Source of the DNA: a virus
Virus record (IMG/VR): IMGVR_UViG_3300037189_006948
Span: 1 to 60,631 of that record
Strand: one strand, 5' to 3'
DNA length: 60,631 nt
Shown here: positions 1 through 60,631 of the stretch, piece by piece
How the letters are laid out: each line of letters begins with the position of its first letter
Position numbering within the stretch: position 1 is the stretch's first letter
Position numbers and translations under genes: made by a program
The notes under the pieces: generated by a model
What the model was told of the DNA's origin: nothing
The model's input: the letters and a program-made list of their open reading frames with translations, nothing else
The model's database searches: none

Positions 1-30
1 AGTACAACCTTTGTGGACTTTACGGAGTAA
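1..30 (+). CDS. terL: Terminase large subunit, last codons (duplicate of 3' end)
   Basis: These 30 bases repeat the 3' end of the terminase gene annotated at 57680-60574, ending with TAA at 28-30. They appear here only because the window carries the 87-base overlap, so this is not a separate gene. Confidence 0.9.
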   Translation, partial: STTFVDFTE

Positions 31-87
31 AAAAAATTTCGACCCTACGGGTGTATGAATCAGACATTAACCGCATCCAATAATGAG
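1..87. repeat. Left copy of 87-base terminal direct repeat
   Basis: Positions 1-87 are identical to 60545-60631. The repeat contains the last 30 bases of the terminase large-subunit gene and the start of the next small gene. An overlap this short usually marks a circular or circularly permuted genome closed by the assembler, giving a unit length of 60,544 bases. A true short terminal repeat cannot be excluded from sequence alone. Confidence 0.95.
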
Positions 88-174
88 GCTGACGATTGCT
101 ATGGCGTTTACGATGGCCGTGGGGTTGTGGTTGTCGAATTGGAGGATGGCAGAGTGGTAAACACTCACGCATGA
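55..174 (+). CDS. Small acidic hypothetical protein (39 aa)
   Basis: A short frame that begins with ATG 25 bases after the terminase stop and ends at TGA, one base before the next ATG. The product has a hydrophilic N-terminus followed by a valine-rich stretch (GVVVVELEDGRVV) that looks like a two-strand beta hairpin, as in many small phage proteins. No family is recognised. Tight packing between terminase and the membrane-protein gene is the main support. There is no Shine-Dalgarno sequence. Confidence 0.5.
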   Translation: MNQTLTASNNEADDCYGVYDGRGVVVVELEDGRVVNTHA

Positions 175-175
175 T

Positions 176-490
176 ATGGACTTAAAGGAGGAAGGAATTG
201 ATATAGGACTGGCTATTGCTGGGTTGTTTGGAAGTGTGCTGTGCAGTTCCAAGCATTCTAGCCAGAGCTTTGTGGCTACGGTTGCTTCCTTAATTGGTGG
301 GGCTGCGTCTGCTAATTACGTTACGCCTTTGCTGTTAAAGATTTCACATTTAGAATCCGATCCACACTATGGTTTTGCTGCTGCTTTTCTTCTTGGCTTT
401 TGCGGTCTCCGAGCGGTGGAGACCATAAGTAATAAACTGTTTGCTACTGCACCTGATGAACCCGATCACAGTCATAAACGCCATCGCTAA
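176..490 (+). CDS. Three-helix membrane protein, holin-like
   Basis: 104 residues. I see three hydrophobic segments (about residues 9-25, 31-54 and 64-82) and a hydrophilic His/Arg-rich C-terminal tail (HSHKRHR). Small size, three helices and a charged tail are the usual look of a class I holin, which would form pores in the inner membrane at lysis. It lies far from the endolysin at 16.8 kb but next to terminase, and the genome has a second holin candidate at 17389-17670. The role is therefore inferred; an antiholin or another membrane function is possible. Confidence 0.6.
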   Translation: MDLKEEGIDIGLAIAGLFGSVLCSSKHSSQSFVATVASLIGGAASANYVTPLLLKISHLESDPHYGFAAAFLLGFCGLRAVETISNKLFATAPDEPDHSHKRHR

Positions 491-824
491 TGTAGTTTGC
501 TTGCTTTCCATGCTGCACTTAATTGTGCGGGTGTTTGGCAATCCCAAGAGCCCGGTGTATCAGAATCATTGGGGAGCGTATGCTTGCAAAGTTGCGGCGA
601 GTATCACATTTTGTGGAGCAGTGGCGAATGTAGCTACGTTGTCTACGCCAACGTGGACAGAAGTACTCTTGAATGTTGGAGTTTCACTTAACTTCTTGTG
701 GATAAGCTACTTCATTCAGACACTTTCAGTAAAACAAGAGAGACGCAAACCTGTTAGACGATTGATAAATGCAAAACCGAGGCAAGAAAAGCTGGACGTT
801 GTACGCAACAAAAAGGCCCGATAA
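456..824 (+). CDS. Multi-pass membrane protein with basic tail
   Basis: 122 residues from the ATG at 456, which overlaps the preceding gene by 35 bases; an upstream ATG at 441 is possible. Hydrophobic segments lie near residues 6-26, 44-64 and 70-90, followed by a long Lys/Arg-rich cytoplasmic-type tail of about 30 residues. No family is recognised. Its position directly after another small membrane protein suggests a two-component membrane function, possibly holin/antiholin. Start choice and function are uncertain. Confidence 0.55.
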   Translation: MNPITVINAIANVVCLLSMLHLIVRVFGNPKSPVYQNHWGAYACKVAASITFCGAVANVATLSTPTWTEVLLNVGVSLNFLWISYFIQTLSVKQERRKPVRRLINAKPRQEKLDVVRNKKAR

Positions 825-1194
825 GCCGGGGATTTATTACATTGGCTTTTTGTACTATGCTGAAGAGCGAGAGAATCAAGAAGTTGAAGAGCAGCAGACG
901 TATTCGTTGGCGAATGTTAGAACAGACATTGCCAAGGAGTTCTTGGTTTCCGATGACTGCCTTGTTTGGTTTGGGCCGATAACACTTCCAGAAGTATTGC
1001 CTCGGACTATGACACGACTCAAACGGGAGCAACGGAAGATGTTTGTGAGGGACAATGAAAAACATTGCTCTAAGTGCGGCCACACAACGGGCGTGAATGC
1101 TCGGTCAATGCTTTACATTGATGAGAGTGAGGACTGTAAGAAGTGCAATGGGAAAGGAACGGTTGTCATTCAGTTGAAATCTAAAAAGGAATAG
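769..1194 (+). CDS. Zinc-knuckle hypothetical protein (141 aa)
   Basis: The C-terminal third carries two CxxC pairs (HCSKCGH and CKKCNGKG), spaced like a small zinc ribbon that could bind metal and nucleic acid. The N-terminal part is hydrophilic and mixed alpha/beta with no recognised family. The start at 769 overlaps the previous gene by 56 bases; no better start is visible, and the N-terminal sequence looks like real protein. The zinc site is seen directly; the function is unknown. Confidence 0.55.
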   Translation: MQNRGKKSWTLYATKRPDKPGIYYIGFLYYAEERENQEVEEQQTYSLANVRTDIAKEFLVSDDCLVWFGPITLPEVLPRTMTRLKREQRKMFVRDNEKHCSKCGHTTGVNARSMLYIDESEDCKKCNGKGTVVIQLKSKKE

Positions 1195-1214
1195 ATTATT
1201 CTGTTCAACCTATT

Positions 1215-1400
1215 GTGAACGCATCGAAACCAAAGAAGGAACCCAAGCCTAGAAAACTGCATGAATGCGGATATGTCCGCATGTTAAAGGGAGACAATGG
1301 TGCTGAGTATGAAAGGTGCGGTGTGTTGACTTCTAAACAGTGCACGATGAAGAACGGAATGAAGATTTACCTCTGTCCTACGCATGAAAAAAGCAATTAA
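1215..1400 (+). CDS. Small Cys-containing basic protein (GTG start)
   Basis: 61 residues from a GTG start. The N-terminus is Lys/Pro-rich, then cysteines occur at HECGY, ERCGV, KQCTM and LCPTH, ending in a histidine. This pattern suggests one small metal-binding fold. It overlaps the following ParB-like gene by 17 bases, so the two are probably translated together. No family is recognised. Confidence 0.55.
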   Translation: MNASKPKKEPKPRKLHECGYVRMLKGDNGAEYERCGVLTSKQCTMKNGMKIYLCPTHEKSN

Positions 1401-1902
1401 CAACGAACGGTTAGAGGTAGTGATGCGCTCGGTTGCGGAGCTGGAGCCGTATGTGCAGAATGCTCGGCTGCATTCTAAAGAACAGGTGAGTGCGTTGGCG
1501 GACTCCATCAAGACGTTTGGGTTCACGAACCCAGTTCTCGTGCACTCTTCTGGCCGGATTATTGCGGGGCATGGCCGGGTGCTGGCCGCACAGAAGGCGG
1601 GGCTGGAGCAGGTGCCCTGCATTGTGTTGACGCACTTGAATGAGGCGATGGTGCGGGCATACACGATTGCTGACAACCAGTTGGCGACAATGGCCGGTTG
1701 GGATTACGATGTGTTGGCTGCGGAGATTGATGCGTTGCGGGATGAGGACTTTGACATCAGCTTGTTAGGGTTCAATCAGGAGGAGTTGATCGAGATGTTG
1801 GGGACGCCGAATGATCCGCCGGAAGAGCCGGAAGAGAAGCCTAAGAAGCCTGAGAGCGACACGACGATCTGTCCCAAGTGCCATCACGAATTTGTTCTGT
1901 AA
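1384..1902 (+). CDS. ParB/sulfiredoxin-fold DNA-associated protein
   Basis: 172 residues. The N-terminal 110 residues match the ParB N-terminal (ParB/Srx) family: LEPYVQNARLHSKEQVSALA, then FGFTNPVLV, then the signature GRIIAGHGRVLAAQKAGL and a VPCIVL strand. A Pro/Glu-rich linker leads to a C-terminal CPKCHHEF zinc motif. In phages such modules often pair with DNA methyltransferases or act as nucleases or CTP-binding DNA proteins; which applies here is not visible. There is no partner ParA, so plasmid-style partition is unlikely. Confidence 0.85.
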   Translation: MKKAINNERLEVVMRSVAELEPYVQNARLHSKEQVSALADSIKTFGFTNPVLVHSSGRIIAGHGRVLAAQKAGLEQVPCIVLTHLNEAMVRAYTIADNQLATMAGWDYDVLAAEIDALRDEDFDISLLGFNQEELIEMLGTPNDPPEEPEEKPKKPESDTTICPKCHHEFVL

Positions 1903-1903
1903 C

Positions 1904-2482
1904 ATGCCGAAGCCGATTATAGGAATGATCCCGCCGGGAGGATGGCACTATTACCAGTCAGACGTAAAGCTGACCGGGTATAGCTACCCTGACCTGTTGA
2001 AGGCCGTGGAGACTTACCGAGCAGAGAACCACTTGCCGGGGGGCGACGTTGAAGGCGATGTGGCGAGTTATATCTGCTCCAATTGGCCGAACTTCTGTCA
2101 TGGTGTAGACATGGTGGCAGTTACAAGCGTGAACGCTGTGACGGCAACTGGAGAGCTGATGAATGACATTGGGACATGGGCAAAAAACATCCTGCATTCA
2201 AGTGAACCGCACCCATTGGTATCAGATGATCTCGCTGAGACTCGGGCCAAGATTTGCCGGTCATGCCCGAGCAACGTGAATTGGCGGGGCGGGTGCAACT
2301 CTTGCATCGCAGCAACGGATAGGCTGTGTGCGTCTGTTAGGCAGGCACGGGACACGGCTAGCAGTGCGGTGCTGGGAGGATGCACGCTGATGCGGCATGA
2401 CAACCGGGCCGCTATATTCATGGATCGTTCTGTTTTACAACGCGCAACAAACCTTCCTGACGCTTGTTGGGTAACCCTATAG
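1904..2482 (+). CDS. Cys-rich hypothetical protein
   Basis: 192 residues; the ATG at 1904 lies one base after the upstream stop. The N-terminus (GMIPPGGWHYYQ, then YSYPDLLKAVETYR) resembles a short phage module seen near ParB-like proteins. The middle and C-terminal parts contain RSCPSN, GGCNSC and further cysteines that could bind a metal cluster. It sits directly before the portal gene. The function is unknown. Confidence 0.65.
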   Translation: MPKPIIGMIPPGGWHYYQSDVKLTGYSYPDLLKAVETYRAENHLPGGDVEGDVASYICSNWPNFCHGVDMVAVTSVNAVTATGELMNDIGTWAKNILHSSEPHPLVSDDLAETRAKICRSCPSNVNWRGGCNSCIAATDRLCASVRQARDTASSAVLGGCTLMRHDNRAAIFMDRSVLQRATNLPDACWVTL

Positions 2483-2486
2483 CACT

Positions 2487-4886
2487 ATGGCAACCGTAAA
2501 ACCTCTAGACCCAAAGGTAACTGACAAGTTTGCCGACAAGGCACCCAGAGTCAGTGACCACCATGAAAAGCCGCGCATTCTGGACTTGGATGTTGTCAAT
2601 CCAGATGCTGGGAATACAGACACGATTGATCCGAATACGCTACAGGTTCGCCGGACATTCAAGGACGCCCAGCAGGCGCACAGTGCGTATCGGCGTCTGA
2701 AGCAGCAGAACGTCGAGAGGAACCGCAAAAATCAACTCATTCAGAAGAAGCTCAATAATGAACCTCCGTACCATCCAAAGAAGCTCGAGTCTATGGGTCA
2801 GAATTGGCGTTCCAATCGCCCTACTGGCTTCCTTAGCACTATGGTCAGTCGCATCCAGCCACCGTTCAGAGAAGTAATTGAACAGGCTGCGACGCTGACA
2901 TTTGCAAAATACCCAGTTGACGGGATAGACACCGAGCACAAGACAAAAGTATTTCGTGAAGCTATCACCAAATGCATCCGTGGATGGAATGGCTTTGATG
3001 ATTTGGTGGCCCAGACGGTGCATGAGAATACGACGTTTGGTTTCTGCGGTTGGTGCTGGGACGATTTAAGGGATTGGAAGCCAGAGTTTTTAAGACAGGA
3101 CTATACTTTCTTCTCCATCGAGACGCCGATGATTAGCGACGCCACGCCGATTTGGGCGCGGAAACGCCGGTATCAGATTGCGGAGTTGCTGCCGATCATT
3201 GAGAACGAAACGATGTCCATTCTTGCTGGGTGGCACATCAAGAACCTCGTTAAGGCAATAAATAACGCTATTCCGGCAGGCAGGACGCTGGACGCTGATG
3301 ACGACGCCCGCAGGTACGAGGATTGGATTAGAGAAGGCAGCTACGGGGCCAGCTACGAGAACGATGCGAAGTATGTTGAGTTGGGTGAGATCCTTGTTAA
3401 GGAACCGCATGGGAAAATCTCCCGCTACCTTTTCGACGACAAAAGCGGAGATGAGATTTGTACGCAAGTTGATCGGTATAACCGCATGTCGGAGACGCTC
3501 GCGCTCTTCTCAGTCGAGATCGGATCTGGAAACTTGATGTCTTCCCGTGGCGCAGGGAGAGACTTGTACAACACTCACGTTGCAGTTGATAAGGCTCGGA
3601 ACCTTGTGGTGGACAACAGTTACATCAAGGGGCTGTTGCTGCTCAAGAAAGGGCCAACAGCAAAGCCAAACGTCGCGCCGCTGACGGTTCACCATCCTGT
3701 TGCGTTTGTGTCTGAAGGGTATGATGTGGTGCCACAGGGAATGCCAGCAGACGTTGAAGACTTCCTGCGTCTTGACCGCTTCGTCTCGCAGCTCGCTGAG
3801 ATTCAGGTTGGCACATTCTTGCCCGGGGCACCCGTGGAAACGCAGGGCAAAAAGACCGCATCAGAAGTCAACCGTGTTGCAGCCATTGAGAACCAGCTTC
3901 GCCAAGGTGTTTTGATGCGCTTCTCTCGCCAGTTTTCCAAAGGAGTTGAACGGATGCAGCGGGGCATATGTCATCCCGAGCACCTCAAGGCTGCTGCGGA
4001 TCTTAAAGGGAAAATTGATTTGGCCCGCCAGACGCAGAAGAGTGCGATCTGGGCCCGTCGAGAAGTTGTGGATGCGTTTGATCGCTCAATGATGGAACTG
4101 CCTCCGTTTCTCATCCCGTTTGAAGTGCCTGAGCATTTGGATGAGGATGCGATCAACTGCTGCTTTGACATGCTGGAAAAAAACATCTCGCCAGCGGACA
4201 TCTTGCTCATGGCATACAGCCCTGCGGCGGAGTTGATCCCCGACACATCGGCGCAAGACACGCAGATTCTCGACACCATGATCCAACGGTACATGGGCAA
4301 TCCGTCCATCAATCAGGACGCTCTGATGAAGCTGGATTGGGTTAAGAAGCTGGGTGAGACGACGGCAAATGAAGTGATCCTTCCCAAGGATCAAGTGGAA
4401 GCTATTGCGATTGAAGCGACTCGCCAGCAAATCATTGAGTTGCAATCCATTATCGCAGGTCAAGAAGTGCCGGTTTCGCCTCGAGACAACGATCAAGTGC
4501 ATTTGGACACGATGGTTCAGAAGCTGCTTCCGGCTGTGCAGAATGCGCCTCCCGGTGGGCTCACGCCGGAGTTCGTCACGATGCTCACCAAGGCAATGCA
4601 GCACTTCGCCCAGCATGTGCAGGCAGCGCAGGCAAAGGGAATGCCGTCCGAGCAGGTTGCAAAATACAAGCAGATGTACAAGCAAGCGCACGATCATCTC
4701 ACCAAAGGGCACGGCACGCCTCCGCCTCCAGACATTGCGCCAGCCGCAGCGCATCATAGCGGACATCCGCAGCAGACTGCGGCGGCCCAGCGGCAGATGG
4801 GTGAGGTGTATCAGCAACAAACGCCAAGTCAGAACGAAATGATTTCACAAGTAGCAACGCCACCAAGGCCACCAACAGCAGCATAA
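2487..4886 (+). CDS. Portal protein
   Basis: 799 residues, long for a portal. The size, position (terminase, then small genes, portal, scaffold, capsid) and internal sequence fit the podovirus portal group: a basic N-terminus, an alpha/beta core and the helical stretch near residue 455 (KTASEVNRVAAIENQ) typical of the portal stem and crown region. The C-terminal 150 residues are Gln/Ala/Pro-rich and probably form the extended barrel or a flexible tail. It would form a dodecameric ring for DNA entry and exit at one capsid vertex. There is no Shine-Dalgarno sequence before the ATG. Confidence 0.85.
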   Translation: MATVKPLDPKVTDKFADKAPRVSDHHEKPRILDLDVVNPDAGNTDTIDPNTLQVRRTFKDAQQAHSAYRRLKQQNVERNRKNQLIQKKLNNEPPYHPKKLESMGQNWRSNRPTGFLSTMVSRIQPPFREVIEQAATLTFAKYPVDGIDTEHKTKVFREAITKCIRGWNGFDDLVAQTVHENTTFGFCGWCWDDLRDWKPEFLRQDYTFFSIETPMISDATPIWARKRRYQIAELLPIIENETMSILAGWHIKNLVKAINNAIPAGRTLDADDDARRYEDWIREGSYGASYENDAKYVELGEILVKEPHGKISRYLFDDKSGDEICTQVDRYNRMSETLALFSVEIGSGNLMSSRGAGRDLYNTHVAVDKARNLVVDNSYIKGLLLLKKGPTAKPNVAPLTVHHPVAFVSEGYDVVPQGMPADVEDFLRLDRFVSQLAEIQVGTFLPGAPVETQGKKTASEVNRVAAIENQLRQGVLMRFSRQFSKGVERMQRGICHPEHLKAAADLKGKIDLARQTQKSAIWARREVVDAFDRSMMELPPFLIPFEVPEHLDEDAINCCFDMLEKNISPADILLMAYSPAAELIPDTSAQDTQILDTMIQRYMGNPSINQDALMKLDWVKKLGETTANEVILPKDQVEAIAIEATRQQIIELQSIIAGQEVPVSPRDNDQVHLDTMVQKLLPAVQNAPPGGLTPEFVTMLTKAMQHFAQHVQAAQAKGMPSEQVAKYKQMYKQAHDHLTKGHGTPPPPDIAPAAAHHSGHPQQTAAAQRQMGEVYQQQTPSQNEMISQVATPPRPPTAA

Positions 4887-4888
4887 TT

Positions 4889-5131
4889 ATGGATCAATGG
4901 AACTCGGCAGATTCAGCTCGATTCAGACAATATCACCAGCAGACTGGTGGGCGACTTCTTAAACTCCTTCGAGATCAAGTTCCTCCATTGTTGGGGACGA
5001 CAATTGAAGCCGTCGCTTTGGAAGCAAAACACAAGGAGGGGTGCGAGCGGATCATCAAGGCAATTGAAAATATCTTAGCGGACAACACGCAAGCAGACGA
5101 TTCAGCGTCTGGCAGTTACACAACCATGTAG
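4889..5131 (+). CDS. Small hypothetical protein between portal and scaffold
   Basis: 80 residues, mainly helical and charged, starting two bases after the portal stop. A central amphipathic stretch (LLKLLRDQVPPLLGTTIEAV) suggests a helical hairpin. No family is recognised. The position implies a head-assembly or head-completion role, which is inference only. Confidence 0.6.
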   Translation: MDQWNSADSARFRQYHQQTGGRLLKLLRDQVPPLLGTTIEAVALEAKHKEGCERIIKAIENILADNTQADDSASGSYTTM

Positions 5132-5135
5132 TTAT

Positions 5136-6407
5136 ATGACAGACATAGACGACGACAACATTGTTCCCGAAATCACAGCGGCAAATCCAGATGGTGGAGC
5201 GGAGCGGCTAGACGCCGATCCTATCTCTCAGTCACTCAGCGACTCCATTGATCAGGCGTTAGACGAAGCTGAAGGCGTTGATTCAGAAAAATCAACAGAC
5301 AATTCATCTGCATATCAGCGGAATGTTCAGAAACAAGAACCTGAGCAACAGCAAGATGCAGACGTTAAGTTTGGGGCAAACTTTCAGACAGGCACTGAGA
5401 ACCAACAGGTCGAGATTGATCCTGAGATTGCGGCAATTGCTATGCCTCCGAACATGTCGGAGAAGCAGCAGTCAAATTGGAGAAAGCTGGCCGAGGCTGC
5501 GAGCGTAGCAAAGAAGCAAGCGGCAGAAGCGGAGATCCTCCGGCAAAAGCTTGCTGAGACACAGCAGCAGGCTCCGCCTGATTATGAAGAATTGCGCCGG
5601 TTCCGGGCGACGTTCGACCTCAAGAATGACCCGGGGTTCAAAGAGAAGTACGACGCTCCGCTGAAACAGAGTGCTGAAGGCATTTATAGCCTGCTCCGAA
5701 AGCATAAAGCCAGCGAGGATGTCATCAAGTCGATTGAAGACGCCGGTGGCCCCGGGAAGGTCAGTAAAGCGTGGTGGAAGCGCAATGCAATTGACCGGCT
5801 TGCAGCTACGGAAGACGGGTATGTGGACGCTCGTCGCCTTGAGAATGCGCTGCTTCAAATCGATGACATTGAAACTTCCAGAGAAAAAGACCTTGAAATG
5901 TCTACGCAAAACCAAGAGGCGTGGATGCAGCAGCGTCAGGCTGAACAGCAGCAGCAGCTACAACAGGAGTCGAAGCAGGTTTACGAATACGTCGAGAATC
6001 TGACAAAAGACGCACCGTGGGCGCGTTTTCAGGAAATCCCTACTGGAGCCACTCAAGAGCAGATTGAGCGCATTCAAGCGCACAACGCCGGAGTGAAAGA
6101 TTTGGAGTCTAAATTCAACTCCGCATTGTATCCCAAGACAGCTAGCGAGCGAGCAGCAATTGCTTCTGCGGCAACGCTTAGTCACGTTTTGACAAACCAG
6201 CTTCGCTACGAGCAGTCTGGGAAAATGAAGCTCCAGCAACAGATTGCACAGTTAACCAAGGAGCTTAATTCAATCAAAGCTGCTGGGAAAACGCCTCGCA
6301 GTTCTGTTTCGGGACAGGCAACTTCAAAGAGCGGGAACATGAGTGATCGCATCAAAATGTCAGCCTCAGATGCTATTGATATCGGCCTAGATGAAGCCGG
6401 TGCTTAA
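5136..6407 (+). CDS. Capsid scaffolding protein
   Basis: 423 residues with an acidic, Asp/Glu/Ser-rich N-terminus, long Gln/Glu/Ala-rich coiled-coil segments (about residues 110-150 and 250-290) and a basic, low-complexity C-terminus. This composition, its lack of a globular core and its place between portal and major capsid protein fit a phage scaffold that guides procapsid assembly and then leaves. No catalytic protease motif was seen. Assignment rests on composition and context, not on a sequence signature. Confidence 0.75.
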   Translation: MTDIDDDNIVPEITAANPDGGAERLDADPISQSLSDSIDQALDEAEGVDSEKSTDNSSAYQRNVQKQEPEQQQDADVKFGANFQTGTENQQVEIDPEIAAIAMPPNMSEKQQSNWRKLAEAASVAKKQAAEAEILRQKLAETQQQAPPDYEELRRFRATFDLKNDPGFKEKYDAPLKQSAEGIYSLLRKHKASEDVIKSIEDAGGPGKVSKAWWKRNAIDRLAATEDGYVDARRLENALLQIDDIETSREKDLEMSTQNQEAWMQQRQAEQQQQLQQESKQVYEYVENLTKDAPWARFQEIPTGATQEQIERIQAHNAGVKDLESKFNSALYPKTASERAAIASAATLSHVLTNQLRYEQSGKMKLQQQIAQLTKELNSIKAAGKTPRSSVSGQATSKSGNMSDRIKMSASDAIDIGLDEAGA

Positions 6408-6409
6408 TT

Positions 6410-7429
6410 ATGGATGTAAAAGTTTCTCCAATGGAACGCCGAACCCTTTCGGCGTTGGACTCCGCAAATCCATTTCAGACGCCGGTGCGTCCACCGGCAA
6501 GCCTTGACGGTAGAAAGCTAGCCAAAATGCCAGACCCTGAACCAGACCCTATTGAGCAGCGAGAAGTTGAAGGCGATGATATGATCGACCTTGCTGTTGA
6601 GAGTAAAGGACGCCGCAGACGCCGCCCTAAAGCTGCTCTTGAGGAAATAAAGGAGCCAGAACATGCAGAAGTTACGGCTCCTGTTCAGCTAATAGAAACC
6701 GTAGAGAATTTGGAACCATTTCGAAACCCGATCACACAGACGCATGATCAGAACGGGATGCCGTCTTATCGGTGCGAGTTTGCTGGCCGGGACATCTTTG
6801 TTGGGCTTCCTTGGTACACAACCTCCAACCCGGTAACAACGATGGCGTTGGTGGCAATGGCTTTGGACTTTGGCAAGGATCGCATCCGCTTTGACTGCGT
6901 CACCAATACTGAGATTTATGTCGCCCGGAATCTCATCGCCAAGAAGTTTCTTGAAACGGACGCCAAGTGGCTATTCATGCTGGATCACGACATCATCCCT
7001 AGTATTGGCCGAGCGGCTTGGTACAAGAGCTGGGTGGAGTCTACCAGAGGGATGTTGGATCAGCCGCTGCTCAGACACGTCTTGCACCGGCTTTTGGGGG
7101 CTGGGAAGACGCTTGTTGGGGCGGCGTACTTTGGGAGGCAGGAAGGGGCAAAATTGATGTGCAGCGACCAATCTTTGGTTGCCGACGCTCGAGCCTTTGC
7201 TGACCGAGTTGCGCCGGTGGACTGGATCGGTGCAGGTTGTTTAATGGTGCATCGAAAAGTGTTTGAGGACATTGACAAGACTCATCCAGACGTTGGAAGT
7301 AATTATTTTTTGCCGACGGCTGACGCTAGTGAAGACATAGCGTTTTGCAGGCGAGCAAAGAAGGTGGGGCATCAGTGTTACATTGACCTTGGAGTTCCTG
7401 TTAAGCACCTTGGATACAAGACTTACTGA
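6410..7429 (+). CDS. GT-A fold glycosyltransferase
   Basis: 339 residues. After about 120 disordered residues a GT-A type domain begins: DIFVGLPWYTTSNPVTTMAL, then the DxD-like site in KWLFMLDHDIIPS and VDWIGAGCLMVHRKVFEDI, followed by a Cys/Arg-rich EDIAFCRRAKKVGHQCYI and an HLGYKTY end. The DHD motif would bind the metal and sugar nucleotide. This is a family 2-like arrangement common in phages. It overlaps the next glycosyltransferase by one base, so the two probably act on the same glycan, which may decorate the capsid or fibres. Confidence 0.85.
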   Translation: MDVKVSPMERRTLSALDSANPFQTPVRPPASLDGRKLAKMPDPEPDPIEQREVEGDDMIDLAVESKGRRRRRPKAALEEIKEPEHAEVTAPVQLIETVENLEPFRNPITQTHDQNGMPSYRCEFAGRDIFVGLPWYTTSNPVTTMALVAMALDFGKDRIRFDCVTNTEIYVARNLIAKKFLETDAKWLFMLDHDIIPSIGRAAWYKSWVESTRGMLDQPLLRHVLHRLLGAGKTLVGAAYFGRQEGAKLMCSDQSLVADARAFADRVAPVDWIGAGCLMVHRKVFEDIDKTHPDVGSNYFLPTADASEDIAFCRRAKKVGHQCYIDLGVPVKHLGYKTY

Positions 7430-8016
7430 TGAACATCTACGCATTTTATCAATCAATCCCAGCGTCTGACCAGCCTGAGGAATTTGCCTGTGCAAACTGG
7501 TGGAAGACAAGCTGGACAGCAAACGGCTGGAATCCCGTGATGCTAAATCGCAGTCATGCTCAAGGCAGTCCGCTGTACAACAAGCTTCAGCAAAAGCTGG
7601 CGCAGGAGCTGAACAAGGACAACAAGCTCGTTGCTAGAGCTGCTTGGTTTCAATCCCGGTTCACTCGCTGGTGCGCCCTGCATGCCGCCGGGGGTGGATG
7701 GATGTCAGATTACGATGTATTGAACCTTGATTTGACTCCGCAGAACGCAAAAGAAGCTGCAACAAAAACACTACTCATCAACAAAGGCCCAGCGTATTTA
7801 TTTTATGCGTCTCCAGAGCATTGCCTTGGCGCAATCCGCAAATTTATCTCGGAAGATTTAAGTGAAAATGGATGCGCCAAAGCGGAGATTGATATTCTGG
7901 GATGCGAGCCGGAGTTTGGAGTATTGCTTGAACGAGTGGCACATGTACACAGCCGGGGAGACAAGCGCAGATCGGCCAGAATGCAGGATATATTTAGTGA
8001 GAAAGAACAGGGGTAA
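7429..8016 (+). CDS. GT32-like glycosyltransferase (DXD)
   Basis: 195 residues. The N-terminus (MNIYAFYQSIP, ANWWKTSWTANGWNPVML) and the motif ALHAAGGGWMSDYDVLNLDL match the DXD sugar-binding family (glycosyltransferase family 32-like), where the DYD aspartates bind metal and sugar nucleotide. The protein is shorter than typical members, mostly lacking C-terminal extensions. Its start codon overlaps the stop of the preceding glycosyltransferase. Substrate unknown. Confidence 0.8.
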   Translation: MNIYAFYQSIPASDQPEEFACANWWKTSWTANGWNPVMLNRSHAQGSPLYNKLQQKLAQELNKDNKLVARAAWFQSRFTRWCALHAAGGGWMSDYDVLNLDLTPQNAKEAATKTLLINKGPAYLFYASPEHCLGAIRKFISEDLSENGCAKAEIDILGCEPEFGVLLERVAHVHSRGDKRRSARMQDIFSEKEQG

Positions 8017-8213
8017 ATGGTTTATCAGAAAAAAGTGTTTGCTTTTGTTACGCAGTCAAAATATAAGCAAATCACGGTGTAGCTTCTCCGCATGAAGCTG
8101 GTTTGGTGAACCTAAATCACCGAACGGTCGATTTTATACGCCCAGACGACGGGGGCTACAGACAAGACTTTTGCGTTGCCGCGCAGGCAATTGCACGCTT
8201 GGACGTAGCCTAG
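8017..8213 (+). pseudogene. Possible decayed small gene in two frames
   Basis: A 21-codon frame (8017-8082, MVYQKKVFAFVTQSKYKQ...) abuts the glycosyltransferase stop. In the -1 frame a second protein-like stretch (8067-8213) follows with no ATG, containing LVNLNHRTVDFIRPDDGGY and DFCVAAQAIARLDVA. Joined by one frameshift near 8067-8082 they would make a product of about 63 residues. I found no slippery heptamer there, so a broken gene, or a short gene starting at TTG 8103 or GTG 8106, is more likely than programmed frameshifting. Confidence 0.35.
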
Positions 8214-8263
8214 TTTTCTACTGGTTATTGTTCAAGCAGAACAATACTCAACCACTAGAAAAC
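8213..8263 (+). promoter_or_regulatory. Strong hairpin just upstream of the FGE-like gene
   Basis: A 20-base-pair stem: 8213-8220 pairs with 8256-8263, 8222-8225 with 8251-8254 and 8226-8233 with 8239-8246. It has a 5-base loop (8234-8238), a one-base mismatch and a 4-base bulge. The start codon at 8270 lies six bases downstream. There is no T run after it, so it is probably not an ordinary terminator. It may protect the 5' end of a processed mRNA or control translation. Confidence 0.7.
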
Positions 8264-8269
8264 AAAACT

Positions 8270-9253
8270 ATGAAGTTCCTTAAAGGAATTCTGATCGTCG
8301 CAGTTTCTGCTTTGGGCATTAGCACAAGCGAAGCTGCTTGGAATACGCTTGTAACAGTTGCCGGCACTTCTGCCATTGCTCCTGCCTCTAATTTCAAAGG
8401 GCAGGCAGTCACTGGCTTTAAGGCCGGTCAATCTGAAGTTAACTACACTGAATGGCTAGCCGTTCGCACTTATGCTGGCAGCATTGGGGGATTTGACCTC
8501 TCTTTGTCTGGTACTGGCTACTCGGCAACCGCACCTGTTGAGACGCTCAACTGGTACGACGCGCTGAAATGGTGCAATGCCGCAACCATCCAGCAAGGTA
8601 CACTGACGCCGGTCTACAATGTTGGAACATTGTCTATCGGCTCGTTGACCAGCACTGGCACGGTTGCTACGGCTATCGTCCCCGGAGGCCACAAGCTCTC
8701 TTCTGGTGCTTGGGTGAAGGTTACCGGGGCGACTCCTACAGGGTACAACCTGACAAAACCTGTGTTTGTTGTGAATGCAACCACATTCACTTATCCCACT
8801 GTAGTGTCTGGCACGGCAACAGCCACCGGCACGCTTGTTGCAACTGTGTTGTACACGACTGGTGACGTTGTCCCAAACGTAGACGCAACCGCAACTGGTT
8901 ACCGTCTTCCGAGCGAGAAAGAATGGGAGTGGGCAGCTCTGGGCGGCGTTTCTAGCGGCTCGTACACCTACTCTGGGAGCAACACATCAACCGCTGTTGC
9001 ATGGTCGAGCACCAACATCCCGGCGCGAGGTGCGCAGCCTGTGATGGGCAAAACCGCCAACGAACTGAGCATCTACGATATGAGCGGAAACGTGAATGAA
9101 TGGTGCTTTGATGACGCAACCCCGCTGTATGGCCGCCGAGTTCGTGGTGGCTGCTGGTTACAGGACGCAAACTCTCAGCGCACGTTAATCCGTGGGTATT
9201 CCGATCCGGCCCGCCAAGAAGCAGGCTTTGGGTTCCGTGTATTTACAAACTAA
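8270..9253 (+). CDS. Secreted FGE-sulfatase / C-type-lectin-fold protein
   Basis: 327 residues from the ATG at 8270, chosen because it opens with a clear signal peptide (MKFLKGILIVAVSALGISTS, cleavage near EA/AW). The C-terminal half has formylglycine-generating-enzyme family signatures: GYRLPSEKEWEWAALGG near residue 212, then YDMSGNVNEWCFDD near 270, RRVRGGCW and AGFGFRVFTN at the very end. Residues about 125-200 are a beta-rich module (HKLSSGAWVKVTGATPTGY, NATTFTYPTV) common in phage structural proteins, inserted inside the fold. No FGE catalytic Cys pair is evident, so it is more likely a binding protein than an enzyme. This fold also serves as diversity-generating-retroelement target, but no reverse transcriptase is in the window. 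Confidence 0.8.
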   Translation: MKFLKGILIVAVSALGISTSEAAWNTLVTVAGTSAIAPASNFKGQAVTGFKAGQSEVNYTEWLAVRTYAGSIGGFDLSLSGTGYSATAPVETLNWYDALKWCNAATIQQGTLTPVYNVGTLSIGSLTSTGTVATAIVPGGHKLSSGAWVKVTGATPTGYNLTKPVFVVNATTFTYPTVVSGTATATGTLVATVLYTTGDVVPNVDATATGYRLPSEKEWEWAALGGVSSGSYTYSGSNTSTAVAWSSTNIPARGAQPVMGKTANELSIYDMSGNVNEWCFDDATPLYGRRVRGGCWLQDANSQRTLIRGYSDPARQEAGFGFRVFTN

Positions 9254-9310
9254 CACAGCTCAAAAACCAAACCAAACCAAACTCAGACAAACACTTAAAC
9301 TACTACTATT

Positions 9311-10525
9311 ATGGCCGACACAAACAACTGTATCCCACTCGCAACCATTCAAAACTTTGCGAGCAAAGACGTAAACCGCATCATTGGTCAGATCGCTAAG
9401 GTCTTGGCCCGGAAGAGCCCTTACATCAACTCTATTGATGGTGGCACGCTTCCTAACGTCTCCGACGTCGTTCGTAGCGTTGTCGAAGAAATGGCAGTGC
9501 CTGCGGCGTCGCTCGCAGCTCCTACCTTCGTTGATGACACGACGCTTTGTGGCGTTGGTGCAACGCCCGATCAGGTGGGTTCGACTGAGTACCAGTTCAG
9601 CCTCCAGACGTTGCGTGGTGCTGGCCCCCGTGTCTGCGTTAAGCAGGCTCGTACTGCGTTCAAGGGCTCGTACTTGCAGGCGCAGGTGAGCTTGGAGAAG
9701 ACGATTCTCCAAATCATCAACGCTGACATTCGTTATCAGTACCTCATCCAGTCCGGGGTTAAGTACGTTGTCAACACGACGGCTTCGTTTTCGAGCAACT
9801 TGACGGGAGACATGCAGAACATCAATACGAAGTTTGTACAGACCCTTCCTGATGGCCCGTTGAACTTCAAGACGCTGTACCGTGCTGGCACGTTCCTCCG
9901 GGAAGAAATGCTCGCAGAGCCTTTCGCCGCCAAGGAAGGTGAATTCTTCCAAGTTATGCTCGGCGCGGATGCCATTGAAAACATCCGAAATGACGCTGAC
10001 GTTAAGGAAGACTTGCTCTATTTGACCGCCGGTTCGTTCAAATTGGGCGAAGACTCGATCTCCGGCTACCAGTTCCAAGGCTACCGTGGGTTTGCATTCG
10101 GCATAGACCAGCAGCCTCTCCGCGCCACTGGATTTGACGGTCAGGGCAACCTCGTTTTGGTTAACCCGATCATCTCGACGGCAGTCACAAACGGCTTTGC
10201 ACAGCGTCGCAACCCTGACTGGGTTTCTGCGCCTTACGAAGTGGGTTTTGTTATTGCGGGTGAATCGTTCAAACGCCTTGTGCCAGAGAACTATGTGGGT
10301 GAAGGCACATTCAAGTTTGCCCCGCAACTTGCAATGGGTGAATTAGAATGGACGTACTTCCGTGACAATGATTGCAACTTGTACGGTGATTTTGGTCAGC
10401 ACATTTACCAAATTAGCCGTGCAATTCAGCCGATCCGTCCGCAGAACGTCATGCCGATTCTGTACAAGCGTTGCCCGTTCGATGGTGCTCCTTTGCCTTG
10501 CTCTACAGCAGCAACTGGACTTTAA
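9311..10525 (+). CDS. Major capsid protein
   Basis: 404 residues, about the size of an HK97-fold capsid subunit without a long cleaved delta domain. It follows portal and scaffold and is preceded by a CA-rich leader (9254-9310). It contains long hydrophobic and Pro/Gly-spaced beta segments, and ends in a conserved-looking cysteine-containing tail (YKRCPFDGAPLPC). No direct fold motif can be read by eye; position, length and the downstream hairpin terminator typical of a highly expressed gene support the call. Confidence 0.85.
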   Translation: MADTNNCIPLATIQNFASKDVNRIIGQIAKVLARKSPYINSIDGGTLPNVSDVVRSVVEEMAVPAASLAAPTFVDDTTLCGVGATPDQVGSTEYQFSLQTLRGAGPRVCVKQARTAFKGSYLQAQVSLEKTILQIINADIRYQYLIQSGVKYVVNTTASFSSNLTGDMQNINTKFVQTLPDGPLNFKTLYRAGTFLREEMLAEPFAAKEGEFFQVMLGADAIENIRNDADVKEDLLYLTAGSFKLGEDSISGYQFQGYRGFAFGIDQQPLRATGFDGQGNLVLVNPIISTAVTNGFAQRRNPDWVSAPYEVGFVIAGESFKRLVPENYVGEGTFKFAPQLAMGELEWTYFRDNDCNLYGDFGQHIYQISRAIQPIRPQNVMPILYKRCPFDGAPLPCSTAATGL

Positions 10526-10548
10526 TCTTGGGGTGAGTTAATGAAGAG

Positions 10549-10577
10549 GGGGTTGGCCAGTATGGTCAGCCCCTTCT
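10549..10577 (+). terminator. Hairpin terminator after the capsid gene
   Basis: 10549-10558 pairs with 10564-10573 as a 10-base-pair GC-rich stem including two G.T wobbles, with loop AGTAT (10559-10563). It is followed by only a short pyrimidine tail (TTCT). This fits a partial intrinsic terminator that lets the capsid mRNA stop often while some transcription continues into the fibre gene. Confidence 0.6.
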
Positions 10578-10596
10578 GATTAGCTCAAGCAAGGTT

Positions 10597-13500
10597 ATGT
10601 CTAATCTCTCTACCGCAGAATTCCAGCAGTACGCTCTCACGTTGCTTCAGCAAATTGCTGGATCATCTGGAGTTGTGGATATTCACAGCAATCTTTCTAC
10701 CGCAGTTTATCGGCAATATGTATTGTCTCTGCTCGAATACATTGCGACTCATGGCGGAGGTGGTGGCGGAACTGTAGGGGCTACAGGGCTTCAAGGGGCA
10801 ACAGGATTGACAGGGCTAATTGGAGCCACCGGCGCAGGCTTGGCTGGAGCCACCGGCGTGACAGGTGCTACTGGTATGTCAGGCGCAACTGGTGTAGGTG
10901 TTTCGGGGGCAACTGGATTGCAGGGGGCTACAGGAACGGCTGGATCGGTTGGATCTACTGGGTTGGCCGGGGCAACTGGAACAGGCGTTGCGGGTAATGC
11001 GGGAGCTACAGGGTTGACTGGGGCTACAGGGGTAGGCACGGCTGGGAATACTGGTGCCACAGGCGTTGGTTCGACTGGCTTGCAAGGCGCAACTGGCGTT
11101 GCTGGAGGGGTTGGAGCAACGGGTCAGACTGGTGCTACGGGCATTGTTGGCAATGCCGGTGCTACAGGATTTCAAGGGGCGACAGGCATTGGAGCAACAG
11201 GTAATGCTGGAGCCACTGGAATCGGGGCTACAGGATTGCAGGGAGCGACTGGTGTTTCTGGAAGCATTGGGGCTACAGGTGCTCAAGGCGCAACTGGGGC
11301 CGGTGCAACTGGTGTGACCGGGTCTACTGGGTTGACTGGTGCAACTGGTGCAAACGGGCAATCCACGTCATTTTACAATTACCAAGCGGATACTTCTACT
11401 CAAACACTTCCTCCGCCTGGGCCTATCACAAACGGTCATATTCTGTGGAACAACTCTACGCAAAGTGCCGCAACTCAGATTGCTTTCTCGCACATTGACG
11501 GGAATGGCAATGACATCGACGTGTTTTTCTCTCTGTACAAAAATGGAGACACGTTTGTAATTCAGGATCAGAGTAATTCTAATAATTACCAAAAATGGCA
11601 GATCAATGGGACTCCCACAATCGGTGATAATTCCTACATCACGATTCCTGTAACACTTCAGGCATCTGGTGGCTCTGCTAATTTCAGCAACAACCAACAG
11701 GTTATTTGGGCAATTGTCACTTCTGGCCTTCAAGGCGCAACGGGCTTGACGGGGGCTACAGGTATTGGAGCTACTGGTGTGCAGGGAGCGACAGGATTAC
11801 AAGGCGCAACAGGCACCGGGCTACAAGGGGCAACTGGACTCGGAGCTACTGGCGTGCAGGGTGCTACTGGGGTTGCTGGATCTACTGGCGTGCAAGGCTC
11901 AACAGGATTGCAGGGCAGTACTGGTGTTGGCTTGCAAGGTGCTACTGGGTTGACTGGTGCTACAGGCACGTCTGGCGCAATTGGAGCCACCGGCGTTGCT
12001 GGAAACGCAGGGGCAACTGGGTTGTCAGGAAGTACCGGCGCACAAGGGAATACGGGAGCCACTGGTATTGGAGCGACTGGTTTACAAGGTGCAACTGGGA
12101 TCGGAGCAACTGGCACTCAAGGAGCAACTGGTGTTGGTGCCACGGGCTTGCAAGGTAGCACTGGAACACAAGGAGCCACAGGTGCTGGCGCAACGGGATA
12201 CCAAGGCGCGACGGGTTTATCTGGCGCAACAGGAAGCGCAGGCAGTGTTGGTGCGACGGGTATTGGAACTGTTGGAGCAACTGGCAATGATGGTGGCGTT
12301 GGTGCGACTGGTCAGCAAGGCAGTACAGGGGTGCAGGGGGCAACTGGCGCGGGAGTATCACTTCCAGTTTCAATTGCAAATGGGGGAACTGCTGCAACTA
12401 CCGCTGGTGATGCGCTAACGAATCTTGGACTTGGAGGAGTTCGCCTTATTGAGGCCACGCAGACAACAAATGTTGCGTCAACAATGAACACTGGCGTTAC
12501 GCCAAATACGTTGACCGTTAATACTGCTGGGCCATTTTCAACAAACGATTCATACACTCCAGTGCTTGGAGATGTTGTGCTATTTACCAACCAAACTGGG
12601 CAGGCTGTGCAGAATGGCCCGTGGGTGGTTACGACTGTTGGCGCAACTGGAGTGCAGGCTGTATTTACTCGTCCCTCTTGGTTTTCTGGAACTGGAGTAA
12701 AGCCGTTTTCAGCATTTATTCGTTTTGGAACATCTCGTTATCACAATATTTACATCATTGTAAATCAGGCTGTTGGAGATATTTCTGTTGGATCTTCCGG
12801 CCTCGCCGCATATCCGACATCAATAAGGCAAGCAAATGCAAACCTCAGCGCAAATACGTTTGTAAATACACAGACATTTAGTGCTGGAAATCTAACAAGT
12901 CCTCCAGCCTCATTTCAAGCTGGAATTTTGATGACAACTCCAGCCGCACATCGCATTGAATGGGACAACACTGCTCAATACAATGTTGCTTTATTTTCGG
13001 CATCAGGCACATGGGCGATTGGCACAAATCAAACAGTCACGCTGACAACTGGAACGACTGCTGGATTAACGCCCGGAGCGGTTGTTGTTAGCGGTATTGC
13101 TCCAACAACACTGACTGTTGGCAGTGTTTTAAGCTCAACACAGTTTACGCTTGTTGGAACAACAACAAACGCAGGCAGTGCAACTGCGTTCACGATGGCG
13201 TCCCGCCGAACTGTTGCGTATGTTGATAGCGGTGTGCAGGGAGCTACCGGCTTACAGGGGGCGACAGGTTTAACAGGAAGTACTGGCGTTGGTGCTAGCG
13301 GAGTGCAGGGAGCCACTGGTTATCAAGGCGCAACAGGCGCGGGAACAGCAGGATCGCAAGGCGCAACAGGCTATCAGGGGGCTACCGGCGTTGGCACTGC
13401 GGGAAATGCAGGCGCAACAGGGATGCAAGGAGCTACAGGTGTTTCTGGTGGGATTGGCGCAACTGGGGCGCAGGGAGCAACAGGCATTGGGGCTACAGGT

Positions 13501-15357
13501 GCTCAAGGCGCAACTGGATTGTCTGGAAGTACTGGAGTAGGCACAATCGGCGCAACGGGAGCAACAGGCACAGGATTAACAGGAGCTACGGGTCTTGTTG
13601 GGGCAACCGGGATTGCTGGCAACGTAGGAGCCACAGGAACGGGCAGTATTGGTGCAACGGGCTATCAAGGTGCTACCGGCGCGGGCTTACAAGGAGCAAC
13701 CGGCGTTGGTGCAACCGGGTTGACTGGAGCCACGGGCGTTTCTGGATCGCAAGGCGCGACAGGTGTGGCTGGCGGAATCGGAGCTACAGGCTATCAAGGT
13801 GCTACTGGAACAGGGTTAATTGGGTTGACAGGAGCTACCGGCGTAACCGGCGGTATTGGATCTACTGGATTAACGGGGTCAACTGGCGCAGGCGGCGTTG
13901 GAGCAACTGGTGCTACAGGTTCTGCCGGTGGTGTAGGGGCCACAGGAGCCACAGGAACAGGCACAGTGGGCGCAACTGGCTTAACCGGCGCGACTGGGAT
14001 TGGCGCAACGGGGGTACAAGGGGCAACGGGTCTTCAAGGGTCGACTGGAGCAGGAGTTTCACTGCCAGTATCCATCTCTAATGGCGGCACCGGCCAGACG
14101 ACACAACAAGCGGCACTTAACGCATTGGCTGGAGCGGTAACAGTCAACCAAGTACTCAAAGGCGATGGGACAAATGTGGCGTTGGCGGCATTGACTTCAG
14201 CAGATATCCCAACACTGCCAAAATCAAAACTGAGCGGCGTTGCAGCTTCTGGGGCAAATACAGACATTACGTCTATAGCGTTGACTACTGGGACAGTTTC
14301 TACAGCTCCATCAGGTTCAAACGACTTAGTCACAAAGTCTTACGCTGACTCAATTGGCTCAGGAATTAACTTTCACGATGCTGCCGATTACGCTACAACC
14401 GCAGCGTTGTCTGCTGCTTATACTTACGCCAACGGTACTTCTGGAGTTGGCGCAACGATCACAGCAAACGCAAACGGCACGCTTACCATTGACGGATACA
14501 CATTGCTGTCTACGGACGTTGGCAAGCGGTTGCTGATCAAAAACGAAACGGGGGCGTATGTTAATAATACTACTCCGAGTGCAGCTTTTAATGGCGTTTA
14601 CACGTTAACTACAGCGGGAACGGCATCTGTTCCTTATGTTTTAACGAGAGCGACCGATTACGACACAAGTGGGGCTGGAACAAACGAAATCAATCAAGGC
14701 GACTTTATCCTCGTTTTGAGCGGTTCTACGCTCTCCAACACAGCTTGGGTGCAACAGACAAGAATTCCGATAACAATTGGCACGACAAGTCTTTCGTTCA
14801 CGCAATTTGCTAGCTCGGCTGGCGGAGTAACATCATTTGTCACAACCTTGTCGGGATTAACTCCATCAGGAACTCCTGCGACTAGTGCTGTTACCCTTGC
14901 TGGGACGCTTGGCATTGCTAGCGGCGGAACTGGGGCGTCAACAGCAGCGGCTGCGCTTACAGCTCTTGGAGCAGCTTCTTTAGGAGCTAATACGTTTACC
15001 GGGGCGCAGACATTTAAGACGTTTTCGGAAACGGGCACTACACCAGCAATTTCAAGCAATGTTGTAACAATTGACCTTTCTACAGGGTCAGACTTTACGG
15101 TTACACTTAACGCTAACGTGACATCCTTCACAATTAGCAATCCAGCGTCAGGCGTTTCAAACTTTGTGCTTGAGTTGTTGCAAGATTCAACTGGCAATCG
15201 GACTGTTGCGTGGACGTTTACAGGTAAAACATTAAAGTGGGCCGGTGGAGTTGCTCCAACTCAAACGCTGACAGCATCTAAATCAGATGTTTACACGTTC
15301 CGAACCCGGGACGGTGGTGCAACATGGTATGGGTTTGTTGGAGGCCAAAACTACTAA
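10597..15357 (+). CDS. Giant collagen-like fibre protein
   Basis: 1,586 residues. It starts with two near-identical helical repeats ([19 protein letters not shown] and [19 protein letters not shown]), probably the virion anchor, then a Gly run. Three long Gly-X-Y blocks, rich in GATG units, alternate with globular beta domains: residues about 58-253, 377-587 and 880-1153. [17 protein letters not shown]-type repeats and a C-terminal beta domain ([18 protein letters not shown] to YGFVGGQNY) match phage fibre knobs. It should form a trimeric triple-helical rod. The abundant Thr in GAT is the sort of site that is O-glycosylated in bacterial collagens, and glycosyltransferases lie nearby. Its place directly after the capsid gene leaves open a head fibre rather than a tail fibre. 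Confidence 0.85.
10770..11355 (+). repeat. Collagen-like Gly-X-Y block 1
   Basis: Tandem nine-base units encoding Gly-X-Y, mostly GAT-Gly-X-X combinations such as [10 protein letters not shown]. About 65 triplets lie here. Third positions vary (for example gga/ggg/ggc for Gly), so the DNA is much less repetitive than the protein. Confidence 0.9.
11725..12358 (+). repeat. Collagen-like Gly-X-Y block 2
   Basis: Second long GATG-type Gly-X-Y block of the same fibre gene, separated from the first by a globular insert (11356-11724). It leads into [19 protein letters not shown], a typical fibre repeat. Confidence 0.9.
13234..14055 (+). repeat. Collagen-like Gly-X-Y block 3
   Basis: Longest Gly-X-Y block, near 90 triplets, again mostly GATG units. 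It is followed by [19 protein letters not shown] and the C-terminal fibre domains. Confidence 0.9.
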
Positions 15358-15358
15358 T

Positions 15359-16609
15359 ATGTTAGGTGTTGTACGAACAGTTTGTTTGGGGGCAAGCCTG
15401 CCTTGGTACGCAGACACGTCTGGAACCAACAAAAGAATTGCATCCAACGGCTCTGTAAAGCAATCCAATGATGGAAGCGGTATAATTTCCGCTCTATTCG
15501 ATGGAACTGCTTCTTACGTTCTGACTTCAAGTAGTATTGCGCTTGGGACAACATTCACTATTGAAATGTTTGTGTTCAAAAGTGACAATACATCTACACT
15601 TTTTTGTTTGCTTGCCCAAGCTTCTGGAGGGTTTCAGCTTACCCATGCGTCCACTACTATTACATATGCTCAAGGGGGCGTTGCAAATATAGCAACTGGA
15701 ACAGCTACTTTATACAATGCTTGGCATCATGTAGCTGTTGTAAGAAATGGAACAAATGCACGTGTTTATGTTGATGGAATATCTGTAATAAACATTACAG
15801 ATAGTACAAACTTTGGATCTAGCCCAATCAATACAGGTTCAGCTCCGTGGGCTCCGCAGTATTTCAAAGGCAAAATAACAGGTGTTCGTGTCACCAACAC
15901 AGCGGTGTACACAACGAACTTTGCTCCGCCATCAACACTGCCAACAGCAGTGTCTGGGACTCAGTTGTTGTTGAATTTTGGGGCTTCTGCTGCGCCTGCT
16001 TTGCCTTGGTATTTAGACGCTTCAGCTAACCACTTTATGACACTTGCTGGGAATGTGTCTCAAAGTAATGATGGAGGTGGAGTTGTATCAGCACTGTTTG
16101 ACGGAACAGCTAACAATTACATTGTTTCAGACAATTTAACTTTAGGAACTACATTCACTATTGAGTTTTTTGCACTAAAAACAACATTAGATAGCTATGG
16201 AACTGTTGTTGATTTTATTGCTCAAGCATCTGGAGGAATTCAGATAAATTATGTTTCTGGATCACTTTACTACTCTCAAGGTGGAATTACAAATATAGCC
16301 TCCGCTGCTGTTACACTGTATAATGCTTGGCATCACATAGCTTGCGTTAGAAATGGAACAAATGTTAAAGTTTATGTTGATGGGACTTCAATTATTAACG
16401 TAACAAACAGCACAAACTTTGGAACTAGTGGAGTTAATATAGGTGCGGCCCCAGCTTTTGGTCAGTGGTATCAAGGCAAAATTACTGGAGTGCGAATTAC
16501 CAACACTGCGGTGTATACAAGTAACTTCACGAAACCAACAACGCTTCCTACAAATATAGCTGGAACTCAGTTGTTGTTGAACTTTGGAGCGACCTCAGCC
16601 CCTGCTTAA
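15359..16609 (+). CDS. Twin LamG/concanavalin-like lectin domain protein
   Basis: 416 residues from the ATG at 15359, one base after the collagen gene stop. It has two tandem copies of a LamG-type domain: about residues 12-215 and 216-416. Each contains ALFDGTA, LGTTFTIE, LYNAWHH(V/I)A, VYVDG, GKITGVR(V/I)TNTAVYT and ends TQLLLNFGA. LamG-like folds bind glycans, so this is a candidate receptor-binding or fibre-tip protein that recognises host surface sugar. The two copies remain similar at the DNA level, pointing to a fairly recent duplication. Confidence 0.85.
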   Translation: MLGVVRTVCLGASLPWYADTSGTNKRIASNGSVKQSNDGSGIISALFDGTASYVLTSSSIALGTTFTIEMFVFKSDNTSTLFCLLAQASGGFQLTHASTTITYAQGGVANIATGTATLYNAWHHVAVVRNGTNARVYVDGISVINITDSTNFGSSPINTGSAPWAPQYFKGKITGVRVTNTAVYTTNFAPPSTLPTAVSGTQLLLNFGASAAPALPWYLDASANHFMTLAGNVSQSNDGGGVVSALFDGTANNYIVSDNLTLGTTFTIEFFALKTTLDSYGTVVDFIAQASGGIQINYVSGSLYYSQGGITNIASAAVTLYNAWHHIACVRNGTNVKVYVDGTSIINVTNSTNFGTSGVNIGAAPAFGQWYQGKITGVRITNTAVYTSNFTKPTTLPTNIAGTQLLLNFGATSAPA

Positions 16610-16610
16610 T

Positions 16611-16850
16611 ATGGAACAGCTTGCTATAGAAACAGCCAAGTCTCAAGGGCCAGCCTTTGTGATGTTTTGTGTGGCAATCTGGTTCCTGCACAACATGAAC
16701 AAAGGGCTGCTTACTAAGCTCAACGAAGAGCGTAACGAGCACTTAAAGTCGCTTGGCGTGCAAATTAACGACTTAAAGGAGGCAATCATTGAGTGCGAGC
16801 GAGACCGCAAGGAATTATGGTATAAAGTACTGGAAAGGAGTCAAGCATGA
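16611..16850 (+). CDS. Single-pass membrane coiled-coil protein of the lysis region
   Basis: 79 residues from the ATG at 16611. A hydrophobic segment (about residues 15-27, AFVMFCVAIWFLH) is followed by a charged coiled coil up to the C-terminus. It overlaps the endolysin start by four bases (ATGA). The topology suits a small lysis-associated membrane protein, perhaps holin or spanin-like, but a dedicated spanin pair lies downstream. Confidence 0.65.
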   Translation: MEQLAIETAKSQGPAFVMFCVAIWFLHNMNKGLLTKLNEERNEHLKSLGVQINDLKEAIIECERDRKELWYKVLERSQA

Positions 16851-17395
16851 GCAAAAAGTTTCAAGATGCTCTGTTATTTGTTCTTGACCATGAGGTTGTG
16901 TTTGCCAAAGGCCATTACGGCGACTACAAGTACGTCATTCCTGAAAATGTAGATGGTGATCCCGGTGGACTCACGATGTGGGGAATTGACCAACGGTCTC
17001 ATCCTACAGTTCAAATTGCTTCGTTGACGCTCAGTCAAGCTGCCGACATCTACGAAAAAGAATATTGGAATAAAGGCCGGTGTGAAGACATGCCACCGAT
17101 GGTTGCCTTGGTTCATTTTGATGCTTGCGTTAACGCTGGCCTTCATCAAGCGGGCCTTTGGATGCAGCGAGCTGTTGGAGCAACGCCAGATGGTATTGTT
17201 GGGCCAGTCACAATAGAAAAGATGAACCAAGTCATCAGTAAGGATGGAGAAAAAGCTCTTGCTATTCGACTTGCTGAACAACGTGAGGCATTTTACAATG
17301 CGCTGGCAAAACAAAAGCCAGCAAACGAGAAGTTTCTTGCCGGATGGTTAAACCGAGTTTCTGACATCAAATCAAAAATTGACACATTATGCTAG
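16847..17395 (+). CDS. Endolysin, GH108-type peptidoglycan hydrolase
   Basis: 182 residues. The N-terminal domain shows the GH108 lysozyme pattern with a likely catalytic Glu16 (FVLDHEVVF), then DGDPGGLTMWGIDQRSHP, EYWNKGRCEDMP and ALVHFDACVNAG. The C-terminal part (WMQRAVGATPDGIVGPVTI) is a peptidoglycan-binding-3 module. It would cut the glycan backbone once the holin opens the inner membrane. A good Shine-Dalgarno sequence (AAAGGAG) lies seven bases before ATG. No signal peptide. Confidence 0.9.
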   Translation: MSKKFQDALLFVLDHEVVFAKGHYGDYKYVIPENVDGDPGGLTMWGIDQRSHPTVQIASLTLSQAADIYEKEYWNKGRCEDMPPMVALVHFDACVNAGLHQAGLWMQRAVGATPDGIVGPVTIEKMNQVISKDGEKALAIRLAEQREAFYNALAKQKPANEKFLAGWLNRVSDIKSKIDTLC

Positions 17396-17670
17396 ACTAC
17401 ATCCTCGCCCGCCTCCAAGAAGACTCGTCCTACGCTGGCCTTTCTGGCTTGCTTGTTATGATTGGCATTCACGCGCCGGATGGTGCTGTCACAACGGTTT
17501 CTCACACACTTGCTGCTCTTGCTGCCTGCGCTGCGTTCTTCATCAAACAGCACAAGGCTGCAGTTGCCGCTAAAGAACCGGCTGCTGCGCCCGGAGTGCA
17601 AATTGCTCCCGTAATTCAAGCTCCCTTGCCAAATGCTGCCGCTTCTGTTATCCCTCCTCAAGCTCGCTGA
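17389..17670 (+). CDS. Holin-like membrane protein
   Basis: 93 residues, overlapping the end of the endolysin gene by seven bases. Two hydrophobic stretches (about residues 18-28 and 38-52, SHTLAALAACAAFFI) and an Ala/Pro-rich C-terminal tail are seen. Position right after the endolysin and before the spanin pair makes holin the natural call. No named holin family is recognised. Confidence 0.65.
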   Translation: MLDYILARLQEDSSYAGLSGLLVMIGIHAPDGAVTTVSHTLAALAACAAFFIKQHKAAVAAKEPAAAPGVQIAPVIQAPLPNAAASVIPPQAR

Positions 17671-17899
17671 GTCGTACTTGGGTATTAAGGCAGTCCGAGC
17701 TAAGTGGGAACTTGAGCGAGACATTGAAAACTACTGCGATGAAGTCCAAAACCAAATACTCGTTGCTAGGGCTGCTGGCGATGACGCTCGGGCTGACATC
17801 CTGCACCAACGTCTCCTCAGTTCCTCGGGGATCAGTGTTTCCGCCCAGCGGGATATTGAAGCTGTCCCCGGGGCAGACGTACACAGCAACGGGAAATGA
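17633..17899 (+). CDS. Inner-membrane spanin-like protein (Rz-like)
   Basis: 88 residues with an N-terminal hydrophobic anchor (MLPLLLSLLKLAESYLGI), then a charged, helical periplasmic region ([16 protein letters not shown]). It overlaps the holin-like gene by 38 bases, and a lipoprotein gene lies in its +1 frame, the arrangement known from lambda Rz/Rz1. The anchor is short, so confidence rests mostly on that nested context. Confidence 0.6.
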   Translation: MLPLLLSLLKLAESYLGIKAVRAKWELERDIENYCDEVQNQILVARAAGDDARADILHQRLLSSSGISVSAQRDIEAVPGADVHSNGK

Positions 17900-17990
17900 G
17901 ACATGGCATTCTGCGGCTCGGTACGCTGCGTGCGAGCAGGACGCTATTAATGCCGCTGCGGCTTTGAAACAAAAAGAAAACCGACCTTAA
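17739..17990 (+). CDS. Outer-membrane spanin lipoprotein (Rz1-like)
   Basis: 83 residues from the ATG at 17739, mostly inside the Rz-like gene in the +1 frame. It has a lipoprotein signal: basic MKSKTK, hydrophobic core and lipobox LTSC with Cys22 as the lipidation site. The mature part is small and Pro/Gly-containing. Together with the inner spanin it would fuse inner and outer membranes in the last lysis step, which implies a Gram-negative host. Confidence 0.75.
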
Positions 17991-17991
17991 T

Positions 17992-18942
17992 ATGAGCTGC
18001 GATTGCAACGAAGGCCCATTTGGACAGAACTCCGCTTATTACTCTGCGTGCAGACCAGAAGTTCCGTACCCAAGCATTTCTGCGGAGTCTGTTCCAAGCT
18101 TGATATCAAACCTGACACACGCGTTGTATGGGACGGTTACGAAGAGTGTCACAAATGGCAAGGTAGTCTGGACTACTTGTGACCCTAACCAGTCCGCCAC
18201 TGTCTTTGGCATTGCTCGAAACGATGGCGAAGGGCTGATGTGTTACTTCCTCCGAGCGTTGCAGGCTTCGAGCATTGTTGGTGCTACTGGACTGCAAGGA
18301 GCAACTGGTGTTGGGGCAACTGGTCTACAAGGCAGCACCGGCTATCAAGGAGCGACTGGGCCAAGCGGAGGGCCGGTTGGGGCAACGGGAGCAACCGGGA
18401 TCGGATCACAAGGAGCAACAGGATACCAAGGCAGTACAGGTGCTGGGGTTCAAGGCGCAACGGGAATTGGCAGCACGGGATATCAGGGTAGTACTGGATA
18501 TCAAGGCAGCACAGGCTTCGTAGGTAGCACTGGAGTTGGCTTGCAAGGAAGCACAGGCTATCAAGGGGCAAGCGGTTTGCAAGGAAGCACAGGCTATCAA
18601 GGGGCGACTGGCGTAACGCCATCAAACGGGGCTGGACTTGCAAAGGCGTGGGTTAATTTTAACGGCACAACATCACCCGGAACGATTAGATCATCGTATA
18701 ATGTTTCTAGTGTCACAAAAACAGGGACTGGCGCATATACAGTAAATTTTACATCAGCAATGGCTGATGCAAATTATGCGTTTGATTTGGCAGCGGACTC
18801 AAATTCAGGAGCTGCATTGTTCTCTGTAAGCGTTGCTCCTTCTGGACAATCTTCATCAAATTTAAGTATTCTTACAAAATATGGAGGTTCAGGCACGGCA
18901 GGAGATTGCGCTATTGGATCAGTTGTAATCTTTGGGAATTAA
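17992..18942 (+). CDS. Second collagen-like fibre protein
   Basis: 316 residues. The N-terminal 95 residues ([50 protein letters not shown]) look like an attachment domain. A Gly-X-Y block follows (about residues 98-205, with [10 protein letters not shown] and [10 protein letters not shown] units), then a beta-rich C-terminal domain of about 110 residues ([12 protein letters not shown] to GSVVIFGN) like many phage fibre tips. It is followed by a putative fibre chaperone gene. Confidence 0.85.
18282..18612 (+). repeat. Collagen-like Gly-X-Y block in second fibre
   Basis: About 37 Gly-X-Y triplets, with units ending in YQGSTG or YQGATG. One piece ([10 protein letters not shown]) is repeated almost exactly at the end of the block, suggesting recent slippage or recombination. 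Confidence 0.85.
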
Positions 18943-18944
18943 TT

Positions 18945-19364
18945 ATGAGCTTTATTATTTACCCTCAAAAAGATGGGAAAATTGCAATTATTTTCCCAGC
19001 CGATCAAAATTCTTCACTTCAAGAAATTGCAGCAAAAGATGTTCCTGCTGGAATTCCATACAAAATTGTAAACGGATTGGATGTTGATGATGACTACTTT
19101 AATGCATACGAGTTCCATGCAGGTCTCGGTGCTGAAGTTAACATCGAGAAGGCAAAAGCGTTGCACCTTGATAAGTTTCGAGCTGCTCGCGCCTCAAAAC
19201 TATCTGCGCTTGATGTGGCTTACTCTATTGCGGATGAAGCTGGAGATGTTGCAAAAAAAGCTGAAATTGCAGCACAAAAACAGGCGTTGCGAGATATTAC
19301 AAAAGTGCAATTGCCGGATAATTTTTCTGATTTGAAATTAGTTTGGCCCAATATATTAAATTGA
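18945..19364 (+). CDS. Putative fibre assembly chaperone
   Basis: 139 residues from the ATG at 18945, two bases after the fibre stop. The N-terminal half is beta-rich (IIYPQKDGKIAIIFPA); the C-terminal half is helical (ALHLDKFRAARASKLSALDV) and ends with KQALRDITKVQLPDNFSDLK, resembling the LRD..K motif of phage tail-assembly chaperone proteins encoded after fibre genes. Likely helps the collagen-like fibre fold; inferred from motif and position. Confidence 0.65.
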   Translation: MSFIIYPQKDGKIAIIFPADQNSSLQEIAAKDVPAGIPYKIVNGLDVDDDYFNAYEFHAGLGAEVNIEKAKALHLDKFRAARASKLSALDVAYSIADEAGDVAKKAEIAAQKQALRDITKVQLPDNFSDLKLVWPNILN

Positions 19365-19374
19365 TATTGAAATA

Positions 19375-20517
19375 ATGATTCAAATACATTGCCTCGGACT
19401 TCCTCACACAATATCCAACGCTGATTATGTAGCGTGCGCTTTTACCCAAAAAGTGCGTAAGTTTTTGACCATGTTCAAGGGGCGCGGATACAAGACAATC
19501 CATTACGGTCACAAGGACTCTGTAACGGACGCTGATGAGCAGGTGACAGTCACTGACAACGAGACGCTAGAAACAGCTTACGGAGGGTACGATTGGAAAA
19601 AGGGGTTGTTTAAGCATTCGGCGGATGATCACGCACACAAAGTGTTCAACGAGAACGCTGGGCGGGAGCTTCATGCCAGAAAACAACGTGGGGACTTTGT
19701 TTTGTGCTTCTGGGGAGGTACTGCGCCAGCGGCTTTTGCTGGCAACAAAGACGGGGATTTGATCATCGTGGAGCCCGGCATTGGCTCTGGACATGCCTTT
19801 GCTCAGTTTCGGTGCTACGAGTCCTACCCGCTCAAAGCAGCCTTTGCTGGGACGCAGACAGTCTCGTATTGCAACCCAGAATGGTACGGGCGCGTCGTTC
19901 CAAACTATTTTGACCTTCGAGACTTTGAAGTGAAAAGCGAACGGGAGCCGTATGCTGTGGCATTGGGCCGTATTGGCCGAAATAAGGGGCTAGACATTGC
20001 CATTGAGGCTACATGGCGGGCTGGGGTTAAACTGGTTGTGGCTGGGCAAGGCAGCTCAAAGGATGTTGGATTTGATACATGGCCGGATCACGTTGAATAC
20101 ATTGGCTATGCAGACCTCGAAACCCGAAAACGGCTACTCGGTGAGGCGTTGTTCTCTTTTCTACTCTCAACGTATTGGGAGCCATTTGGTGGAACTGCTG
20201 TTGAGTCAATGTTGTCTGGATGCGTCCCGATTTGCTCGGATGCCGGTGCTATGACCGAATACATAGTGGATGGCGTTAATGGGTTTAGATGCAACACGAT
20301 GGGCGACATCCTGCGGGCCATTAGCCTTGTTCCAACTATTAACCGGGACAGAATGGTTCGTTTTGCCCAAGACAATTTCTCCCTAGATGCAGTGCGGCCA
20401 AAGTTTGAGCGAGCATTCGCTGACTTCTCCGACGTAATGAATGGCAAAGGATGGTACGAGATCCATGACCGTCCTTTGACGAGCCTTGGATTAGACTACA
20501 AGGCGTTGTATGTATAA
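19375..20517 (+). CDS. GT4 (GT-B fold) glycosyltransferase
   Basis: 380 residues. The C-terminal domain carries the GT4 signature: ALGRIGRNKGLDIAIEA, VVAGQGSS, the acceptor/donor loop WEPFGGTAVESMLSGCVPI and SDAGAMTEYIVDGVNGFRC, where the E of the PFG..E pattern binds the nucleotide sugar. The N-terminal domain is a Rossmann-like acceptor domain. It overlaps the next glycosyltransferase by eight bases. Probably modifies a virion glycan, most likely fibres, given its place after the second fibre gene. Confidence 0.88.
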   Translation: MIQIHCLGLPHTISNADYVACAFTQKVRKFLTMFKGRGYKTIHYGHKDSVTDADEQVTVTDNETLETAYGGYDWKKGLFKHSADDHAHKVFNENAGRELHARKQRGDFVLCFWGGTAPAAFAGNKDGDLIIVEPGIGSGHAFAQFRCYESYPLKAAFAGTQTVSYCNPEWYGRVVPNYFDLRDFEVKSEREPYAVALGRIGRNKGLDIAIEATWRAGVKLVVAGQGSSKDVGFDTWPDHVEYIGYADLETRKRLLGEALFSFLLSTYWEPFGGTAVESMLSGCVPICSDAGAMTEYIVDGVNGFRCNTMGDILRAISLVPTINRDRMVRFAQDNFSLDAVRPKFERAFADFSDVMNGKGWYEIHDRPLTSLGLDYKALYV

Positions 20518-21403
20518 AAAGTCTGTTCTGTTCTTCACGGAAAACGGATGGGCGTTTGGTCAAATCCACAACGCTTTGATAAAACGGCTTTGGGAGCATG
20601 GAATATACGCCCACATACTTGATTGGCGGATAAACTACAGCCCCACCGAGGTTGAGTATCTAAAAAAGAAATTTGATCTCTTTTATACCAACCCTCCGCA
20701 AGTTCCGCACTTGCTGTTCACGTTTGGTGTTCCTGCTGAACGGGTTGTCACGGTAGCGCACGCCGAAGTAGACATATTCAAGCTGGTTCAGTCGCATTCG
20801 CCTCAGATGTTCAATGGCTTAAAGTCTTACGGGGTGATAAACTCGGACATGGTTGAGACAAGCAAGAAGTTTGGCGTTGAGCGGGTGCCAAGTGTTGCTT
20901 TGAACGGTATTGATTTCGACCATTTCTACTGCGAAATCTCGCCCAAACTGAAAACTGTAGGGTATGCGGGTGCCCTACACCACATCACTTCTGCCGGGAC
21001 GGATTGCAAGCGTCGAAACTTAGTTGAACTGACCTTAAATGGACTACCGTTTGGACTCCATGGTCATTCGTTCATGCACCACTTGTGCATGGCTGGTTGG
21101 TATGCTGACATTGATGCACTTTTGATTCCATCTTCCTACGAGGCGTGCGGCCTGCCGATGATGGAGGCCGCTGCGGCTGGCAGAATGGTGTTGTGCTCAA
21201 ATGGAGTGGGTTATTTTGATGGAAACTTTGGTGTAGCTTGCCGATTGCCGGAGAATGAATGGATTCAAGATGCCAAAGCGGCTCTTTTAGCGCACCAAGA
21301 CCCAGCAATCTACCTAGAAACCTGCGAGCGATCTCAGCAGTACGCTAGAGACAATTTTGATTGGAGTAATAGAATAGAAAATTGGGTTAAACTGTTTGAA
21401 TAG
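20510..21403 (+). CDS. Second GT4-like glycosyltransferase
   Basis: 297 residues. A short N-terminal Rossmann domain is followed by a GT4-type C-terminal domain with LIPSSYEACGLPMMEAAAAG and VLCSNGVGYFDGNFGVACRL, the E of YEACGLP..E being the expected nucleotide-sugar ligand. It is shorter than typical GT4 enzymes. Overlap with its neighbours on both sides suggests a translationally coupled glycan operon. Confidence 0.85.
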   Translation: MYKKSVLFFTENGWAFGQIHNALIKRLWEHGIYAHILDWRINYSPTEVEYLKKKFDLFYTNPPQVPHLLFTFGVPAERVVTVAHAEVDIFKLVQSHSPQMFNGLKSYGVINSDMVETSKKFGVERVPSVALNGIDFDHFYCEISPKLKTVGYAGALHHITSAGTDCKRRNLVELTLNGLPFGLHGHSFMHHLCMAGWYADIDALLIPSSYEACGLPMMEAAAAGRMVLCSNGVGYFDGNFGVACRLPENEWIQDAKAALLAHQDPAIYLETCERSQQYARDNFDWSNRIENWVKLFE

Positions 21404-21404
21404 T

Positions 21405-22001
21405 ATGCATTACGACTTTATAGAGATAGGAACGTCAGACTTTGATTCACTAGTAGAGTCTTGCAAGGACGACGCTGTGGGACTTTGTGTTGAGCCTGTA
21501 AAGGCGCACTTAGACAAGCTGCCGAGCAAGCCAAACGTCAAAAAGATTTGTGCTGCCATCTCTCTTCACAATATCCGAGGAAATTGCAATGTCTTCTTTG
21601 TACCATCTGATGTTATTGCTGATCATGGCTTGCCGGAGTGGCTTAAAGGCTGTAATTCAATTGGAAAACGGCATCCACAGCACCATGCGCTCGACATTGA
21701 GCACTTAGTGAAGTTTGAGACAGTGCAAGAGATGCCGATCTTTGATTTGCTGTCTCAAAACGATGTCACATCAATTGGTACACTGAAAATCGACACAGAA
21801 GGTGGAGACTGCCAGATTCTGATGTGGTTTTTTGTAAGCATCGTTAATAATCCAAGGCTCTCTCCATCACGGATTATCTTTGAGAAAAATTCGCTTACAA
21901 ACGAAGACGATTTTACTGCGGTATTGCGCCTGTACAATGCAATTGGCTATACCGAGACCGGCAGGTACGGGGACAACGTGGAGCTTGAATTTGTGGCTTG
22001 A
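21405..22001 (+). CDS. FkbM-family methyltransferase
   Basis: 198 residues from the ATG at 21405 (one base after the upstream stop; 21396 is an alternative). Motif I DFIEIGTSDFDSL and the acidic VEPVKAHLDKLP bind S-adenosylmethionine; LKIDTEGGDCQILMWF is the FkbM signature. These enzymes commonly O-methylate sugars. Following two GT4 genes, it may cap or decorate the same phage glycan. Confidence 0.85.
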   Translation: MHYDFIEIGTSDFDSLVESCKDDAVGLCVEPVKAHLDKLPSKPNVKKICAAISLHNIRGNCNVFFVPSDVIADHGLPEWLKGCNSIGKRHPQHHALDIEHLVKFETVQEMPIFDLLSQNDVTSIGTLKIDTEGGDCQILMWFFVSIVNNPRLSPSRIIFEKNSLTNEDDFTAVLRLYNAIGYTETGRYGDNVELEFVA

Positions 22002-22055
22002 AACACTTGCTTGTGTGAAGAGTTGGTGTAATTTAGTTGCCTCCAACCAATTATT

Positions 22056-22412
22056 ATGGCTACCGACAAAACAATGCCTCCGGGCGATCCCTCATCCATG
22101 ACTCCATCCACGCCGCCTATGCCTTCAGGTGGCCCAGAACGCTCTGGTGGCGATGTGATGATCAGCCTTCCAAAGGCAAGCTTTGACATGATGCACCAGA
22201 TTGTCATGCAGCTCGCTAGCGGGCTTGATCAGTTGGCAAAAGGCATCAACCAAGGGGCTGGAGCTGCTCCGATGGGCGGAGAAATGCCTGCTGAAGAAAT
22301 GGGAGAACCTGCTGGCATGGGTGGTGAGCCTGCTGGTGGCAAAGGTTCTTCGCCCGAGGACGAAGAATTCCTCCGTAGTTTGATGGAAGAAGGGAACTCC
22401 AAAACTCGTTAA
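22056..22412 (+). CDS. Pro/Gly/Met-rich hypothetical protein
   Basis: 118 residues: a disordered Pro/Ser-rich N-terminus, a central amphipathic helix (SFDMMHQIVMQLASGLDQLA) and a Gly/Glu/Met-rich disordered C-terminus. It lies just ahead of the tail adaptor gene. It may be a small virion or assembly protein; no family is recognised. Confidence 0.55.
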   Translation: MATDKTMPPGDPSSMTPSTPPMPSGGPERSGGDVMISLPKASFDMMHQIVMQLASGLDQLAKGINQGAGAAPMGGEMPAEEMGEPAGMGGEPAGGKGSSPEDEEFLRSLMEEGNSKTR

Positions 22413-22415
22413 CCC

Positions 22416-25400
22416 GTGTTTGTTTCCCAAATCATCGACGAAGTTCTTGAAATCCTTGGGACGACAGATAAGCCCAAGGCTTTTAGGAAGTTAACTCAGG
22501 CGGTTCAGGTGCTCATGCAGAGCGGGCACTACTTCCACACGAACGCCGAGGTCGATGTTTGCACTGGTTGGGATGGGCAGACCATCACGCTCCCAAGGGG
22601 CATAGAAGTCCCTTTGGGAGTTAACGTGGACGGATCTCCTACCTACTTTAGAGGCCGCCTGTTTCAGTATTCGGTCAACAAAGGCGGAATGTACAATCCC
22701 GTCAACTGGGCATGGGATGATCGAGGGATGGTTGCAACTCAGATGGACATTCGCCAACCTTCGCAGCTTGTGGCGATTGCAGAGCACGACGCCGATGCTG
22801 GCAAGATGCTGCGGGTGATTGGAACTGACGGCAATACTCGGGAATTGCGGTCGCAACTTGATGACGGTACGACTGTTGACGGCTTAATGGTCACTGTCCG
22901 GGCGCAATCAGACTTCCCATATGGTACAATTCAGCCAGATGGAGTGACAATTAACACTCGATCTGTTTCTGTTGATCCAATCACGACACTAGCGTCTAGC
23001 AGCCCTCACCAACTGTCGTCCGGGCAGTCTGTTGAATTGACCGCAAGCGGCACAATCCCAGCGGGCTTAGAAGATAAGCAGCACTACTACACTGGCGTAG
23101 TATCGGACACTGAGGTTGAGTTGTACGACACAGAGCTGGACGCCCAGTACGGCACAAACCCGTACAAAATGTCGTCAATTGTTGGGTCAACTGGGATCAC
23201 GCTGCTTGACTCTCGGCCAACACAGCTTTCCACCGTCATTCAATTGTTGGATGGTGTTCCGCCAGTGTCAATTGACTCGCCAAACGAAGTTACTTTTGCG
23301 CAACGTGGTTCTGCGTTGTTGCCTGTGCCGCTTTTGGCCGACACTACTTACTTTGCGCAACAGATTGACTCTGGGTCAAATTCTGTCGTCAATTTGCAGG
23401 TTTACGCGTCTTTAAGGGATGCTCAAAACAAGACGAATCCGATTTATTTGTCTGGTTCGTCAAGCGACATAAATACATTCATCCGTAAGCCGTTTACGCC
23501 TCAAACCAAACTGGTTTTTTCGTCTGATCCGAATTACGTTTCTGGCGATATTGTTAAAGCTAACACGGCTGGCGGTACGCTGCCGCAGCCACTGATTAGT
23601 GGTCAGGACTATTATGTTCATGTTTTGGAAGGTGAAGACCTGCCTGCTATAACGCTCCACAGCAACTATTCCGAGTCGCTAACCGGGGCAAATCCAATTG
23701 CGTTGACGACTGCTGGCTCTGGGCAGAACAGCATAGCCAAGTTCCTCCCAGCAACAGCATCGCCCGGAACCCGAAACAACATCTCTGTTTCTGGTTTAAC
23801 GCTGCCAGCGGCAAGCGGATCTGGGGCTGTGGTTACTGCTCGGGTATCAGGGCCGGTCACATCCATGACTGTAGTCACTGGAGGTGCTGGATATACAACG
23901 GCAACTTGCACGCTTTCAGACACGGGAGGATACAAATATGCCTCAGCTCCAAGTATTAATTTAATTGGCGGGACATACACAACTCCAGCGTCTTTGCAGG
24001 CAATTTTATCCACGGACGCTGCCACGGGGTTCAAGTATGTATCTGCCATCCAGATTAATAGTGGCGGTTCTGGGTATTCTGTCAGCAATTTGCCAAAGGT
24101 CGTCTTTTCTGGCGGATTAGGCACCGGGGGCTTTCATGCCAAGGCATCGTTGGTATTAAATGGCAGCGGAACGATCACGGATGTCGCCTTGTTGCCAAAC
24201 GGGGCAAACGCATCAGCATCTTTGTCGGTAAACTCCATCACTGGAGCGGTAAATGGCATCAACATCACATCCTCCGGGCAAGGATATTTGTATCCTCCGA
24301 GAGTAGCTATATCTGCTCCACAGCAGGCTCTTCCGCAGTTGACTGTGACTAGTGCTGGGGTTCAAAGCGCAACTGTTACGGCTATAACAGTGAACGGGTT
24401 AAGCACCAACTTGCTGTCTGGCACGTTTACTAATGGTGCTTCACCCTCTGTTTCAACAGTTGCTTCTGGAATTGCACCGCTCATCACGGTTGGTGGCTAC
24501 TCGGCGTCTGTTTCTCCAACAGCAAACGACACAATTGTTATCACTCCCCCGACTGGGGTGATCATAAATTCCATCACGATAACAACTGGCGGATCTACGC
24601 CTGCCATCACGTTCTCAAGTAGCCTTCCTAAGCAAGCAACCGCTTCTTCAACGGTTACAACATCGTTTGTTACTGAGTACGTTGTTGAAAATGGTGGATC
24701 AGGGTATTTGAATGTCCCGGCTGTAAACATCTCCGGCGGCGGAGGAACAGGGGCGAGCGCAACCGCAGTTCTCGACAAGAACGGGATAGGCAAAATTAAT
24801 GTCCTTACGCAAGGATCGGGATATTCGTCATCTTTGACGGCACTGATCACCGACGGAGGTGGCGGGACAGGCACTGGAGCAACGGCTTTGGTGACGGTTT
24901 CAGCGGGCAAGATCACGGCAATCAACGTCACAAATTGCGGTTATGGTTACAGCAATCCGCAGATTGCGTTTTCTCCATCTGGAGGAGCAGGCGCAACATT
25001 CTCATTTGAGTACACCGGCGTTGTCACAAATGTAAACGTAGTGACAGAGGGGACTGGATATACATCAGCACCAGCGGTTTCTATACTTCCTTCAACAGGC
25101 GTTTTTGTTCAGTTCTCGTCCACCGGCACGCTGCCTTCGCCATTGATTCAAGGGCAGTCCTACCGAGCGGAGAATCCTTCGTCTGGAAACTCCTTTACAG
25201 TCAAAAACGCCGATTTTACAGACGTAAATGTCACATCGACAGGCAGTGGCACGTTGTATTTGGTTGTCTCAAGGACATTTGCAATAGGATTCACCAATTA
25301 TTGGAACGGAGATTTTGCAAGTATTGGCACAAGCACGTTGCCGATTCGATTGCAGACAGATTACGAGTTTCCTATCACATCTCCAGCAGAAAACCCAGCA

Positions 25401-26474
25401 ACGACCTATTACCTCAAGGCAATAACAAGCACAAGTGCAGGTATTTACACTGATTCTGGTGCAACAACATTACTTCAAGTTAAGGAGCTTGGAGTGGGGC
25501 AGGCTTATTACGCTTACGGGGCACGCAGTGCTGCAATAGTTGCAAACAACGAAATTGTCCCATCTTACCTGACATACTTGTCGTCAGGCATGAAAGTGAA
25601 GTTCTCGTCCACCACAGGCGTCTTGCCTGCGCCTTTAGATGGCAACACGACATACCTTCTTTCAATCACAAACGGGAAGGTTACTGTGACGCTGCAAAAT
25701 GGCACGCCGGTGCAATTTACTAACCTTGGCGAAGGTTATTTGTTTCTGGATATTTCACGGCTCTTTTCTGTAGAGCCTTCAACTGCAATTGTAGCAACCA
25801 ATTCACTATTCGGAACCGGCAACCAAGTCAGTGTTAGGGCCAGTTCTGGGGACTCGTTGCCAAGTCCGCTCTCAAGCTTGTCATTCTACTATTCAAGGTC
25901 AATTGGAGAGAGTTTGGTTGAGCTTTATGACACTAAAGCGCACGCAACTAACTTAGCCAGCACTACTGGTCGAGTGAGTTTTTCAACAACGGGAGACACA
26001 ATCGACTCCGTGTTCTACGTTGACTCTATTCTTGAGCCAACATTGGTAAAACTGGTTCAGCATGTTGAGAAGCCGCTCACCATTGGCTATGTCTCGCTCT
26101 ACGCATTTGACTATGGCAGGTCAAATGATTTGGCCTTAATTGGGCAATATCATCCTTCCGAAACAAACCCGAAATATCGCAGGATTCGCATTGGAAGGTC
26201 ATGCGCTTGGGCTAGGATAATTTATCGAGTCAAATGCCCCGAAATCACAAGCGTCTACGATTATATCCCGCTAGAGAACGCTCGGGCAATCATCGCCGGG
26301 GTTCATGCCGTGGACTTGGAAGACAAAGACTTTTTGGAGCAGGCTCAAAAGTATTGGCAGTCTGCTGTTATGTACCTTCGTAGCGAAAATGAAGCAATGG
26401 ACGGGCACGCCATGCAGCCACCGCAAATTAATAATATCACTTATGGCGACGGAACTGACTGCATAATGTTCTAG
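22416..26474 (+). CDS. Very large tail adaptor with beta-repeat insert
   Basis: 1,352 residues with a GTG start at 22416. The first 140 and last 120 residues resemble a T7 gp11-like head-tail adaptor: a helical FVSQIIDEVLEILGTTDKP start and a C-terminal ARIIYRVKCPEITSVYDYIP, ENARAIIAGVHAVDLEDKD with helical end. Between them about 1,090 residues of beta-rich repeats are inserted. One repeat type reads LPxPL.....YY (for example GTLPQPLISGQDYYVHV, GVLPAPLDGNTTYLL); the other reads GGSGYxxxP.V.I. These resemble phage Ig-like or adhesion modules. The adaptor ends are recognised at moderate confidence. Confidence 0.7.
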   Translation: MFVSQIIDEVLEILGTTDKPKAFRKLTQAVQVLMQSGHYFHTNAEVDVCTGWDGQTITLPRGIEVPLGVNVDGSPTYFRGRLFQYSVNKGGMYNPVNWAWDDRGMVATQMDIRQPSQLVAIAEHDADAGKMLRVIGTDGNTRELRSQLDDGTTVDGLMVTVRAQSDFPYGTIQPDGVTINTRSVSVDPITTLASSSPHQLSSGQSVELTASGTIPAGLEDKQHYYTGVVSDTEVELYDTELDAQYGTNPYKMSSIVGSTGITLLDSRPTQLSTVIQLLDGVPPVSIDSPNEVTFAQRGSALLPVPLLADTTYFAQQIDSGSNSVVNLQVYASLRDAQNKTNPIYLSGSSSDINTFIRKPFTPQTKLVFSSDPNYVSGDIVKANTAGGTLPQPLISGQDYYVHVLEGEDLPAITLHSNYSESLTGANPIALTTAGSGQNSIAKFLPATASPGTRNNISVSGLTLPAASGSGAVVTARVSGPVTSMTVVTGGAGYTTATCTLSDTGGYKYASAPSINLIGGTYTTPASLQAILSTDAATGFKYVSAIQINSGGSGYSVSNLPKVVFSGGLGTGGFHAKASLVLNGSGTITDVALLPNGANASASLSVNSITGAVNGINITSSGQGYLYPPRVAISAPQQALPQLTVTSAGVQSATVTAITVNGLSTNLLSGTFTNGASPSVSTVASGIAPLITVGGYSASVSPTANDTIVITPPTGVIINSITITTGGSTPAITFSSSLPKQATASSTVTTSFVTEYVVENGGSGYLNVPAVNISGGGGTGASATAVLDKNGIGKINVLTQGSGYSSSLTALITDGGGGTGTGATALVTVSAGKITAINVTNCGYGYSNPQIAFSPSGGAGATFSFEYTGVVTNVNVVTEGTGYTSAPAVSILPSTGVFVQFSSTGTLPSPLIQGQSYRAENPSSGNSFTVKNADFTDVNVTSTGSGTLYLVVSRTFAIGFTNYWNGDFASIGTSTLPIRLQTDYEFPITSPAENPATTYYLKAITSTSAGIYTDSGATTLLQVKELGVGQAYYAYGARSAAIVANNEIVPSYLTYLSSGMKVKFSSTTGVLPAPLDGNTTYLLSITNGKVTVTLQNGTPVQFTNLGEGYLFLDISRLFSVEPSTAIVATNSLFGTGNQVSVRASSGDSLPSPLSSLSFYYSRSIGESLVELYDTKAHATNLASTTGRVSFSTTGDTIDSVFYVDSILEPTLVKLVQHVEKPLTIGYVSLYAFDYGRSNDLALIGQYHPSETNPKYRRIRIGRSCAWARIIYRVKCPEITSVYDYIPLENARAIIAGVHAVDLEDKDFLEQAQKYWQSAVMYLRSENEAMDGHAMQPPQINNITYGDGTDCIMF

Positions 26475-26475
26475 C

Positions 26476-28617
26476 ATGAAAAGCCCAAACATCACTTCTG
26501 GGAGACTGAATAAAGTCTCTGCCGGGTGGATGCACGGGGTTAACTCCGTTCGCAACCCGTGGACGTTGCCGGATGACCAGTTCAAGTGGGGCCAAAACAT
26601 CACTGTTCGAGGAGGTATTGCACAAACTCGCCCGGGGTTTGCCATGCGACTATCCCTTCCGAACGGAAACTTTCAAGGCGGGCTGCTTTTCAACGCCAAC
26701 AAGCAATACCAAGCCAGTTCAACTTTTACAAACCTTGATGGGGTTGAGATTTCTCAAGTTGCCACTATTTGGACGCCAGAAGGCGGTCAGTCTGAAGAGT
26801 CAGAACTGCCGTACATGGTCTTTGCTGTTGATGGAAGGGTCTATTATTGTCCTTTTCCGTTGGTTCAACCCAAAAATTGGGAGGATTACTTGCTGTCTGG
26901 GATTTTGCTTGATCCAGATGTCGAGCGAGTAAATTTCGTCATTGCAACAAAGACTGCAAACATTTCGTCCGGGGGCGACTTTTCAATAACGCCAGCGCAC
27001 AGAATCATTGTTGTTCAAGACGGTGTACGTCGAGCAGGATGGTGGGACGGGTCAGACAAGACTGGGGCGCAGTCGAAAGATATCCCTATAGGCTATTGGA
27101 TGGCATTTTCTGGAAATAGACTGTGGGTTGCCTCTGGAAATATCATCTCAGCTTCCGACCTCGGAGACCCATTGTCATGGATTGAGCGCACTACCGGCAC
27201 TGGGAGAGGCGACTTCAGCTTGCCTCGCCCGGTTACTGCCATGCAGGACTATGTGGGCCAGAACAATGACACTCGTTTGATTGCGTGGACAGATCGCTCT
27301 ACTTACTCGCTGGCGTCTGGCATTTTGGACAGAACCCAGTGGACTACTACGGCAAACTTTCAAAACGTACTTTACCCAACTGTTGGGTGTATTGCTGGCA
27401 AAAGCATTGCATTCCAAGCTGGTCTGATGTGGTGGTATGCTCAAGGAGGACTTGTTTCTGCCGACGTTGCCGCTTCGTCTTACCTGTCTTCTCAGGTTCT
27501 TTATAAAGACGTCGAGATGGCTAAAGCCAAGCGGCTAATGTCGTCAGAGTTGTCTGGAATTTGCTCCGCTTCGTTTGAAAATTACCTGTTGTGCTCAATT
27601 CCTTATCTTGAGCCTATTAATTCGGCAACGATGGTATTGGACTACGCTGCTGCTGCTGAGTGGAATCAAGCTCGAAACCCGGCTTGGGCGGGTGTTTGGA
27701 CTGGCATTCGTCCAATTGAATGGGCGTCCGGGGTCGTTAGCAGGACACCGAGAATCTTTGCTTTTTCGGTCGATTACGGACGCACAAATGACGGATCGCA
27801 TGTACACTTGTGGGAGGCGTTCGTCCCCGAACGGTACGACACTTATCTGAATATCAATGCTGACGGCAGCACTACAAAGCTTGTAAATCGGATTTACTGC
27901 CAAATGGAGACCGCTTTGCTGGGTGACAGCATGGATCTCAAACAATTGGCGTACGCTGAGATTGATTGCTCTCAAATTGCTGGCACAGTTGATGTAAAGG
28001 TCAGCTACAGAGGCACAAAAGGCACATATCAGCCAATTTTAAGCACTCGAATTCTTGCAGCCACGGAAGACTACGAGTATCAGACTAGCTACGCATCCAA
28101 CGAAATCGACAAGCTTGGCTTCCTGCAAACTCAGCACCGTCGATTGGTCACCGAATCTGTGCAGCCAAACACTGCCGAAAAGAGTTGCGAAAGCAGTTTA
28201 CTTTTAAACGTAGACAAGGCTTTTTCTCTGCTTATTGAGTGGTGCGGTGGCTTAGGTGTTGAAGCTCTCAGAATGTACCAAGATCCATTTCAAGACCGCT
28301 CTACGGGCCGAGTCACGGTTGATGAGACTGAGTTTTGTGTACTCGGTGAAACTGGATCTACTGTTTTGGTGCAACTCCCGCCCGCGCCGCAGGAAAATCC
28401 AAATAGTCAAAAGATGGTTTGGACAGCCACCAAGACAGTTAGTGTTCAAGTTGGGCCTATTGCCGGGAGAAGCGGGAATGCTGTTGCCACGGCAACCGCA
28501 ACCGCAACCTCATATATTTCACAGGCTGATGCTGACGCAATTGCAACAGCAAAAGCTACTTCAGAAGCACGCCTTGCAGCGCAACAATATCGTGCGTTGC
28601 ATCCACCGATTGAATAA
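26476..28617 (+). CDS. Tail nozzle protein (T7 gp12-like beta propeller)
   Basis: 713 residues. The N-terminus LPDDQFKWGQNITVRGGIAQ, TRPGFAMRL is typical of podovirus nozzle or beta-propeller proteins that follow the adaptor gene. Repeated beta blades are visible in the middle (WMAFSGNRLWVASGNIIS, DTRLIAWTDRSTYSL). The last 60 residues are Ala/Thr-rich and helical. It would form the distal tail tube below the adaptor. The next gene starts one base after its stop. Confidence 0.75.
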   Translation: MKSPNITSGRLNKVSAGWMHGVNSVRNPWTLPDDQFKWGQNITVRGGIAQTRPGFAMRLSLPNGNFQGGLLFNANKQYQASSTFTNLDGVEISQVATIWTPEGGQSEESELPYMVFAVDGRVYYCPFPLVQPKNWEDYLLSGILLDPDVERVNFVIATKTANISSGGDFSITPAHRIIVVQDGVRRAGWWDGSDKTGAQSKDIPIGYWMAFSGNRLWVASGNIISASDLGDPLSWIERTTGTGRGDFSLPRPVTAMQDYVGQNNDTRLIAWTDRSTYSLASGILDRTQWTTTANFQNVLYPTVGCIAGKSIAFQAGLMWWYAQGGLVSADVAASSYLSSQVLYKDVEMAKAKRLMSSELSGICSASFENYLLCSIPYLEPINSATMVLDYAAAAEWNQARNPAWAGVWTGIRPIEWASGVVSRTPRIFAFSVDYGRTNDGSHVHLWEAFVPERYDTYLNINADGSTTKLVNRIYCQMETALLGDSMDLKQLAYAEIDCSQIAGTVDVKVSYRGTKGTYQPILSTRILAATEDYEYQTSYASNEIDKLGFLQTQHRRLVTESVQPNTAEKSCESSLLLNVDKAFSLLIEWCGGLGVEALRMYQDPFQDRSTGRVTVDETEFCVLGETGSTVLVQLPPAPQENPNSQKMVWTATKTVSVQVGPIAGRSGNAVATATATATSYISQADADAIATAKATSEARLAAQQYRALHPPIE

Positions 28618-28618
28618 C

Positions 28619-28870
28619 ATGCCTTCAATCAAATCAGCAACAAAGACTGTTTCTGTTTTCCCGAACCAATTTGTTTCTCCATACGGGAATGACGGCATCA
28701 TTCCGCTGTACTCTAGTATTCCGTTGAAGAGCGGGACGGGACAAGGGTGCGTTCCATGCGTTGTCTGTGGCAACTCAACAAAGCGGGCACAGGTGATTGC
28801 CTACGAAGCGAGTAAAAACATTTCACCTGTTGAAGAGACGGTTAATGTTCAATTATTCCCATCAATATGA
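28619..28870 (+). CDS. Small Cys-containing virion-region protein
   Basis: 83 residues starting one base after the nozzle gene stop. A central CVPCVVCGNS motif could bind zinc. The rest is mixed and unrecognised. Its last codons overlap the next start (ATGA). Confidence 0.6.
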   Translation: MPSIKSATKTVSVFPNQFVSPYGNDGIIPLYSSIPLKSGTGQGCVPCVVCGNSTKRAQVIAYEASKNISPVEETVNVQLFPSI

Positions 28871-29256
28871 TAAATTCGATACATTACAGAAAAATGCAGG
28901 CCGGAACTCAGGAATTTGCTGATCTTCAAGAGTTTGCAGAGTCGTTCAACCATGTAATAGTTCCTCACCCAAACATTGTTGTGTACGCTAACTATAAAAA
29001 CGGGCGTTTGTTTGGTTACATTGACCAAGTGTTTATTCCGACAGCATATCCGGCCTTTCATCCCGAGCACACAAAGCCTCGGGACGTTGTGCAAGTGATG
29101 AATGATTGGAAAACGCATTCTCAGCTATCTGGCAATCCCGGATACATCGCAGTTCCATCAAATAACAACAATGGAATTGGAAACTTTCCAGAAACCACAA
29201 TGAACAAGCTTGGTTTGACTAGACTTAACCGAGAATTGTACTATCCTTCCTTCTAA
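28867..29256 (+). CDS. Hypothetical protein in the tail/ejection region
   Basis: 129 residues, alpha/beta, with NIVVYANYKNGRLFGYIDQV, then FIPTAYPAFHPEHTKPRDVV. The strand-turn-strand followed by a helix is a little like an acetyltransferase core, as in some T7-like internal proteins, but no acetyl-CoA loop is clear. Translationally coupled to its upstream neighbour. Confidence 0.6.
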   Translation: MINSIHYRKMQAGTQEFADLQEFAESFNHVIVPHPNIVVYANYKNGRLFGYIDQVFIPTAYPAFHPEHTKPRDVVQVMNDWKTHSQLSGNPGYIAVPSNNNNGIGNFPETTMNKLGLTRLNRELYYPSF

Positions 29257-29258
29257 TT

Positions 29259-30077
29259 ATGGGCGCATCCGTTGACCCTTCAGCTTTTGTCACTCGGCCA
29301 GATACATCTCTAGCTGCCGCGCAGCTCGGAATGCAGTCGGCTCTTGGTGCGCAGCAATTGGCGCAACAGAACCGAATGCTCGGTTATGCTGCCAACATGC
29401 CGCTGGAAAGTTGGACGCCAGATGTGTGGGGTCAAGACGGGATGGCTACTCAGGCAGGCCAAATTGCTGCTATCAACGCTTTCAAGTCTAAGCAGCTAGA
29501 GCAGCAGACTAATCCTCAAATGGCAGCTTTGCGTCAAAGCTTGCCGGGAATGATTCAGGAAGACTTGTCGCCAAACATGTGGCAAAAGCACATGGATCAG
29601 TGGGCGAAACACGCCGGGTTGGCTAAATACCTTGGATCTGGCACGGCAGACTCTACTGTTGGGAAGTCTGCACTGTACGATATGGGTGCGCTGGAAGGGC
29701 AAGCAATGCGTCGGGCAAACCTTGAACAGGCGCAAAGATATTTGAGTGCAAATCCGGCTCCAAATGCTAATATTGATGCTGGTTCTATTCTTGGGGCGCA
29801 GCAAGCTGCTCAGGCTCAAAATATGCAACAGAGAGCTGGCTTCCGAGATGCGCTAATGAATCGGACGCAAGGGGCAGCGCAATCTACGACAGACTGGATC
29901 AACCAAATGCTGTCGTCTACAAGCCAAGCGGCGGAAGCCAACAAAAAAGACTGGCAGAATTACCAACAAGCCATGCTCCAAGGGGCACAGCACAACGCCG
30001 ACGCAACCAACGCACTGATTGGCGCAGGTATTGGGGCCGCAGGTTCGCTTGGTGGAGGATATTTAGCAGGACGTTAA
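29259..30077 (+). CDS. Ejection-type internal virion protein
   Basis: 272 residues, strongly helical, Gln/Ala-rich. It ends with ALIGAGIGAAGSLGGGYLAG, a Gly-rich hydrophobic segment of the kind found in ejected proteins that cross membranes. Directly precedes the three MGG/TFGG paralogues. Likely packaged in the head and ejected ahead of DNA; inference from composition and place. Confidence 0.6.
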   Translation: MGASVDPSAFVTRPDTSLAAAQLGMQSALGAQQLAQQNRMLGYAANMPLESWTPDVWGQDGMATQAGQIAAINAFKSKQLEQQTNPQMAALRQSLPGMIQEDLSPNMWQKHMDQWAKHAGLAKYLGSGTADSTVGKSALYDMGALEGQAMRRANLEQAQRYLSANPAPNANIDAGSILGAQQAAQAQNMQQRAGFRDALMNRTQGAAQSTTDWINQMLSSTSQAAEANKKDWQNYQQAMLQGAQHNADATNALIGAGIGAAGSLGGGYLAGR

Positions 30078-30089
30078 CCTTACTACGTT

Positions 30090-30566
30090 ATGGGCGGACA
30101 TTACTCAGCACCACCACCTCCAGACTATACTCCAATGATTTTGGAGATGGAAAAGATGCGTCAAGCGCAGTCAGGAGCAGCTCAAGACGCCGCAGATGCG
30201 CAGCGTCGAGCGATGATTGACGCTCAGAATAATGCGGCGCAGTTGGGTATGAATCAGTCGAATGCTCAAGCGCAGCAAAACTTGCTTCGAGCGCAGGAAT
30301 ATCAGAAAGCGCAAGACGCTGCCGCCGCTCAAGCTGCCGCTGCTCAAGCTGGCATGGCAGGATCAGCGATCACCGGTGGGCCAATTGACATGACTTCGCT
30401 TAACCAAGCAAAGCTGGCAAACCTAAGTGCCGCATCTTCCTATTTGCCGCAAACAGCAGCTAACTTGGCTGGGAGTAACATGGCACCAGTAAACCCTGCT
30501 ATGCCAAAAGCTAAATACCAATTTCAGATGCCAAGCACAAATGACTTAACCTTTGGAGGTAAATAG
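30090..30566 (+). CDS. MGG...TFGG paralogue A (virion protein)
   Basis: 158 residues, starting MGGHYSAPPPPDYTPM, with an Ala/Gln-rich helical middle and ending QFQMPSTNDLTFGGK. The same start (MGG) and end (x-F/Q-x-[LM]P...[LI]TFGG[KS]) recur in the next two genes. The Gly-Gly codons at its end form a GGAGG ribosome-binding site eight bases before the next ATG. Function unknown; probably a small ejected or virion protein. Confidence 0.65.
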   Translation: MGGHYSAPPPPDYTPMILEMEKMRQAQSGAAQDAADAQRRAMIDAQNNAAQLGMNQSNAQAQQNLLRAQEYQKAQDAAAAQAAAAQAGMAGSAITGGPIDMTSLNQAKLANLSAASSYLPQTAANLAGSNMAPVNPAMPKAKYQFQMPSTNDLTFGGK

Positions 30567-30567
30567 T

Positions 30568-31056
30568 ATGGGCGGAGTACAAAGAACAGTTTCTAAATGG
30601 ATTCCAAACGAAATTAAAAAGGCTATTCCGAACGAAGTAGTTAAAGCGTTGCCAAAAGAAATTGCTCCATACTTGCCGCTTGGCCCAGTTTCGGCAAAAG
30701 CGTTTGATCAACAACAAGCTGAAGCTGCCGCTGCCGATGCTGCTGCCAAAGCCGCTGCTGATGCGCAAGCAAAACAACTGTACGACATTCAGCATCCAAA
30801 CATTTTTGGGCAGACTACGCTGACTGCGACTCAAAATGCTCCTTTTACAACGACTGGTCAGGAGGTTGGCCCTGCTTCAACATCAGATGCCGCTCCTTCC
30901 GCTTTTGGTGCGCCTACGGCTTTAACTAAAGCAAAACCTAATGCACCTAATTACGTTAAGCCCGGTGGTGCAGGTGCGGCTCTGGCGCAACAAGCTCAAG
31001 ATCAGAATGCTTTTAAGCTACCTAGTGTTTCGGGTTTAACTTTTGGAGGATCTTAG
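30568..31056 (+). CDS. MGG...TFGG paralogue B (virion protein)
   Basis: 162 residues from the ATG at 30568 (preceded by GGAGG and an eight-base spacer). It starts MGGVQRTVSKWIPNEIKKAI, has an Ala-rich helix and disordered Thr/Pro/Ala-rich region, and ends NAFKLPSVSGLTFGGS. The N-terminus differs from paralogue A beyond MGG; the C-terminal motif is clearly shared. Confidence 0.65.
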   Translation: MGGVQRTVSKWIPNEIKKAIPNEVVKALPKEIAPYLPLGPVSAKAFDQQQAEAAAADAAAKAAADAQAKQLYDIQHPNIFGQTTLTATQNAPFTTTGQEVGPASTSDAAPSAFGAPTALTKAKPNAPNYVKPGGAGAALAQQAQDQNAFKLPSVSGLTFGGS

Positions 31057-31057
31057 T

Positions 31058-31561
31058 ATGGGCGGTAATAACGCAGTTCGTGAAAGCGTTCCAAATACAG
31101 GCTCAAATTGGGCTTCTAGCACGCCTATATTTAGCAGCCCTGATTATAAAAAAGAACAGCAATTTGGATTAGCGCATCCTGATGCCGATCCCCCTGCTAA
31201 AGGGCAAACGTATGATTCGTTTGTGAAAGCATACGGAGATGCTCATCCACAAAAAACAGAGCACACACAAGGGGTGCCCGCAGCTCCGCCACCTCAAGTT
31301 GCGCCTGTTAATCCAGAACCTGCGCCAACTCCATTGCCTGCAACATTTTCTACTCCGCAGTCTATGCAAAATGTTAAAGCGATTGGGACAACGCCACAAC
31401 CGATGGCTAGCGCAATGGCTCAAACCAAATCGCCAACTCAAGCGACTCAAATGTCTCAAGGCATGCAGGCCGCTAAAGCAGCAAATCAGATGGCCGGAGT
31501 CAGCGACGCTAAACAGTTTTCTCTGCCTAACGTAGGTCAAATTACTTTCGGAGGCTCTTAA
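31058..31561 (+). CDS. MGG...TFGG paralogue C (virion protein)
   Basis: 167 residues from the ATG at 31058 (GGAGG plus eight bases). It starts MGGNNAVRESVPN, is Pro/Gln/Ala-rich and mostly disordered, and ends QFSLPNVGQITFGGS. Its last Gly-Gly codons again give a GGAGG site eight bases before the next gene. Three tandem genes with the same ends and unlike middles suggest duplication with the tail peptide under selection. Confidence 0.65.
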   Translation: MGGNNAVRESVPNTGSNWASSTPIFSSPDYKKEQQFGLAHPDADPPAKGQTYDSFVKAYGDAHPQKTEHTQGVPAAPPPQVAPVNPEPAPTPLPATFSTPQSMQNVKAIGTTPQPMASAMAQTKSPTQATQMSQGMQAAKAANQMAGVSDAKQFSLPNVGQITFGGS

Positions 31562-31562
31562 T

Positions 31563-33701
31563 ATGGCTCTTTTCTACGACACCGCAGGCATCCCGATTCA
31601 GATTGCCACGCCGAACATTAATTACGGTGCATTGGCAAATGTTCGCCCGTTGTCGTTTGGACAAGACCCGATTCAGATTGCGCCGCTTGCTCCTTGGCAA
31701 GTTCCAGAAGCAAAGCCCTACATAGCGCAAGGCATTACGCAGGCAGCTTCTGGTATTGGACAGGGGCTTGCTGCCGCAGGAAGGGCCAAGACAGAGCTTG
31801 AGCGGCAAAAGGCAATAGACGCCCGAGAATTGGCAAAGGAAACAGCCAGAAACGCCAGAGAGGACGCTATAGAGACTGCGCGTGCAAATTTAGAGAGAGA
31901 AAAGCTAAGGTCAGCCGAGACAATTGCTCGGATGAGAGCTGTCAAATCTAGTGTTGATGATAGGTCTAATGAGGTATTTGATGGAAACCCAGACCAATTA
32001 GCGTCTCAGCAGGCTGATTTGAAAGGGTCTATACTCCCTGACTCAGAAGATGAAGTTAATGCTCAAGACCAAAGGTTCACAAGAGATACTAAACAACCAC
32101 CAAGTGGGCCTGTTGATATTGTAATAGAAAAACGTGAGACTTTAGTGCCGAGTGCTGAACAAAAACAATTATCTGACTTGCGATCTTCTGGGCTTCAAGC
32201 AAGGCCATTGAACATTGGATTGGCTGATGTTCAACCAGTTTCTGAATTTCAAACAAGGCCATTAGCTATTGGATCAGCTAATGTTTTGCCAAACATTTCC
32301 TCACATCTGCTTGCAACGCTGGATCGTCCAACCGCTGCTGTAAAGACTCTTATTTCTGTCCCTTCGGCTTCTGCTCCCGCGCCCGCCCCGGCTCCAGCCC
32401 CAGCCCAATCTCCCGCTAATACTGCGGTTGCCGCTGCGGTGCCTCCCACCATCCCTTTGCTTGATGAAGACAGCAACAAGCCTGCGGCTGGTGCCGCGCC
32501 AGCTACTGCAACTAAGACTGCTCTTCCAACTGGCGAAGTAGTGATTTCAACTTTCAAGCCAGACGCTAATTTTGGGTTTCAAAATAACACCATTCCTCTT
32601 TCTAAGACTGTTCTTTCAGGAGACGTAGATTTAACCAACAAGCCTGCGCTTGGAACAAATGACGCAAACCAAGACAGCTCTCTTGTGAAGGCTGTTAAAG
32701 ACACTCCTGAATTGGGGAATCTTGAAGGCTTGCGCTCACCAAGCTCTAAAAAAACTTCCGCAACTGAAGTTCAAGAAGTAAATCCTAAAGACATAGTTCC
32801 TGCGTTTAGAAACAATAGTGATGCTGCGAGGTATGCTTTAGCTTTCAATAAAAAGTATTCAAACTCTAGAATACTAGCAAAAGTTGTAAGGCCGACTAAA
32901 GAAGTCCCCAATTGGACAATAAATTACGAAGACGTTGGCGAACAAAGAGCTGCTCATAGATCGTCTGAACAGGCAAAAGTAGAAGTACTGGAATTCAAGA
33001 GAGACGCAAAGGTTGGGAACATGGCTAAGAATTACGAGGCCCAACCTACTGCAAAGTTAATGTCTACCAGAGAAGACGCAATGAGGCGAATGCTGGTGGC
33101 CTATGAGAACAGGAAAAGAGCAGACAATTCCGTTAGCAAAGCCACCATTGACCAAGAGCTAAAGGAGCTGTTTGTGATGTTTGCTTCCGGAAAAGCTCCG
33201 ACTGAGGCGCAGTTCTCGGAAATTTCTCACGCATTCCCCGGTTTGCCGAATTACTTGCAGAAGAAGATGGAATTCTGGAAAAGCGGAGCAACGCTTAATA
33301 ATCAGCAGGTTGAAACCATCAAGAACCTGATGATTGAGACTTACAATAACTCTGCAAATCAAGTTAATAGCCAACTTAGCGATATTGAGAGCATTCTTAA
33401 AACGGAACATCCAAACATTAACCCAAAAAAGCTACCTGTTAAGTACCCTATTCTTGAAACTGAGGAGGAGCTAAAGGATGAGGCGTTAAAGCTAAAGGAA
33501 AAACTCAGCCGAGATCCAAGCTTTAAGCAAGAATACGACAACAAAATAGGCGAGCTAATTAAGAAAAGAGAGTTTTTCAAGATTCACGGCTTGCCTTCAA
33601 ACCTTGGAGATATCACAAGACCTCCAAGAAAGCCGGGATTCCATTCCTACTTGTTCTCTGCAAGTCCTGACTTGTCAAACTTTCAGCCACCTTCTCAATA
33701 A
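31563..33701 (+). CDS. Large helical ejection-type protein
   Basis: 712 residues. The N-terminus (IPIQIATPNINYGALANVR) and three related short motifs (NVRPLSFGQ, QARPLNIGL, QTRPLAIGS) look like docking peptides. A long charged helix with coiled-coil character (about residues 75-125), a Pro/Ala linker (SAPAPAPAPAPAQSP) and a helical C-terminal half follow. Size and place just before the 2,997-residue protein fit one of the podovirus ejection proteins. Confidence 0.65.
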   Translation: MALFYDTAGIPIQIATPNINYGALANVRPLSFGQDPIQIAPLAPWQVPEAKPYIAQGITQAASGIGQGLAAAGRAKTELERQKAIDARELAKETARNAREDAIETARANLEREKLRSAETIARMRAVKSSVDDRSNEVFDGNPDQLASQQADLKGSILPDSEDEVNAQDQRFTRDTKQPPSGPVDIVIEKRETLVPSAEQKQLSDLRSSGLQARPLNIGLADVQPVSEFQTRPLAIGSANVLPNISSHLLATLDRPTAAVKTLISVPSASAPAPAPAPAPAQSPANTAVAAAVPPTIPLLDEDSNKPAAGAAPATATKTALPTGEVVISTFKPDANFGFQNNTIPLSKTVLSGDVDLTNKPALGTNDANQDSSLVKAVKDTPELGNLEGLRSPSSKKTSATEVQEVNPKDIVPAFRNNSDAARYALAFNKKYSNSRILAKVVRPTKEVPNWTINYEDVGEQRAAHRSSEQAKVEVLEFKRDAKVGNMAKNYEAQPTAKLMSTREDAMRRMLVAYENRKRADNSVSKATIDQELKELFVMFASGKAPTEAQFSEISHAFPGLPNYLQKKMEFWKSGATLNNQQVETIKNLMIETYNNSANQVNSQLSDIESILKTEHPNINPKKLPVKYPILETEEELKDEALKLKEKLSRDPSFKQEYDNKIGELIKKREFFKIHGLPSNLGDITRPPRKPGFHSYLFSASPDLSNFQPPSQ

Positions 33702-33703
33702 TT

Positions 33704-36700
33704 ATGGCAGATGATGAATTTTGGAGTAGCCTTAAAAGAGATGTCTCTGGTTCCGAACCGGCTCAAGTTGACGGCTCAAAACAGGATCATCAAAAGGGAA
33801 AAGATGATGATTTTTGGAATGAATTAAAGAAAGAAACTGGAAATACAGGGCTTTCTGTTCCATCGATCAGCGTCTCGTCTGAGGGTGAGGCGTATAAACC
33901 TGATACGGGCCTTGTGTCGTCAGGTAATTTAGGATCTGGCAAGTTTCTTCAATCAGACGTTCCCCAAGGCGGGAGATGGGCTGAGTATGGGAATGTGGTT
34001 GATCCCGCCAAAAGAAAAGATTTAGCGCAGGAGCTGTCTCAATATCGAGACCCAAAGCTGCTTGAAGAGATTCAGCGTGAAGTGCCGTGGTACAAGATGT
34101 CAGACAGTCCCGAGCAGGTTGGCGCACTGTTTACGCATGAATGGAATAAGCCGTGGAGCGAAAGGGGCGCAGAGCTGGCGCAGGGGATTGCGAGCGGTCT
34201 ATCTCACTTTGTTGGTGGCACCATTCCAGACATTGCCGTAGGGGGATTTAATCTTGCAAAAGATATCACCGGCCTTGGACAAAAGTCTGTCACTGGTGAA
34301 ACAGACGCCTCCATTCGAGCTTCCCGAATCCTTGGCGATGCTGCCATGCGAGCCGCTGAAAGCTTGTACACGCCAGCGCACGAGATGGCTGAGGGCGGAC
34401 ACTATGCGGTAGACCGGGCTCGTTATGCAATGGCCCCTCTTGAGGAAAAGCAAAAGGAGCTAGAGAACGCCAAGGAGAACTTTCGCAAGCGGCTCGATGC
34501 AAAGCACGCCGAACACTTGTTCAACGAAAAGAATCCTGCGGTGCTGGCCCGTTGGATTGATCGGTTTTCCAACGCAAGGGTGGACTGGAGAGCAATGGCT
34601 AACCCGTATGGGTCTGCCTTCTCTCCACCACTGTCTGACAAGGATCGGGCAGACATAGAGTCGCCGGTTGTAAAGCAGGTTTCCTCAGACATCATTCAGC
34701 AGTTCCTTCCAAGCCCTGAATCAGTTGCCAAAGAGAATGGCACAACAGTAGAGCAAGGCAGACAAGCCATCAAAGAGCAGTCGATGATGATGGCCGATGG
34801 AGCTATTCAAGGCGCACTTGAAGGTGCAAATCGTCTCGCTGAAGACCCAAAACAAGTGGGATTTGTGGAGATGGTTACCCCGCTAAATTCTTTTGGAGTT
34901 GCCGGTGCTGCGCTTTCAGAATTAACCGGCGCAGCTAGGCTCGGAGTCCAAGCTGCTCGCAGGTTTGGCAAGTCTGCTGAAGAGATCAATGCAATAGAGA
35001 GTGCGGCTGCGGCTGACGTTGCTGCGGCTGCTAGGGATCGTGCAAAGGCATCCATGCTTCCCGGGCCGGTTGAGCAAGGATTGCGCTCAATGGGGCGGGG
35101 TATTGAGTTTGCTGGCAACAAGCTGGAAGGAGCTTTAGAAAACATCCCGACGCCAATGAAGGTTGCTGGGTTGGCAGGGGGCGGAGCATTAGCTGGGGCT
35201 TTGACGAGTGATGATCCGATTTCTGGAGCATACAGAGGCGCAGGTCTGGGCCTTGGCGCGTATCTTGGAGGTAAAGCAGCCAACGCACTAAAGCTGGGGT
35301 CTGCAATTGCTGCCACGCCAAGAATAGGAGCGGACTTACTTGAAGCGGGCCGATTAGCCACCGGCAATATGGGGAGGTTTGCTACTGCTGAGTCAATGAC
35401 GGCAGCGTCAGACGCAACCAAGAACCTTATTCGAGCTGCTTCGCTTGGAGCTGGTGGTAAGGCCCTTGATTGGGTTGGCAAGAATGCACTAGTGGCACTC
35501 AAACATAACGTGGACATGGCCCCGCTGATGCTGGCGTTAGGCGTTTATAACCAAGACGACGCTCAGCAGTTTGGCAACATGATGGTCGAAGGGGCTGGTT
35601 GGGGGCTGGTTCACGGGCAAATCTTGGGACAACTGCGAGGCCAAGATCACGTTGCAAATGAGATGAATAGGCGTTATGACGCCCAACATGCAGACCGAGT
35701 GTTGTTGGCTTCCAGCCCGGAGCATCGAGCCAATGTTGACCGGTTGAATTGGGACAAAGTGGTCGAAAGCTCTGCAAACCAAGTGGCAGCAGCAAAGGGA
35801 GAGTACGATAGGCTTGTCTCTCAGACACCAGACGCTCCAGAGACAGCAGCGGCATTGAACCGGCTGAAGTTCCTTGAAGACACGCACCTCAAGAATCTGA
35901 CGGCTACTCCTCAGACTCGACAAGCTTTCCATGAAGGTGTTAAACAAGCTTTCGGCAAAGCCGACATGCTCATCAACGGGGCGTTGAGCCCCAACAAAAA
36001 CATCAACATTGAGCTGCTGTCTGGAGACCAGATTGTAGCCAAAATTATCGCTGCCAACCCAAACTACAATGGTCAAGGCGTGCCAATGACTCCAGAGCAG
36101 GCTGCTGGATACAAAGATAAGAAAGGCATGTTTTGGGAGGCTAAAGACTCTGAAGTTGGCAAAGCTGCGGTTGACCCATTCAAGGGCACGGCAATTGTCA
36201 ATCTTGACAAGGTCATAGCAAACAACCGAATCACCGGGGATGCGCTTCCTAATGTAATCGCCCATGAAGCAGTGGGTCACGGGTTGTTTACGATGCGGGA
36301 GTACAGAGAGAAGATTGCGCCGGTGTGGCAACAGTTATTTGGCAGTGAGTACACTGATGCAAATGGCGTTGTGCGTCCGATAGTGCCCGGAGCATATTCT
36401 CGGGAAGATGTTGCAAAGATGTACTTTGATCGGTATGTCCACGGTGAGACTCCTGAGTCTAAAGCTGCAAACTTAGAAACTTTCTGCAAAGAAAACGGCA
36501 CTTGGGACGTTGCCACAAACGCTCCTGACCTGAACAAGATTGTAGACTACATGCGCCAAGAGATATTGGCGGACGCGCACATGGGGAGTCTTTATGCTGA
36601 CCCCAACTCGCCATTACAGAATGCTATTGATTGGGCTGCTAGCAAGGTTTCAAGCAATGTTCTAAAGTCAGCACTACAAAAGCTGTACGCAATTGCTGGG

Positions 36701-39700
36701 CCGGGTGCTTACGAGGCGTACACGGCTCCAACCAGCACAAAGGCTACATTTTCTCCAGAGGTGATGCGGCAAATCAAAGCCGTTGAGGCTGCGATGGAAA
36801 AGTACGAAGGCCACTTTGAAAACGCCGAGAAGAGCGACGCAATGAAACCGCCAATGGTTTCAAAAGCGGATGTGCTGAAGTCCAAGGAGTTGATGCACAA
36901 ATATCACCGGGACACTGGAAAGTTCGAGACCAAGCCTGTCGCCATCGTCACCGACGCCGCGGGCAATGTAATCTCAACAACAGACATTCAGGCACCAGAT
37001 GTCTTTGATGGTGAGTACGTTTACAACAAAGACGAAATTACTGGCGCAACAACGCCTACTAAAGTGTCTGGCTATGGCGACATCCCAGAGAGCATTAAAA
37101 ACATCGCTGTGCCAACGGGAGGCAAACTCACTGTCGAGCGGGCGATTGTTTACGATGAGGGCACAGGTCAGCCAATTGAGCGGTCAAACCAAAAGACTCG
37201 TCAAATAAACGAGGAGCGCAACAAGCTCCTGCGGCAGGCTATTGATGGTGCCGGTGATCAGAATGACATTAACCGTTTCCGAGCGGTGCCCGGGGAAGGT
37301 GAAGACCGGCCATATAAAGGCAGGCTACTGCCGGAGCAGCGTGCGGCAATTGAGGCGTTGCCTGAAAGCGTTGTGCCTAGATCAATGAAGGACAAGGTGT
37401 TCAGAATTGCGGACGCAATTACCGGGAACGACGGGTCTGTCTACGACATGGACTATGCTGCTCGGTTAAATGATCGAGGTGGATACCAAGCTTTTTCGCC
37501 CGAGATGCGCAGGATGGTTCCTGTGTCGTTGAATCTTTCCAAGGATGGAAATTTTTACGTCGGTTCATGGTCTATCTCAGGGCTAAACCGAAAAATTGAC
37601 CTGTGGCGACAACATTTGCCGTCGTACTTTTCTTTGTGGGGTGGTGATGTTAATGCTTTTAGAAACCAGTTCAGAACGGAGTTTCTGAACAATCTAAAAC
37701 CAATACATCCAGACCAGTTTGGTAATCTTGGGCCTCGTCCGGGGCGTACTGGGCTAGACGCCGATCCTGCCATTGCCAAGCAAAAAGCTGACATTTTCCA
37801 TGCCCTTCTTGGAGTCTCGCCAGAAAGCATCAATCCAGAGGTGCGGCAGCTTCCAAGGGAGAAGTTCAGCAGAAGGCAAAAGAAGCGAGCAAAGGGGTCA
37901 GATCCAGACACGATATTCCGTTCGTACCGGCTAGACTCAATGGCGTCGCTAGACGAGTCGCCTGCACCGTTCAAATACCCCATCCCGTATGGTTTGACTA
38001 AGGTAGCTTTCATGCCGGAAACAGCCAACATGGCAGAATCAGAGGAACGCAGTCCGCTTGGCCTTGACCCTGCCTTGCTTCGAGGCTTGTCAGTGTTGCG
38101 CAAACCTACTGAACAAGAAGAGTTGGGAATAAAGGGTTTGATTTCTGTTCCAACTCAAGAAGAATTAGATGCAAGAAAAGCCAATCTGCCTAAATACAAA
38201 ACAAGGCTTATTGAAGAAGGTGATTCAGCTTACATTGATATTTACGCAGAAGGATCTGATTTACAAAATCCAGCAGCTTCAGTTGAATTATCTAGAGATA
38301 AATCTAATCCAGAAGTGTTGAAAGTTGAATTTGTAGGGACTAACAAAGGGTTTAAAGGCAAGGGATACGGTGAGGCAGTATATAGAGAGGCGGCGAAGTA
38401 CGCTCAAAGAATTGGTGCCACACAATTATTTGGGGAACCAGTTTCAGAATCGGCAGCGTCAAGAAGAAGAAAGCTGTTTGAAACAAAACTTGGCCCTGAA
38501 GATTCCGACGACAAAGATTACTATACTTGGGCGTCTAGCGAGATTCCTAGCGGCGTTCGCTTCATGCCCGAGCAAGAGGAAGACCCAACAATGGTCGCTC
38601 CCGGCTTCTATAGCAAGGCTGGTCGAGTGCTGTTAGACAAGATGCCTAACCGAGCGTCTGCTGACCAGATTAAGGGCATTCTTGACCCACAGAAGGGCAG
38701 TGGTGTGAAGCCGGATGAGATGAAATGGAGCGGTATTATGCCGTTCATTGAGGCCACGCAGGCCGAGAAGGGCTTTGTCAGCAAGGATGACATTAAGCGG
38801 TTCTTGAAGGATAGCTACGCTGCAAAGTTTGAGACGCAGACAATGGGGCAATCAAGGTCGCTTGATGGACAATTTTATAGTGAGGATGAGCATTGGGGGG
38901 GCACTGCAAACTTTGATACTATTGCTGAAGCTGAAGAGGCAGCAATGGAGATGTTTGGTTTGAGTAAGGAAGAAGCGGAAGAGTTTGTGTCAGAAACAAA
39001 CCAGATTGATGCTGATTACGGAGAAGATCAAACTCGATATTCCAAATATAAACTTTCCGGCGGCACAAATTACGAAGAGACCGTACTGCGGATGCCCGGA
39101 GTAGACTACACCTCTAGACACTTCCCTGACGTTGAAAACTATGTCGCCCATATGCGGACGGCAGATCACGGAACTGGTCGCCTGATTGAAGAGTTGCAAT
39201 CCGATTTGCATCAGGCAGGCCGTGAAGAAGGGTACAAAGGAGAGTATGATGAAAATCGCAGGAATGAACTGCGAAACAAGCCAACTCCATTGACAGATGC
39301 TGAGATCGATGAGCTTGGAAACTTGAATGAAATGGCTCTAGGAAAAGGAGTTTCCGACGCTCCGTTCCGCAAAGATTGGCCTCTGCAACTTTTCAAGCAC
39401 GCACTCCAGAAAGCCGTTGCTGACGGCAAGGAATGGATTGGATGGACTGGAGGCGAAGCGCAGGCTGAACGGTTTAACATAAGTAAACAAGTTAGTTCTG
39501 TTGAATACTTGCCAGCAACTCAAGTTCTTCGAGCGTTTGACCTTAATGGACACGAAGCATTTGAAGATGTTGTGCCTAAAGAAAATATAGCCGACTATGT
39601 TGGAAAAGAAGTCGCTGAAAAACTACTTGCTACAGAGCCATACACGACAGGATCTGGAAAACAGGTTCATGCATTAAGAGGTGTTGATCTCAAAGTTGGC

Positions 39701-42697
39701 GGCGAAGGGATGAAAGGCTTCTACGACAACATTCTTCCAAAAGAGATTAACAAGTACGTCAAACAATGGGGCGCAAAGGTAGAGCCGTCGAAAGTTGGCG
39801 GTGCTGGCATCTGGCGCATCGACATCACGCCCGAGATGCGGTCATCCGTAGAGAGTGGTCAGCCTCGCTTCATGCCGGAAACGCTCGACGCCGAGCACGC
39901 AGCGGCGCATGAGGCAGGGGATGAGGAGAAGGCGCGTGAGATGGTGCGGAAGGCAGCGGAAGCGGCTGGGTATAAATTTGGCCCAATGTATCATGCCTCG
40001 TATGTTGATTTTAATGAGTTTTTAAGTAAATCTGATCAAGCAGAGGCTGCTGGAGAGATTTACGAAGAACCAGAAGGCGGCGATGCTGGAAACCTTGGCA
40101 CTGGATTTTATTTTACGCCGGACAAGGCATATGCAAAGAGATTTGGAACGCCTAGAGAGTTTTACTTAAAGTCTGAAAAAGTCATTAACGCTTCTGATCC
40201 TGAAATTCAAAAACGTCTTAATGAAATATATGAAGAGTTATTAAACGAGCGAGGCGGAGCGACAAATGGAGAAGTATATGATGAGCTAATGTCTGAAATG
40301 AAAGCGGATGGCGTCCTTGCAGAAGGAGCTGGAGGCTTGTCGTACGGCGCATCAGAAATGCTAATACGCCAATCCCATCAAGCTAAATCCGCCAACCCCT
40401 TCACCTACGACGACGCAGGTAAACTGATCCCGCTATCCGAGCGGTTTAACCCGGCTACCGGTGATATTCGGTTCATGCCGGAGCAGGAAGAGCGTGATGA
40501 ATGGACTCGTTCAATTGACTTAGCCAAAGAGACGGCAGACAAAGAACTAGAACGCTTGCGCGGGGATCGGTTGAATATTTCTCAAGCAAAGTTTGAGCAC
40601 AATCCCTCGGATGATCCAGAGCTTGGAGACACTTGGAGCTTTGTCCCTCCAAAAGACAAGTACTTTGACAATCCATCAATGTATAATGTGTATGAGTCTG
40701 ATGGGAAATACTACGTCGGCGAAGGCTATGGCGGCGGATTTGACACGCTTGAAGAAGCCAAAGACGATGCCATGCAACGAGCAATGGGCGAATCGTGGAA
40801 GGGAAGCAAATCGACGTTTGGATCTGACGCTGACTCTCAGAAAGCTGTCAGCGAAATCTTCAGCGCATTCCCAAAACAAATTGGCGATGTAACAAGTGAT
40901 GGTTGGTTTTCAACCAAATGGGGGAGCTGGTATTTGGAAGGACGCATTCCAACAGGCGAGGATGACTACGAAACCTTCAAATTGTCCATCCGTGATCATC
41001 CTGTAAGTGATCGGTTCCAAAGACCAGACAAGTCGTTTTACGTCTCAAAAGACTGGACTCCAGATGAAACTGCTAACGCACTGAAAAAAGCGGCAGACTG
41101 GATTGCTAATGAGGCCACGTTTGCCGAACCAGAAGGCAACAACGCTACTGCCGAGACCAAAGCCACCACAGAAGGCGCATTGTCTGGCGTGCGGTTTATG
41201 CCGCTTGGCGACGAAGCTCAGGCTGCGCTGTCTCCTGAAGAAATGCAGCGGTATTCTGCTTTTAAAAAAACAAAACCTTCAATTAAGTCAAATACTCTTA
41301 AACTCCCAATTAAAAAAACCGAAAACCTTCCAGACTTTGAAAGCACGGTAATCAAAGATAAGCAGCCAATTGTGTCATTTAATTGGGACAAGCCATCCAA
41401 TGTTGAGTTTGAGCTTGAAGATGGCAGAAAAATGTCATTTTCATTTGATCCCGCTTACCTCTTAAAGCCAGAATTCAAAGATGTCTTACAAGAGCTAAAA
41501 GGCCAGCCAGTGATATTGTTAGAGGCTGACAGGCAGAGAGCCACTGGCGGCGACATGGGTGGGCCTCTGCATCCATTTTTGCTCTCCAATCAGGTGACAG
41601 TTACCGGGCCAGACGGCAAGGAATATAAGGCGGTGTGGGCCAATATGACTTCTGGATTTGTTTCTGGAACCAAGAACAGAATGCAGGAGCATGGAGCCAA
41701 GCATGCCTTGGTACATTTAATGGATTCAATCGCCCATAAATCCAACAAACGCACCGCTAGAACCATCGACAAGATGATGCGGGAATCAGACTTAAAGCCG
41801 ATTGAAAAAGAAATGATCGCACTGGCAATGCAAGCTGGTATTATTGCTAACGAAAAAGCTGCAATTACTGCTTCAGTAACAGCCGCAAAGCGGGATATTA
41901 ATAAATATCAAGAAGATAAAGATAAGGTTCAAGAATTGAATGAAAAAATTAAACTGCTTTTATCTGAAAGAGAAGCATTAACTCCAAGCGATGAAGAGCA
42001 AGAAATTTACAACTCAATTTCAAAAATTAAAACAGCACAAACTAGAGTAAATTCAGGATTTAGCAAACAGGACATCATTGATCGAGCTATTGAAAATTAT
42101 AAAAAGTTAAGAGGCAGTCCAGTTCATAAATCTTTATTAAATAAAAACAAATCTTTATATATATCTGACAATATCGGCAAAACTTTTTCGCAAAGGGGTG
42201 CTGCAATTGAAAGTATTCTATCTTTAAAGTTTGAAAAATTTAATCCTAGAAAAGTTTTGAGCGAATCTGCCGATTTTTTAGATGGGGAAAATCTTGATAT
42301 TGTTGCCGCTGTAGAGCTTTCACAAAACCCTGATATGTTTGCTCTATATTTTGGCAATGATCCGGCAGAAGAAGCAGCAATGTCTCCAGCAGAAAAGGTT
42401 GCCAGAGATCAAATGCGAGCAAATCCAAACTTTGTTGAGCATGAAGCCTACGATTGGGTAATGCTTGGGCCAAAAGGCGGGAACAATTTCTTGGTTTCCA
42501 ACCCAATAAAACCAGAAGAAATCTTCAAAAATTACAGAACAGTACATGGCGGTGCCACTGTTGTAGATGGATCTCCTGAAACTGTTGCTGGCGCAATGCG
42601 TAAAAATGCTGGATTTAAGCTCGTTGTTGGCGAAGATGTGCAAGCGATGCCAAAAGCGTCAAAGCCCAAAAAACCAAAAAAAAACAAAAATAAATAA
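33704..42697 (+). CDS. Giant modular polyvalent virion protein
   Basis: 2,997 residues, by far the largest gene. Two DD(E/D)FW..LK motifs open it. A Gly/Ala-rich, membrane-active-looking stretch lies near residues 480-525. A zinc metalloprotease-like module follows with VIAHEAVGHGLF (HEAVGH at 854-859). Five FMP[E/L] junctions at about residues 1436, 1620, 2056, 2257 and 2498 separate modules. Between 1436 and 1620 is a GNAT-like acetyltransferase (GFKGKGYGEAVYREA). Between 1620 and 2056 is a widespread polyvalent module (LIEELQSDLHQAGREEGY, then GWTGGEAQAERF and GMKGFYDNILPKEINKYVKQ). Between 2056 and 2257 is an ADP-ribosyltransferase-like domain (MYHASYVDF, GTGFYFTPDKAYAKRFG). The rest is unrecognised; the C-terminus is Lys-rich. 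Such proteins are thought to be packaged and delivered to the host with DNA. Confidence 0.85.
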   Translation: MADDEFWSSLKRDVSGSEPAQVDGSKQDHQKGKDDDFWNELKKETGNTGLSVPSISVSSEGEAYKPDTGLVSSGNLGSGKFLQSDVPQGGRWAEYGNVVDPAKRKDLAQELSQYRDPKLLEEIQREVPWYKMSDSPEQVGALFTHEWNKPWSERGAELAQGIASGLSHFVGGTIPDIAVGGFNLAKDITGLGQKSVTGETDASIRASRILGDAAMRAAESLYTPAHEMAEGGHYAVDRARYAMAPLEEKQKELENAKENFRKRLDAKHAEHLFNEKNPAVLARWIDRFSNARVDWRAMANPYGSAFSPPLSDKDRADIESPVVKQVSSDIIQQFLPSPESVAKENGTTVEQGRQAIKEQSMMMADGAIQGALEGANRLAEDPKQVGFVEMVTPLNSFGVAGAALSELTGAARLGVQAARRFGKSAEEINAIESAAAADVAAAARDRAKASMLPGPVEQGLRSMGRGIEFAGNKLEGALENIPTPMKVAGLAGGGALAGALTSDDPISGAYRGAGLGLGAYLGGKAANALKLGSAIAATPRIGADLLEAGRLATGNMGRFATAESMTAASDATKNLIRAASLGAGGKALDWVGKNALVALKHNVDMAPLMLALGVYNQDDAQQFGNMMVEGAGWGLVHGQILGQLRGQDHVANEMNRRYDAQHADRVLLASSPEHRANVDRLNWDKVVESSANQVAAAKGEYDRLVSQTPDAPETAAALNRLKFLEDTHLKNLTATPQTRQAFHEGVKQAFGKADMLINGALSPNKNINIELLSGDQIVAKIIAANPNYNGQGVPMTPEQAAGYKDKKGMFWEAKDSEVGKAAVDPFKGTAIVNLDKVIANNRITGDALPNVIAHEAVGHGLFTMREYREKIAPVWQQLFGSEYTDANGVVRPIVPGAYSREDVAKMYFDRYVHGETPESKAANLETFCKENGTWDVATNAPDLNKIVDYMRQEILADAHMGSLYADPNSPLQNAIDWAASKVSSNVLKSALQKLYAIAGPGAYEAYTAPTSTKATFSPEVMRQIKAVEAAMEKYEGHFENAEKSDAMKPPMVSKADVLKSKELMHKYHRDTGKFETKPVAIVTDAAGNVISTTDIQAPDVFDGEYVYNKDEITGATTPTKVSGYGDIPESIKNIAVPTGGKLTVERAIVYDEGTGQPIERSNQKTRQINEERNKLLRQAIDGAGDQNDINRFRAVPGEGEDRPYKGRLLPEQRAAIEALPESVVPRSMKDKVFRIADAITGNDGSVYDMDYAARLNDRGGYQAFSPEMRRMVPVSLNLSKDGNFYVGSWSISGLNRKIDLWRQHLPSYFSLWGGDVNAFRNQFRTEFLNNLKPIHPDQFGNLGPRPGRTGLDADPAIAKQKADIFHALLGVSPESINPEVRQLPREKFSRRQKKRAKGSDPDTIFRSYRLDSMASLDESPAPFKYPIPYGLTKVAFMPETANMAESEERSPLGLDPALLRGLSVLRKPTEQEELGIKGLISVPTQEELDARKANLPKYKTRLIEEGDSAYIDIYAEGSDLQNPAASVELSRDKSNPEVLKVEFVGTNKGFKGKGYGEAVYREAAKYAQRIGATQLFGEPVSESAASRRRKLFETKLGPEDSDDKDYYTWASSEIPSGVRFMPEQEEDPTMVAPGFYSKAGRVLLDKMPNRASADQIKGILDPQKGSGVKPDEMKWSGIMPFIEATQAEKGFVSKDDIKRFLKDSYAAKFETQTMGQSRSLDGQFYSEDEHWGGTANFDTIAEAEEAAMEMFGLSKEEAEEFVSETNQIDADYGEDQTRYSKYKLSGGTNYEETVLRMPGVDYTSRHFPDVENYVAHMRTADHGTGRLIEELQSDLHQAGREEGYKGEYDENRRNELRNKPTPLTDAEIDELGNLNEMALGKGVSDAPFRKDWPLQLFKHALQKAVADGKEWIGWTGGEAQAERFNISKQVSSVEYLPATQVLRAFDLNGHEAFEDVVPKENIADYVGKEVAEKLLATEPYTTGSGKQVHALRGVDLKVGGEGMKGFYDNILPKEINKYVKQWGAKVEPSKVGGAGIWRIDITPEMRSSVESGQPRFMPETLDAEHAAAHEAGDEEKAREMVRKAAEAAGYKFGPMYHASYVDFNEFLSKSDQAEAAGEIYEEPEGGDAGNLGTGFYFTPDKAYAKRFGTPREFYLKSEKVINASDPEIQKRLNEIYEELLNERGGATNGEVYDELMSEMKADGVLAEGAGGLSYGASEMLIRQSHQAKSANPFTYDDAGKLIPLSERFNPATGDIRFMPEQEERDEWTRSIDLAKETADKELERLRGDRLNISQAKFEHNPSDDPELGDTWSFVPPKDKYFDNPSMYNVYESDGKYYVGEGYGGGFDTLEEAKDDAMQRAMGESWKGSKSTFGSDADSQKAVSEIFSAFPKQIGDVTSDGWFSTKWGSWYLEGRIPTGEDDYETFKLSIRDHPVSDRFQRPDKSFYVSKDWTPDETANALKKAADWIANEATFAEPEGNNATAETKATTEGALSGVRFMPLGDEAQAALSPEEMQRYSAFKKTKPSIKSNTLKLPIKKTENLPDFESTVIKDKQPIVSFNWDKPSNVEFELEDGRKMSFSFDPAYLLKPEFKDVLQELKGQPVILLEADRQRATGGDMGGPLHPFLLSNQVTVTGPDGKEYKAVWANMTSGFVSGTKNRMQEHGAKHALVHLMDSIAHKSNKRTARTIDKMMRESDLKPIEKEMIALAMQAGIIANEKAAITASVTAAKRDINKYQEDKDKVQELNEKIKLLLSEREALTPSDEEQEIYNSISKIKTAQTRVNSGFSKQDIIDRAIENYKKLRGSPVHKSLLNKNKSLYISDNIGKTFSQRGAAIESILSLKFEKFNPRKVLSESADFLDGENLDIVAAVELSQNPDMFALYFGNDPAEEAAMSPAEKVARDQMRANPNFVEHEAYDWVMLGPKGGNNFLVSNPIKPEEIFKNYRTVHGGATVVDGSPETVAGAMRKNAGFKLVVGEDVQAMPKASKPKKPKKNKNK

Positions 42698-42925
42698 ATG
42701 AGCTACTCAATACTTATCAAGCAAGCGGATAAAAACGAAAAAGACATAAATTTCTGGAAATCACTTGGGTACGAGCATGTTCAGCTCCCAGATAACCAAT
42801 GCTTGATGGTTGCTGATGATGCCCCAGAAGATGTGATGAATGCGGCACTTGACGCAGGAAACGGGGACTTCGACGCATTCAAAACAGCCCTTGGAATAGA
42901 AGACTCAGCCGATGAAAACCCCTAA
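42698..42925 (+). CDS. Small acidic hypothetical protein
   Basis: 75 residues, starting immediately after the giant protein's stop. Contains a predicted beta strand (MSYSILIKQADKNEKDINFW) and an acidic C-terminus. Overlaps the next gene by 14 bases. No family recognised. Confidence 0.55.
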   Translation: MSYSILIKQADKNEKDINFWKSLGYEHVQLPDNQCLMVADDAPEDVMNAALDAGNGDFDAFKTALGIEDSADENP

Positions 42926-43178
42926 ATTATCCGTAGCTAAAGGCGACAAACTTCCTGTTTCTCGTGGAGCTGGCTTGACTGCAAAGGGCCGCGCTAAAAT
43001 CAACAAAGCCACAGGCAGCAACTTGAAGGCTCCCGCGCCTCATCCGAAAACAAAGGCAGACGCAGGCCGTAAGCGGTCATTCTGTGCTCGGATGTCTGGA
43101 ATGCCGGGGCCGATGAAAGACGAGAAAGGTCGCCCAACTCGGAAAGCCGCAAGCCTCAAACGCTGGAATTGCAAATGA
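42912..43178 (+). CDS. Small basic phage protein with FCARMSGMPGPM motif
   Basis: 88 residues, about a quarter Lys/Arg. The C-terminal half (RKRSFCARMSGMPGPMKDE followed by KGRPTRKAASLKRWNC) is a recognisable conserved small phage protein of unknown function with two Cys. Probably nucleic-acid binding. Start overlaps the upstream gene; the stop overlaps the next start. Confidence 0.7.
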   Translation: MKTPKLSVAKGDKLPVSRGAGLTAKGRAKINKATGSNLKAPAPHPKTKADAGRKRSFCARMSGMPGPMKDEKGRPTRKAASLKRWNCK

Positions 43179-43330
43179 AAGACGGACTTTACAAGAACAT
43201 TGATAAAAAACGTAAGCGCATTGCAGCCGGAAGCGGTGAGAAGATGCGTAAGCCGGGAACAAAAGGGGCACCTACAGCTAAGGCATTCAAGCAAGCCGCT
43301 AAAACGGCCAAACCTCCGAAAAAGAAATGA
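43175..43330 (+). CDS. Very basic small protein (51 aa)
   Basis: 51 residues, more than a third Lys/Arg (MKDGLYKNIDKKRKRIAAGS to AKPPKKK). Start overlaps the preceding stop (ATGA) and its TGA overlaps the next ATG, so it is translationally coupled to both, including the ATP-grasp enzyme. Function unknown; candidate nucleic-acid-binding peptide or a substrate of its neighbour. Confidence 0.65.
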   Translation: MKDGLYKNIDKKRKRIAAGSGEKMRKPGTKGAPTAKAFKQAAKTAKPPKKK

Positions 43331-44598
43331 AAGATCCGAAAGATGTAGTTTGCCTTGTTGTGGACAACGGGCTGTTTTGCGAGCTAGCCATAAAACTGGC
43401 AAAGACTTACAAGAAAGTCTATTACTACGTCCCGTGGGAGTCTGCTTTCCCGCGCCTTAACCTAGCTCGCATTGGTCACGGCATTCCTGAGCTTGAGCTT
43501 GTAGACTCCATCTATGGCCCGCATTACGATGAGATAGACTTGTTCTGCTTCCCGGACATCTACTTTGGCTGGGAACAGGAGCACCTGATCAAAGACGGCA
43601 AGACTGTCTGGGGATCTCGCCTTGGCGAGTGCTTGGAACTTCAACGTGAAGGCATGAAGCAGATTCTGATGGAGCTAGGCATGCCGGTTGGCAAGTTCTG
43701 GCACATCAAAGGGATGGCTAACCTGCGGGACTTCTTAAAAGATCACCCGAACGTCTACGTTAAGACTGACCGCTATCGTGGAACATTTGAGACATTCCAC
43801 TCCATCAATTACGACTTAGTAGAGCCAAAATTAGACGAGGTTGAATGGTCTCTGGGCCGGTTCAAAGACCTCATAGAATTTACGGTAGAAGCTGCTTTGG
43901 AAGATCGAGTTGAGTTTGGAACAGACGCTTGGACAATCGATGGCAAGTTTCCGTCAAAACTTATCTCTGGTCTCGAGATTAAAGATTGCGGGTTTGCCTC
44001 GGTTTTTAAGGATTACAAGTCCCTTCCTGAGCCTCTTACACGCTTCAACGACAAGATGGTGCCAGTGTTTGAGGCTTATGGTTACCGAGGCTTTTTCTCC
44101 ACCGAGATCCGTATCGGAAAAGATCACGCGCCTTACATGATCGACTTCTGCGCACGCGCCCCTTCGCCACCTAACGAGCTTTATCAAGAGCAGTACAAGA
44201 ACCTTGCAGAGTGCATTTGGGCTGGTGCAAATGGCGAAGTGATCGACCCAGAACCTGTTGCGAAGTACGGGGCCGAGATCATGTTGCATTCCAGCTTTGC
44301 CGACAAGAATTGGCAACCGTTGCAGTTCCCGGAAGAGATTCGGGACTTTGTCAAACTGCGGAACATCTACAAGGATGACCGGGGTTACTTTGTTGTCCCA
44401 CAGTCCACCGGCCTGCCGGAGATCGGCGCGGTTGTTGGTCTCGGAGACACTTTGGAAGAAGCTTTTGATCATGCGCTTGAAAACGCCGAACTTGTTGAGG
44501 GGTATTACCTTGAAGGCAAGACCGGCGCAATTGAGCAGGTGAAGGAGCAAATTGAGAAAATGGATAAATTAGGACTGAGCGTATTCAATGAGGATTGA
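43327..44598 (+). CDS. ATP-grasp family ligase-like enzyme
   Basis: 423 residues. A Rossmann-like pre-ATP-grasp domain (VVCLVVDNGLFCELAIKLA) leads to an ATP-grasp core: VYVKTDRYRG, DRVEFGTDAWTIDGKF, then GYRGFFSTEIRI and YMIDFCARAPSPPNELYQEQ, where Glu and Asp would bind Mg-ATP, then a small C-terminal domain. ATP-grasp enzymes join a carboxylate to an amine or thiol through an acylphosphate. The substrate is not identifiable. It is not a clear purine-pathway gene, and no such pathway neighbours exist. Flanked by tiny Lys-rich proteins, so a peptide ligase is a possibility (inference). Confidence 0.75.
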   Translation: MKDPKDVVCLVVDNGLFCELAIKLAKTYKKVYYYVPWESAFPRLNLARIGHGIPELELVDSIYGPHYDEIDLFCFPDIYFGWEQEHLIKDGKTVWGSRLGECLELQREGMKQILMELGMPVGKFWHIKGMANLRDFLKDHPNVYVKTDRYRGTFETFHSINYDLVEPKLDEVEWSLGRFKDLIEFTVEAALEDRVEFGTDAWTIDGKFPSKLISGLEIKDCGFASVFKDYKSLPEPLTRFNDKMVPVFEAYGYRGFFSTEIRIGKDHAPYMIDFCARAPSPPNELYQEQYKNLAECIWAGANGEVIDPEPVAKYGAEIMLHSSFADKNWQPLQFPEEIRDFVKLRNIYKDDRGYFVVPQSTGLPEIGAVVGLGDTLEEAFDHALENAELVEGYYLEGKTGAIEQVKEQIEKMDKLGLSVFNED

Positions 44599-45292
44599 AA
44601 TCAAAACTGTTGATCCCTCCGCCATGCGGTATCCCACCGCTGGCGACTGGGAATGGCTCCCAGACGGGGCTCTGATGTTGAAAGTGCCGGAGTATGGCGG
44701 GCGAGACACTTCTGTCCTGCTAGTGGCTTTGCACGAGATGGTGGAGGCATACCTGTGCAAGCGTGATGGCATCACCGACGAACAGGTCACCAAATTTGAC
44801 ACGGAGAACCCAAAGCTTGAGGAACCCGGAGACCATCCAGAGGCCCCGTATCACCGGCAACATGTCATCGCAATGGCGTTGGAGCGGGAGGCATCGATAG
44901 CCACCTCTACGGACTGGGAAACGCACGACAAATGGGTATTTGACGTTGGCAACGAGGTTGAGCGCATTGAACAGCGTGGGCAGCTTCAAAAAAGCCGCAT
45001 TCTGATGGAAGGGGCTCGCTATTGGGCAGAGCTGCACCTTTACACCTTGCGGGCGCATTGGTTGCCTTTGCTAGATAATGCAAATTGGCTGGACTCATGG
45101 ATTAATGGATTGCCGTTTGAAGGATGTCCATGCGAGGCGCATCTCCACGGATGGATCAAAGACAACCCGCCGGAGTACAAAGACTTTTTCGCTTGGGGTG
45201 TTCGCTTACACAACGCAGTCAACGAGCGCATTGGCAAGCCTACCATTGACGTTGCGGGGGCTCGGAAGTTGTGGGAAACTAGGACGTTCTGA
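44588..45292 (+). CDS. Fusion protein with Erv/Alr-like C-terminal domain
   Basis: 234 residues. The N-terminal 120 residues contain ALHEMVEAYLC, a HExxE-like helix found in a common small phage protein. The C-terminal part resembles sulfhydryl oxidases of the Erv/Alr type: WAELHLYTLRAHWLP, a CPC at residues 180-182 and FAWGVRLHNAVNERIGKP with His208-Asn209. Standard Erv proteins use CxxC; here the pair is CxC, so activity is uncertain. It overlaps the ATP-grasp gene by 11 bases. Confidence 0.65.
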   Translation: MRIEIKTVDPSAMRYPTAGDWEWLPDGALMLKVPEYGGRDTSVLLVALHEMVEAYLCKRDGITDEQVTKFDTENPKLEEPGDHPEAPYHRQHVIAMALEREASIATSTDWETHDKWVFDVGNEVERIEQRGQLQKSRILMEGARYWAELHLYTLRAHWLPLLDNANWLDSWINGLPFEGCPCEAHLHGWIKDNPPEYKDFFAWGVRLHNAVNERIGKPTIDVAGARKLWETRTF

Positions 45293-45293
45293 T

Positions 45294-45521
45294 ATGGCAT
45301 ACATCCCGAAAAACTTCCCAGCCATTCCCATCCCGCCGTACCCGGGCGATGATGTGAACCCGCCATTTAAGGGGAATACTGGAATGGGAATGAAAGAACT
45401 TTCCGCATTGGTTATACTGCACGCACTGCTTTCTAACCCAAGGTATTACGATAATGTGGAACAAGCTGTCCCTGACGCATTCAACTTAGCTGAAGACTTT
45501 TACCAAGAGATTTTCCAATGA
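45294..45521 (+). CDS. Small phage protein, GM-helix type
   Basis: 75 residues from the ATG at 45294 (one base after the upstream stop). Pro-rich N-terminus, then a helix-turn pattern GMGMKELSALVILHALLSNP and YDNVEQAVPDAFNLAEDFYQ that resembles a widespread small phage protein of unknown function (GMTLRDYFA type). Overlaps the next gene by four bases. Confidence 0.65.
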   Translation: MAYIPKNFPAIPIPPYPGDDVNPPFKGNTGMGMKELSALVILHALLSNPRYYDNVEQAVPDAFNLAEDFYQEIFQ

Positions 45522-45745
45522 AATCGCCATCATCCTCCTCCGCCACACTCAAGTTCGCATCGCCCGAAATCAATGTTGGGATCGACGCTGCTAAAGGCAA
45601 GAAATCCAAAGCCATGCCTATGGCTACTCCTGCGGCAAAAATGCCAAAAGACAAGAAAATGATCATGCCAAAGACTAAAGGCGTGCCAGCAGCTATCTTT
45701 GACCCTAAGCCAACCAAGAAACGCATCCCAAAACGTAAAAAGTAA
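45518..45745 (+). CDS. Lys/Met/Pro-rich basic protein
   Basis: 75 residues, highly basic and disordered (KKSKAMPMATPAAKMPKDKK), ending KPTKKRIPKRKK. Start overlaps the preceding stop; its own last base is the A of the next ATG. Possibly DNA-condensing or a packaged small protein. Confidence 0.6.
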   Translation: MKSPSSSSATLKFASPEINVGIDAAKGKKSKAMPMATPAAKMPKDKKMIMPKTKGVPAAIFDPKPTKKRIPKRKK

Positions 45746-45951
45746 TGAATTCAATCAGTGAAGCCGCTCTTAATGCTCTGAAGACCATTGACTTAACCAA
45801 TGTGTCTGCCGATGAGCTCATAAACGACATGGTAGAACAGTCCCAGCAATTTGCCTATCGGCTCACGATTGCTGCGGAGCTGCTGAAAACCGTTCAACGC
45901 AAACAAGATGAAGGCAAAGAACCAATTCACCAGAACACACAAGCCGATTAA
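45745..45951 (+). CDS. Small helical hypothetical protein
   Basis: 68 residues, mostly amphipathic helix (LNALKTIDLTNVSADELIND, RLTIAAELLKTVQRKQ). Looks like a helical bundle or coiled-coil partner. No family recognised. Confidence 0.6.
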   Translation: MNSISEAALNALKTIDLTNVSADELINDMVEQSQQFAYRLTIAAELLKTVQRKQDEGKEPIHQNTQAD

Positions 45952-46096
45952 AGGGGCGGAACAGGCAGCGGCACCTCGTAGCCATGCGCATGCGAATGCC
46001 GCTTCTGAAACTGGCGGAAGCAAAGAATCCCGGCCACGCCGAACGGATCTGTTGCGTAGACACGCGCTTTCAACTCGAAAGGAAAATAACCCGTGA
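45908..46096 (+). CDS. Basic Ala/His/Arg-rich small protein
   Basis: 62 residues, disordered and basic. It overlaps the previous gene by 44 bases and the next by four (GTGA). The long overlap lowers confidence, but the coupled ends and similar composition to neighbours favour a real gene. Confidence 0.45.
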   Translation: MKAKNQFTRTHKPIKGAEQAAAPRSHAHANAASETGGSKESRPRRTDLLRRHALSTRKENNP

Positions 46097-46248
46097 AACA
46101 CAAGAATCCTCACCTTCAACGTCAGGTGCAAATCACTGAGGCGCAGCATGAACTGATGAACAGTCGCTTGCATCCCAAGACGAAGAAAAAGTTACATGGC
46201 AAAATTGGCGGGCTCAAAAAAGGTCTACCGACAAAGAACATGAAGTGA
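46093..46248 (+). CDS. Very basic small protein (GTG start, 51 aa)
   Basis: 51 residues starting GTG in the GTGA overlap with the preceding stop. Lys/His-rich (VKHKNPHLQRQVQITEAQHE to KIGGLKKGLPTKNMK). The last base of its TGA is the A of the next ATG. Unknown function, same basic series as its neighbours. Confidence 0.6.
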   Translation: MKHKNPHLQRQVQITEAQHELMNSRLHPKTKKKLHGKIGGLKKGLPTKNMK

Positions 46249-46457
46249 TGCTTGAGTTTACTCGTCCTATTCCCGTCAAGACCGATATGGGTGACGGGAT
46301 GGCAATATATGTCTCTGACTCAGGGACTTTTGCAAACGATGTGTGGGCTGTTGTGCTGAGTGACGGGCGCGTCCGGCACTTCCGCTCAGACCAGCTCCGC
46401 ATGGAGAAAAATAGTACATTCAATATCGATCCAAATGTCGCAACCTATTGCATCTAA
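46248..46457 (+). CDS. Small beta-barrel-like hypothetical protein
   Basis: 69 residues from the ATG at 46248. Contains alternating strands (MAIYVSDSGTFANDVWAVVL, SDGRVRHFRSDQLRM) like a small SH3-type barrel, often nucleic-acid binding. GTG at 46245 is an alternative start. Confidence 0.6.
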   Translation: MLEFTRPIPVKTDMGDGMAIYVSDSGTFANDVWAVVLSDGRVRHFRSDQLRMEKNSTFNIDPNVATYCI

Positions 46458-46608
46458 TCAGTTTAGCCACGGGGCAGGCAAAGGGCCAGAGGAACGCCCA
46501 ATCAACCGGGCTAAATTCAGGGCCAATTTTGACAAAATTCAGGGCCGAGGAAGCACTCACGGCACGCCGGTGAAGAAAAAAGGTGCTCGTACAACCTACA
46601 AATACTGA
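46435..46608 (+). CDS. Basic small protein at end of late block
   Basis: 57 residues from the ATG at 46435, overlapping the previous gene by 23 bases. Gly/Lys/Arg-rich (NRAKFRANFDKIQGRGSTHG, VKKKGARTTYKY), similar to small basic proteins of unknown function in other phages. Its stop codon is the base of a terminator-like hairpin. Confidence 0.6.
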   Translation: MSQPIASNQFSHGAGKGPEERPINRAKFRANFDKIQGRGSTHGTPVKKKGARTTYKY

Positions 46609-46627
46609 GGCATTTACAATGCTTCAG
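46605..46627 (+). terminator. Hairpin at end of the structural block
   Basis: CTGAGGCAT (46605-46613) pairs with ATGCTTCAG (46619-46627) through nine base pairs with one G.T wobble and a five-base loop. The stop codon lies inside the stem. A weak T-rich stretch (CTTTTCT) follows six bases later. Probably a leaky terminator between the structural and replication blocks. Confidence 0.5.
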
Positions 46628-46660
46628 AAACTTTTCTAAAAAAATTTCTTCCATACACAA

Positions 46661-46676
46661 GCGGTTGTGCAATACT
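46661..46676 (+). promoter_or_regulatory. Candidate promoter for the replication block
   Basis: In the 97-base gap 46609-46705 there is TGTGC followed by AATACT (46671-46676), which could act as an extended -10 box. No good -35 box lies at the usual distance (TTTCTT at 46645 is 20 bases away). A similar GTGC plus TACACT occurs before terminase. Placement after a terminator and before the first early gene supports a promoter somewhere in this gap. Confidence 0.35.
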
Positions 46677-46705
46677 AGTTCTCGTCAGCAGCAATTCATC
46701 AATTT

Positions 46706-46897
46706 ATGGCAACAAAGTCCTTCACTCTAAAAAACATCGTACATGGCATCACAGAAACCTTCATAGTATCATGTGATACTGTTAAGGTTGTAAGCAACGC
46801 CACGTTCGACCATCTGCCGAGCGTAGGCTACCTTAGCATTGCTCACGCACGGGAGCTCTGGAAAGAAATGACCCAGAATGGTTGGGTCAGAATCTAA
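46706..46897 (+). CDS. First gene of the replication block, small hypothetical
   Basis: 63 residues, beta-rich then helical (SFTLKNIVHGITETFIVSCD, SIAHARELWKEMTQNGWVRI). Preceded by a promoter-like leader without a Shine-Dalgarno sequence. First genes of early phage operons often encode small host-takeover proteins, but nothing in the sequence shows this. Confidence 0.6.
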   Translation: MATKSFTLKNIVHGITETFIVSCDTVKVVSNATFDHLPSVGYLSIAHARELWKEMTQNGWVRI

Positions 46898-46905
46898 CTA
46901 ACCCA

Positions 46906-46926
46906 GCAAGGGTTCAATCCCCTTGC
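46906..46926 (+). other. Perfect hairpin resembling a tRNA T-arm
   Basis: GCAAGGG (46906-46912), loop TTCAATC (46913-46919) and CCCTTGC (46920-46926) form a perfect seven-base-pair stem. The loop has the TTCAAxC pattern of a tRNA T-loop. No matching 5' acceptor strand or anticodon arm is found upstream, so this is not a complete tRNA. It may be a structural stop signal or a relic. Confidence 0.5.
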
Positions 46927-46942
46927 ATACATCAATAAAACT

Positions 46943-47125
46943 ATGACTTCCCAACCCTCTCCCGAACGCCCTATCCCCTTTGCCATTGCACTCTTTGTGC
47001 TGGCAGCTCTCGACATCCGCTGGCTTTACCGGCTAGCTGAAACGCCATTTGAGTTCATGGCAATACTCGGCCTATTAGGCATTACATTCATCACAGCAGT
47101 AGAAACCCTTGCACGCATTGAGTAA
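46943..47125 (+). CDS. Two-helix small membrane protein
   Basis: 60 residues. Two hydrophobic segments (about residues 12-30, PFAIALFVLAALDIRWLY, and 37-56, FMAILGLLGITFITAVETLA). Early membrane proteins of phages sometimes block superinfection, which would be pure inference here. Stop is one base before the next ATG. Confidence 0.65.
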   Translation: MTSQPSPERPIPFAIALFVLAALDIRWLYRLAETPFEFMAILGLLGITFITAVETLARIE

Positions 47126-47126
47126 T

Positions 47127-47744
47127 ATGATTCCACAGAAATGGGACGCCAAATTGGCAAAGCGCAACCTTGAGTCTGCGCCAAAAAAGGAGCAAAAATT
47201 TGTCAGACTGCTTGAAGCAGTATCCGGCAACTTCAGCGTCACAAGCACCTGCCGTTCGATTGCCAGAATCCACGGCCTCAAAAACAAAAAGAAGAGGGCC
47301 GTAGAGATCGCCGAATACCAACTCACAGAGGTAGCATTCAATCCTCTGGCAGAGTTCTGCAAATCCATCACAGACGCTTCTTGGCGTCCAATGACGAAAG
47401 AAGAGATTGCGTTGCAATTGGCGTCACAGAAGTTTCATTCCCTAAAAAAGGCGAGGATCACGCTCGAATGGGTTGCGCAGATCAATACGCTTCCTGAGCA
47501 GGAGCAAGCACACACTGCTTGCGTAATTTGGTGGGACATAATCGGAGACATCATGTCCGGGGAGCGGCAAGACTTCTCTTACTTTGACAAGTGGATCGTG
47601 GGATTCAAGCCCCATCAGATGCTTGCTTCAGAAGTCCTACGCAAAAACTTGGTTACATGCGGTTACCCTCCGCTGATTGCTGAACGCCGCATTGCAGAAG
47701 ATGACGTTGAAGAGTTGGAGACCGAAGAAACAGAGGAAGAATAA
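47127..47744 (+). CDS. Hypothetical helical protein with acidic tail
   Basis: 205 residues from the ATG at 47127. Strongly helical with a Lys/Arg-rich N-terminal half, a Trp-containing middle (HTACVIWWDIIGDIM) and an acidic tail (EDDVEELETEETEEE). Its stop overlaps the start of the nuclease gene. It could be a partner of the recombination genes downstream; no family recognised. Confidence 0.65.
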   Translation: MIPQKWDAKLAKRNLESAPKKEQKFVRLLEAVSGNFSVTSTCRSIARIHGLKNKKKRAVEIAEYQLTEVAFNPLAEFCKSITDASWRPMTKEEIALQLASQKFHSLKKARITLEWVAQINTLPEQEQAHTACVIWWDIIGDIMSGERQDFSYFDKWIVGFKPHQMLASEVLRKNLVTCGYPPLIAERRIAEDDVEELETEETEEE

Positions 47745-48799
47745 TGGACTTATCAAAATACAAAGCAGCAGTGACCGCTGGGCTTGAACGAGTACCAGCT
47801 ACAGATGTAGCTCTAGCAAAAGCCCGTGGGCTATTCATGGGCTGGGTGGAGTCATTTGTCCCAGTTCTGGAAGCGCACGACGTTCTTGAGGTAGAGTCCG
47901 AATTCACATTCCCTCTTCTCAACCCAGAGACAGAAGCGCAGTCCCGGTCTTTTGTAGAGGCTGGAAAGATAGACGGTGTTCTGCGGCACAAAACCACCGG
48001 CGTGTTAAAAGTGTTGGAGCACAAGACGACCAGTGATTCGATTGACGCAGACTCAACTTACTGGGGTCGTCTTGCAATGGACACCCAGATCAGCAAGTAC
48101 ATCCTGTCGCTGCGGTCTCGAGGCATCGACGCCAACACTGTTGTGTACGACGTTGTGCGCAAACCGGCGTATAAGCTCGGCAACATCCCCCTGCTCGACG
48201 AAGACGGTAACAAAGTCGTGCTCGACGCAGCGGGAGAGCGAGTCCGTACGAAGGACGGCAAGAAGTGGAGACAAACCGCCGACGCAGACGCTGGGTACGT
48301 CCTACAGACCCGTCCAGAGACGCTGGAAGAGCTGTCATCCCGGACTCTGACCGAAATCAACGAAAAGCGGGATTCTTACTTCGCAGTGAAAGAAGTGGGC
48401 CGCAGTGACACTGACTTGTTGGAATACATGAACGATGCATGGGCGCAGTCTCAAATGTTGCTCTACTTCCGCAAGCGCAACCTATGGCCTCGCAATCCGG
48501 GGGCATGCGCACAGTACGGCACTTGCGAGTTCTATGACCTCTGCGCTGGCCGCGCCACGGTTGACAACATCCGTTTCGGCCCAGCCACAAAGCATGCGGA
48601 GTTGACGCTCGCCGAAGGAGACAAGCAGCTCCTTACCAATTCACGCTTAAGTGCTTTTCGCAAGTGCTCACGTTACCACTTTCTCCGTTACGAGCAGCCG
48701 ACCCGCAGGCTCGGAGAAATCGATGAAGCCTTAGCTCTAGGCACAGGCTTCCACAACGCCGCAGAAGAGTTTCTGCGCCATTTCGTAGTTCAGTCCTAA
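47744..48799 (+). CDS. PD-(D/E)XK nuclease, RecB/Cas4-like, apparently permuted
   Basis: 351 residues. The catalytic core shows AGKIDGVLRHK (Asp77) and VLEHKTT (Glu92, Lys94), the D...ExK triad, then a Q-containing helix (MDTQISKYIL). A cysteine group (C255, C261, C267 in CAQYGTCEFYDLC) resembles the iron-sulfur site of Cas4 and AddB-type nucleases. The motif NSRLSAFRKCSRYHFLRYE and EALALGTGFHNAAEEFL, normally at the N-terminus of this family, sits at the C-terminus (residues 299-345). The order is consistent with circular permutation. Likely a DNA end-processing exonuclease for Sak4-type recombination. Confidence 0.8.
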   Translation: MDLSKYKAAVTAGLERVPATDVALAKARGLFMGWVESFVPVLEAHDVLEVESEFTFPLLNPETEAQSRSFVEAGKIDGVLRHKTTGVLKVLEHKTTSDSIDADSTYWGRLAMDTQISKYILSLRSRGIDANTVVYDVVRKPAYKLGNIPLLDEDGNKVVLDAAGERVRTKDGKKWRQTADADAGYVLQTRPETLEELSSRTLTEINEKRDSYFAVKEVGRSDTDLLEYMNDAWAQSQMLLYFRKRNLWPRNPGACAQYGTCEFYDLCAGRATVDNIRFGPATKHAELTLAEGDKQLLTNSRLSAFRKCSRYHFLRYEQPTRRLGEIDEALALGTGFHNAAEEFLRHFVVQS

Positions 48800-48810
48800 C
48801 ATCAATACAT

Positions 48811-49689
48811 ATGAGTATCCTCGCAAAAATCAAACGGGGAGGCGAAAGCCTTCCGCCACGCATTTTGCTCTCCGGCCCGGAGGGCATAGGCAAATCGACA
48901 TTCGGCGCATCCGCGCCGAGCCCTCTGTTCATTAGTCAGGAACAAGGATTGACCGGCCTTGACCATGTCGCCCGCATCACGCCAGAGTCCTACGCTGACG
49001 TTCTTGCCACTGTTGACGAACTGACTGCCAACGCTGGCGAGTTCAAAACGCTAGTAATTGACACCACAGACTGGCTCGAGCGTTCCATCCACGCTTTTGT
49101 CTGCAAGCGTGACGGTCAACAAAGCATTGAAGGCTATGGATTCGGCAAAGGCTACAAGGTTGCCGAGTTTGAGTTGTCTGCGCTGCTAACCAAGTTAGAT
49201 ACTCTCCGTGAGCGGCAGAAGTTTGGGATCATCCTCTTGTCACACGTTCAAATCAAAACCTTTACTCAGCCCGGTGGCGAGCAGTGGGACAGGTACGAGA
49301 TGAAGGGCCACAAGGGGTTCACCGGCATACTGCGTGAATGGCCGGACGCCTGTTTGTTTGCCAGCTACGAAGTCTTCAAAACGAAGGCAAACGGCGGTAA
49401 GGCGGAGAAGACCATTGGAGGAGGTCGAATCATCCAAACCGCTTGGTCTCCGGGATGGGACGCCAAGAACCGGCTTGGGCTTCCTGAGACCCTTAATCTT
49501 TCCTACGAAGAGTTTGACGCCGCAGTGCAGGCAAACTCTCCGTCCAAACTGCGCGAGCAGTTCAAAGCTTTGCTGGCGACAGCAAAAATGTCAGCAGAAG
49601 ACAAAGCTAAATGGGCAAAGACGCCCGTTGAAACTTTGCCTGCTGACCGAATCAAAGTTGGTATCCTTAAATTGCAGTCTCTTCAGTAA
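48811..49689 (+). CDS. Sak4-like RecA-fold recombination ATPase
   Basis: 292 residues. Walker A GPEGIGKST (22-30), Walker B LVIDTTDW (81-88), then IILLSHVQIKTF and KGFTGILREWPDACLFASYE match the AAA_24/Sak4 family of short RecA-like proteins that anneal or exchange single strands in phages. Followed by SSB and RusA, the usual Sak4 neighbourhood. Leader lacks a Shine-Dalgarno sequence. Confidence 0.85.
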   Translation: MSILAKIKRGGESLPPRILLSGPEGIGKSTFGASAPSPLFISQEQGLTGLDHVARITPESYADVLATVDELTANAGEFKTLVIDTTDWLERSIHAFVCKRDGQQSIEGYGFGKGYKVAEFELSALLTKLDTLRERQKFGIILLSHVQIKTFTQPGGEQWDRYEMKGHKGFTGILREWPDACLFASYEVFKTKANGGKAEKTIGGGRIIQTAWSPGWDAKNRLGLPETLNLSYEEFDAAVQANSPSKLREQFKALLATAKMSAEDKAKWAKTPVETLPADRIKVGILKLQSLQ

Positions 49690-49691
49690 TT

Positions 49692-50294
49692 ATGGCTAAA
49701 TACATCACGCAGCCCGGGCGTTACCGGGCAATCGTCGAGCGTCCCACAACGGGAGGCTGGCTATCGCAGACAGACAGCGGAGCGGAATTTGTCCGCATTC
49801 CATTGGTCATTCACGACTCCGGCGACCAAGACGGTTGCTCCATTGAGTGGCAGGGCTACATCTCCAGCGACAAAAGCATCACGCGCACCAGTCGCATGCT
49901 TTTGGAAGCGTTGAAGGCACCGGCAAACTGGTTTGACCTGCTGGCACAAGGAGATTGTTTCCTTGAAGGCAGAACTGTGCTCGTCACCGTTGAACAGAAA
50001 ACCAAAGCCAACGCCAACGGGGGCCGGGAGCTGGTCTACACAAAGACTGGGAACCCCATCTTCGAGGCGACATGGCTCAACGATCCCGACGCCCGTCCTG
50101 CGGCTGGCGCACCGCTTGACCGAGCAAAGATGTCCGCACTTAGCCGGAAGCTTCAAGCGGTAGCAAAGAGTATTCAGGCAGAAGCTGGCGGCGCATCTGT
50201 TCCAGCGCAGCCTGCGGCTCGTCCTGCGGCACCGGCACGAACTGTGCGAGCGGATGATCCCATCGAACTGCAAGACGAAGACATCCCGTTCTAG
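49692..50294 (+). CDS. Single-stranded DNA-binding protein
   Basis: 200 residues. A beta-rich N-terminal domain of about 130 residues (QPGRYRAIVERPTTGGWLSQ, FVRIPLVIHD) fits an OB-like fold. A Pro/Ala-rich linker leads to the acidic tip DDPIELQDEDIPF, the canonical SSB C-terminal peptide that recruits partners. It lies between Sak4 and RusA and would coat single strands for recombination and replication. Confidence 0.85.
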   Translation: MAKYITQPGRYRAIVERPTTGGWLSQTDSGAEFVRIPLVIHDSGDQDGCSIEWQGYISSDKSITRTSRMLLEALKAPANWFDLLAQGDCFLEGRTVLVTVEQKTKANANGGRELVYTKTGNPIFEATWLNDPDARPAAGAPLDRAKMSALSRKLQAVAKSIQAEAGGASVPAQPAARPAAPARTVRADDPIELQDEDIPF

Positions 50295-50338
50295 TTGCAA
50301 TAGGGGGGGAGCGCATCCTGCCAACGCTCAACTTTTTT

Positions 50339-50770
50339 ATGATTTCATTTATATTGCCGCTGGAAGCGATGCCGGTGCAGGGCGGAGGCAAGCGTCTGTT
50401 TGTCTCAAAGACTGGGAAGCCGGTATTCTTTAAGAACAAGCGCACGCAGGCTTACCTTGATGCGATTCGAGCGTTAGCGCATCCCTACAAGCCCGCAGTC
50501 CCGTTGTCTGGCCCGCTGGACGTCGAGTTCCGTTTTGTAATGCGCCGCCCCGGGCGTTTGTCCCGCAAGTCAGATCCAGAGTTTAGACTATGGTCAACCG
50601 TTCGTCCCGACTGGGACAACCTCGTTAAAGGGACTCAGGATGCTCTTGCTGACTTCTGGGAGGACGACGCGCAGATCTGCCATGCCAGAGTATTGAAGCA
50701 ATACGCTGCCAAGGGGGAAAAACCACACATTCAAGTGTCCATCTCTCAACTAGGGGAGGTGTTTATTTGA
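50339..50770 (+). CDS. rusA: RusA-like Holliday junction resolvase
   Basis: 143 residues. RPDWDNLVKGTQDAL (residues 89-103) and FWEDDAQI with Asp109-Asp110 are the RusA family catalytic and metal-binding motifs. The N-terminal strand MISFILPLEAMPVQGGGKRL fits the family start. It would cut four-way junctions formed by recombination or replication. The 44-base gap before it carries a G-run but no clear site at the right distance. Confidence 0.9.
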   Translation: MISFILPLEAMPVQGGGKRLFVSKTGKPVFFKNKRTQAYLDAIRALAHPYKPAVPLSGPLDVEFRFVMRRPGRLSRKSDPEFRLWSTVRPDWDNLVKGTQDALADFWEDDAQICHARVLKQYAAKGEKPHIQVSISQLGEVFI

Positions 50771-50931
50771 AAAAGGCACCGAAACCCAGGGCAACCAAGA
50801 ACCCTAATGCTGTTGCACTCGGACGACTTGGAGGTGCCGCTGGGACTGGATCATCCAAAACGCGCCCTCGGGAGCACTATGTCCGGGCAAGCGAGAAAAG
50901 GTGGGCAAAAGCTCGAGGAGAACAGCAATGA
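50767..50931 (+). CDS. Small GRLGG-type basic protein (TTG start)
   Basis: 54 residues from TTG at 50767, which overlaps the rusA stop. A strong ribosome-binding site (GGGGAGG) lies eight bases upstream, supporting this start. KNPNAVALGRLGGAAGTGS and KTRPREHY match a small phage protein family with NPxAVALGRLGG. Its stop overlaps the next ATG. Function unknown, probably nucleic-acid binding. Confidence 0.7.
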   Translation: MKKAPKPRATKNPNAVALGRLGGAAGTGSSKTRPREHYVRASEKRWAKARGEQQ

Positions 50932-51770
50932 ACCATTACCCTCGCCACATTGGTGATTACCTGCGAGACACCGCTCATTTGAGCCTGCTTGAGCATGGCG
51001 TCTATGGCCGATTGCTGGATCTTTATTATCTCAACGATGGCCCGATCCCCGGCGATCTCGTTGGGTTATGCCGCAAGATTGGGGCGCGTTCTGGGGACGA
51101 AAAAGCAGCGGTTGAGGCAGTCGTAGCCGAGTTCTTTGCCATGTCTGATGCCGGTTTATTGACTCACAAACGCTGCGATCAGGTGCTGTCAAAGTACAAA
51201 ATCTTTGGCGAACAGCAGCGGGAACGCGCATTGAAGCGATACAGCAAGCCTGCCGACGGCATGCCGGAATCTACCGTCGGCATGCCGACGGCAGCTCACA
51301 ACCTGCCGACGGCAGTACAAACACTGCCGACGGCTACCGACGGCATGCCCACGCATGGCATGCCAACCATAAACCATAAACCAATAACCAATAACCATAA
51401 ACCAACAGATAACCCCCCTACCCCCCGCAAGCGGGGGAAGCCAGCTACCGCTGGCGTCCCTGTTTCCGTTGACTGGTTTGAAGGTCTCTTGCCTGAGCTA
51501 GATGTTGAGCACTTTCGAGATCGATGGCTGGAATGGGTAGAGTACCGGCGACAGCTCAAGGAGCCGGTCAATCCGGCAACGCTACGGGCAGTGTTTCGAG
51601 TGATTGCCCGAATGGGACTTGAGACATTCATGGCCCAGAGCGAGAACGCAATGGCGAACGGTTGGGTAGGGTTCCAACACAAAATCAAAGGAGCAAACGA
51701 TGACCACAGAAGTGAAAAACGCAGTCGAGAATTTACTGAAACCATTGCCGTTCCAGACCTTAACTTCTGA
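50928..51770 (+). CDS. DUF1376-type replication initiator
   Basis: 280 residues from the ATG at 50928 (GGAG seven bases upstream). The N-terminus HYPRHIGDYLRDTAHLSLLE followed by HGVYGRLLDLYYL is the DUF1376/YdaU family, a winged-helix-like replication protein. Residues about 108-165 are a low-complexity linker (DGMP, LPTA repeats) encoded by the putative origin. The C-terminal part (WFEGLLPELDVEHFRDRWLE) probably binds the loader. With the DnaC-like gene next, this looks like lambda O/P. The linker may be disordered and permit the DNA repeats. Confidence 0.8.
   Translation: MNHYPRHIGDYLRDTAHLSLLEHGVYGRLLDLYYLNDGPIPGDLVGLCRKIGARSGDEKAAVEAVVAEFFAMSDAGLLTHKRCDQVLSKYKIFGEQQRERALKRYSKPADGMPESTVGMPTAAHNLPTAVQTLPTATDGMPTHGMPTINHKPITNNHKPTDNPPTPRKRGKPATAGVPVSVDWFEGLLPELDVEHFRDRWLEWVEYRRQLKEPVNPATLRAVFRVIARMGLETFMAQSENAMANGWVGFQHKIKGANDDHRSEKRSREFTETIAVPDLNF
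51253..51412 (+). other. Putative replication origin inside the initiator gene
   Basis: Six CCGWCGG cores start at 51253, 51274 (inverted form CCGTCGG), 51285, 51306, 51327 and 51337, most within TGCCGACGGC. Spacings are 21, 11, 21, 21 and 10 bases, close to whole helical turns. They are followed at 51365-51412 by an AT-rich run of ACCATAA/CCAATAA repeats, a likely unwinding element. A GC hairpin lies at 51422-51437. This matches the iteron-plus-AT-rich layout of the lambda origin inside gene O. Confidence 0.7.
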
Positions 51771-52368
51771 GGAAGTTGCTCAGAAGGAAGCCGAATACAA
51801 CGCTAAACTATTGAGAGACAAAGGAGTAGAATACCTTGCAAAAGCCAACATCCCGCCCCGGCACCGCTCGACGCCATCGTCCGAACTCGTCGGGGACGGC
51901 TGGCTCCGCCTCACGCAACGCATTCGAGCCAAAATCGGCACCGGGTTCATTATTGCGCTGGTGGGCCGTAGAGGCACTGGAAAGACCCAGTCCGCTGTGG
52001 AGATAGCCAAAGACGTTGCAAAGGCCGGGAAGAGGCCATTGTACGCCACTGCGATGGGGTTTTTCTTAGACATCAAAGAGTCCTTTCGCAATGCAGGCGG
52101 AACTGAGCGTTCAGTCATTGAACAATACTGCCTCCCGTCGTACCTCATTTTGGACGAAATGCAGGAGCGCGGGGAGACTCCGTGGGAAGATCGGTTGCTG
52201 ACTCATCTCATTGACCGGCGATATCAGCACGAGAAAGATACGTTGCTCATCTCCAACCAAACCAAAGAAAACTTTCTGCTTTCAATCGGTGAAAGCGTAG
52301 CAAGCAGAATCCTAGAAACCGGCGGCGTAGCAGTCTGCGATTGGCCATCTTACAGAACAAACAACTAA
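51700..52368 (+). CDS. DnaC-like helicase loader ATPase
   Basis: 222 residues. Walker A GRRGTGKTQ (89-97), Walker B YLILDEM (148-154), sensor-like LLISNQTKENF, and a C-terminal arginine (ASRILETGG) match AAA+ DnaC/DnaA-type loaders. It starts inside the end of the initiator gene with Shine-Dalgarno AAAGGAG. It would load the host replicative helicase at the origin described upstream; no phage helicase or polymerase was seen. Confidence 0.85.
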   Translation: MTTEVKNAVENLLKPLPFQTLTSEEVAQKEAEYNAKLLRDKGVEYLAKANIPPRHRSTPSSELVGDGWLRLTQRIRAKIGTGFIIALVGRRGTGKTQSAVEIAKDVAKAGKRPLYATAMGFFLDIKESFRNAGGTERSVIEQYCLPSYLILDEMQERGETPWEDRLLTHLIDRRYQHEKDTLLISNQTKENFLLSIGESVASRILETGGVAVCDWPSYRTNN

Positions 52369-52373
52369 CCATT

Positions 52374-52631
52374 ATGGAATTAGAAATCGACATGCTAAAG
52401 CTTCAGCTCAAGGCATACAAAGACAAGTGCGATAGACTTTTAGCAGAATTTGAGTCCATCGATAAAAAGGCGGACGAAGCTGAAACGCATGAACCAAACG
52501 TGCTCATAGACAGCCTCATTGGCCCGGTAATCCCTAAGCCAGAATACGACAAGATGAGACTGCACTTTGCCAAATCTCGCGCCGCATTAACCGCTCAACT
52601 AGAATTCTTTAAGAAACGCTCAAATGATTAG
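52374..52631 (+). CDS. Small coiled-coil protein
   Basis: 85 residues from the ATG at 52374. Heptad-like helices at both ends (MELEIDMLKLQLKAYKDKCD and FAKSRAALTAQLEFFKKR) around a Pro-containing middle. No family recognised. Overlaps the next gene by eight bases. Confidence 0.6.
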   Translation: MELEIDMLKLQLKAYKDKCDRLLAEFESIDKKADEAETHEPNVLIDSLIGPVIPKPEYDKMRLHFAKSRAALTAQLEFFKKRSND

Positions 52632-52779
52632 CACCGGCTTCCCAAACGATAGTGACCCACAAAAATATCAGCCAACGTGGGAATGTTCTGAATGCCAAGG
52701 TCTTGTCGTTAAAACAGGCAAAAATGAGTCTGAATGTATTGACTGCGGCACGACATTTGAACAGGAGCCAGACCGCTAA
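52624..52779 (+). CDS. Small zinc-ribbon protein (51 aa)
   Basis: 51 residues with CSEC...CIDCG, a four-cysteine zinc ribbon. Start overlaps the upstream gene by eight bases and its stop lies one base before the next ATG. Probably binds nucleic acid or a protein partner. Confidence 0.65.
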   Translation: MISTGFPNDSDPQKYQPTWECSECQGLVVKTGKNESECIDCGTTFEQEPDR

Positions 52780-52780
52780 C

Positions 52781-53050
52781 ATGCAAGACCCAATACAAAA
52801 CTCCCCGGTAGGCAAGGAGATAGACCTGTGTGCCGAGTTAATCTGCGCAATCTTAAACGCTAGCGAATCAACCTACCTCTCAATGGAAGTCACTCCGCCG
52901 GAGGACTCAAACAAGCTACCCAACACAATCTTCAAAATTGTTGTTGAGCGAGTCTGTTCTTGCGAGCGGTGCGCCGAAAAGCGAGACGAAGATGAGCGTC
53001 TTAAAGCGTTGGACGATGAGGAGTTCGATCCGATCATTCATGTAGATTGA
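52781..53050 (+). CDS. Small acidic protein with Cys pair
   Basis: 89 residues from the ATG at 52781. Contains a helix (KEIDLCAELICAILNASEST), CSCERC and an acidic end (RDEDERLKALDDEEFD). No family recognised. Confidence 0.6.
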   Translation: MQDPIQNSPVGKEIDLCAELICAILNASESTYLSMEVTPPEDSNKLPNTIFKIVVERVCSCERCAEKRDEDERLKALDDEEFDPIIHVD

Positions 53051-53070
53051 AAAAAAACTTAGAAAGTTAA

Positions 53071-53115
53071 TTGACTGGGAGTGCGCTATACTTTTAGCTC
53101 ACTCCCGTCAGTCAA
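53071..53115 (+). promoter_or_regulatory. Inverted repeat with TATACT in its loop
   Basis: TTGACT-GGGAGTG (53071-53083) pairs with CACTCCC (53100-53106) and AGTCAA (53110-53115), giving 13 base pairs with a three-base bulge. The loop contains TATACT (53087-53092), a good -10 box, but the TTGACT arm is only ten bases upstream. It lies in the 80-base gap before the 53131 gene. Could be an operator over a promoter, or a terminator followed by restart. Confidence 0.45.
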
Positions 53116-53130
53116 CTCATCAACAAATCT

Positions 53131-53289
53131 ATGTTCACGTTATTAACCTACAGAGTAGAGGCAGACTATCGTCCCGGGTTGTTTGCAAACATCAAAGCCG
53201 AGTCCTATTGGGACGCTTTGGTTGCCGCTAGCCAGCTCTGGGACATTCCTGTTAGCAAGCTCACCGCCAGCATTGAGTACGTTCTGTGA
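53131..53289 (+). CDS. Small hypothetical protein (52 aa)
   Basis: 52 residues (MFTLLTYRVEADYRPGLFAN, YWDALVAASQLWDIPVSKLT), a strand followed by helices. CA-rich leader without a Shine-Dalgarno sequence. Stop overlaps the next GTG start (GTGA). Confidence 0.6.
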   Translation: MFTLLTYRVEADYRPGLFANIKAESYWDALVAASQLWDIPVSKLTASIEYVL

Positions 53290-53555
53290 AGCGGTACAGA
53301 GTCCTCAGTCGCAATGCCATCATCTGCGACTGGGAGAAGAGAATTCTCAAGGAAGGGATTACTGTCCATGAGTTGGTCTGTAACCGCAGGGAATACATTC
53401 GTATCGGCCCTGCGGTGTTTGAAGTTAAAAAGACGCTATCAAGCCCTTGGATAGTGTCATGTGTGTTCAGGTATTACTGTATACACGTTATTAAACTCAC
53501 AGAAGAGTTCGAGTGTTCTATTGAGCACAAGTCAGCATTTGTACCATATGAATGA
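53286..53555 (+). CDS. Hypothetical protein, GTG start
   Basis: 89 residues starting at the GTG of a GTGA overlap. Beta-rich (KRYRVLSRNAIICDWEKRIL, YIRIGPAVFEVKKT) with an aromatic middle. No family recognised. Overlaps the next gene by eight bases. Confidence 0.55.
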   Translation: MKRYRVLSRNAIICDWEKRILKEGITVHELVCNRREYIRIGPAVFEVKKTLSSPWIVSCVFRYYCIHVIKLTEEFECSIEHKSAFVPYE

Positions 53556-53868
53556 TAGTATAGGAAACCTAACGCTGGCAGTCGCCAGCAAGACACCGAA
53601 ACATGACGAGATTGAAGTGCGATACCTGCCTTCAACCGCTCAACGACAAGACAGAGTCAAGCTGTCCTACAAAGCTAGAGGCAGGAGCGTTACCGTTCCG
53701 TACAGCACGGTAATAGGCAGCTTTGAACAGCAGGCTGTAGCATTGCTGCTGCAAAACGGAGTTTCGGTGGCATCCATGCACACACCGAACGAAGGCCCAA
53801 CTCGGTTGTCGGTGCCGCAGGAAAATCGAGCGATATTGGCGACCTTTTTCAAAATCAAAACCAATTAA
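53548..53868 (+). CDS. Hypothetical protein upstream of methyltransferase
   Basis: 106 residues from the ATG at 53548, beta-rich with a basic patch (QRQDRVKLSYKARGRSVTVP). One base separates its stop from the ATG that opens the overlapping methyltransferase locus. No family recognised. Confidence 0.6.
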   Translation: MNDSIGNLTLAVASKTPKHDEIEVRYLPSTAQRQDRVKLSYKARGRSVTVPYSTVIGSFEQQAVALLLQNGVSVASMHTPNEGPTRLSVPQENRAILATFFKIKTN

Positions 53869-53869
53869 A

Positions 53870-54772
53870 ATGTGGATACTACCAAAATCACTCATATCAG
53901 CCTTTGCACTGGATACGGAGGTATTGACATCGGACTCCGTCGAGTGCTCCCAAATCTGCGCACAGTCGCTTATTCGGAGATCGAAGCCTTCGCCTGCGAA
54001 CTCCTACTTGCGAGAATGGAAGGCGGCCAAATTGATGCGGCTCCGATCTGGAGCGATCTCAAGTCCTTCCCTTGGACAGAGTTTTCTGGAAAAGTGGACA
54101 TCTTGTCTGGCGGATATCCATGCCAGCCCTTTTCTAGCGCAGGGAAACGACTTGGAGCAGAAGACGAGCGGCACCTCTGGCCCTACATCGCAAGCGGAAT
54201 TCGTATTCTCAAGCCCAGAGTCTGCTTCTTTGAAAATGTCGAAGGACACATCAGTCTTGGACTCCGAGAAGTCGTTGCAGAGTTGGAAAGCATTGGTTAC
54301 GAAACGACGTTTGGAATATTCAGCGCGTCTGAATGCGGCGCAAGCCACCAGCGCAAACGAGTGTTTATCCTCGCCTTGGCCAACTCCATCTCAGCGGGAT
54401 TACAAAGGTGCCTGCGCGAGCAGAGTGACGCCAGAGTGGTACAACAGCATGCTGGACGAAGCAGTGATTGTATTTGGCCCTCACGCTGGCCCTCACGCCC
54501 CGGTGAACCCCAGCACTACTGGGAGCCGCCCAGAGTCGTGGGCGACGCCTCAGACTGGAGATTACCGTTCAGCGGAGGGGAATCAAATCCGATGGAAAGA
54601 TCCGAATCGGAGTCAGAATTTAAACGACCAGATGAAGACGCAGATAAGAGGGAAATTAAATGCACGCTGGGTGGAGACATTAATGGGCCTGCCAATCGGC
54701 TGGACTATGCCGAGTTGTGCGTTTCCAGTGACAATCGCACCGACGAATTGCGATTGCTCGGAAACGGAGTAG
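53870..54772 (+). CDS. Overlapping second-frame protein of the methyltransferase locus
   Basis: 300 residues from ATG 53870, whose ATGTG overlaps the GTG start of the C5 methyltransferase, and contained almost entirely within it in another frame. It is not a random shadow: MWILPKSLISAFALDTEVL, SWKALVTKRRLEYSARLNAA, SSPWPTPSQRDYKG, WATPQTGDYR and KLNARWVETLMGLPIGWTMP recall segments of phage proteins associated with C5 methyltransferases. The last is like the C-terminal extensions of some DNA methylases. I recall similar alternate-frame products elsewhere but cannot check. It may cooperate with the methyltransferase in DNA recognition. Confidence 0.6.
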   Translation: MWILPKSLISAFALDTEVLTSDSVECSQICAQSLIRRSKPSPANSYLREWKAAKLMRLRSGAISSPSLGQSFLEKWTSCLADIHASPFLAQGNDLEQKTSGTSGPTSQAEFVFSSPESASLKMSKDTSVLDSEKSLQSWKALVTKRRLEYSARLNAAQATSANECLSSPWPTPSQRDYKGACASRVTPEWYNSMLDEAVIVFGPHAGPHAPVNPSTTGSRPESWATPQTGDYRSAEGNQIRWKDPNRSQNLNDQMKTQIRGKLNARWVETLMGLPIGWTMPSCAFPVTIAPTNCDCSETE

Positions 54773-54831
54773 TGCCAGCAACCGCAGAAAAAGCATTTAG
54801 AACATTAATCAACCAACTCAACCAACCATGA
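53872..54831 (+). CDS. DNA C5-cytosine methyltransferase
   Basis: 319 residues from GTG at 53872, the only start before motif I. Motif I LCTGYGGIDIG (11-21), motif IV GGYPCQPFSSAGKR with catalytic Cys84, motif VI FENVEG with Glu121, motif VIII QRKR near 160 and motif X LLGNGVVPATAEKAF near 295-308 are all present and in order. It would methylate cytosine in phage DNA, probably to evade host restriction. No partner restriction nuclease was seen. The recognition region is short and shares its DNA with the second-frame protein. Confidence 0.9.
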   Translation: MDTTKITHISLCTGYGGIDIGLRRVLPNLRTVAYSEIEAFACELLLARMEGGQIDAAPIWSDLKSFPWTEFSGKVDILSGGYPCQPFSSAGKRLGAEDERHLWPYIASGIRILKPRVCFFENVEGHISLGLREVVAELESIGYETTFGIFSASECGASHQRKRVFILALANSISAGLQRCLREQSDARVVQQHAGRSSDCIWPSRWPSRPGEPQHYWEPPRVVGDASDWRLPFSGGESNPMERSESESEFKRPDEDADKREIKCTLGGDINGPANRLDYAELCVSSDNRTDELRLLGNGVVPATAEKAFRTLINQLNQP

Positions 54832-54893
54832 ACTTCGCAACACTCAACGGGCATCCTGTGTACTGCCCGCCATCCAGAAAAGGCAAACTATGA
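54828..54893 (+). CDS. 21-residue micro-gene coupled on both sides
   Basis: MNFATLNGHPVYCPPSRKGK plus Leu. Its ATG overlaps the methyltransferase stop (ATGA) and its own stop overlaps the next ATG (ATGA). This double coupling in a tight operon suggests a real translated peptide or a re-initiation relay for the next gene. Too short for a family call. Confidence 0.45.
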   Translation: MNFATLNGHPVYCPPSRKGKL

Positions 54894-55237
54894 GCCACCC
54901 AGAGTTTGACTTTAACAAGCCAAGCAAGCCAACGCGCCCGGTTCTGGTACATGATCCTCACGCCAGAGCATCCGACCCAGAGACGAGCCAGCAGGCTGTA
55001 AAGGCCAGCAATTGGGGTCATGTAGCGCAAATAGTACTTGAGACCATCGAGTCGTTTGGGGCTGCGGGATGCACCTCTGCGGACGTTTTGAAAGCACTGC
55101 CTCACATTGGCTACGGCAGTGTCACGCCCATGTACAAGATTCTCCTCAAGAATAACGTGATACAAGACGCCGGAATCACCCGTTTAGCACCGTCAGGGCG
55201 TCAACAACGAGTAATGGTAGCAATGAAATACATATGA
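54890..55237 (+). CDS. Winged-helix DNA-binding-like protein
   Basis: 115 residues. Residues about 35-110 (HVAQIVLETIESFGAAGCTS, ADVLKALPHIGYGSVTPMYK followed by LLKNNVI, SGRQQRVMVAMKYI) have the helix-turn-helix-wing layout of a MarR/wHTH domain. It could regulate early genes. N-terminal 30 residues are disordered. Four-base overlaps with both neighbours. Confidence 0.65.
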   Translation: MSHPEFDFNKPSKPTRPVLVHDPHARASDPETSQQAVKASNWGHVAQIVLETIESFGAAGCTSADVLKALPHIGYGSVTPMYKILLKNNVIQDAGITRLAPSGRQQRVMVAMKYI

Positions 55238-55497
55238 ATACAGAACAAGCATTAGTAGAAGAGCTGGCAAGAGTCACCAAAGAACGAGACGAGGCTCGAG
55301 CTGAAGTACAACGTATCAAATCTCAAGGTGCAGGCTTTTATATTGCGCAGTCACGCCCTGAACCATCACGGCTGGAGATTGCAGCAATGTTATTAGCTGG
55401 GTGGTATGCCAGTCCACAAGAGGGAAGTCCATGTCCGCCATCATGGTGGATTTCAAAAGCAGACGCACTCATTTCAGCAGCAGAGGAGGCAGAATGA
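55234..55497 (+). CDS. Small coiled-coil and Trp-containing protein
   Basis: 87 residues: coiled coil (MNTEQALVEELARVTKERDE) then a LEIAAMLLAGWYASPQEGSP and SWWISKADALISAAEE segment, typical of small phage proteins of unknown function. Overlaps both neighbours by four bases. Confidence 0.6.
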   Translation: MNTEQALVEELARVTKERDEARAEVQRIKSQGAGFYIAQSRPEPSRLEIAAMLLAGWYASPQEGSPCPPSWWISKADALISAAEEAE

Positions 55498-55763
55498 CAG
55501 ATCAAGAAATCAACCAACGCATCGCCAAATTCATCCAAGCCTATCAGCCAGACAACCGAGGCCCGCTCTACAAAACCCCAAATGGCTGGGTGCGAGACTG
55601 CCCGGACTATTGTAACGATCTCAACCTCATGCATGAAGCTGAACAACACATTCTAGACATGTCAGACGGCTACACATTCCTGTTATCCAAAACCAATTGC
55701 GTCACCACTTGGCACGCAACCGCCCGTCAACGCGCACAAGCATTCATTGAACTATTAGGCTAA
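55494..55763 (+). CDS. Small phage protein with ATARQRAQAF ending
   Basis: 89 residues from the ATG at 55494. DGYTFLLSKTNCVTTWHATA then RQRAQAFIEL is the ending of a common small phage protein of unknown function (..W.ATA.QRA.AFL). Stop overlaps the next ATG (TAATG). Confidence 0.65.
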   Translation: MTDQEINQRIAKFIQAYQPDNRGPLYKTPNGWVRDCPDYCNDLNLMHEAEQHILDMSDGYTFLLSKTNCVTTWHATARQRAQAFIELLG

Positions 55764-56158
55764 TGGTACTCAAACCCAAAGACCTTGAATACAAATTCAA
55801 GGAACGCAACAAGACCATAGAAGAATGCGAAGCCGAAATCGCAGCCGGTAAACTCCATCCAGCCGATGCAGAACAACTTTGCGACATCGAACGCTTCGCC
55901 CCTTACCCATTTGACATAGGCGATAACTGCTTCGTCTGCGGCGAAAAGCTAACCTTACCAGCCATCGTCTGGTGCGGTTGTCACCAAGATAACTCAACGC
56001 CACTCAATATCGGCATCCATCCAAACTGCGCACCACAGCTATTCCTTGGCCTAAAGGACGACTGGCATGAGTGGGATTTAACGCTAAACCCAAACGGCAC
56101 AACCTACGACCAATCCAAGCCAAACCCATTCGACGGCAAACCCACTACCAAACGCTAA
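55763..56158 (+). CDS. Cys/His-containing hypothetical protein
   Basis: 131 residues. NCFVCGEKLTL, WCGCHQD and GIHPNCAPQLF give a likely zinc site. Acidic N-terminus, Pro/Asn-rich C-terminus. Last gene before the strong terminator at 56181. Confidence 0.6.
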   Translation: MVLKPKDLEYKFKERNKTIEECEAEIAAGKLHPADAEQLCDIERFAPYPFDIGDNCFVCGEKLTLPAIVWCGCHQDNSTPLNIGIHPNCAPQLFLGLKDDWHEWDLTLNPNGTTYDQSKPNPFDGKPTTKR

Positions 56159-56180
56159 CCGTTACATCATCAATCAGATC

Positions 56181-56217
56181 GCCCCGGACACCGCCACTCA
56201 GCGGGCCGGGGCTTTCT
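56181..56217 (+). terminator. Intrinsic terminator of the replication block
   Basis: GCCCCGG (56181-56187) pairs with CCGGGGC (56206-56212) and CCGC (56191-56194) with GCGG (56201-56204), with loop CACTCA, then TTTCT. Strong GC stem followed by a T-rich tail 23 bases after the last stop codon. Confidence 0.85.
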
Positions 56218-56619
56218 GCACGTTCCTTCCTACCCAGTCGCTTCCCTTGATTGGTTAGGTTGAGCCATCAAACTAGCCAGCACCAACGCCAAATCAAGCG
56301 CATTCCATCGCACCCATCACATCCAGCAAGCAACCATTCAACCAACCAATCATCCATCCAAACCGCTATACCGGCACTCCATCACACGGCATATAATGGC
56401 TGTCTGCAAATAAGGGTACTCAAAACCGTCAAGACAAATCAACAGCAAAAGCCAGAAATCGCTTCATTTTGACATCCAACCCTTCAACGCCGTATCCCAT
56501 ACGTTTGACCTAATGTATAATTATTGTACACTGGTGTTCAAAAGTGCTACACTGCCATAAAGGTTCATAAGAGGAGACGGCCTCACCCTTTTTGGCCTTG
56601 CTACTGTAAATGGCTGATT
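56218..56619 (+). other. Long non-coding region before terminase
   Basis: About 400 bases without a convincing gene. 56230-56390 is rich in CCA/CAA pyrimidine-adenine tracts with very few G. Then TATAAT (56392) and the boxes near 56469-56553 suggest several promoters. A short hairpin (GAGG/CCTC, near 56570-56583) and CCCTTTTT precede the terminase ATG and could attenuate transcription. It is the natural place for the promoter of the packaging and structural block and perhaps for terminase recognition. Confidence 0.6.
56505..56532 (+). promoter_or_regulatory. Sigma70-like promoter upstream of terminase
   Basis: TTGACC (56505-56510), 16-base spacer, TACACT (56527-56532). A second overlapping set is TTGTAC (56524) with an 18-base spacer and TACACT (56548-56553). 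TTGACA (56469) with TATCCC (56493) is a weaker third option. Direction is + strand, towards the terminase genes. Confidence 0.6.
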
Positions 56620-57159
56620 ATGCCCCGCTTATCTAATCGATTACATGAACGCTTCTGCTGGCTGGTCGCTGAAGGACTAGACCGCAAGGCTGCTTACACC
56701 CAGTTGGCTCCACATGCTAACAACCCGGGACAAATCGGCTATCAGTTGTATAAGAAGGCTGAGATCAAAGCCCGGATCGCCGAGATCCAGACCGAGGTCA
56801 ACTGCCGATCGCTGATGGCTATCGACAATAAGCGAGACATCCTTCGGCAGATGATCGAAGGCACTCTGCCTACAAAGGTTGTAAAAAAACCTGACGGCAA
56901 ACTCGAGGCTACCTTTGACCGGCTTGGCGCATTAATGGCCGATGCCAAGCTTGCCGGTGAACTCAGCGACAACGTGTTGCCGGAGACCAGTAGCGACGTT
57001 AAGCTGACCTTCGAGGTATACCATCGCAACCATCCTGCTCCGCCCAAGGAATGGATGGAGGCGGTGATTGTCGCCCCTGAACCGGCTGAGTTGCCGTACA
57101 ATTCTGCACCGTTAGATCAACCCGGCTTAGAGGATGTCCTGAAGCAACAGACAACGTGA
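56620..57159 (+). CDS. terS: Terminase small subunit
   Basis: 179 residues from the ATG at 56620. N-terminal helix-turn-helix (SNRLHERFCWLVAEGLDRKA, YTQLAPHANNPGQIGYQLYK followed by EIKARIAEI) is typical of TerS DNA-binding domains; the middle helices form the oligomer core and the C-terminus is Pro-rich. It recognises phage DNA and stimulates the large subunit encoded shortly downstream. Upstream in-frame extension to 56524 lies over the promoter and is not used here. Confidence 0.8.
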   Translation: MPRLSNRLHERFCWLVAEGLDRKAAYTQLAPHANNPGQIGYQLYKKAEIKARIAEIQTEVNCRSLMAIDNKRDILRQMIEGTLPTKVVKKPDGKLEATFDRLGALMADAKLAGELSDNVLPETSSDVKLTFEVYHRNHPAPPKEWMEAVIVAPEPAELPYNSAPLDQPGLEDVLKQQTT

Positions 57160-57280
57160 TTGCTGTAACGCACTCAACACAAGCAATTTATAGCGAGACA
57201 GCCAATAACTCAATACAACACTTGTCATATAGAATTCGTTTTGCTGATTATCAACCACTTACACAAACACACACAACACT

Positions 57281-57583
57281 ATGGCTACCGAATTCGTTAA
57301 AGGACAAACCTACGGCAACTCAGCAACTCAGTACGGCCTGCGCCCCTACGACATACCAAATGATCAGGCTGCTGCTAGCGAACCGAGCCTGACATGGCTA
57401 TGCTGCTCTGTAACAAAGACCTTTGTTGTCTTTAAGCAGCTCCAGCCTACTGGCAGCGGCGCAACCGCTAACCCCGGCATGCTGCTCGGAACCACTCAGC
57501 GATTGCGGATACGCCGGGACAGCACCGGCAAGTACGTCAGTCCTCTGGGCCGTAAGTACGGCATGGTCATCGTGCGCCCTTAA
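57281..57583 (+). CDS. Hypothetical protein between terminase subunits
   Basis: 100 residues from the ATG at 57281, preceded by a CA-rich leader without a Shine-Dalgarno sequence. Beta-rich with SLTWLCCSVTKTFVVFKQLQ, GKYVSPLGRKYGMVIVRP. No family recognised. The 121-base gap upstream (57160-57280) holds no clear feature. Confidence 0.6.
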   Translation: MATEFVKGQTYGNSATQYGLRPYDIPNDQAAASEPSLTWLCCSVTKTFVVFKQLQPTGSGATANPGMLLGTTQRLRIRRDSTGKYVSPLGRKYGMVIVRP

Positions 57584-57584
57584 T

Positions 57585-57683
57585 ATGCACACCAGCTTCC
57601 TCTGGAGCGACTTTGTCACGCTGGCTTTGCTAGTAGGCTTTGCCATTGCAGTCATCACATGCTTTGACCAGCACCTGCTATGA
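57585..57683 (+). CDS. 32-residue single-pass membrane peptide
   Basis: One base after the previous stop; its TGA overlaps the TerL ATG. Sequence MHTSFLWSDFVTLALLVGFA then IAVITCFDQHLL is one transmembrane helix. Coupled to terL translation. Function unknown. Confidence 0.5.
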   Translation: MHTSFLWSDFVTLALLVGFAIAVITCFDQHLL

Positions 57684-60574
57684 GCGATAACCTGCTGGCA
57701 ACACTCCCCCCGCCGGTGGCCCGGGCTATCCGCATTGCGACGGAGGCCCGGGCACTTGCGGACTCGAGTGAAGAGCGTGGACTGATCCGCTGCGCCGGAT
57801 ACATCGCCAAGGCAGCACTTCAGCACCGAGGCAAGCTGGACATCACCGAGGCAATGGCCGAACGGATCGTCCGCAGCTACGTCCAGCACCTGCTAGATGC
57901 CGACCTGTTCGAGCCTGCGGCCATCTTGCTCTGGGGGCCGGGAGCGTTCGACTGGCGTCCTGAGTCCTGCCGTCGGGTCTGGGAGGGGCTGATGGGCACA
58001 GACAAGCTGCTGGTGCAGGGAGCTGGCAGTATGGGTAAGTGTCTCGCATTAGGCACTCCTGTGATCATGGCTGATGGGTCTGTGCGAGCCGTTGAGACGG
58101 TGCAGGCGGGCGACAGCGTGATGGGGCCAGACAGTAAGCCTAGGCGGGTGCTACGGACTCACTCTGGCATGTCACCTATGTACAAGGTGACGCAGGACAG
58201 AGGCGATGCGTACACAGTGACGGACGACCACATCCTGACGCTGGTATGCTGCGCCGATAAGGTGAACGGAGACGGCAAGACGGTGTCTAGCGGCTACACA
58301 AGGGGCCGAGTGATAGATATGTCTGTGCAGGATTATCTAGCCTCCTCTGAGCAGTTCAAGGAGTACTACAAGGGACTGTTCGCTGGCGTTGAGTTTGAGC
58401 CACAAGAATGCCCGGTTGACCCGTATGTGTTTGGCTTGTGGCTGGGTGATGGGTCTGCCACTGGAGACGCATTAAATCTTACGACTAAGGATGAACCTAT
58501 AGCGCAGGCTTGGACGGCATATTGGGAAGCTAATGGCTACACAGTGCGAGTGGCAACAAAGGCAGGCAACAAGGCATCAACCTATATCGTGCGGAAGCAT
58601 ACGCTGCAAACGATTATGGGCTTTGCATTGCAGGACAAGAGCAAGCAGGTGCCTGAGTGCTACAAGGTGAACAGTAAAGAGGTGCGGCTACAGGTGCTGG
58701 CAGGCTTCATTGACACTGATGGCTATGTGGCTGGGAGTGGCTACGGATTCACTCAGAAGAGCAAGGCCGTGACGGATGGGATTGCGTTTATTGCCCGGAG
58801 CCTTGGCCTTACGGCGACTGTAGCTAAGTGTCGCAAGCAGTGTGTGAACAATGGAGTGTGGGGTGACTACTATCGGGTGCATATAAGCGGTGACTGCACA
58901 GTTATTCCTTCTCGCATTAAGCCAGCTACAAAGCGAGGCAGGCGTGCGTGTCTGGGTCAGAAACTGACGATAGAGCCAGCAGGCGAGCAGGCGTACTATG
59001 GCTTCACGTTGGACGGGGATCACAGGTTCCTGCTTGGAGACTTCACTGTGACGCACAACAGCTACGGGGCAGCGGCATGGTTCTATTTGGACTGGTATCG
59101 TGACCCTGATTGGACATGTATCAAGGTTGTCTCGCTGACGGCTGCTCATGCTACTCGCAACATCTTCGCATCGATCAAGACGTTCCACCGCACTGCACTG
59201 GTACGCCCCGGTGGCATGGACGACGACCTCGCTACGAGCATCCAGAGCACGACAGACAGCAAGCAAGGCATCCATCTCGTCGCCATCCCCAAAGGCGAGT
59301 CAGGCCACGGGAGCCTGCGGGGCTTTCATCCCTCGCCACGATTCGGGCCAGCGCACGCTCGATGGGGCAAGGTCAGCCGGACTCACATCGTACTGGACGA
59401 AGCTGAAGAGGTGCCAGACGGCGTCTGGGCCGGTGTAATGAACTGTCTGACGGCAGCGGACTCCTCGACGCCCGGGCGCATCAAGGTCTTTGCAGCGTCG
59501 AACCCTCGTGACCGCACTAGCCAGTTTGGCCAGCGGTGCGAGCCGAGGTTTGGTTGGGGCAGCATAGACATGGAACTGGACAGGGACTGGACGAGTCGAG
59601 ACGGCTGGCAGGTGATCCGGCTGGACGCAGCGGACTGTGAGAACGTGAAGGAACGCCGGGTGGTGTATCACGGGCTACAGACCTATGAAGGCTTTATGGC
59701 CTACGTCAGTAAGGGCAGGACTGCGGAGGCCAGCACGATGGCCCGAGGCTGGTTCCCCGAGGAAGGGATAGCCATGTCGATCATCACACCGGCAATGATG
59801 GACAACGCTCAGGGCATCGTGCGGTTCGTCGGGCCGGTGGTGCCGCTAGCGAGCTTTGACTTGGCATTGGAAGGCGTTGACCAAGTGCTCTGCTCCTACG
59901 GACGGTTTGGTCTGAGCGACGGTTGGACGGACAGAAGCGGGAAGTTCCACGAGTTCAAACGGCCACGGACAATGTTGCAGCTCGACAGTCAGATGCCGTT
60001 TCCAAAGGCGGCAACGCTGGAGCAGGCGAACGCCATCATTAAGTTTTGCAAGCAGATGAAGATTAGCCCGAGATGGCTGTGCGTGGATCGCACCGGCAAT
60101 GGCGCGGGCATCCACGACGTTTTGTGTTCGACGTTTGGAGCGGATGTTATGGGGCTCAACTATAGCTGGGCTGCGACGGACACGCCGGTGATGGGAGACG
60201 ACAGCCAGAAGGCTAACGAGCTATACAACGGGCTGGTGACAGAGTTGTTGTTTGCGCTGGGCAAGTACCTTGAGTTCGAGTGGCTCAAGATCAGCCCGGG
60301 CTTTCGGAACGACGATCTGGTTAAGCAAGCGATCAGTCGCAGGTACATGCAGAAGGGCAAGGGACTGGTGCGTGTGGAAAGCAAAAAAGACTACATCAAA
60401 AGGACACGGCTGGGGAGCCCTGATGCGCTGGATTCGTTATCAATGCTGGTGCATTTGATGCGGCAGCGGGGCGGTAATGTGGCTACGATGAGTGAGAAGA
60501 AGCCGGAACCCGTGGAAAAGGAGTTGGTCTCTTTGGTGGATTCAAGTACAACCTTTGTGGACTTTACGGAGTAA
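57680..60574 (+). CDS. terL: Terminase large subunit precursor with intein
   Basis: 964 residues. The ATPase Walker A (GAGSMGK...S) is interrupted after Lys120 by a 340-residue intein (121-460). After splicing the protein is 624 residues, normal for TerL. Walker B and catalytic Glu lie in THIVLDEAEEVPDGVW (VLDEAE at 571-576). The nuclease domain shows FDLALEGVDQV, LCVDRTGNGAGIHDVL and SPDALDSLS acidic residues. It powers DNA translocation into the procapsid and cuts the DNA. Removal of the intein is essential because it splits the nucleotide-binding loop. Confidence 0.95.
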   Translation: MSDNLLATLPPPVARAIRIATEARALADSSEERGLIRCAGYIAKAALQHRGKLDITEAMAERIVRSYVQHLLDADLFEPAAILLWGPGAFDWRPESCRRVWEGLMGTDKLLVQGAGSMGKCLALGTPVIMADGSVRAVETVQAGDSVMGPDSKPRRVLRTHSGMSPMYKVTQDRGDAYTVTDDHILTLVCCADKVNGDGKTVSSGYTRGRVIDMSVQDYLASSEQFKEYYKGLFAGVEFEPQECPVDPYVFGLWLGDGSATGDALNLTTKDEPIAQAWTAYWEANGYTVRVATKAGNKASTYIVRKHTLQTIMGFALQDKSKQVPECYKVNSKEVRLQVLAGFIDTDGYVAGSGYGFTQKSKAVTDGIAFIARSLGLTATVAKCRKQCVNNGVWGDYYRVHISGDCTVIPSRIKPATKRGRRACLGQKLTIEPAGEQAYYGFTLDGDHRFLLGDFTVTHNSYGAAAWFYLDWYRDPDWTCIKVVSLTAAHATRNIFASIKTFHRTALVRPGGMDDDLATSIQSTTDSKQGIHLVAIPKGESGHGSLRGFHPSPRFGPAHARWGKVSRTHIVLDEAEEVPDGVWAGVMNCLTAADSSTPGRIKVFAASNPRDRTSQFGQRCEPRFGWGSIDMELDRDWTSRDGWQVIRLDAADCENVKERRVVYHGLQTYEGFMAYVSKGRTAEASTMARGWFPEEGIAMSIITPAMMDNAQGIVRFVGPVVPLASFDLALEGVDQVLCSYGRFGLSDGWTDRSGKFHEFKRPRTMLQLDSQMPFPKAATLEQANAIIKFCKQMKISPRWLCVDRTGNGAGIHDVLCSTFGADVMGLNYSWAATDTPVMGDDSQKANELYNGLVTELLFALGKYLEFEWLKISPGFRNDDLVKQAISRRYMQKGKGLVRVESKKDYIKRTRLGSPDALDSLSMLVHLMRQRGGNVATMSEKKPEPVEKELVSLVDSSTTFVDFTE
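58040..59059 (+). other. Intein with LAGLIDADG homing endonuclease in TerL
   Basis: Residues 121-460 of TerL. The intein starts at Cys121 (CLALGTPVIMADGSVRAVE, block A), has block B (TVTDDHILTL), two LAGLIDADG motifs (YVFGLWLGDG at 249-258 and LAGFIDTDG at 340-348), block F (GFTLDGDHRFLLGDF) and ends VTHN before extein Ser461. All splicing residues are present, so it should be active. The endonuclease would cut intein-free terL alleles, which helps the element spread. Confidence 0.93.
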
Positions 60575-60631
60575 AAAAAATTTCGACCCTACGGGTGTAT
60601 GAATCAGACATTAACCGCATCCAATAATGAG
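60545..60631. repeat. Right copy of 87-base terminal direct repeat
   Basis: Exact copy of positions 1-87. The terminase large-subunit stop codon (60572-60574) lies inside it, equal to positions 28-30 at the left end. The gene order is therefore continuous across the window ends. Confidence 0.95.

Follow-up and report, generated by a model that had tools for sequence, protein, structure and literature searches.

How can one short stretch of viral DNA hold two long open reading frames, and what do the two encode? The question arises in an IMG/VR virus record of 60,631 bases, the whole of which is called the window. A 960-base stretch of it very probably encodes both halves of a methyltransferase, one frame coding for the catalytic half and the other for the half that reads the sequence. 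The layout is common to hundreds of related viral loci, and the recognition pieces appear to have been swapped among them. The two frames (named A and B) and their starts lie as follows.

53870-53874, plus strand: double start ATGTG, made of the ATG of B and the GTG of A, 2 nt apart
53872-54831, plus strand: frame A, 319 aa, GTG start, putative catalytic subunit of a C5 cytosine methyltransferase
53870-54772, plus strand: frame B, 300 aa, ATG start, +1 relative to A, putative recognition subunit

The original prediction that ATG 53870 and GTG 53872 overlap as ATGTG and open two frames was confirmed for both open reading frames. B is open for 300 codons inside A, as had been stated, with the correction that A extends 59 nt beyond the B stop. 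Codon positions 1, 2 and 3 of B are positions 2, 3 and 1 of A. No ribosome-binding site was found in the sequence ahead of ATGTG in the window. Overlapping starts, either ATGTG or ATGACATGG, are present in 59 of 64 non-redundant related viral loci, with the start of A located 2 nt after that of B in 40 of the 64 and 5 nt after it in 19.

Frame A matches the Pfam DNA_methylase family (PF00145) over residues 7-173 (E 4e-34) and phrog_363, labelled DNA methyltransferase, over its whole length (residues 2-312). The hallmark motifs I, IV, VI, VIII and X of PF00145 are present, the chain holding motifs I-VIII and X, and cytosine methylation is the predicted activity. The cysteine of the PCQ loop (C84) and E121, N122 and V123 are invariant among the related loci. 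The following elements were located in A.

53902-53937, plus strand: motif I
54109-54135, plus strand: motif IV, PCQ loop
54226-54249, plus strand: motif VI, ENV
54349-54375, plus strand: motif VIII
54487-54543, plus strand: conserved WPSRPGEPQHYWEPPRVVG, inside the DNA of the first recognition module of B, with A-like substitution (codons 201-220)
54751-54798, plus strand: motif X

Motif IX and a target-recognition domain were sought in the A chain and were absent, both being found in frame B instead. The AlphaFold model of A, based on a 47-sequence alignment, is confident for the catalytic fold and the motif X helix, and residues 224-287 score below 50, disordered where the recognition domain is expected. 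Foldseek matched this model to the HaeIII and HhaI methyltransferases over approximately 173 columns only, corresponding to the large domain. A had been described as a complete C5 methyltransferase; lacking motif IX and an ordered recognition domain, it is not one.

The missing parts are carried by frame B, in which four elements were identified.

54281-54340, plus strand: conserved helix (SWKALVTKRRLEYSARLNAA), residues 138-157, overlapping the motif VII-VIII region of A
54377-54538, plus strand: recognition module 1 (WPTPSQRDYKG...), 54 aa, WxTP module array
54539-54655, plus strand: recognition module 2 (WATPQTGDYRS...), 39 aa, WxTP module array
54656-54703, plus strand: motif IX (LNARWVETLMGLPIGW), in frame B, where A codons 261-280 show B-type substitution

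Frame B matches phrog_1008, also labelled DNA methyltransferase, over residues 73-243 (E 1e-15). No model in Pfam or NCBIfam matched it, and PDB searches with the B sequence and the B profile gave no match. The helix contains the near-invariant residues W139, V143, R147 and R153, and the blocks that span residues 131-160 reach an AlphaFold pLDDT of 83-95; its conservation may partly be a shadow of that of A. Motif IX was assigned by pattern, by position and by matches to single-chain relatives, and LNARWVETLMGLPIGW fits this motif as seen, for example, in RRLTPRECFRLQGFPDSF of the single-chain enzyme of phage EBPL. N264, W267 and W278 are invariant in this region. Motif X of A starts 47 bases past the end of motif IX of B, a spacing close to that in ShiLan gp70. 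Three segments of B (SSPWPTPSQRDYKG, WATPQTGDYR and KLNARWVETLMGLPIGWTMP) had been likened to segments attached to phage methylases, and they proved to be the two recognition modules and motif IX. Modelled alone, B reaches a pLDDT of 57, with confident helices only within residues 129-163 and at motif IX (265-272). Such a poor fold would be expected of a partner-dependent half and hints weakly at one, as other causes are possible. Read along the DNA, motifs I-VIII of A, the modules and motif IX of B and motif X of A follow the order of one ordinary enzyme, which supports the reading of a split enzyme. Collectively, the motif content supports B as the probable carrier of what A is missing from the same enzyme, its target-recognition domain and motif IX, and not as an accessory protein. 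All the evidence agrees with the suggestion that a catalytic protein and a likely recognition partner share the same 900 bases.

Relatives with a single chain allow the division to be traced further. ShiLan gp70 and JKSyngboy gp4 carry the catalytic domain, motif IX and motif X all in one frame, ShiLan gp70 having xPTP segments in addition, and the B profile matches this frame in both (E 3e-4 for ShiLan and 7e-6 for JKSyngboy). The Jarcob genes gp69/gp70 (L087, 1489-2659) are 99.8% identical to ShiLan gp70 (L189, 1789-2958); one inserted base, either a real mutation or a sequencing error, splits the single-chain methyltransferase of Jarcob into two annotated genes. In several loci (L003, L042, L048, L053, L055, L061, L074, L103 and L104), A stops short of motif X, which is located in B. 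Overlaps are shorter in the mycobacteriophages Jarcob, Kingsley and Eros, where B likewise carries motif X. The B chain of Alicyclobacillus L104 runs from motif IX through WPAGYGEAQYEWEPPR to motif X, and WPSRPGEPQHYWEPPR, the window counterpart of WPAGYGEAQYEWEPPR, sits in frame A. Since motif X and the counterparts WPAGYGEAQYEWEPPR and WPSRPGEPQHYWEPPR switch frames, these parts move as parts of one enzyme.

These relatives bear on the possibility that B is a separate protein with another role, such as an anti-restriction factor or a regulator, which overlaps A by happenstance. The long N-terminal segments of B, which have no counterpart in known C5 enzymes, and the lack of a Pfam or PDB match would suit such a role. 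It is nevertheless very unlikely, because B holds precisely the motif IX and recognition modules missing from A, exchanges motif X with A, lies in frame with A in single-chain relatives and never occurs without A in the loci examined.

The collinear parts, spaced as in the single-chain relatives, could also be joined into a single polypeptide by two programmed frameshifts, a +1 shift from A to B after motif VIII and a return to A between motifs IX and X. The Jarcob genes, which are the single ShiLan open reading frame broken by one inserted base, lend this some colour. We consider it quite improbable: two precise shifts would be required, two-polypeptide C5 enzymes are established (PMC3404938), and it accounts neither for an A frame that is open through the recognition region in all loci nor for a B frame that is open upstream of it, back to a conserved ATG of its own. 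Also left unexplained is the motif conserved specifically in A inside the recognition region (codons 201-220).

Could frame B be open by chance? Synonymous-codon shuffles of A in the window gave a mean of 4.5 stops in frame B, where none is observed, and only 0.25% of the shuffles lacked a stop; the third frame of the window has 14. Frame B is open in the same phase for 216-590 codons in all 64 non-redundant viral loci, in which 2-10 stops were expected, the overlap for this count being the intersection of the two open frames, which still covers nearly all of A in most loci. The IMG/VR searches returned 9 loci with B as query and 72 with A, and the B alignment, used as query, retrieved 507 viral relatives, of which 80 were kept, together with 11 bacterial loci. 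A overlaps B at the same phase in each of the 88 new loci found by the B query, and no stand-alone B gene without A was found among them. Many of the IMG/VR contigs are related, so the loci are not independent. The +1 frame of the single-chain controls, T4-like EBPL and Terrisporobacter, contains 11-35 stops. A two-profile search recovered the same layout in Escherichia phage N15 (gene 58), K1G, Acinetobacter ABMM1, Lacticaseibacillus R9.1, Synechococcus Yong-M2-251, phage C75C1, Paenibacillus Likha and a Shinella plasmid.

Public records (L082-L086, L097, L098 and other named phages) mostly annotate one of the two frames. Both are annotated in Likha (L091), and K1G (L098) has a nested 'Mte8-like' protein annotated. 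R9.1, Yong-M2-251 and C75C1 were suspected of having B annotated; A is in fact the annotated frame there, with B hidden in the overlapping one.

Substitution patterns revealed which frame is constrained along the overlap. Beyond the B stop, A differs at third positions by 0.59 at 70% identity, as an ordinary gene does, and neighbouring genes on the same contigs differ by 0.41. The value is 0.31 in A codons 3-70 and 0.45 in codons 71-172, the latter showing no deficit against the neighbouring genes. Within codons 255-300 the pattern is inverted, with third positions (0.23) differing less than first positions (0.29). In ten-codon steps across motif IX (codons 261-280), the first positions differ by 0.49 and 0.44, and the third positions, which are the second positions of B, by only 0.09 and 0.08. 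First positions are thus free and third positions near-frozen, which indicates that B dominates here. Codons 291-310 (motif X) and 201-220 show an A-like pattern. Selection therefore changes frame where function predicts, acting on B at motif IX and on A at motif X, which further supports a split enzyme. In all four regions the similarity among B proteins exceeds what synonymous shuffling of A permits, and exceeds that of the third frame, the excess being least clear in region 71-172. The evidence for selection on B is good at motif IX, and such selection is likely at the N-terminus as well; at residues of about 71-170, where third-position divergence equals that of the neighbours, B may for the most part passively shadow A.

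An untranslated B, kept open by the base composition and conserved codons of A as the sole gene, would account for the neighbour-like divergence of codons 71-172, and some single-chain relatives do have a partial open +1 frame (153 aa in ShiLan, 262 aa in JKSyngboy). The B-type selection at codons 261-280 already contradicts this for the C-terminal half; the absence of stops in each of the 64 loci and the lack of motif IX and an ordered recognition domain in A also oppose it, and it is extremely unlikely. The earlier view that the 53870 frame is no chance shadow is thus borne out by the 64 stop-free relatives and by motif IX. The outcome named in advance as refuting it, stops or absent selection in this frame of the relatives, did not turn up when sought, with the qualification that for B residues of about 71-172 selection on the two frames is inseparable.

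The region between the B helix and motif IX is modular. The pattern W-x-[TS]-[PAIVTL] occurs there 3.2 times per locus, compared with 0.3 for shuffled sequence, and defines WxTP modules with a median length of 39 aa. The loci contain 1-9 modules each, the window two, and the module number correlates with length (r = 0.78, 114 loci). The modules fall into 52 families of two or more members and 51 singletons, with 95 different arrangements among 112 loci. Frame B modules recur in differing orders across phages. Modules 61-70% identical to module 2 of the window occur in L007, L012, L015, L018, L020, L115 and L147. The final modules of L069 and L123 have the same protein sequence and a DNA identity of 93%, against 69% for the catalytic DNA, which points to a probable recent cassette transfer. 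A smaller excess is seen for L023 and L101 (81% against 69%), and in the remaining four pairs checked the module DNA is no more similar than that of the catalytic region, suggesting that exchange is mostly old or that the modules are under strong protein constraint. Multispecific phage C5 methyltransferases have tandem recognition domains between motifs VIII and IX. Tandem modules at this place are present in frame B of the window, not in a single polypeptide. Each module would then represent one target-recognition domain, and by this analogy the modules of B may set several targets.

Two conserved open frames of fixed phase and start, the motifs divided between them, alternating selection, single-chain relatives and modular variation are all directly observed. 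On these grounds, it is highly likely that the locus encodes one heterodimeric C5 cytosine methyltransferase, with its two subunits encoded by two frames of one stretch of DNA. Ribosomes would start at either of the two overlapping start codons. Initiation at GTG 53872 would yield A, which would bind AdoMet and provide the catalytic cysteine with motifs I-VIII and X, only a flexible linker taking the place of its small domain. Initiation at ATG 53870 would yield B, supplying the target-recognition modules and motif IX. The two chains may then combine to form an active enzyme methylating the phage genome, with evasion of host restriction as the most likely purpose. Which sequence or sequences are targeted would depend on how many WxTP modules B has and of which type, with multispecificity as a possible outcome. 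It is also probable, at a lower level of confidence, that the locus belongs to a phage-wide class of two-frame methyltransferases in which B is overprinted on A from a shared double start, and cassettes are exchanged as dual-coding modules, each swap changing the specificity of B and staying readable as a linker in A.

The closest precedent is M.EcoHK31I, whose small subunit, as Lee, Kam and Shaw reportedly described in 1995, lies inside the gene for the large subunit, in an alternate reading frame. The putative small subunit of the window lies in an alternate frame in the same manner. Of the two polypeptides that make up M.EcoHK31I, the smaller contains motif IX alone, and a target-recognition domain is predicted in the large one (PMC3404938). 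By the published description, the window resembles this enzyme (YGGCCR) in having motifs I-VIII and X in the large subunit and IX in the small one. It differs in that its recognition modules are in B, the overlap extends over the whole of B from a double start common to both frames, the setting is a phage, and B carries 1-9 modules across loci. A Paracoccus prophage enzyme with YGGCCR specificity was considered as a relative and dropped, being listed as m4C.

M.AquI (CYCGRG) has alpha and beta subunits, the smaller carrying motifs IX-X (PMC3404938). The window likewise has the large and small domains on separate chains, but its motif X is in A, so that IX and X are not both in the small subunit. 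The mycobacteriophage loci L087, L092 and L094 and Alicyclobacillus L104 are closer to M.AquI; IX and X both lie in B in L104, and the same is indicated for L003 and L087. The C5 methyltransferases of Bacillus temperate phages, studied by Trautner and others, have several recognition domains in one polypeptide (PMC12707154). Several tandem modules are shared with them, whereas the array here lies in a second frame and not in a single chain, and its cassettes must stay open in both frames.

The library text of phrog_363 and phrog_1008, matched by A and B, is silent on mutual overlap of their members. In the literature within reach, which excluded most subscription journals and REBASE, no paper was found on the phage-wide layout, the shared double start or module shuffling, and none of the papers on frame transitions, PRFect or the ShiLan insertion describes the A/B overlap. 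The original prediction had called the arrangement very unusual; this holds in general, with M.EcoHK31I as one precedent. New features here are the spread across phages, an overlap that runs full length from a start shared by both frames, and recognition cassettes that have been shuffled.

In the window, the A/B pair is preceded by replication and recombination genes (an exonuclease, a Sak4-like annealing protein, a primosomal protein and an IstB-like ATPase) and followed by a terminase-like gene. Elsewhere, a 964-aa open reading frame resembling a terminase large subunit (57680-60574) contains a Hint domain and a LAGLIDADG homing endonuclease, an apparent intein; a 2997-aa open reading frame occupies 33704-42697, and one of 1586 aa (10597-15357) matches tail fibre families. 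No restriction enzyme was recognised among the neighbouring open reading frames scanned, and the simplest role would be that of an orphan, self-protecting phage methyltransferase.

Full-length same-strand gene overlaps are rare in the genomes of cells or dsDNA phages, and proof is usually difficult; this one is testable in many loci because each frame holds recognisable parts of the enzyme that differ from those of the other. The two-frame layout explains why annotation often retains just one gene of the two, and phage C5 methyltransferases expressed as a recoded frame A alone may be incomplete. The loci would offer a natural system for studying how modular recognition domains recombine under a double coding constraint, and the A/B pair would serve as a split methyltransferase already supplied by nature, its recognition subunit being variable.
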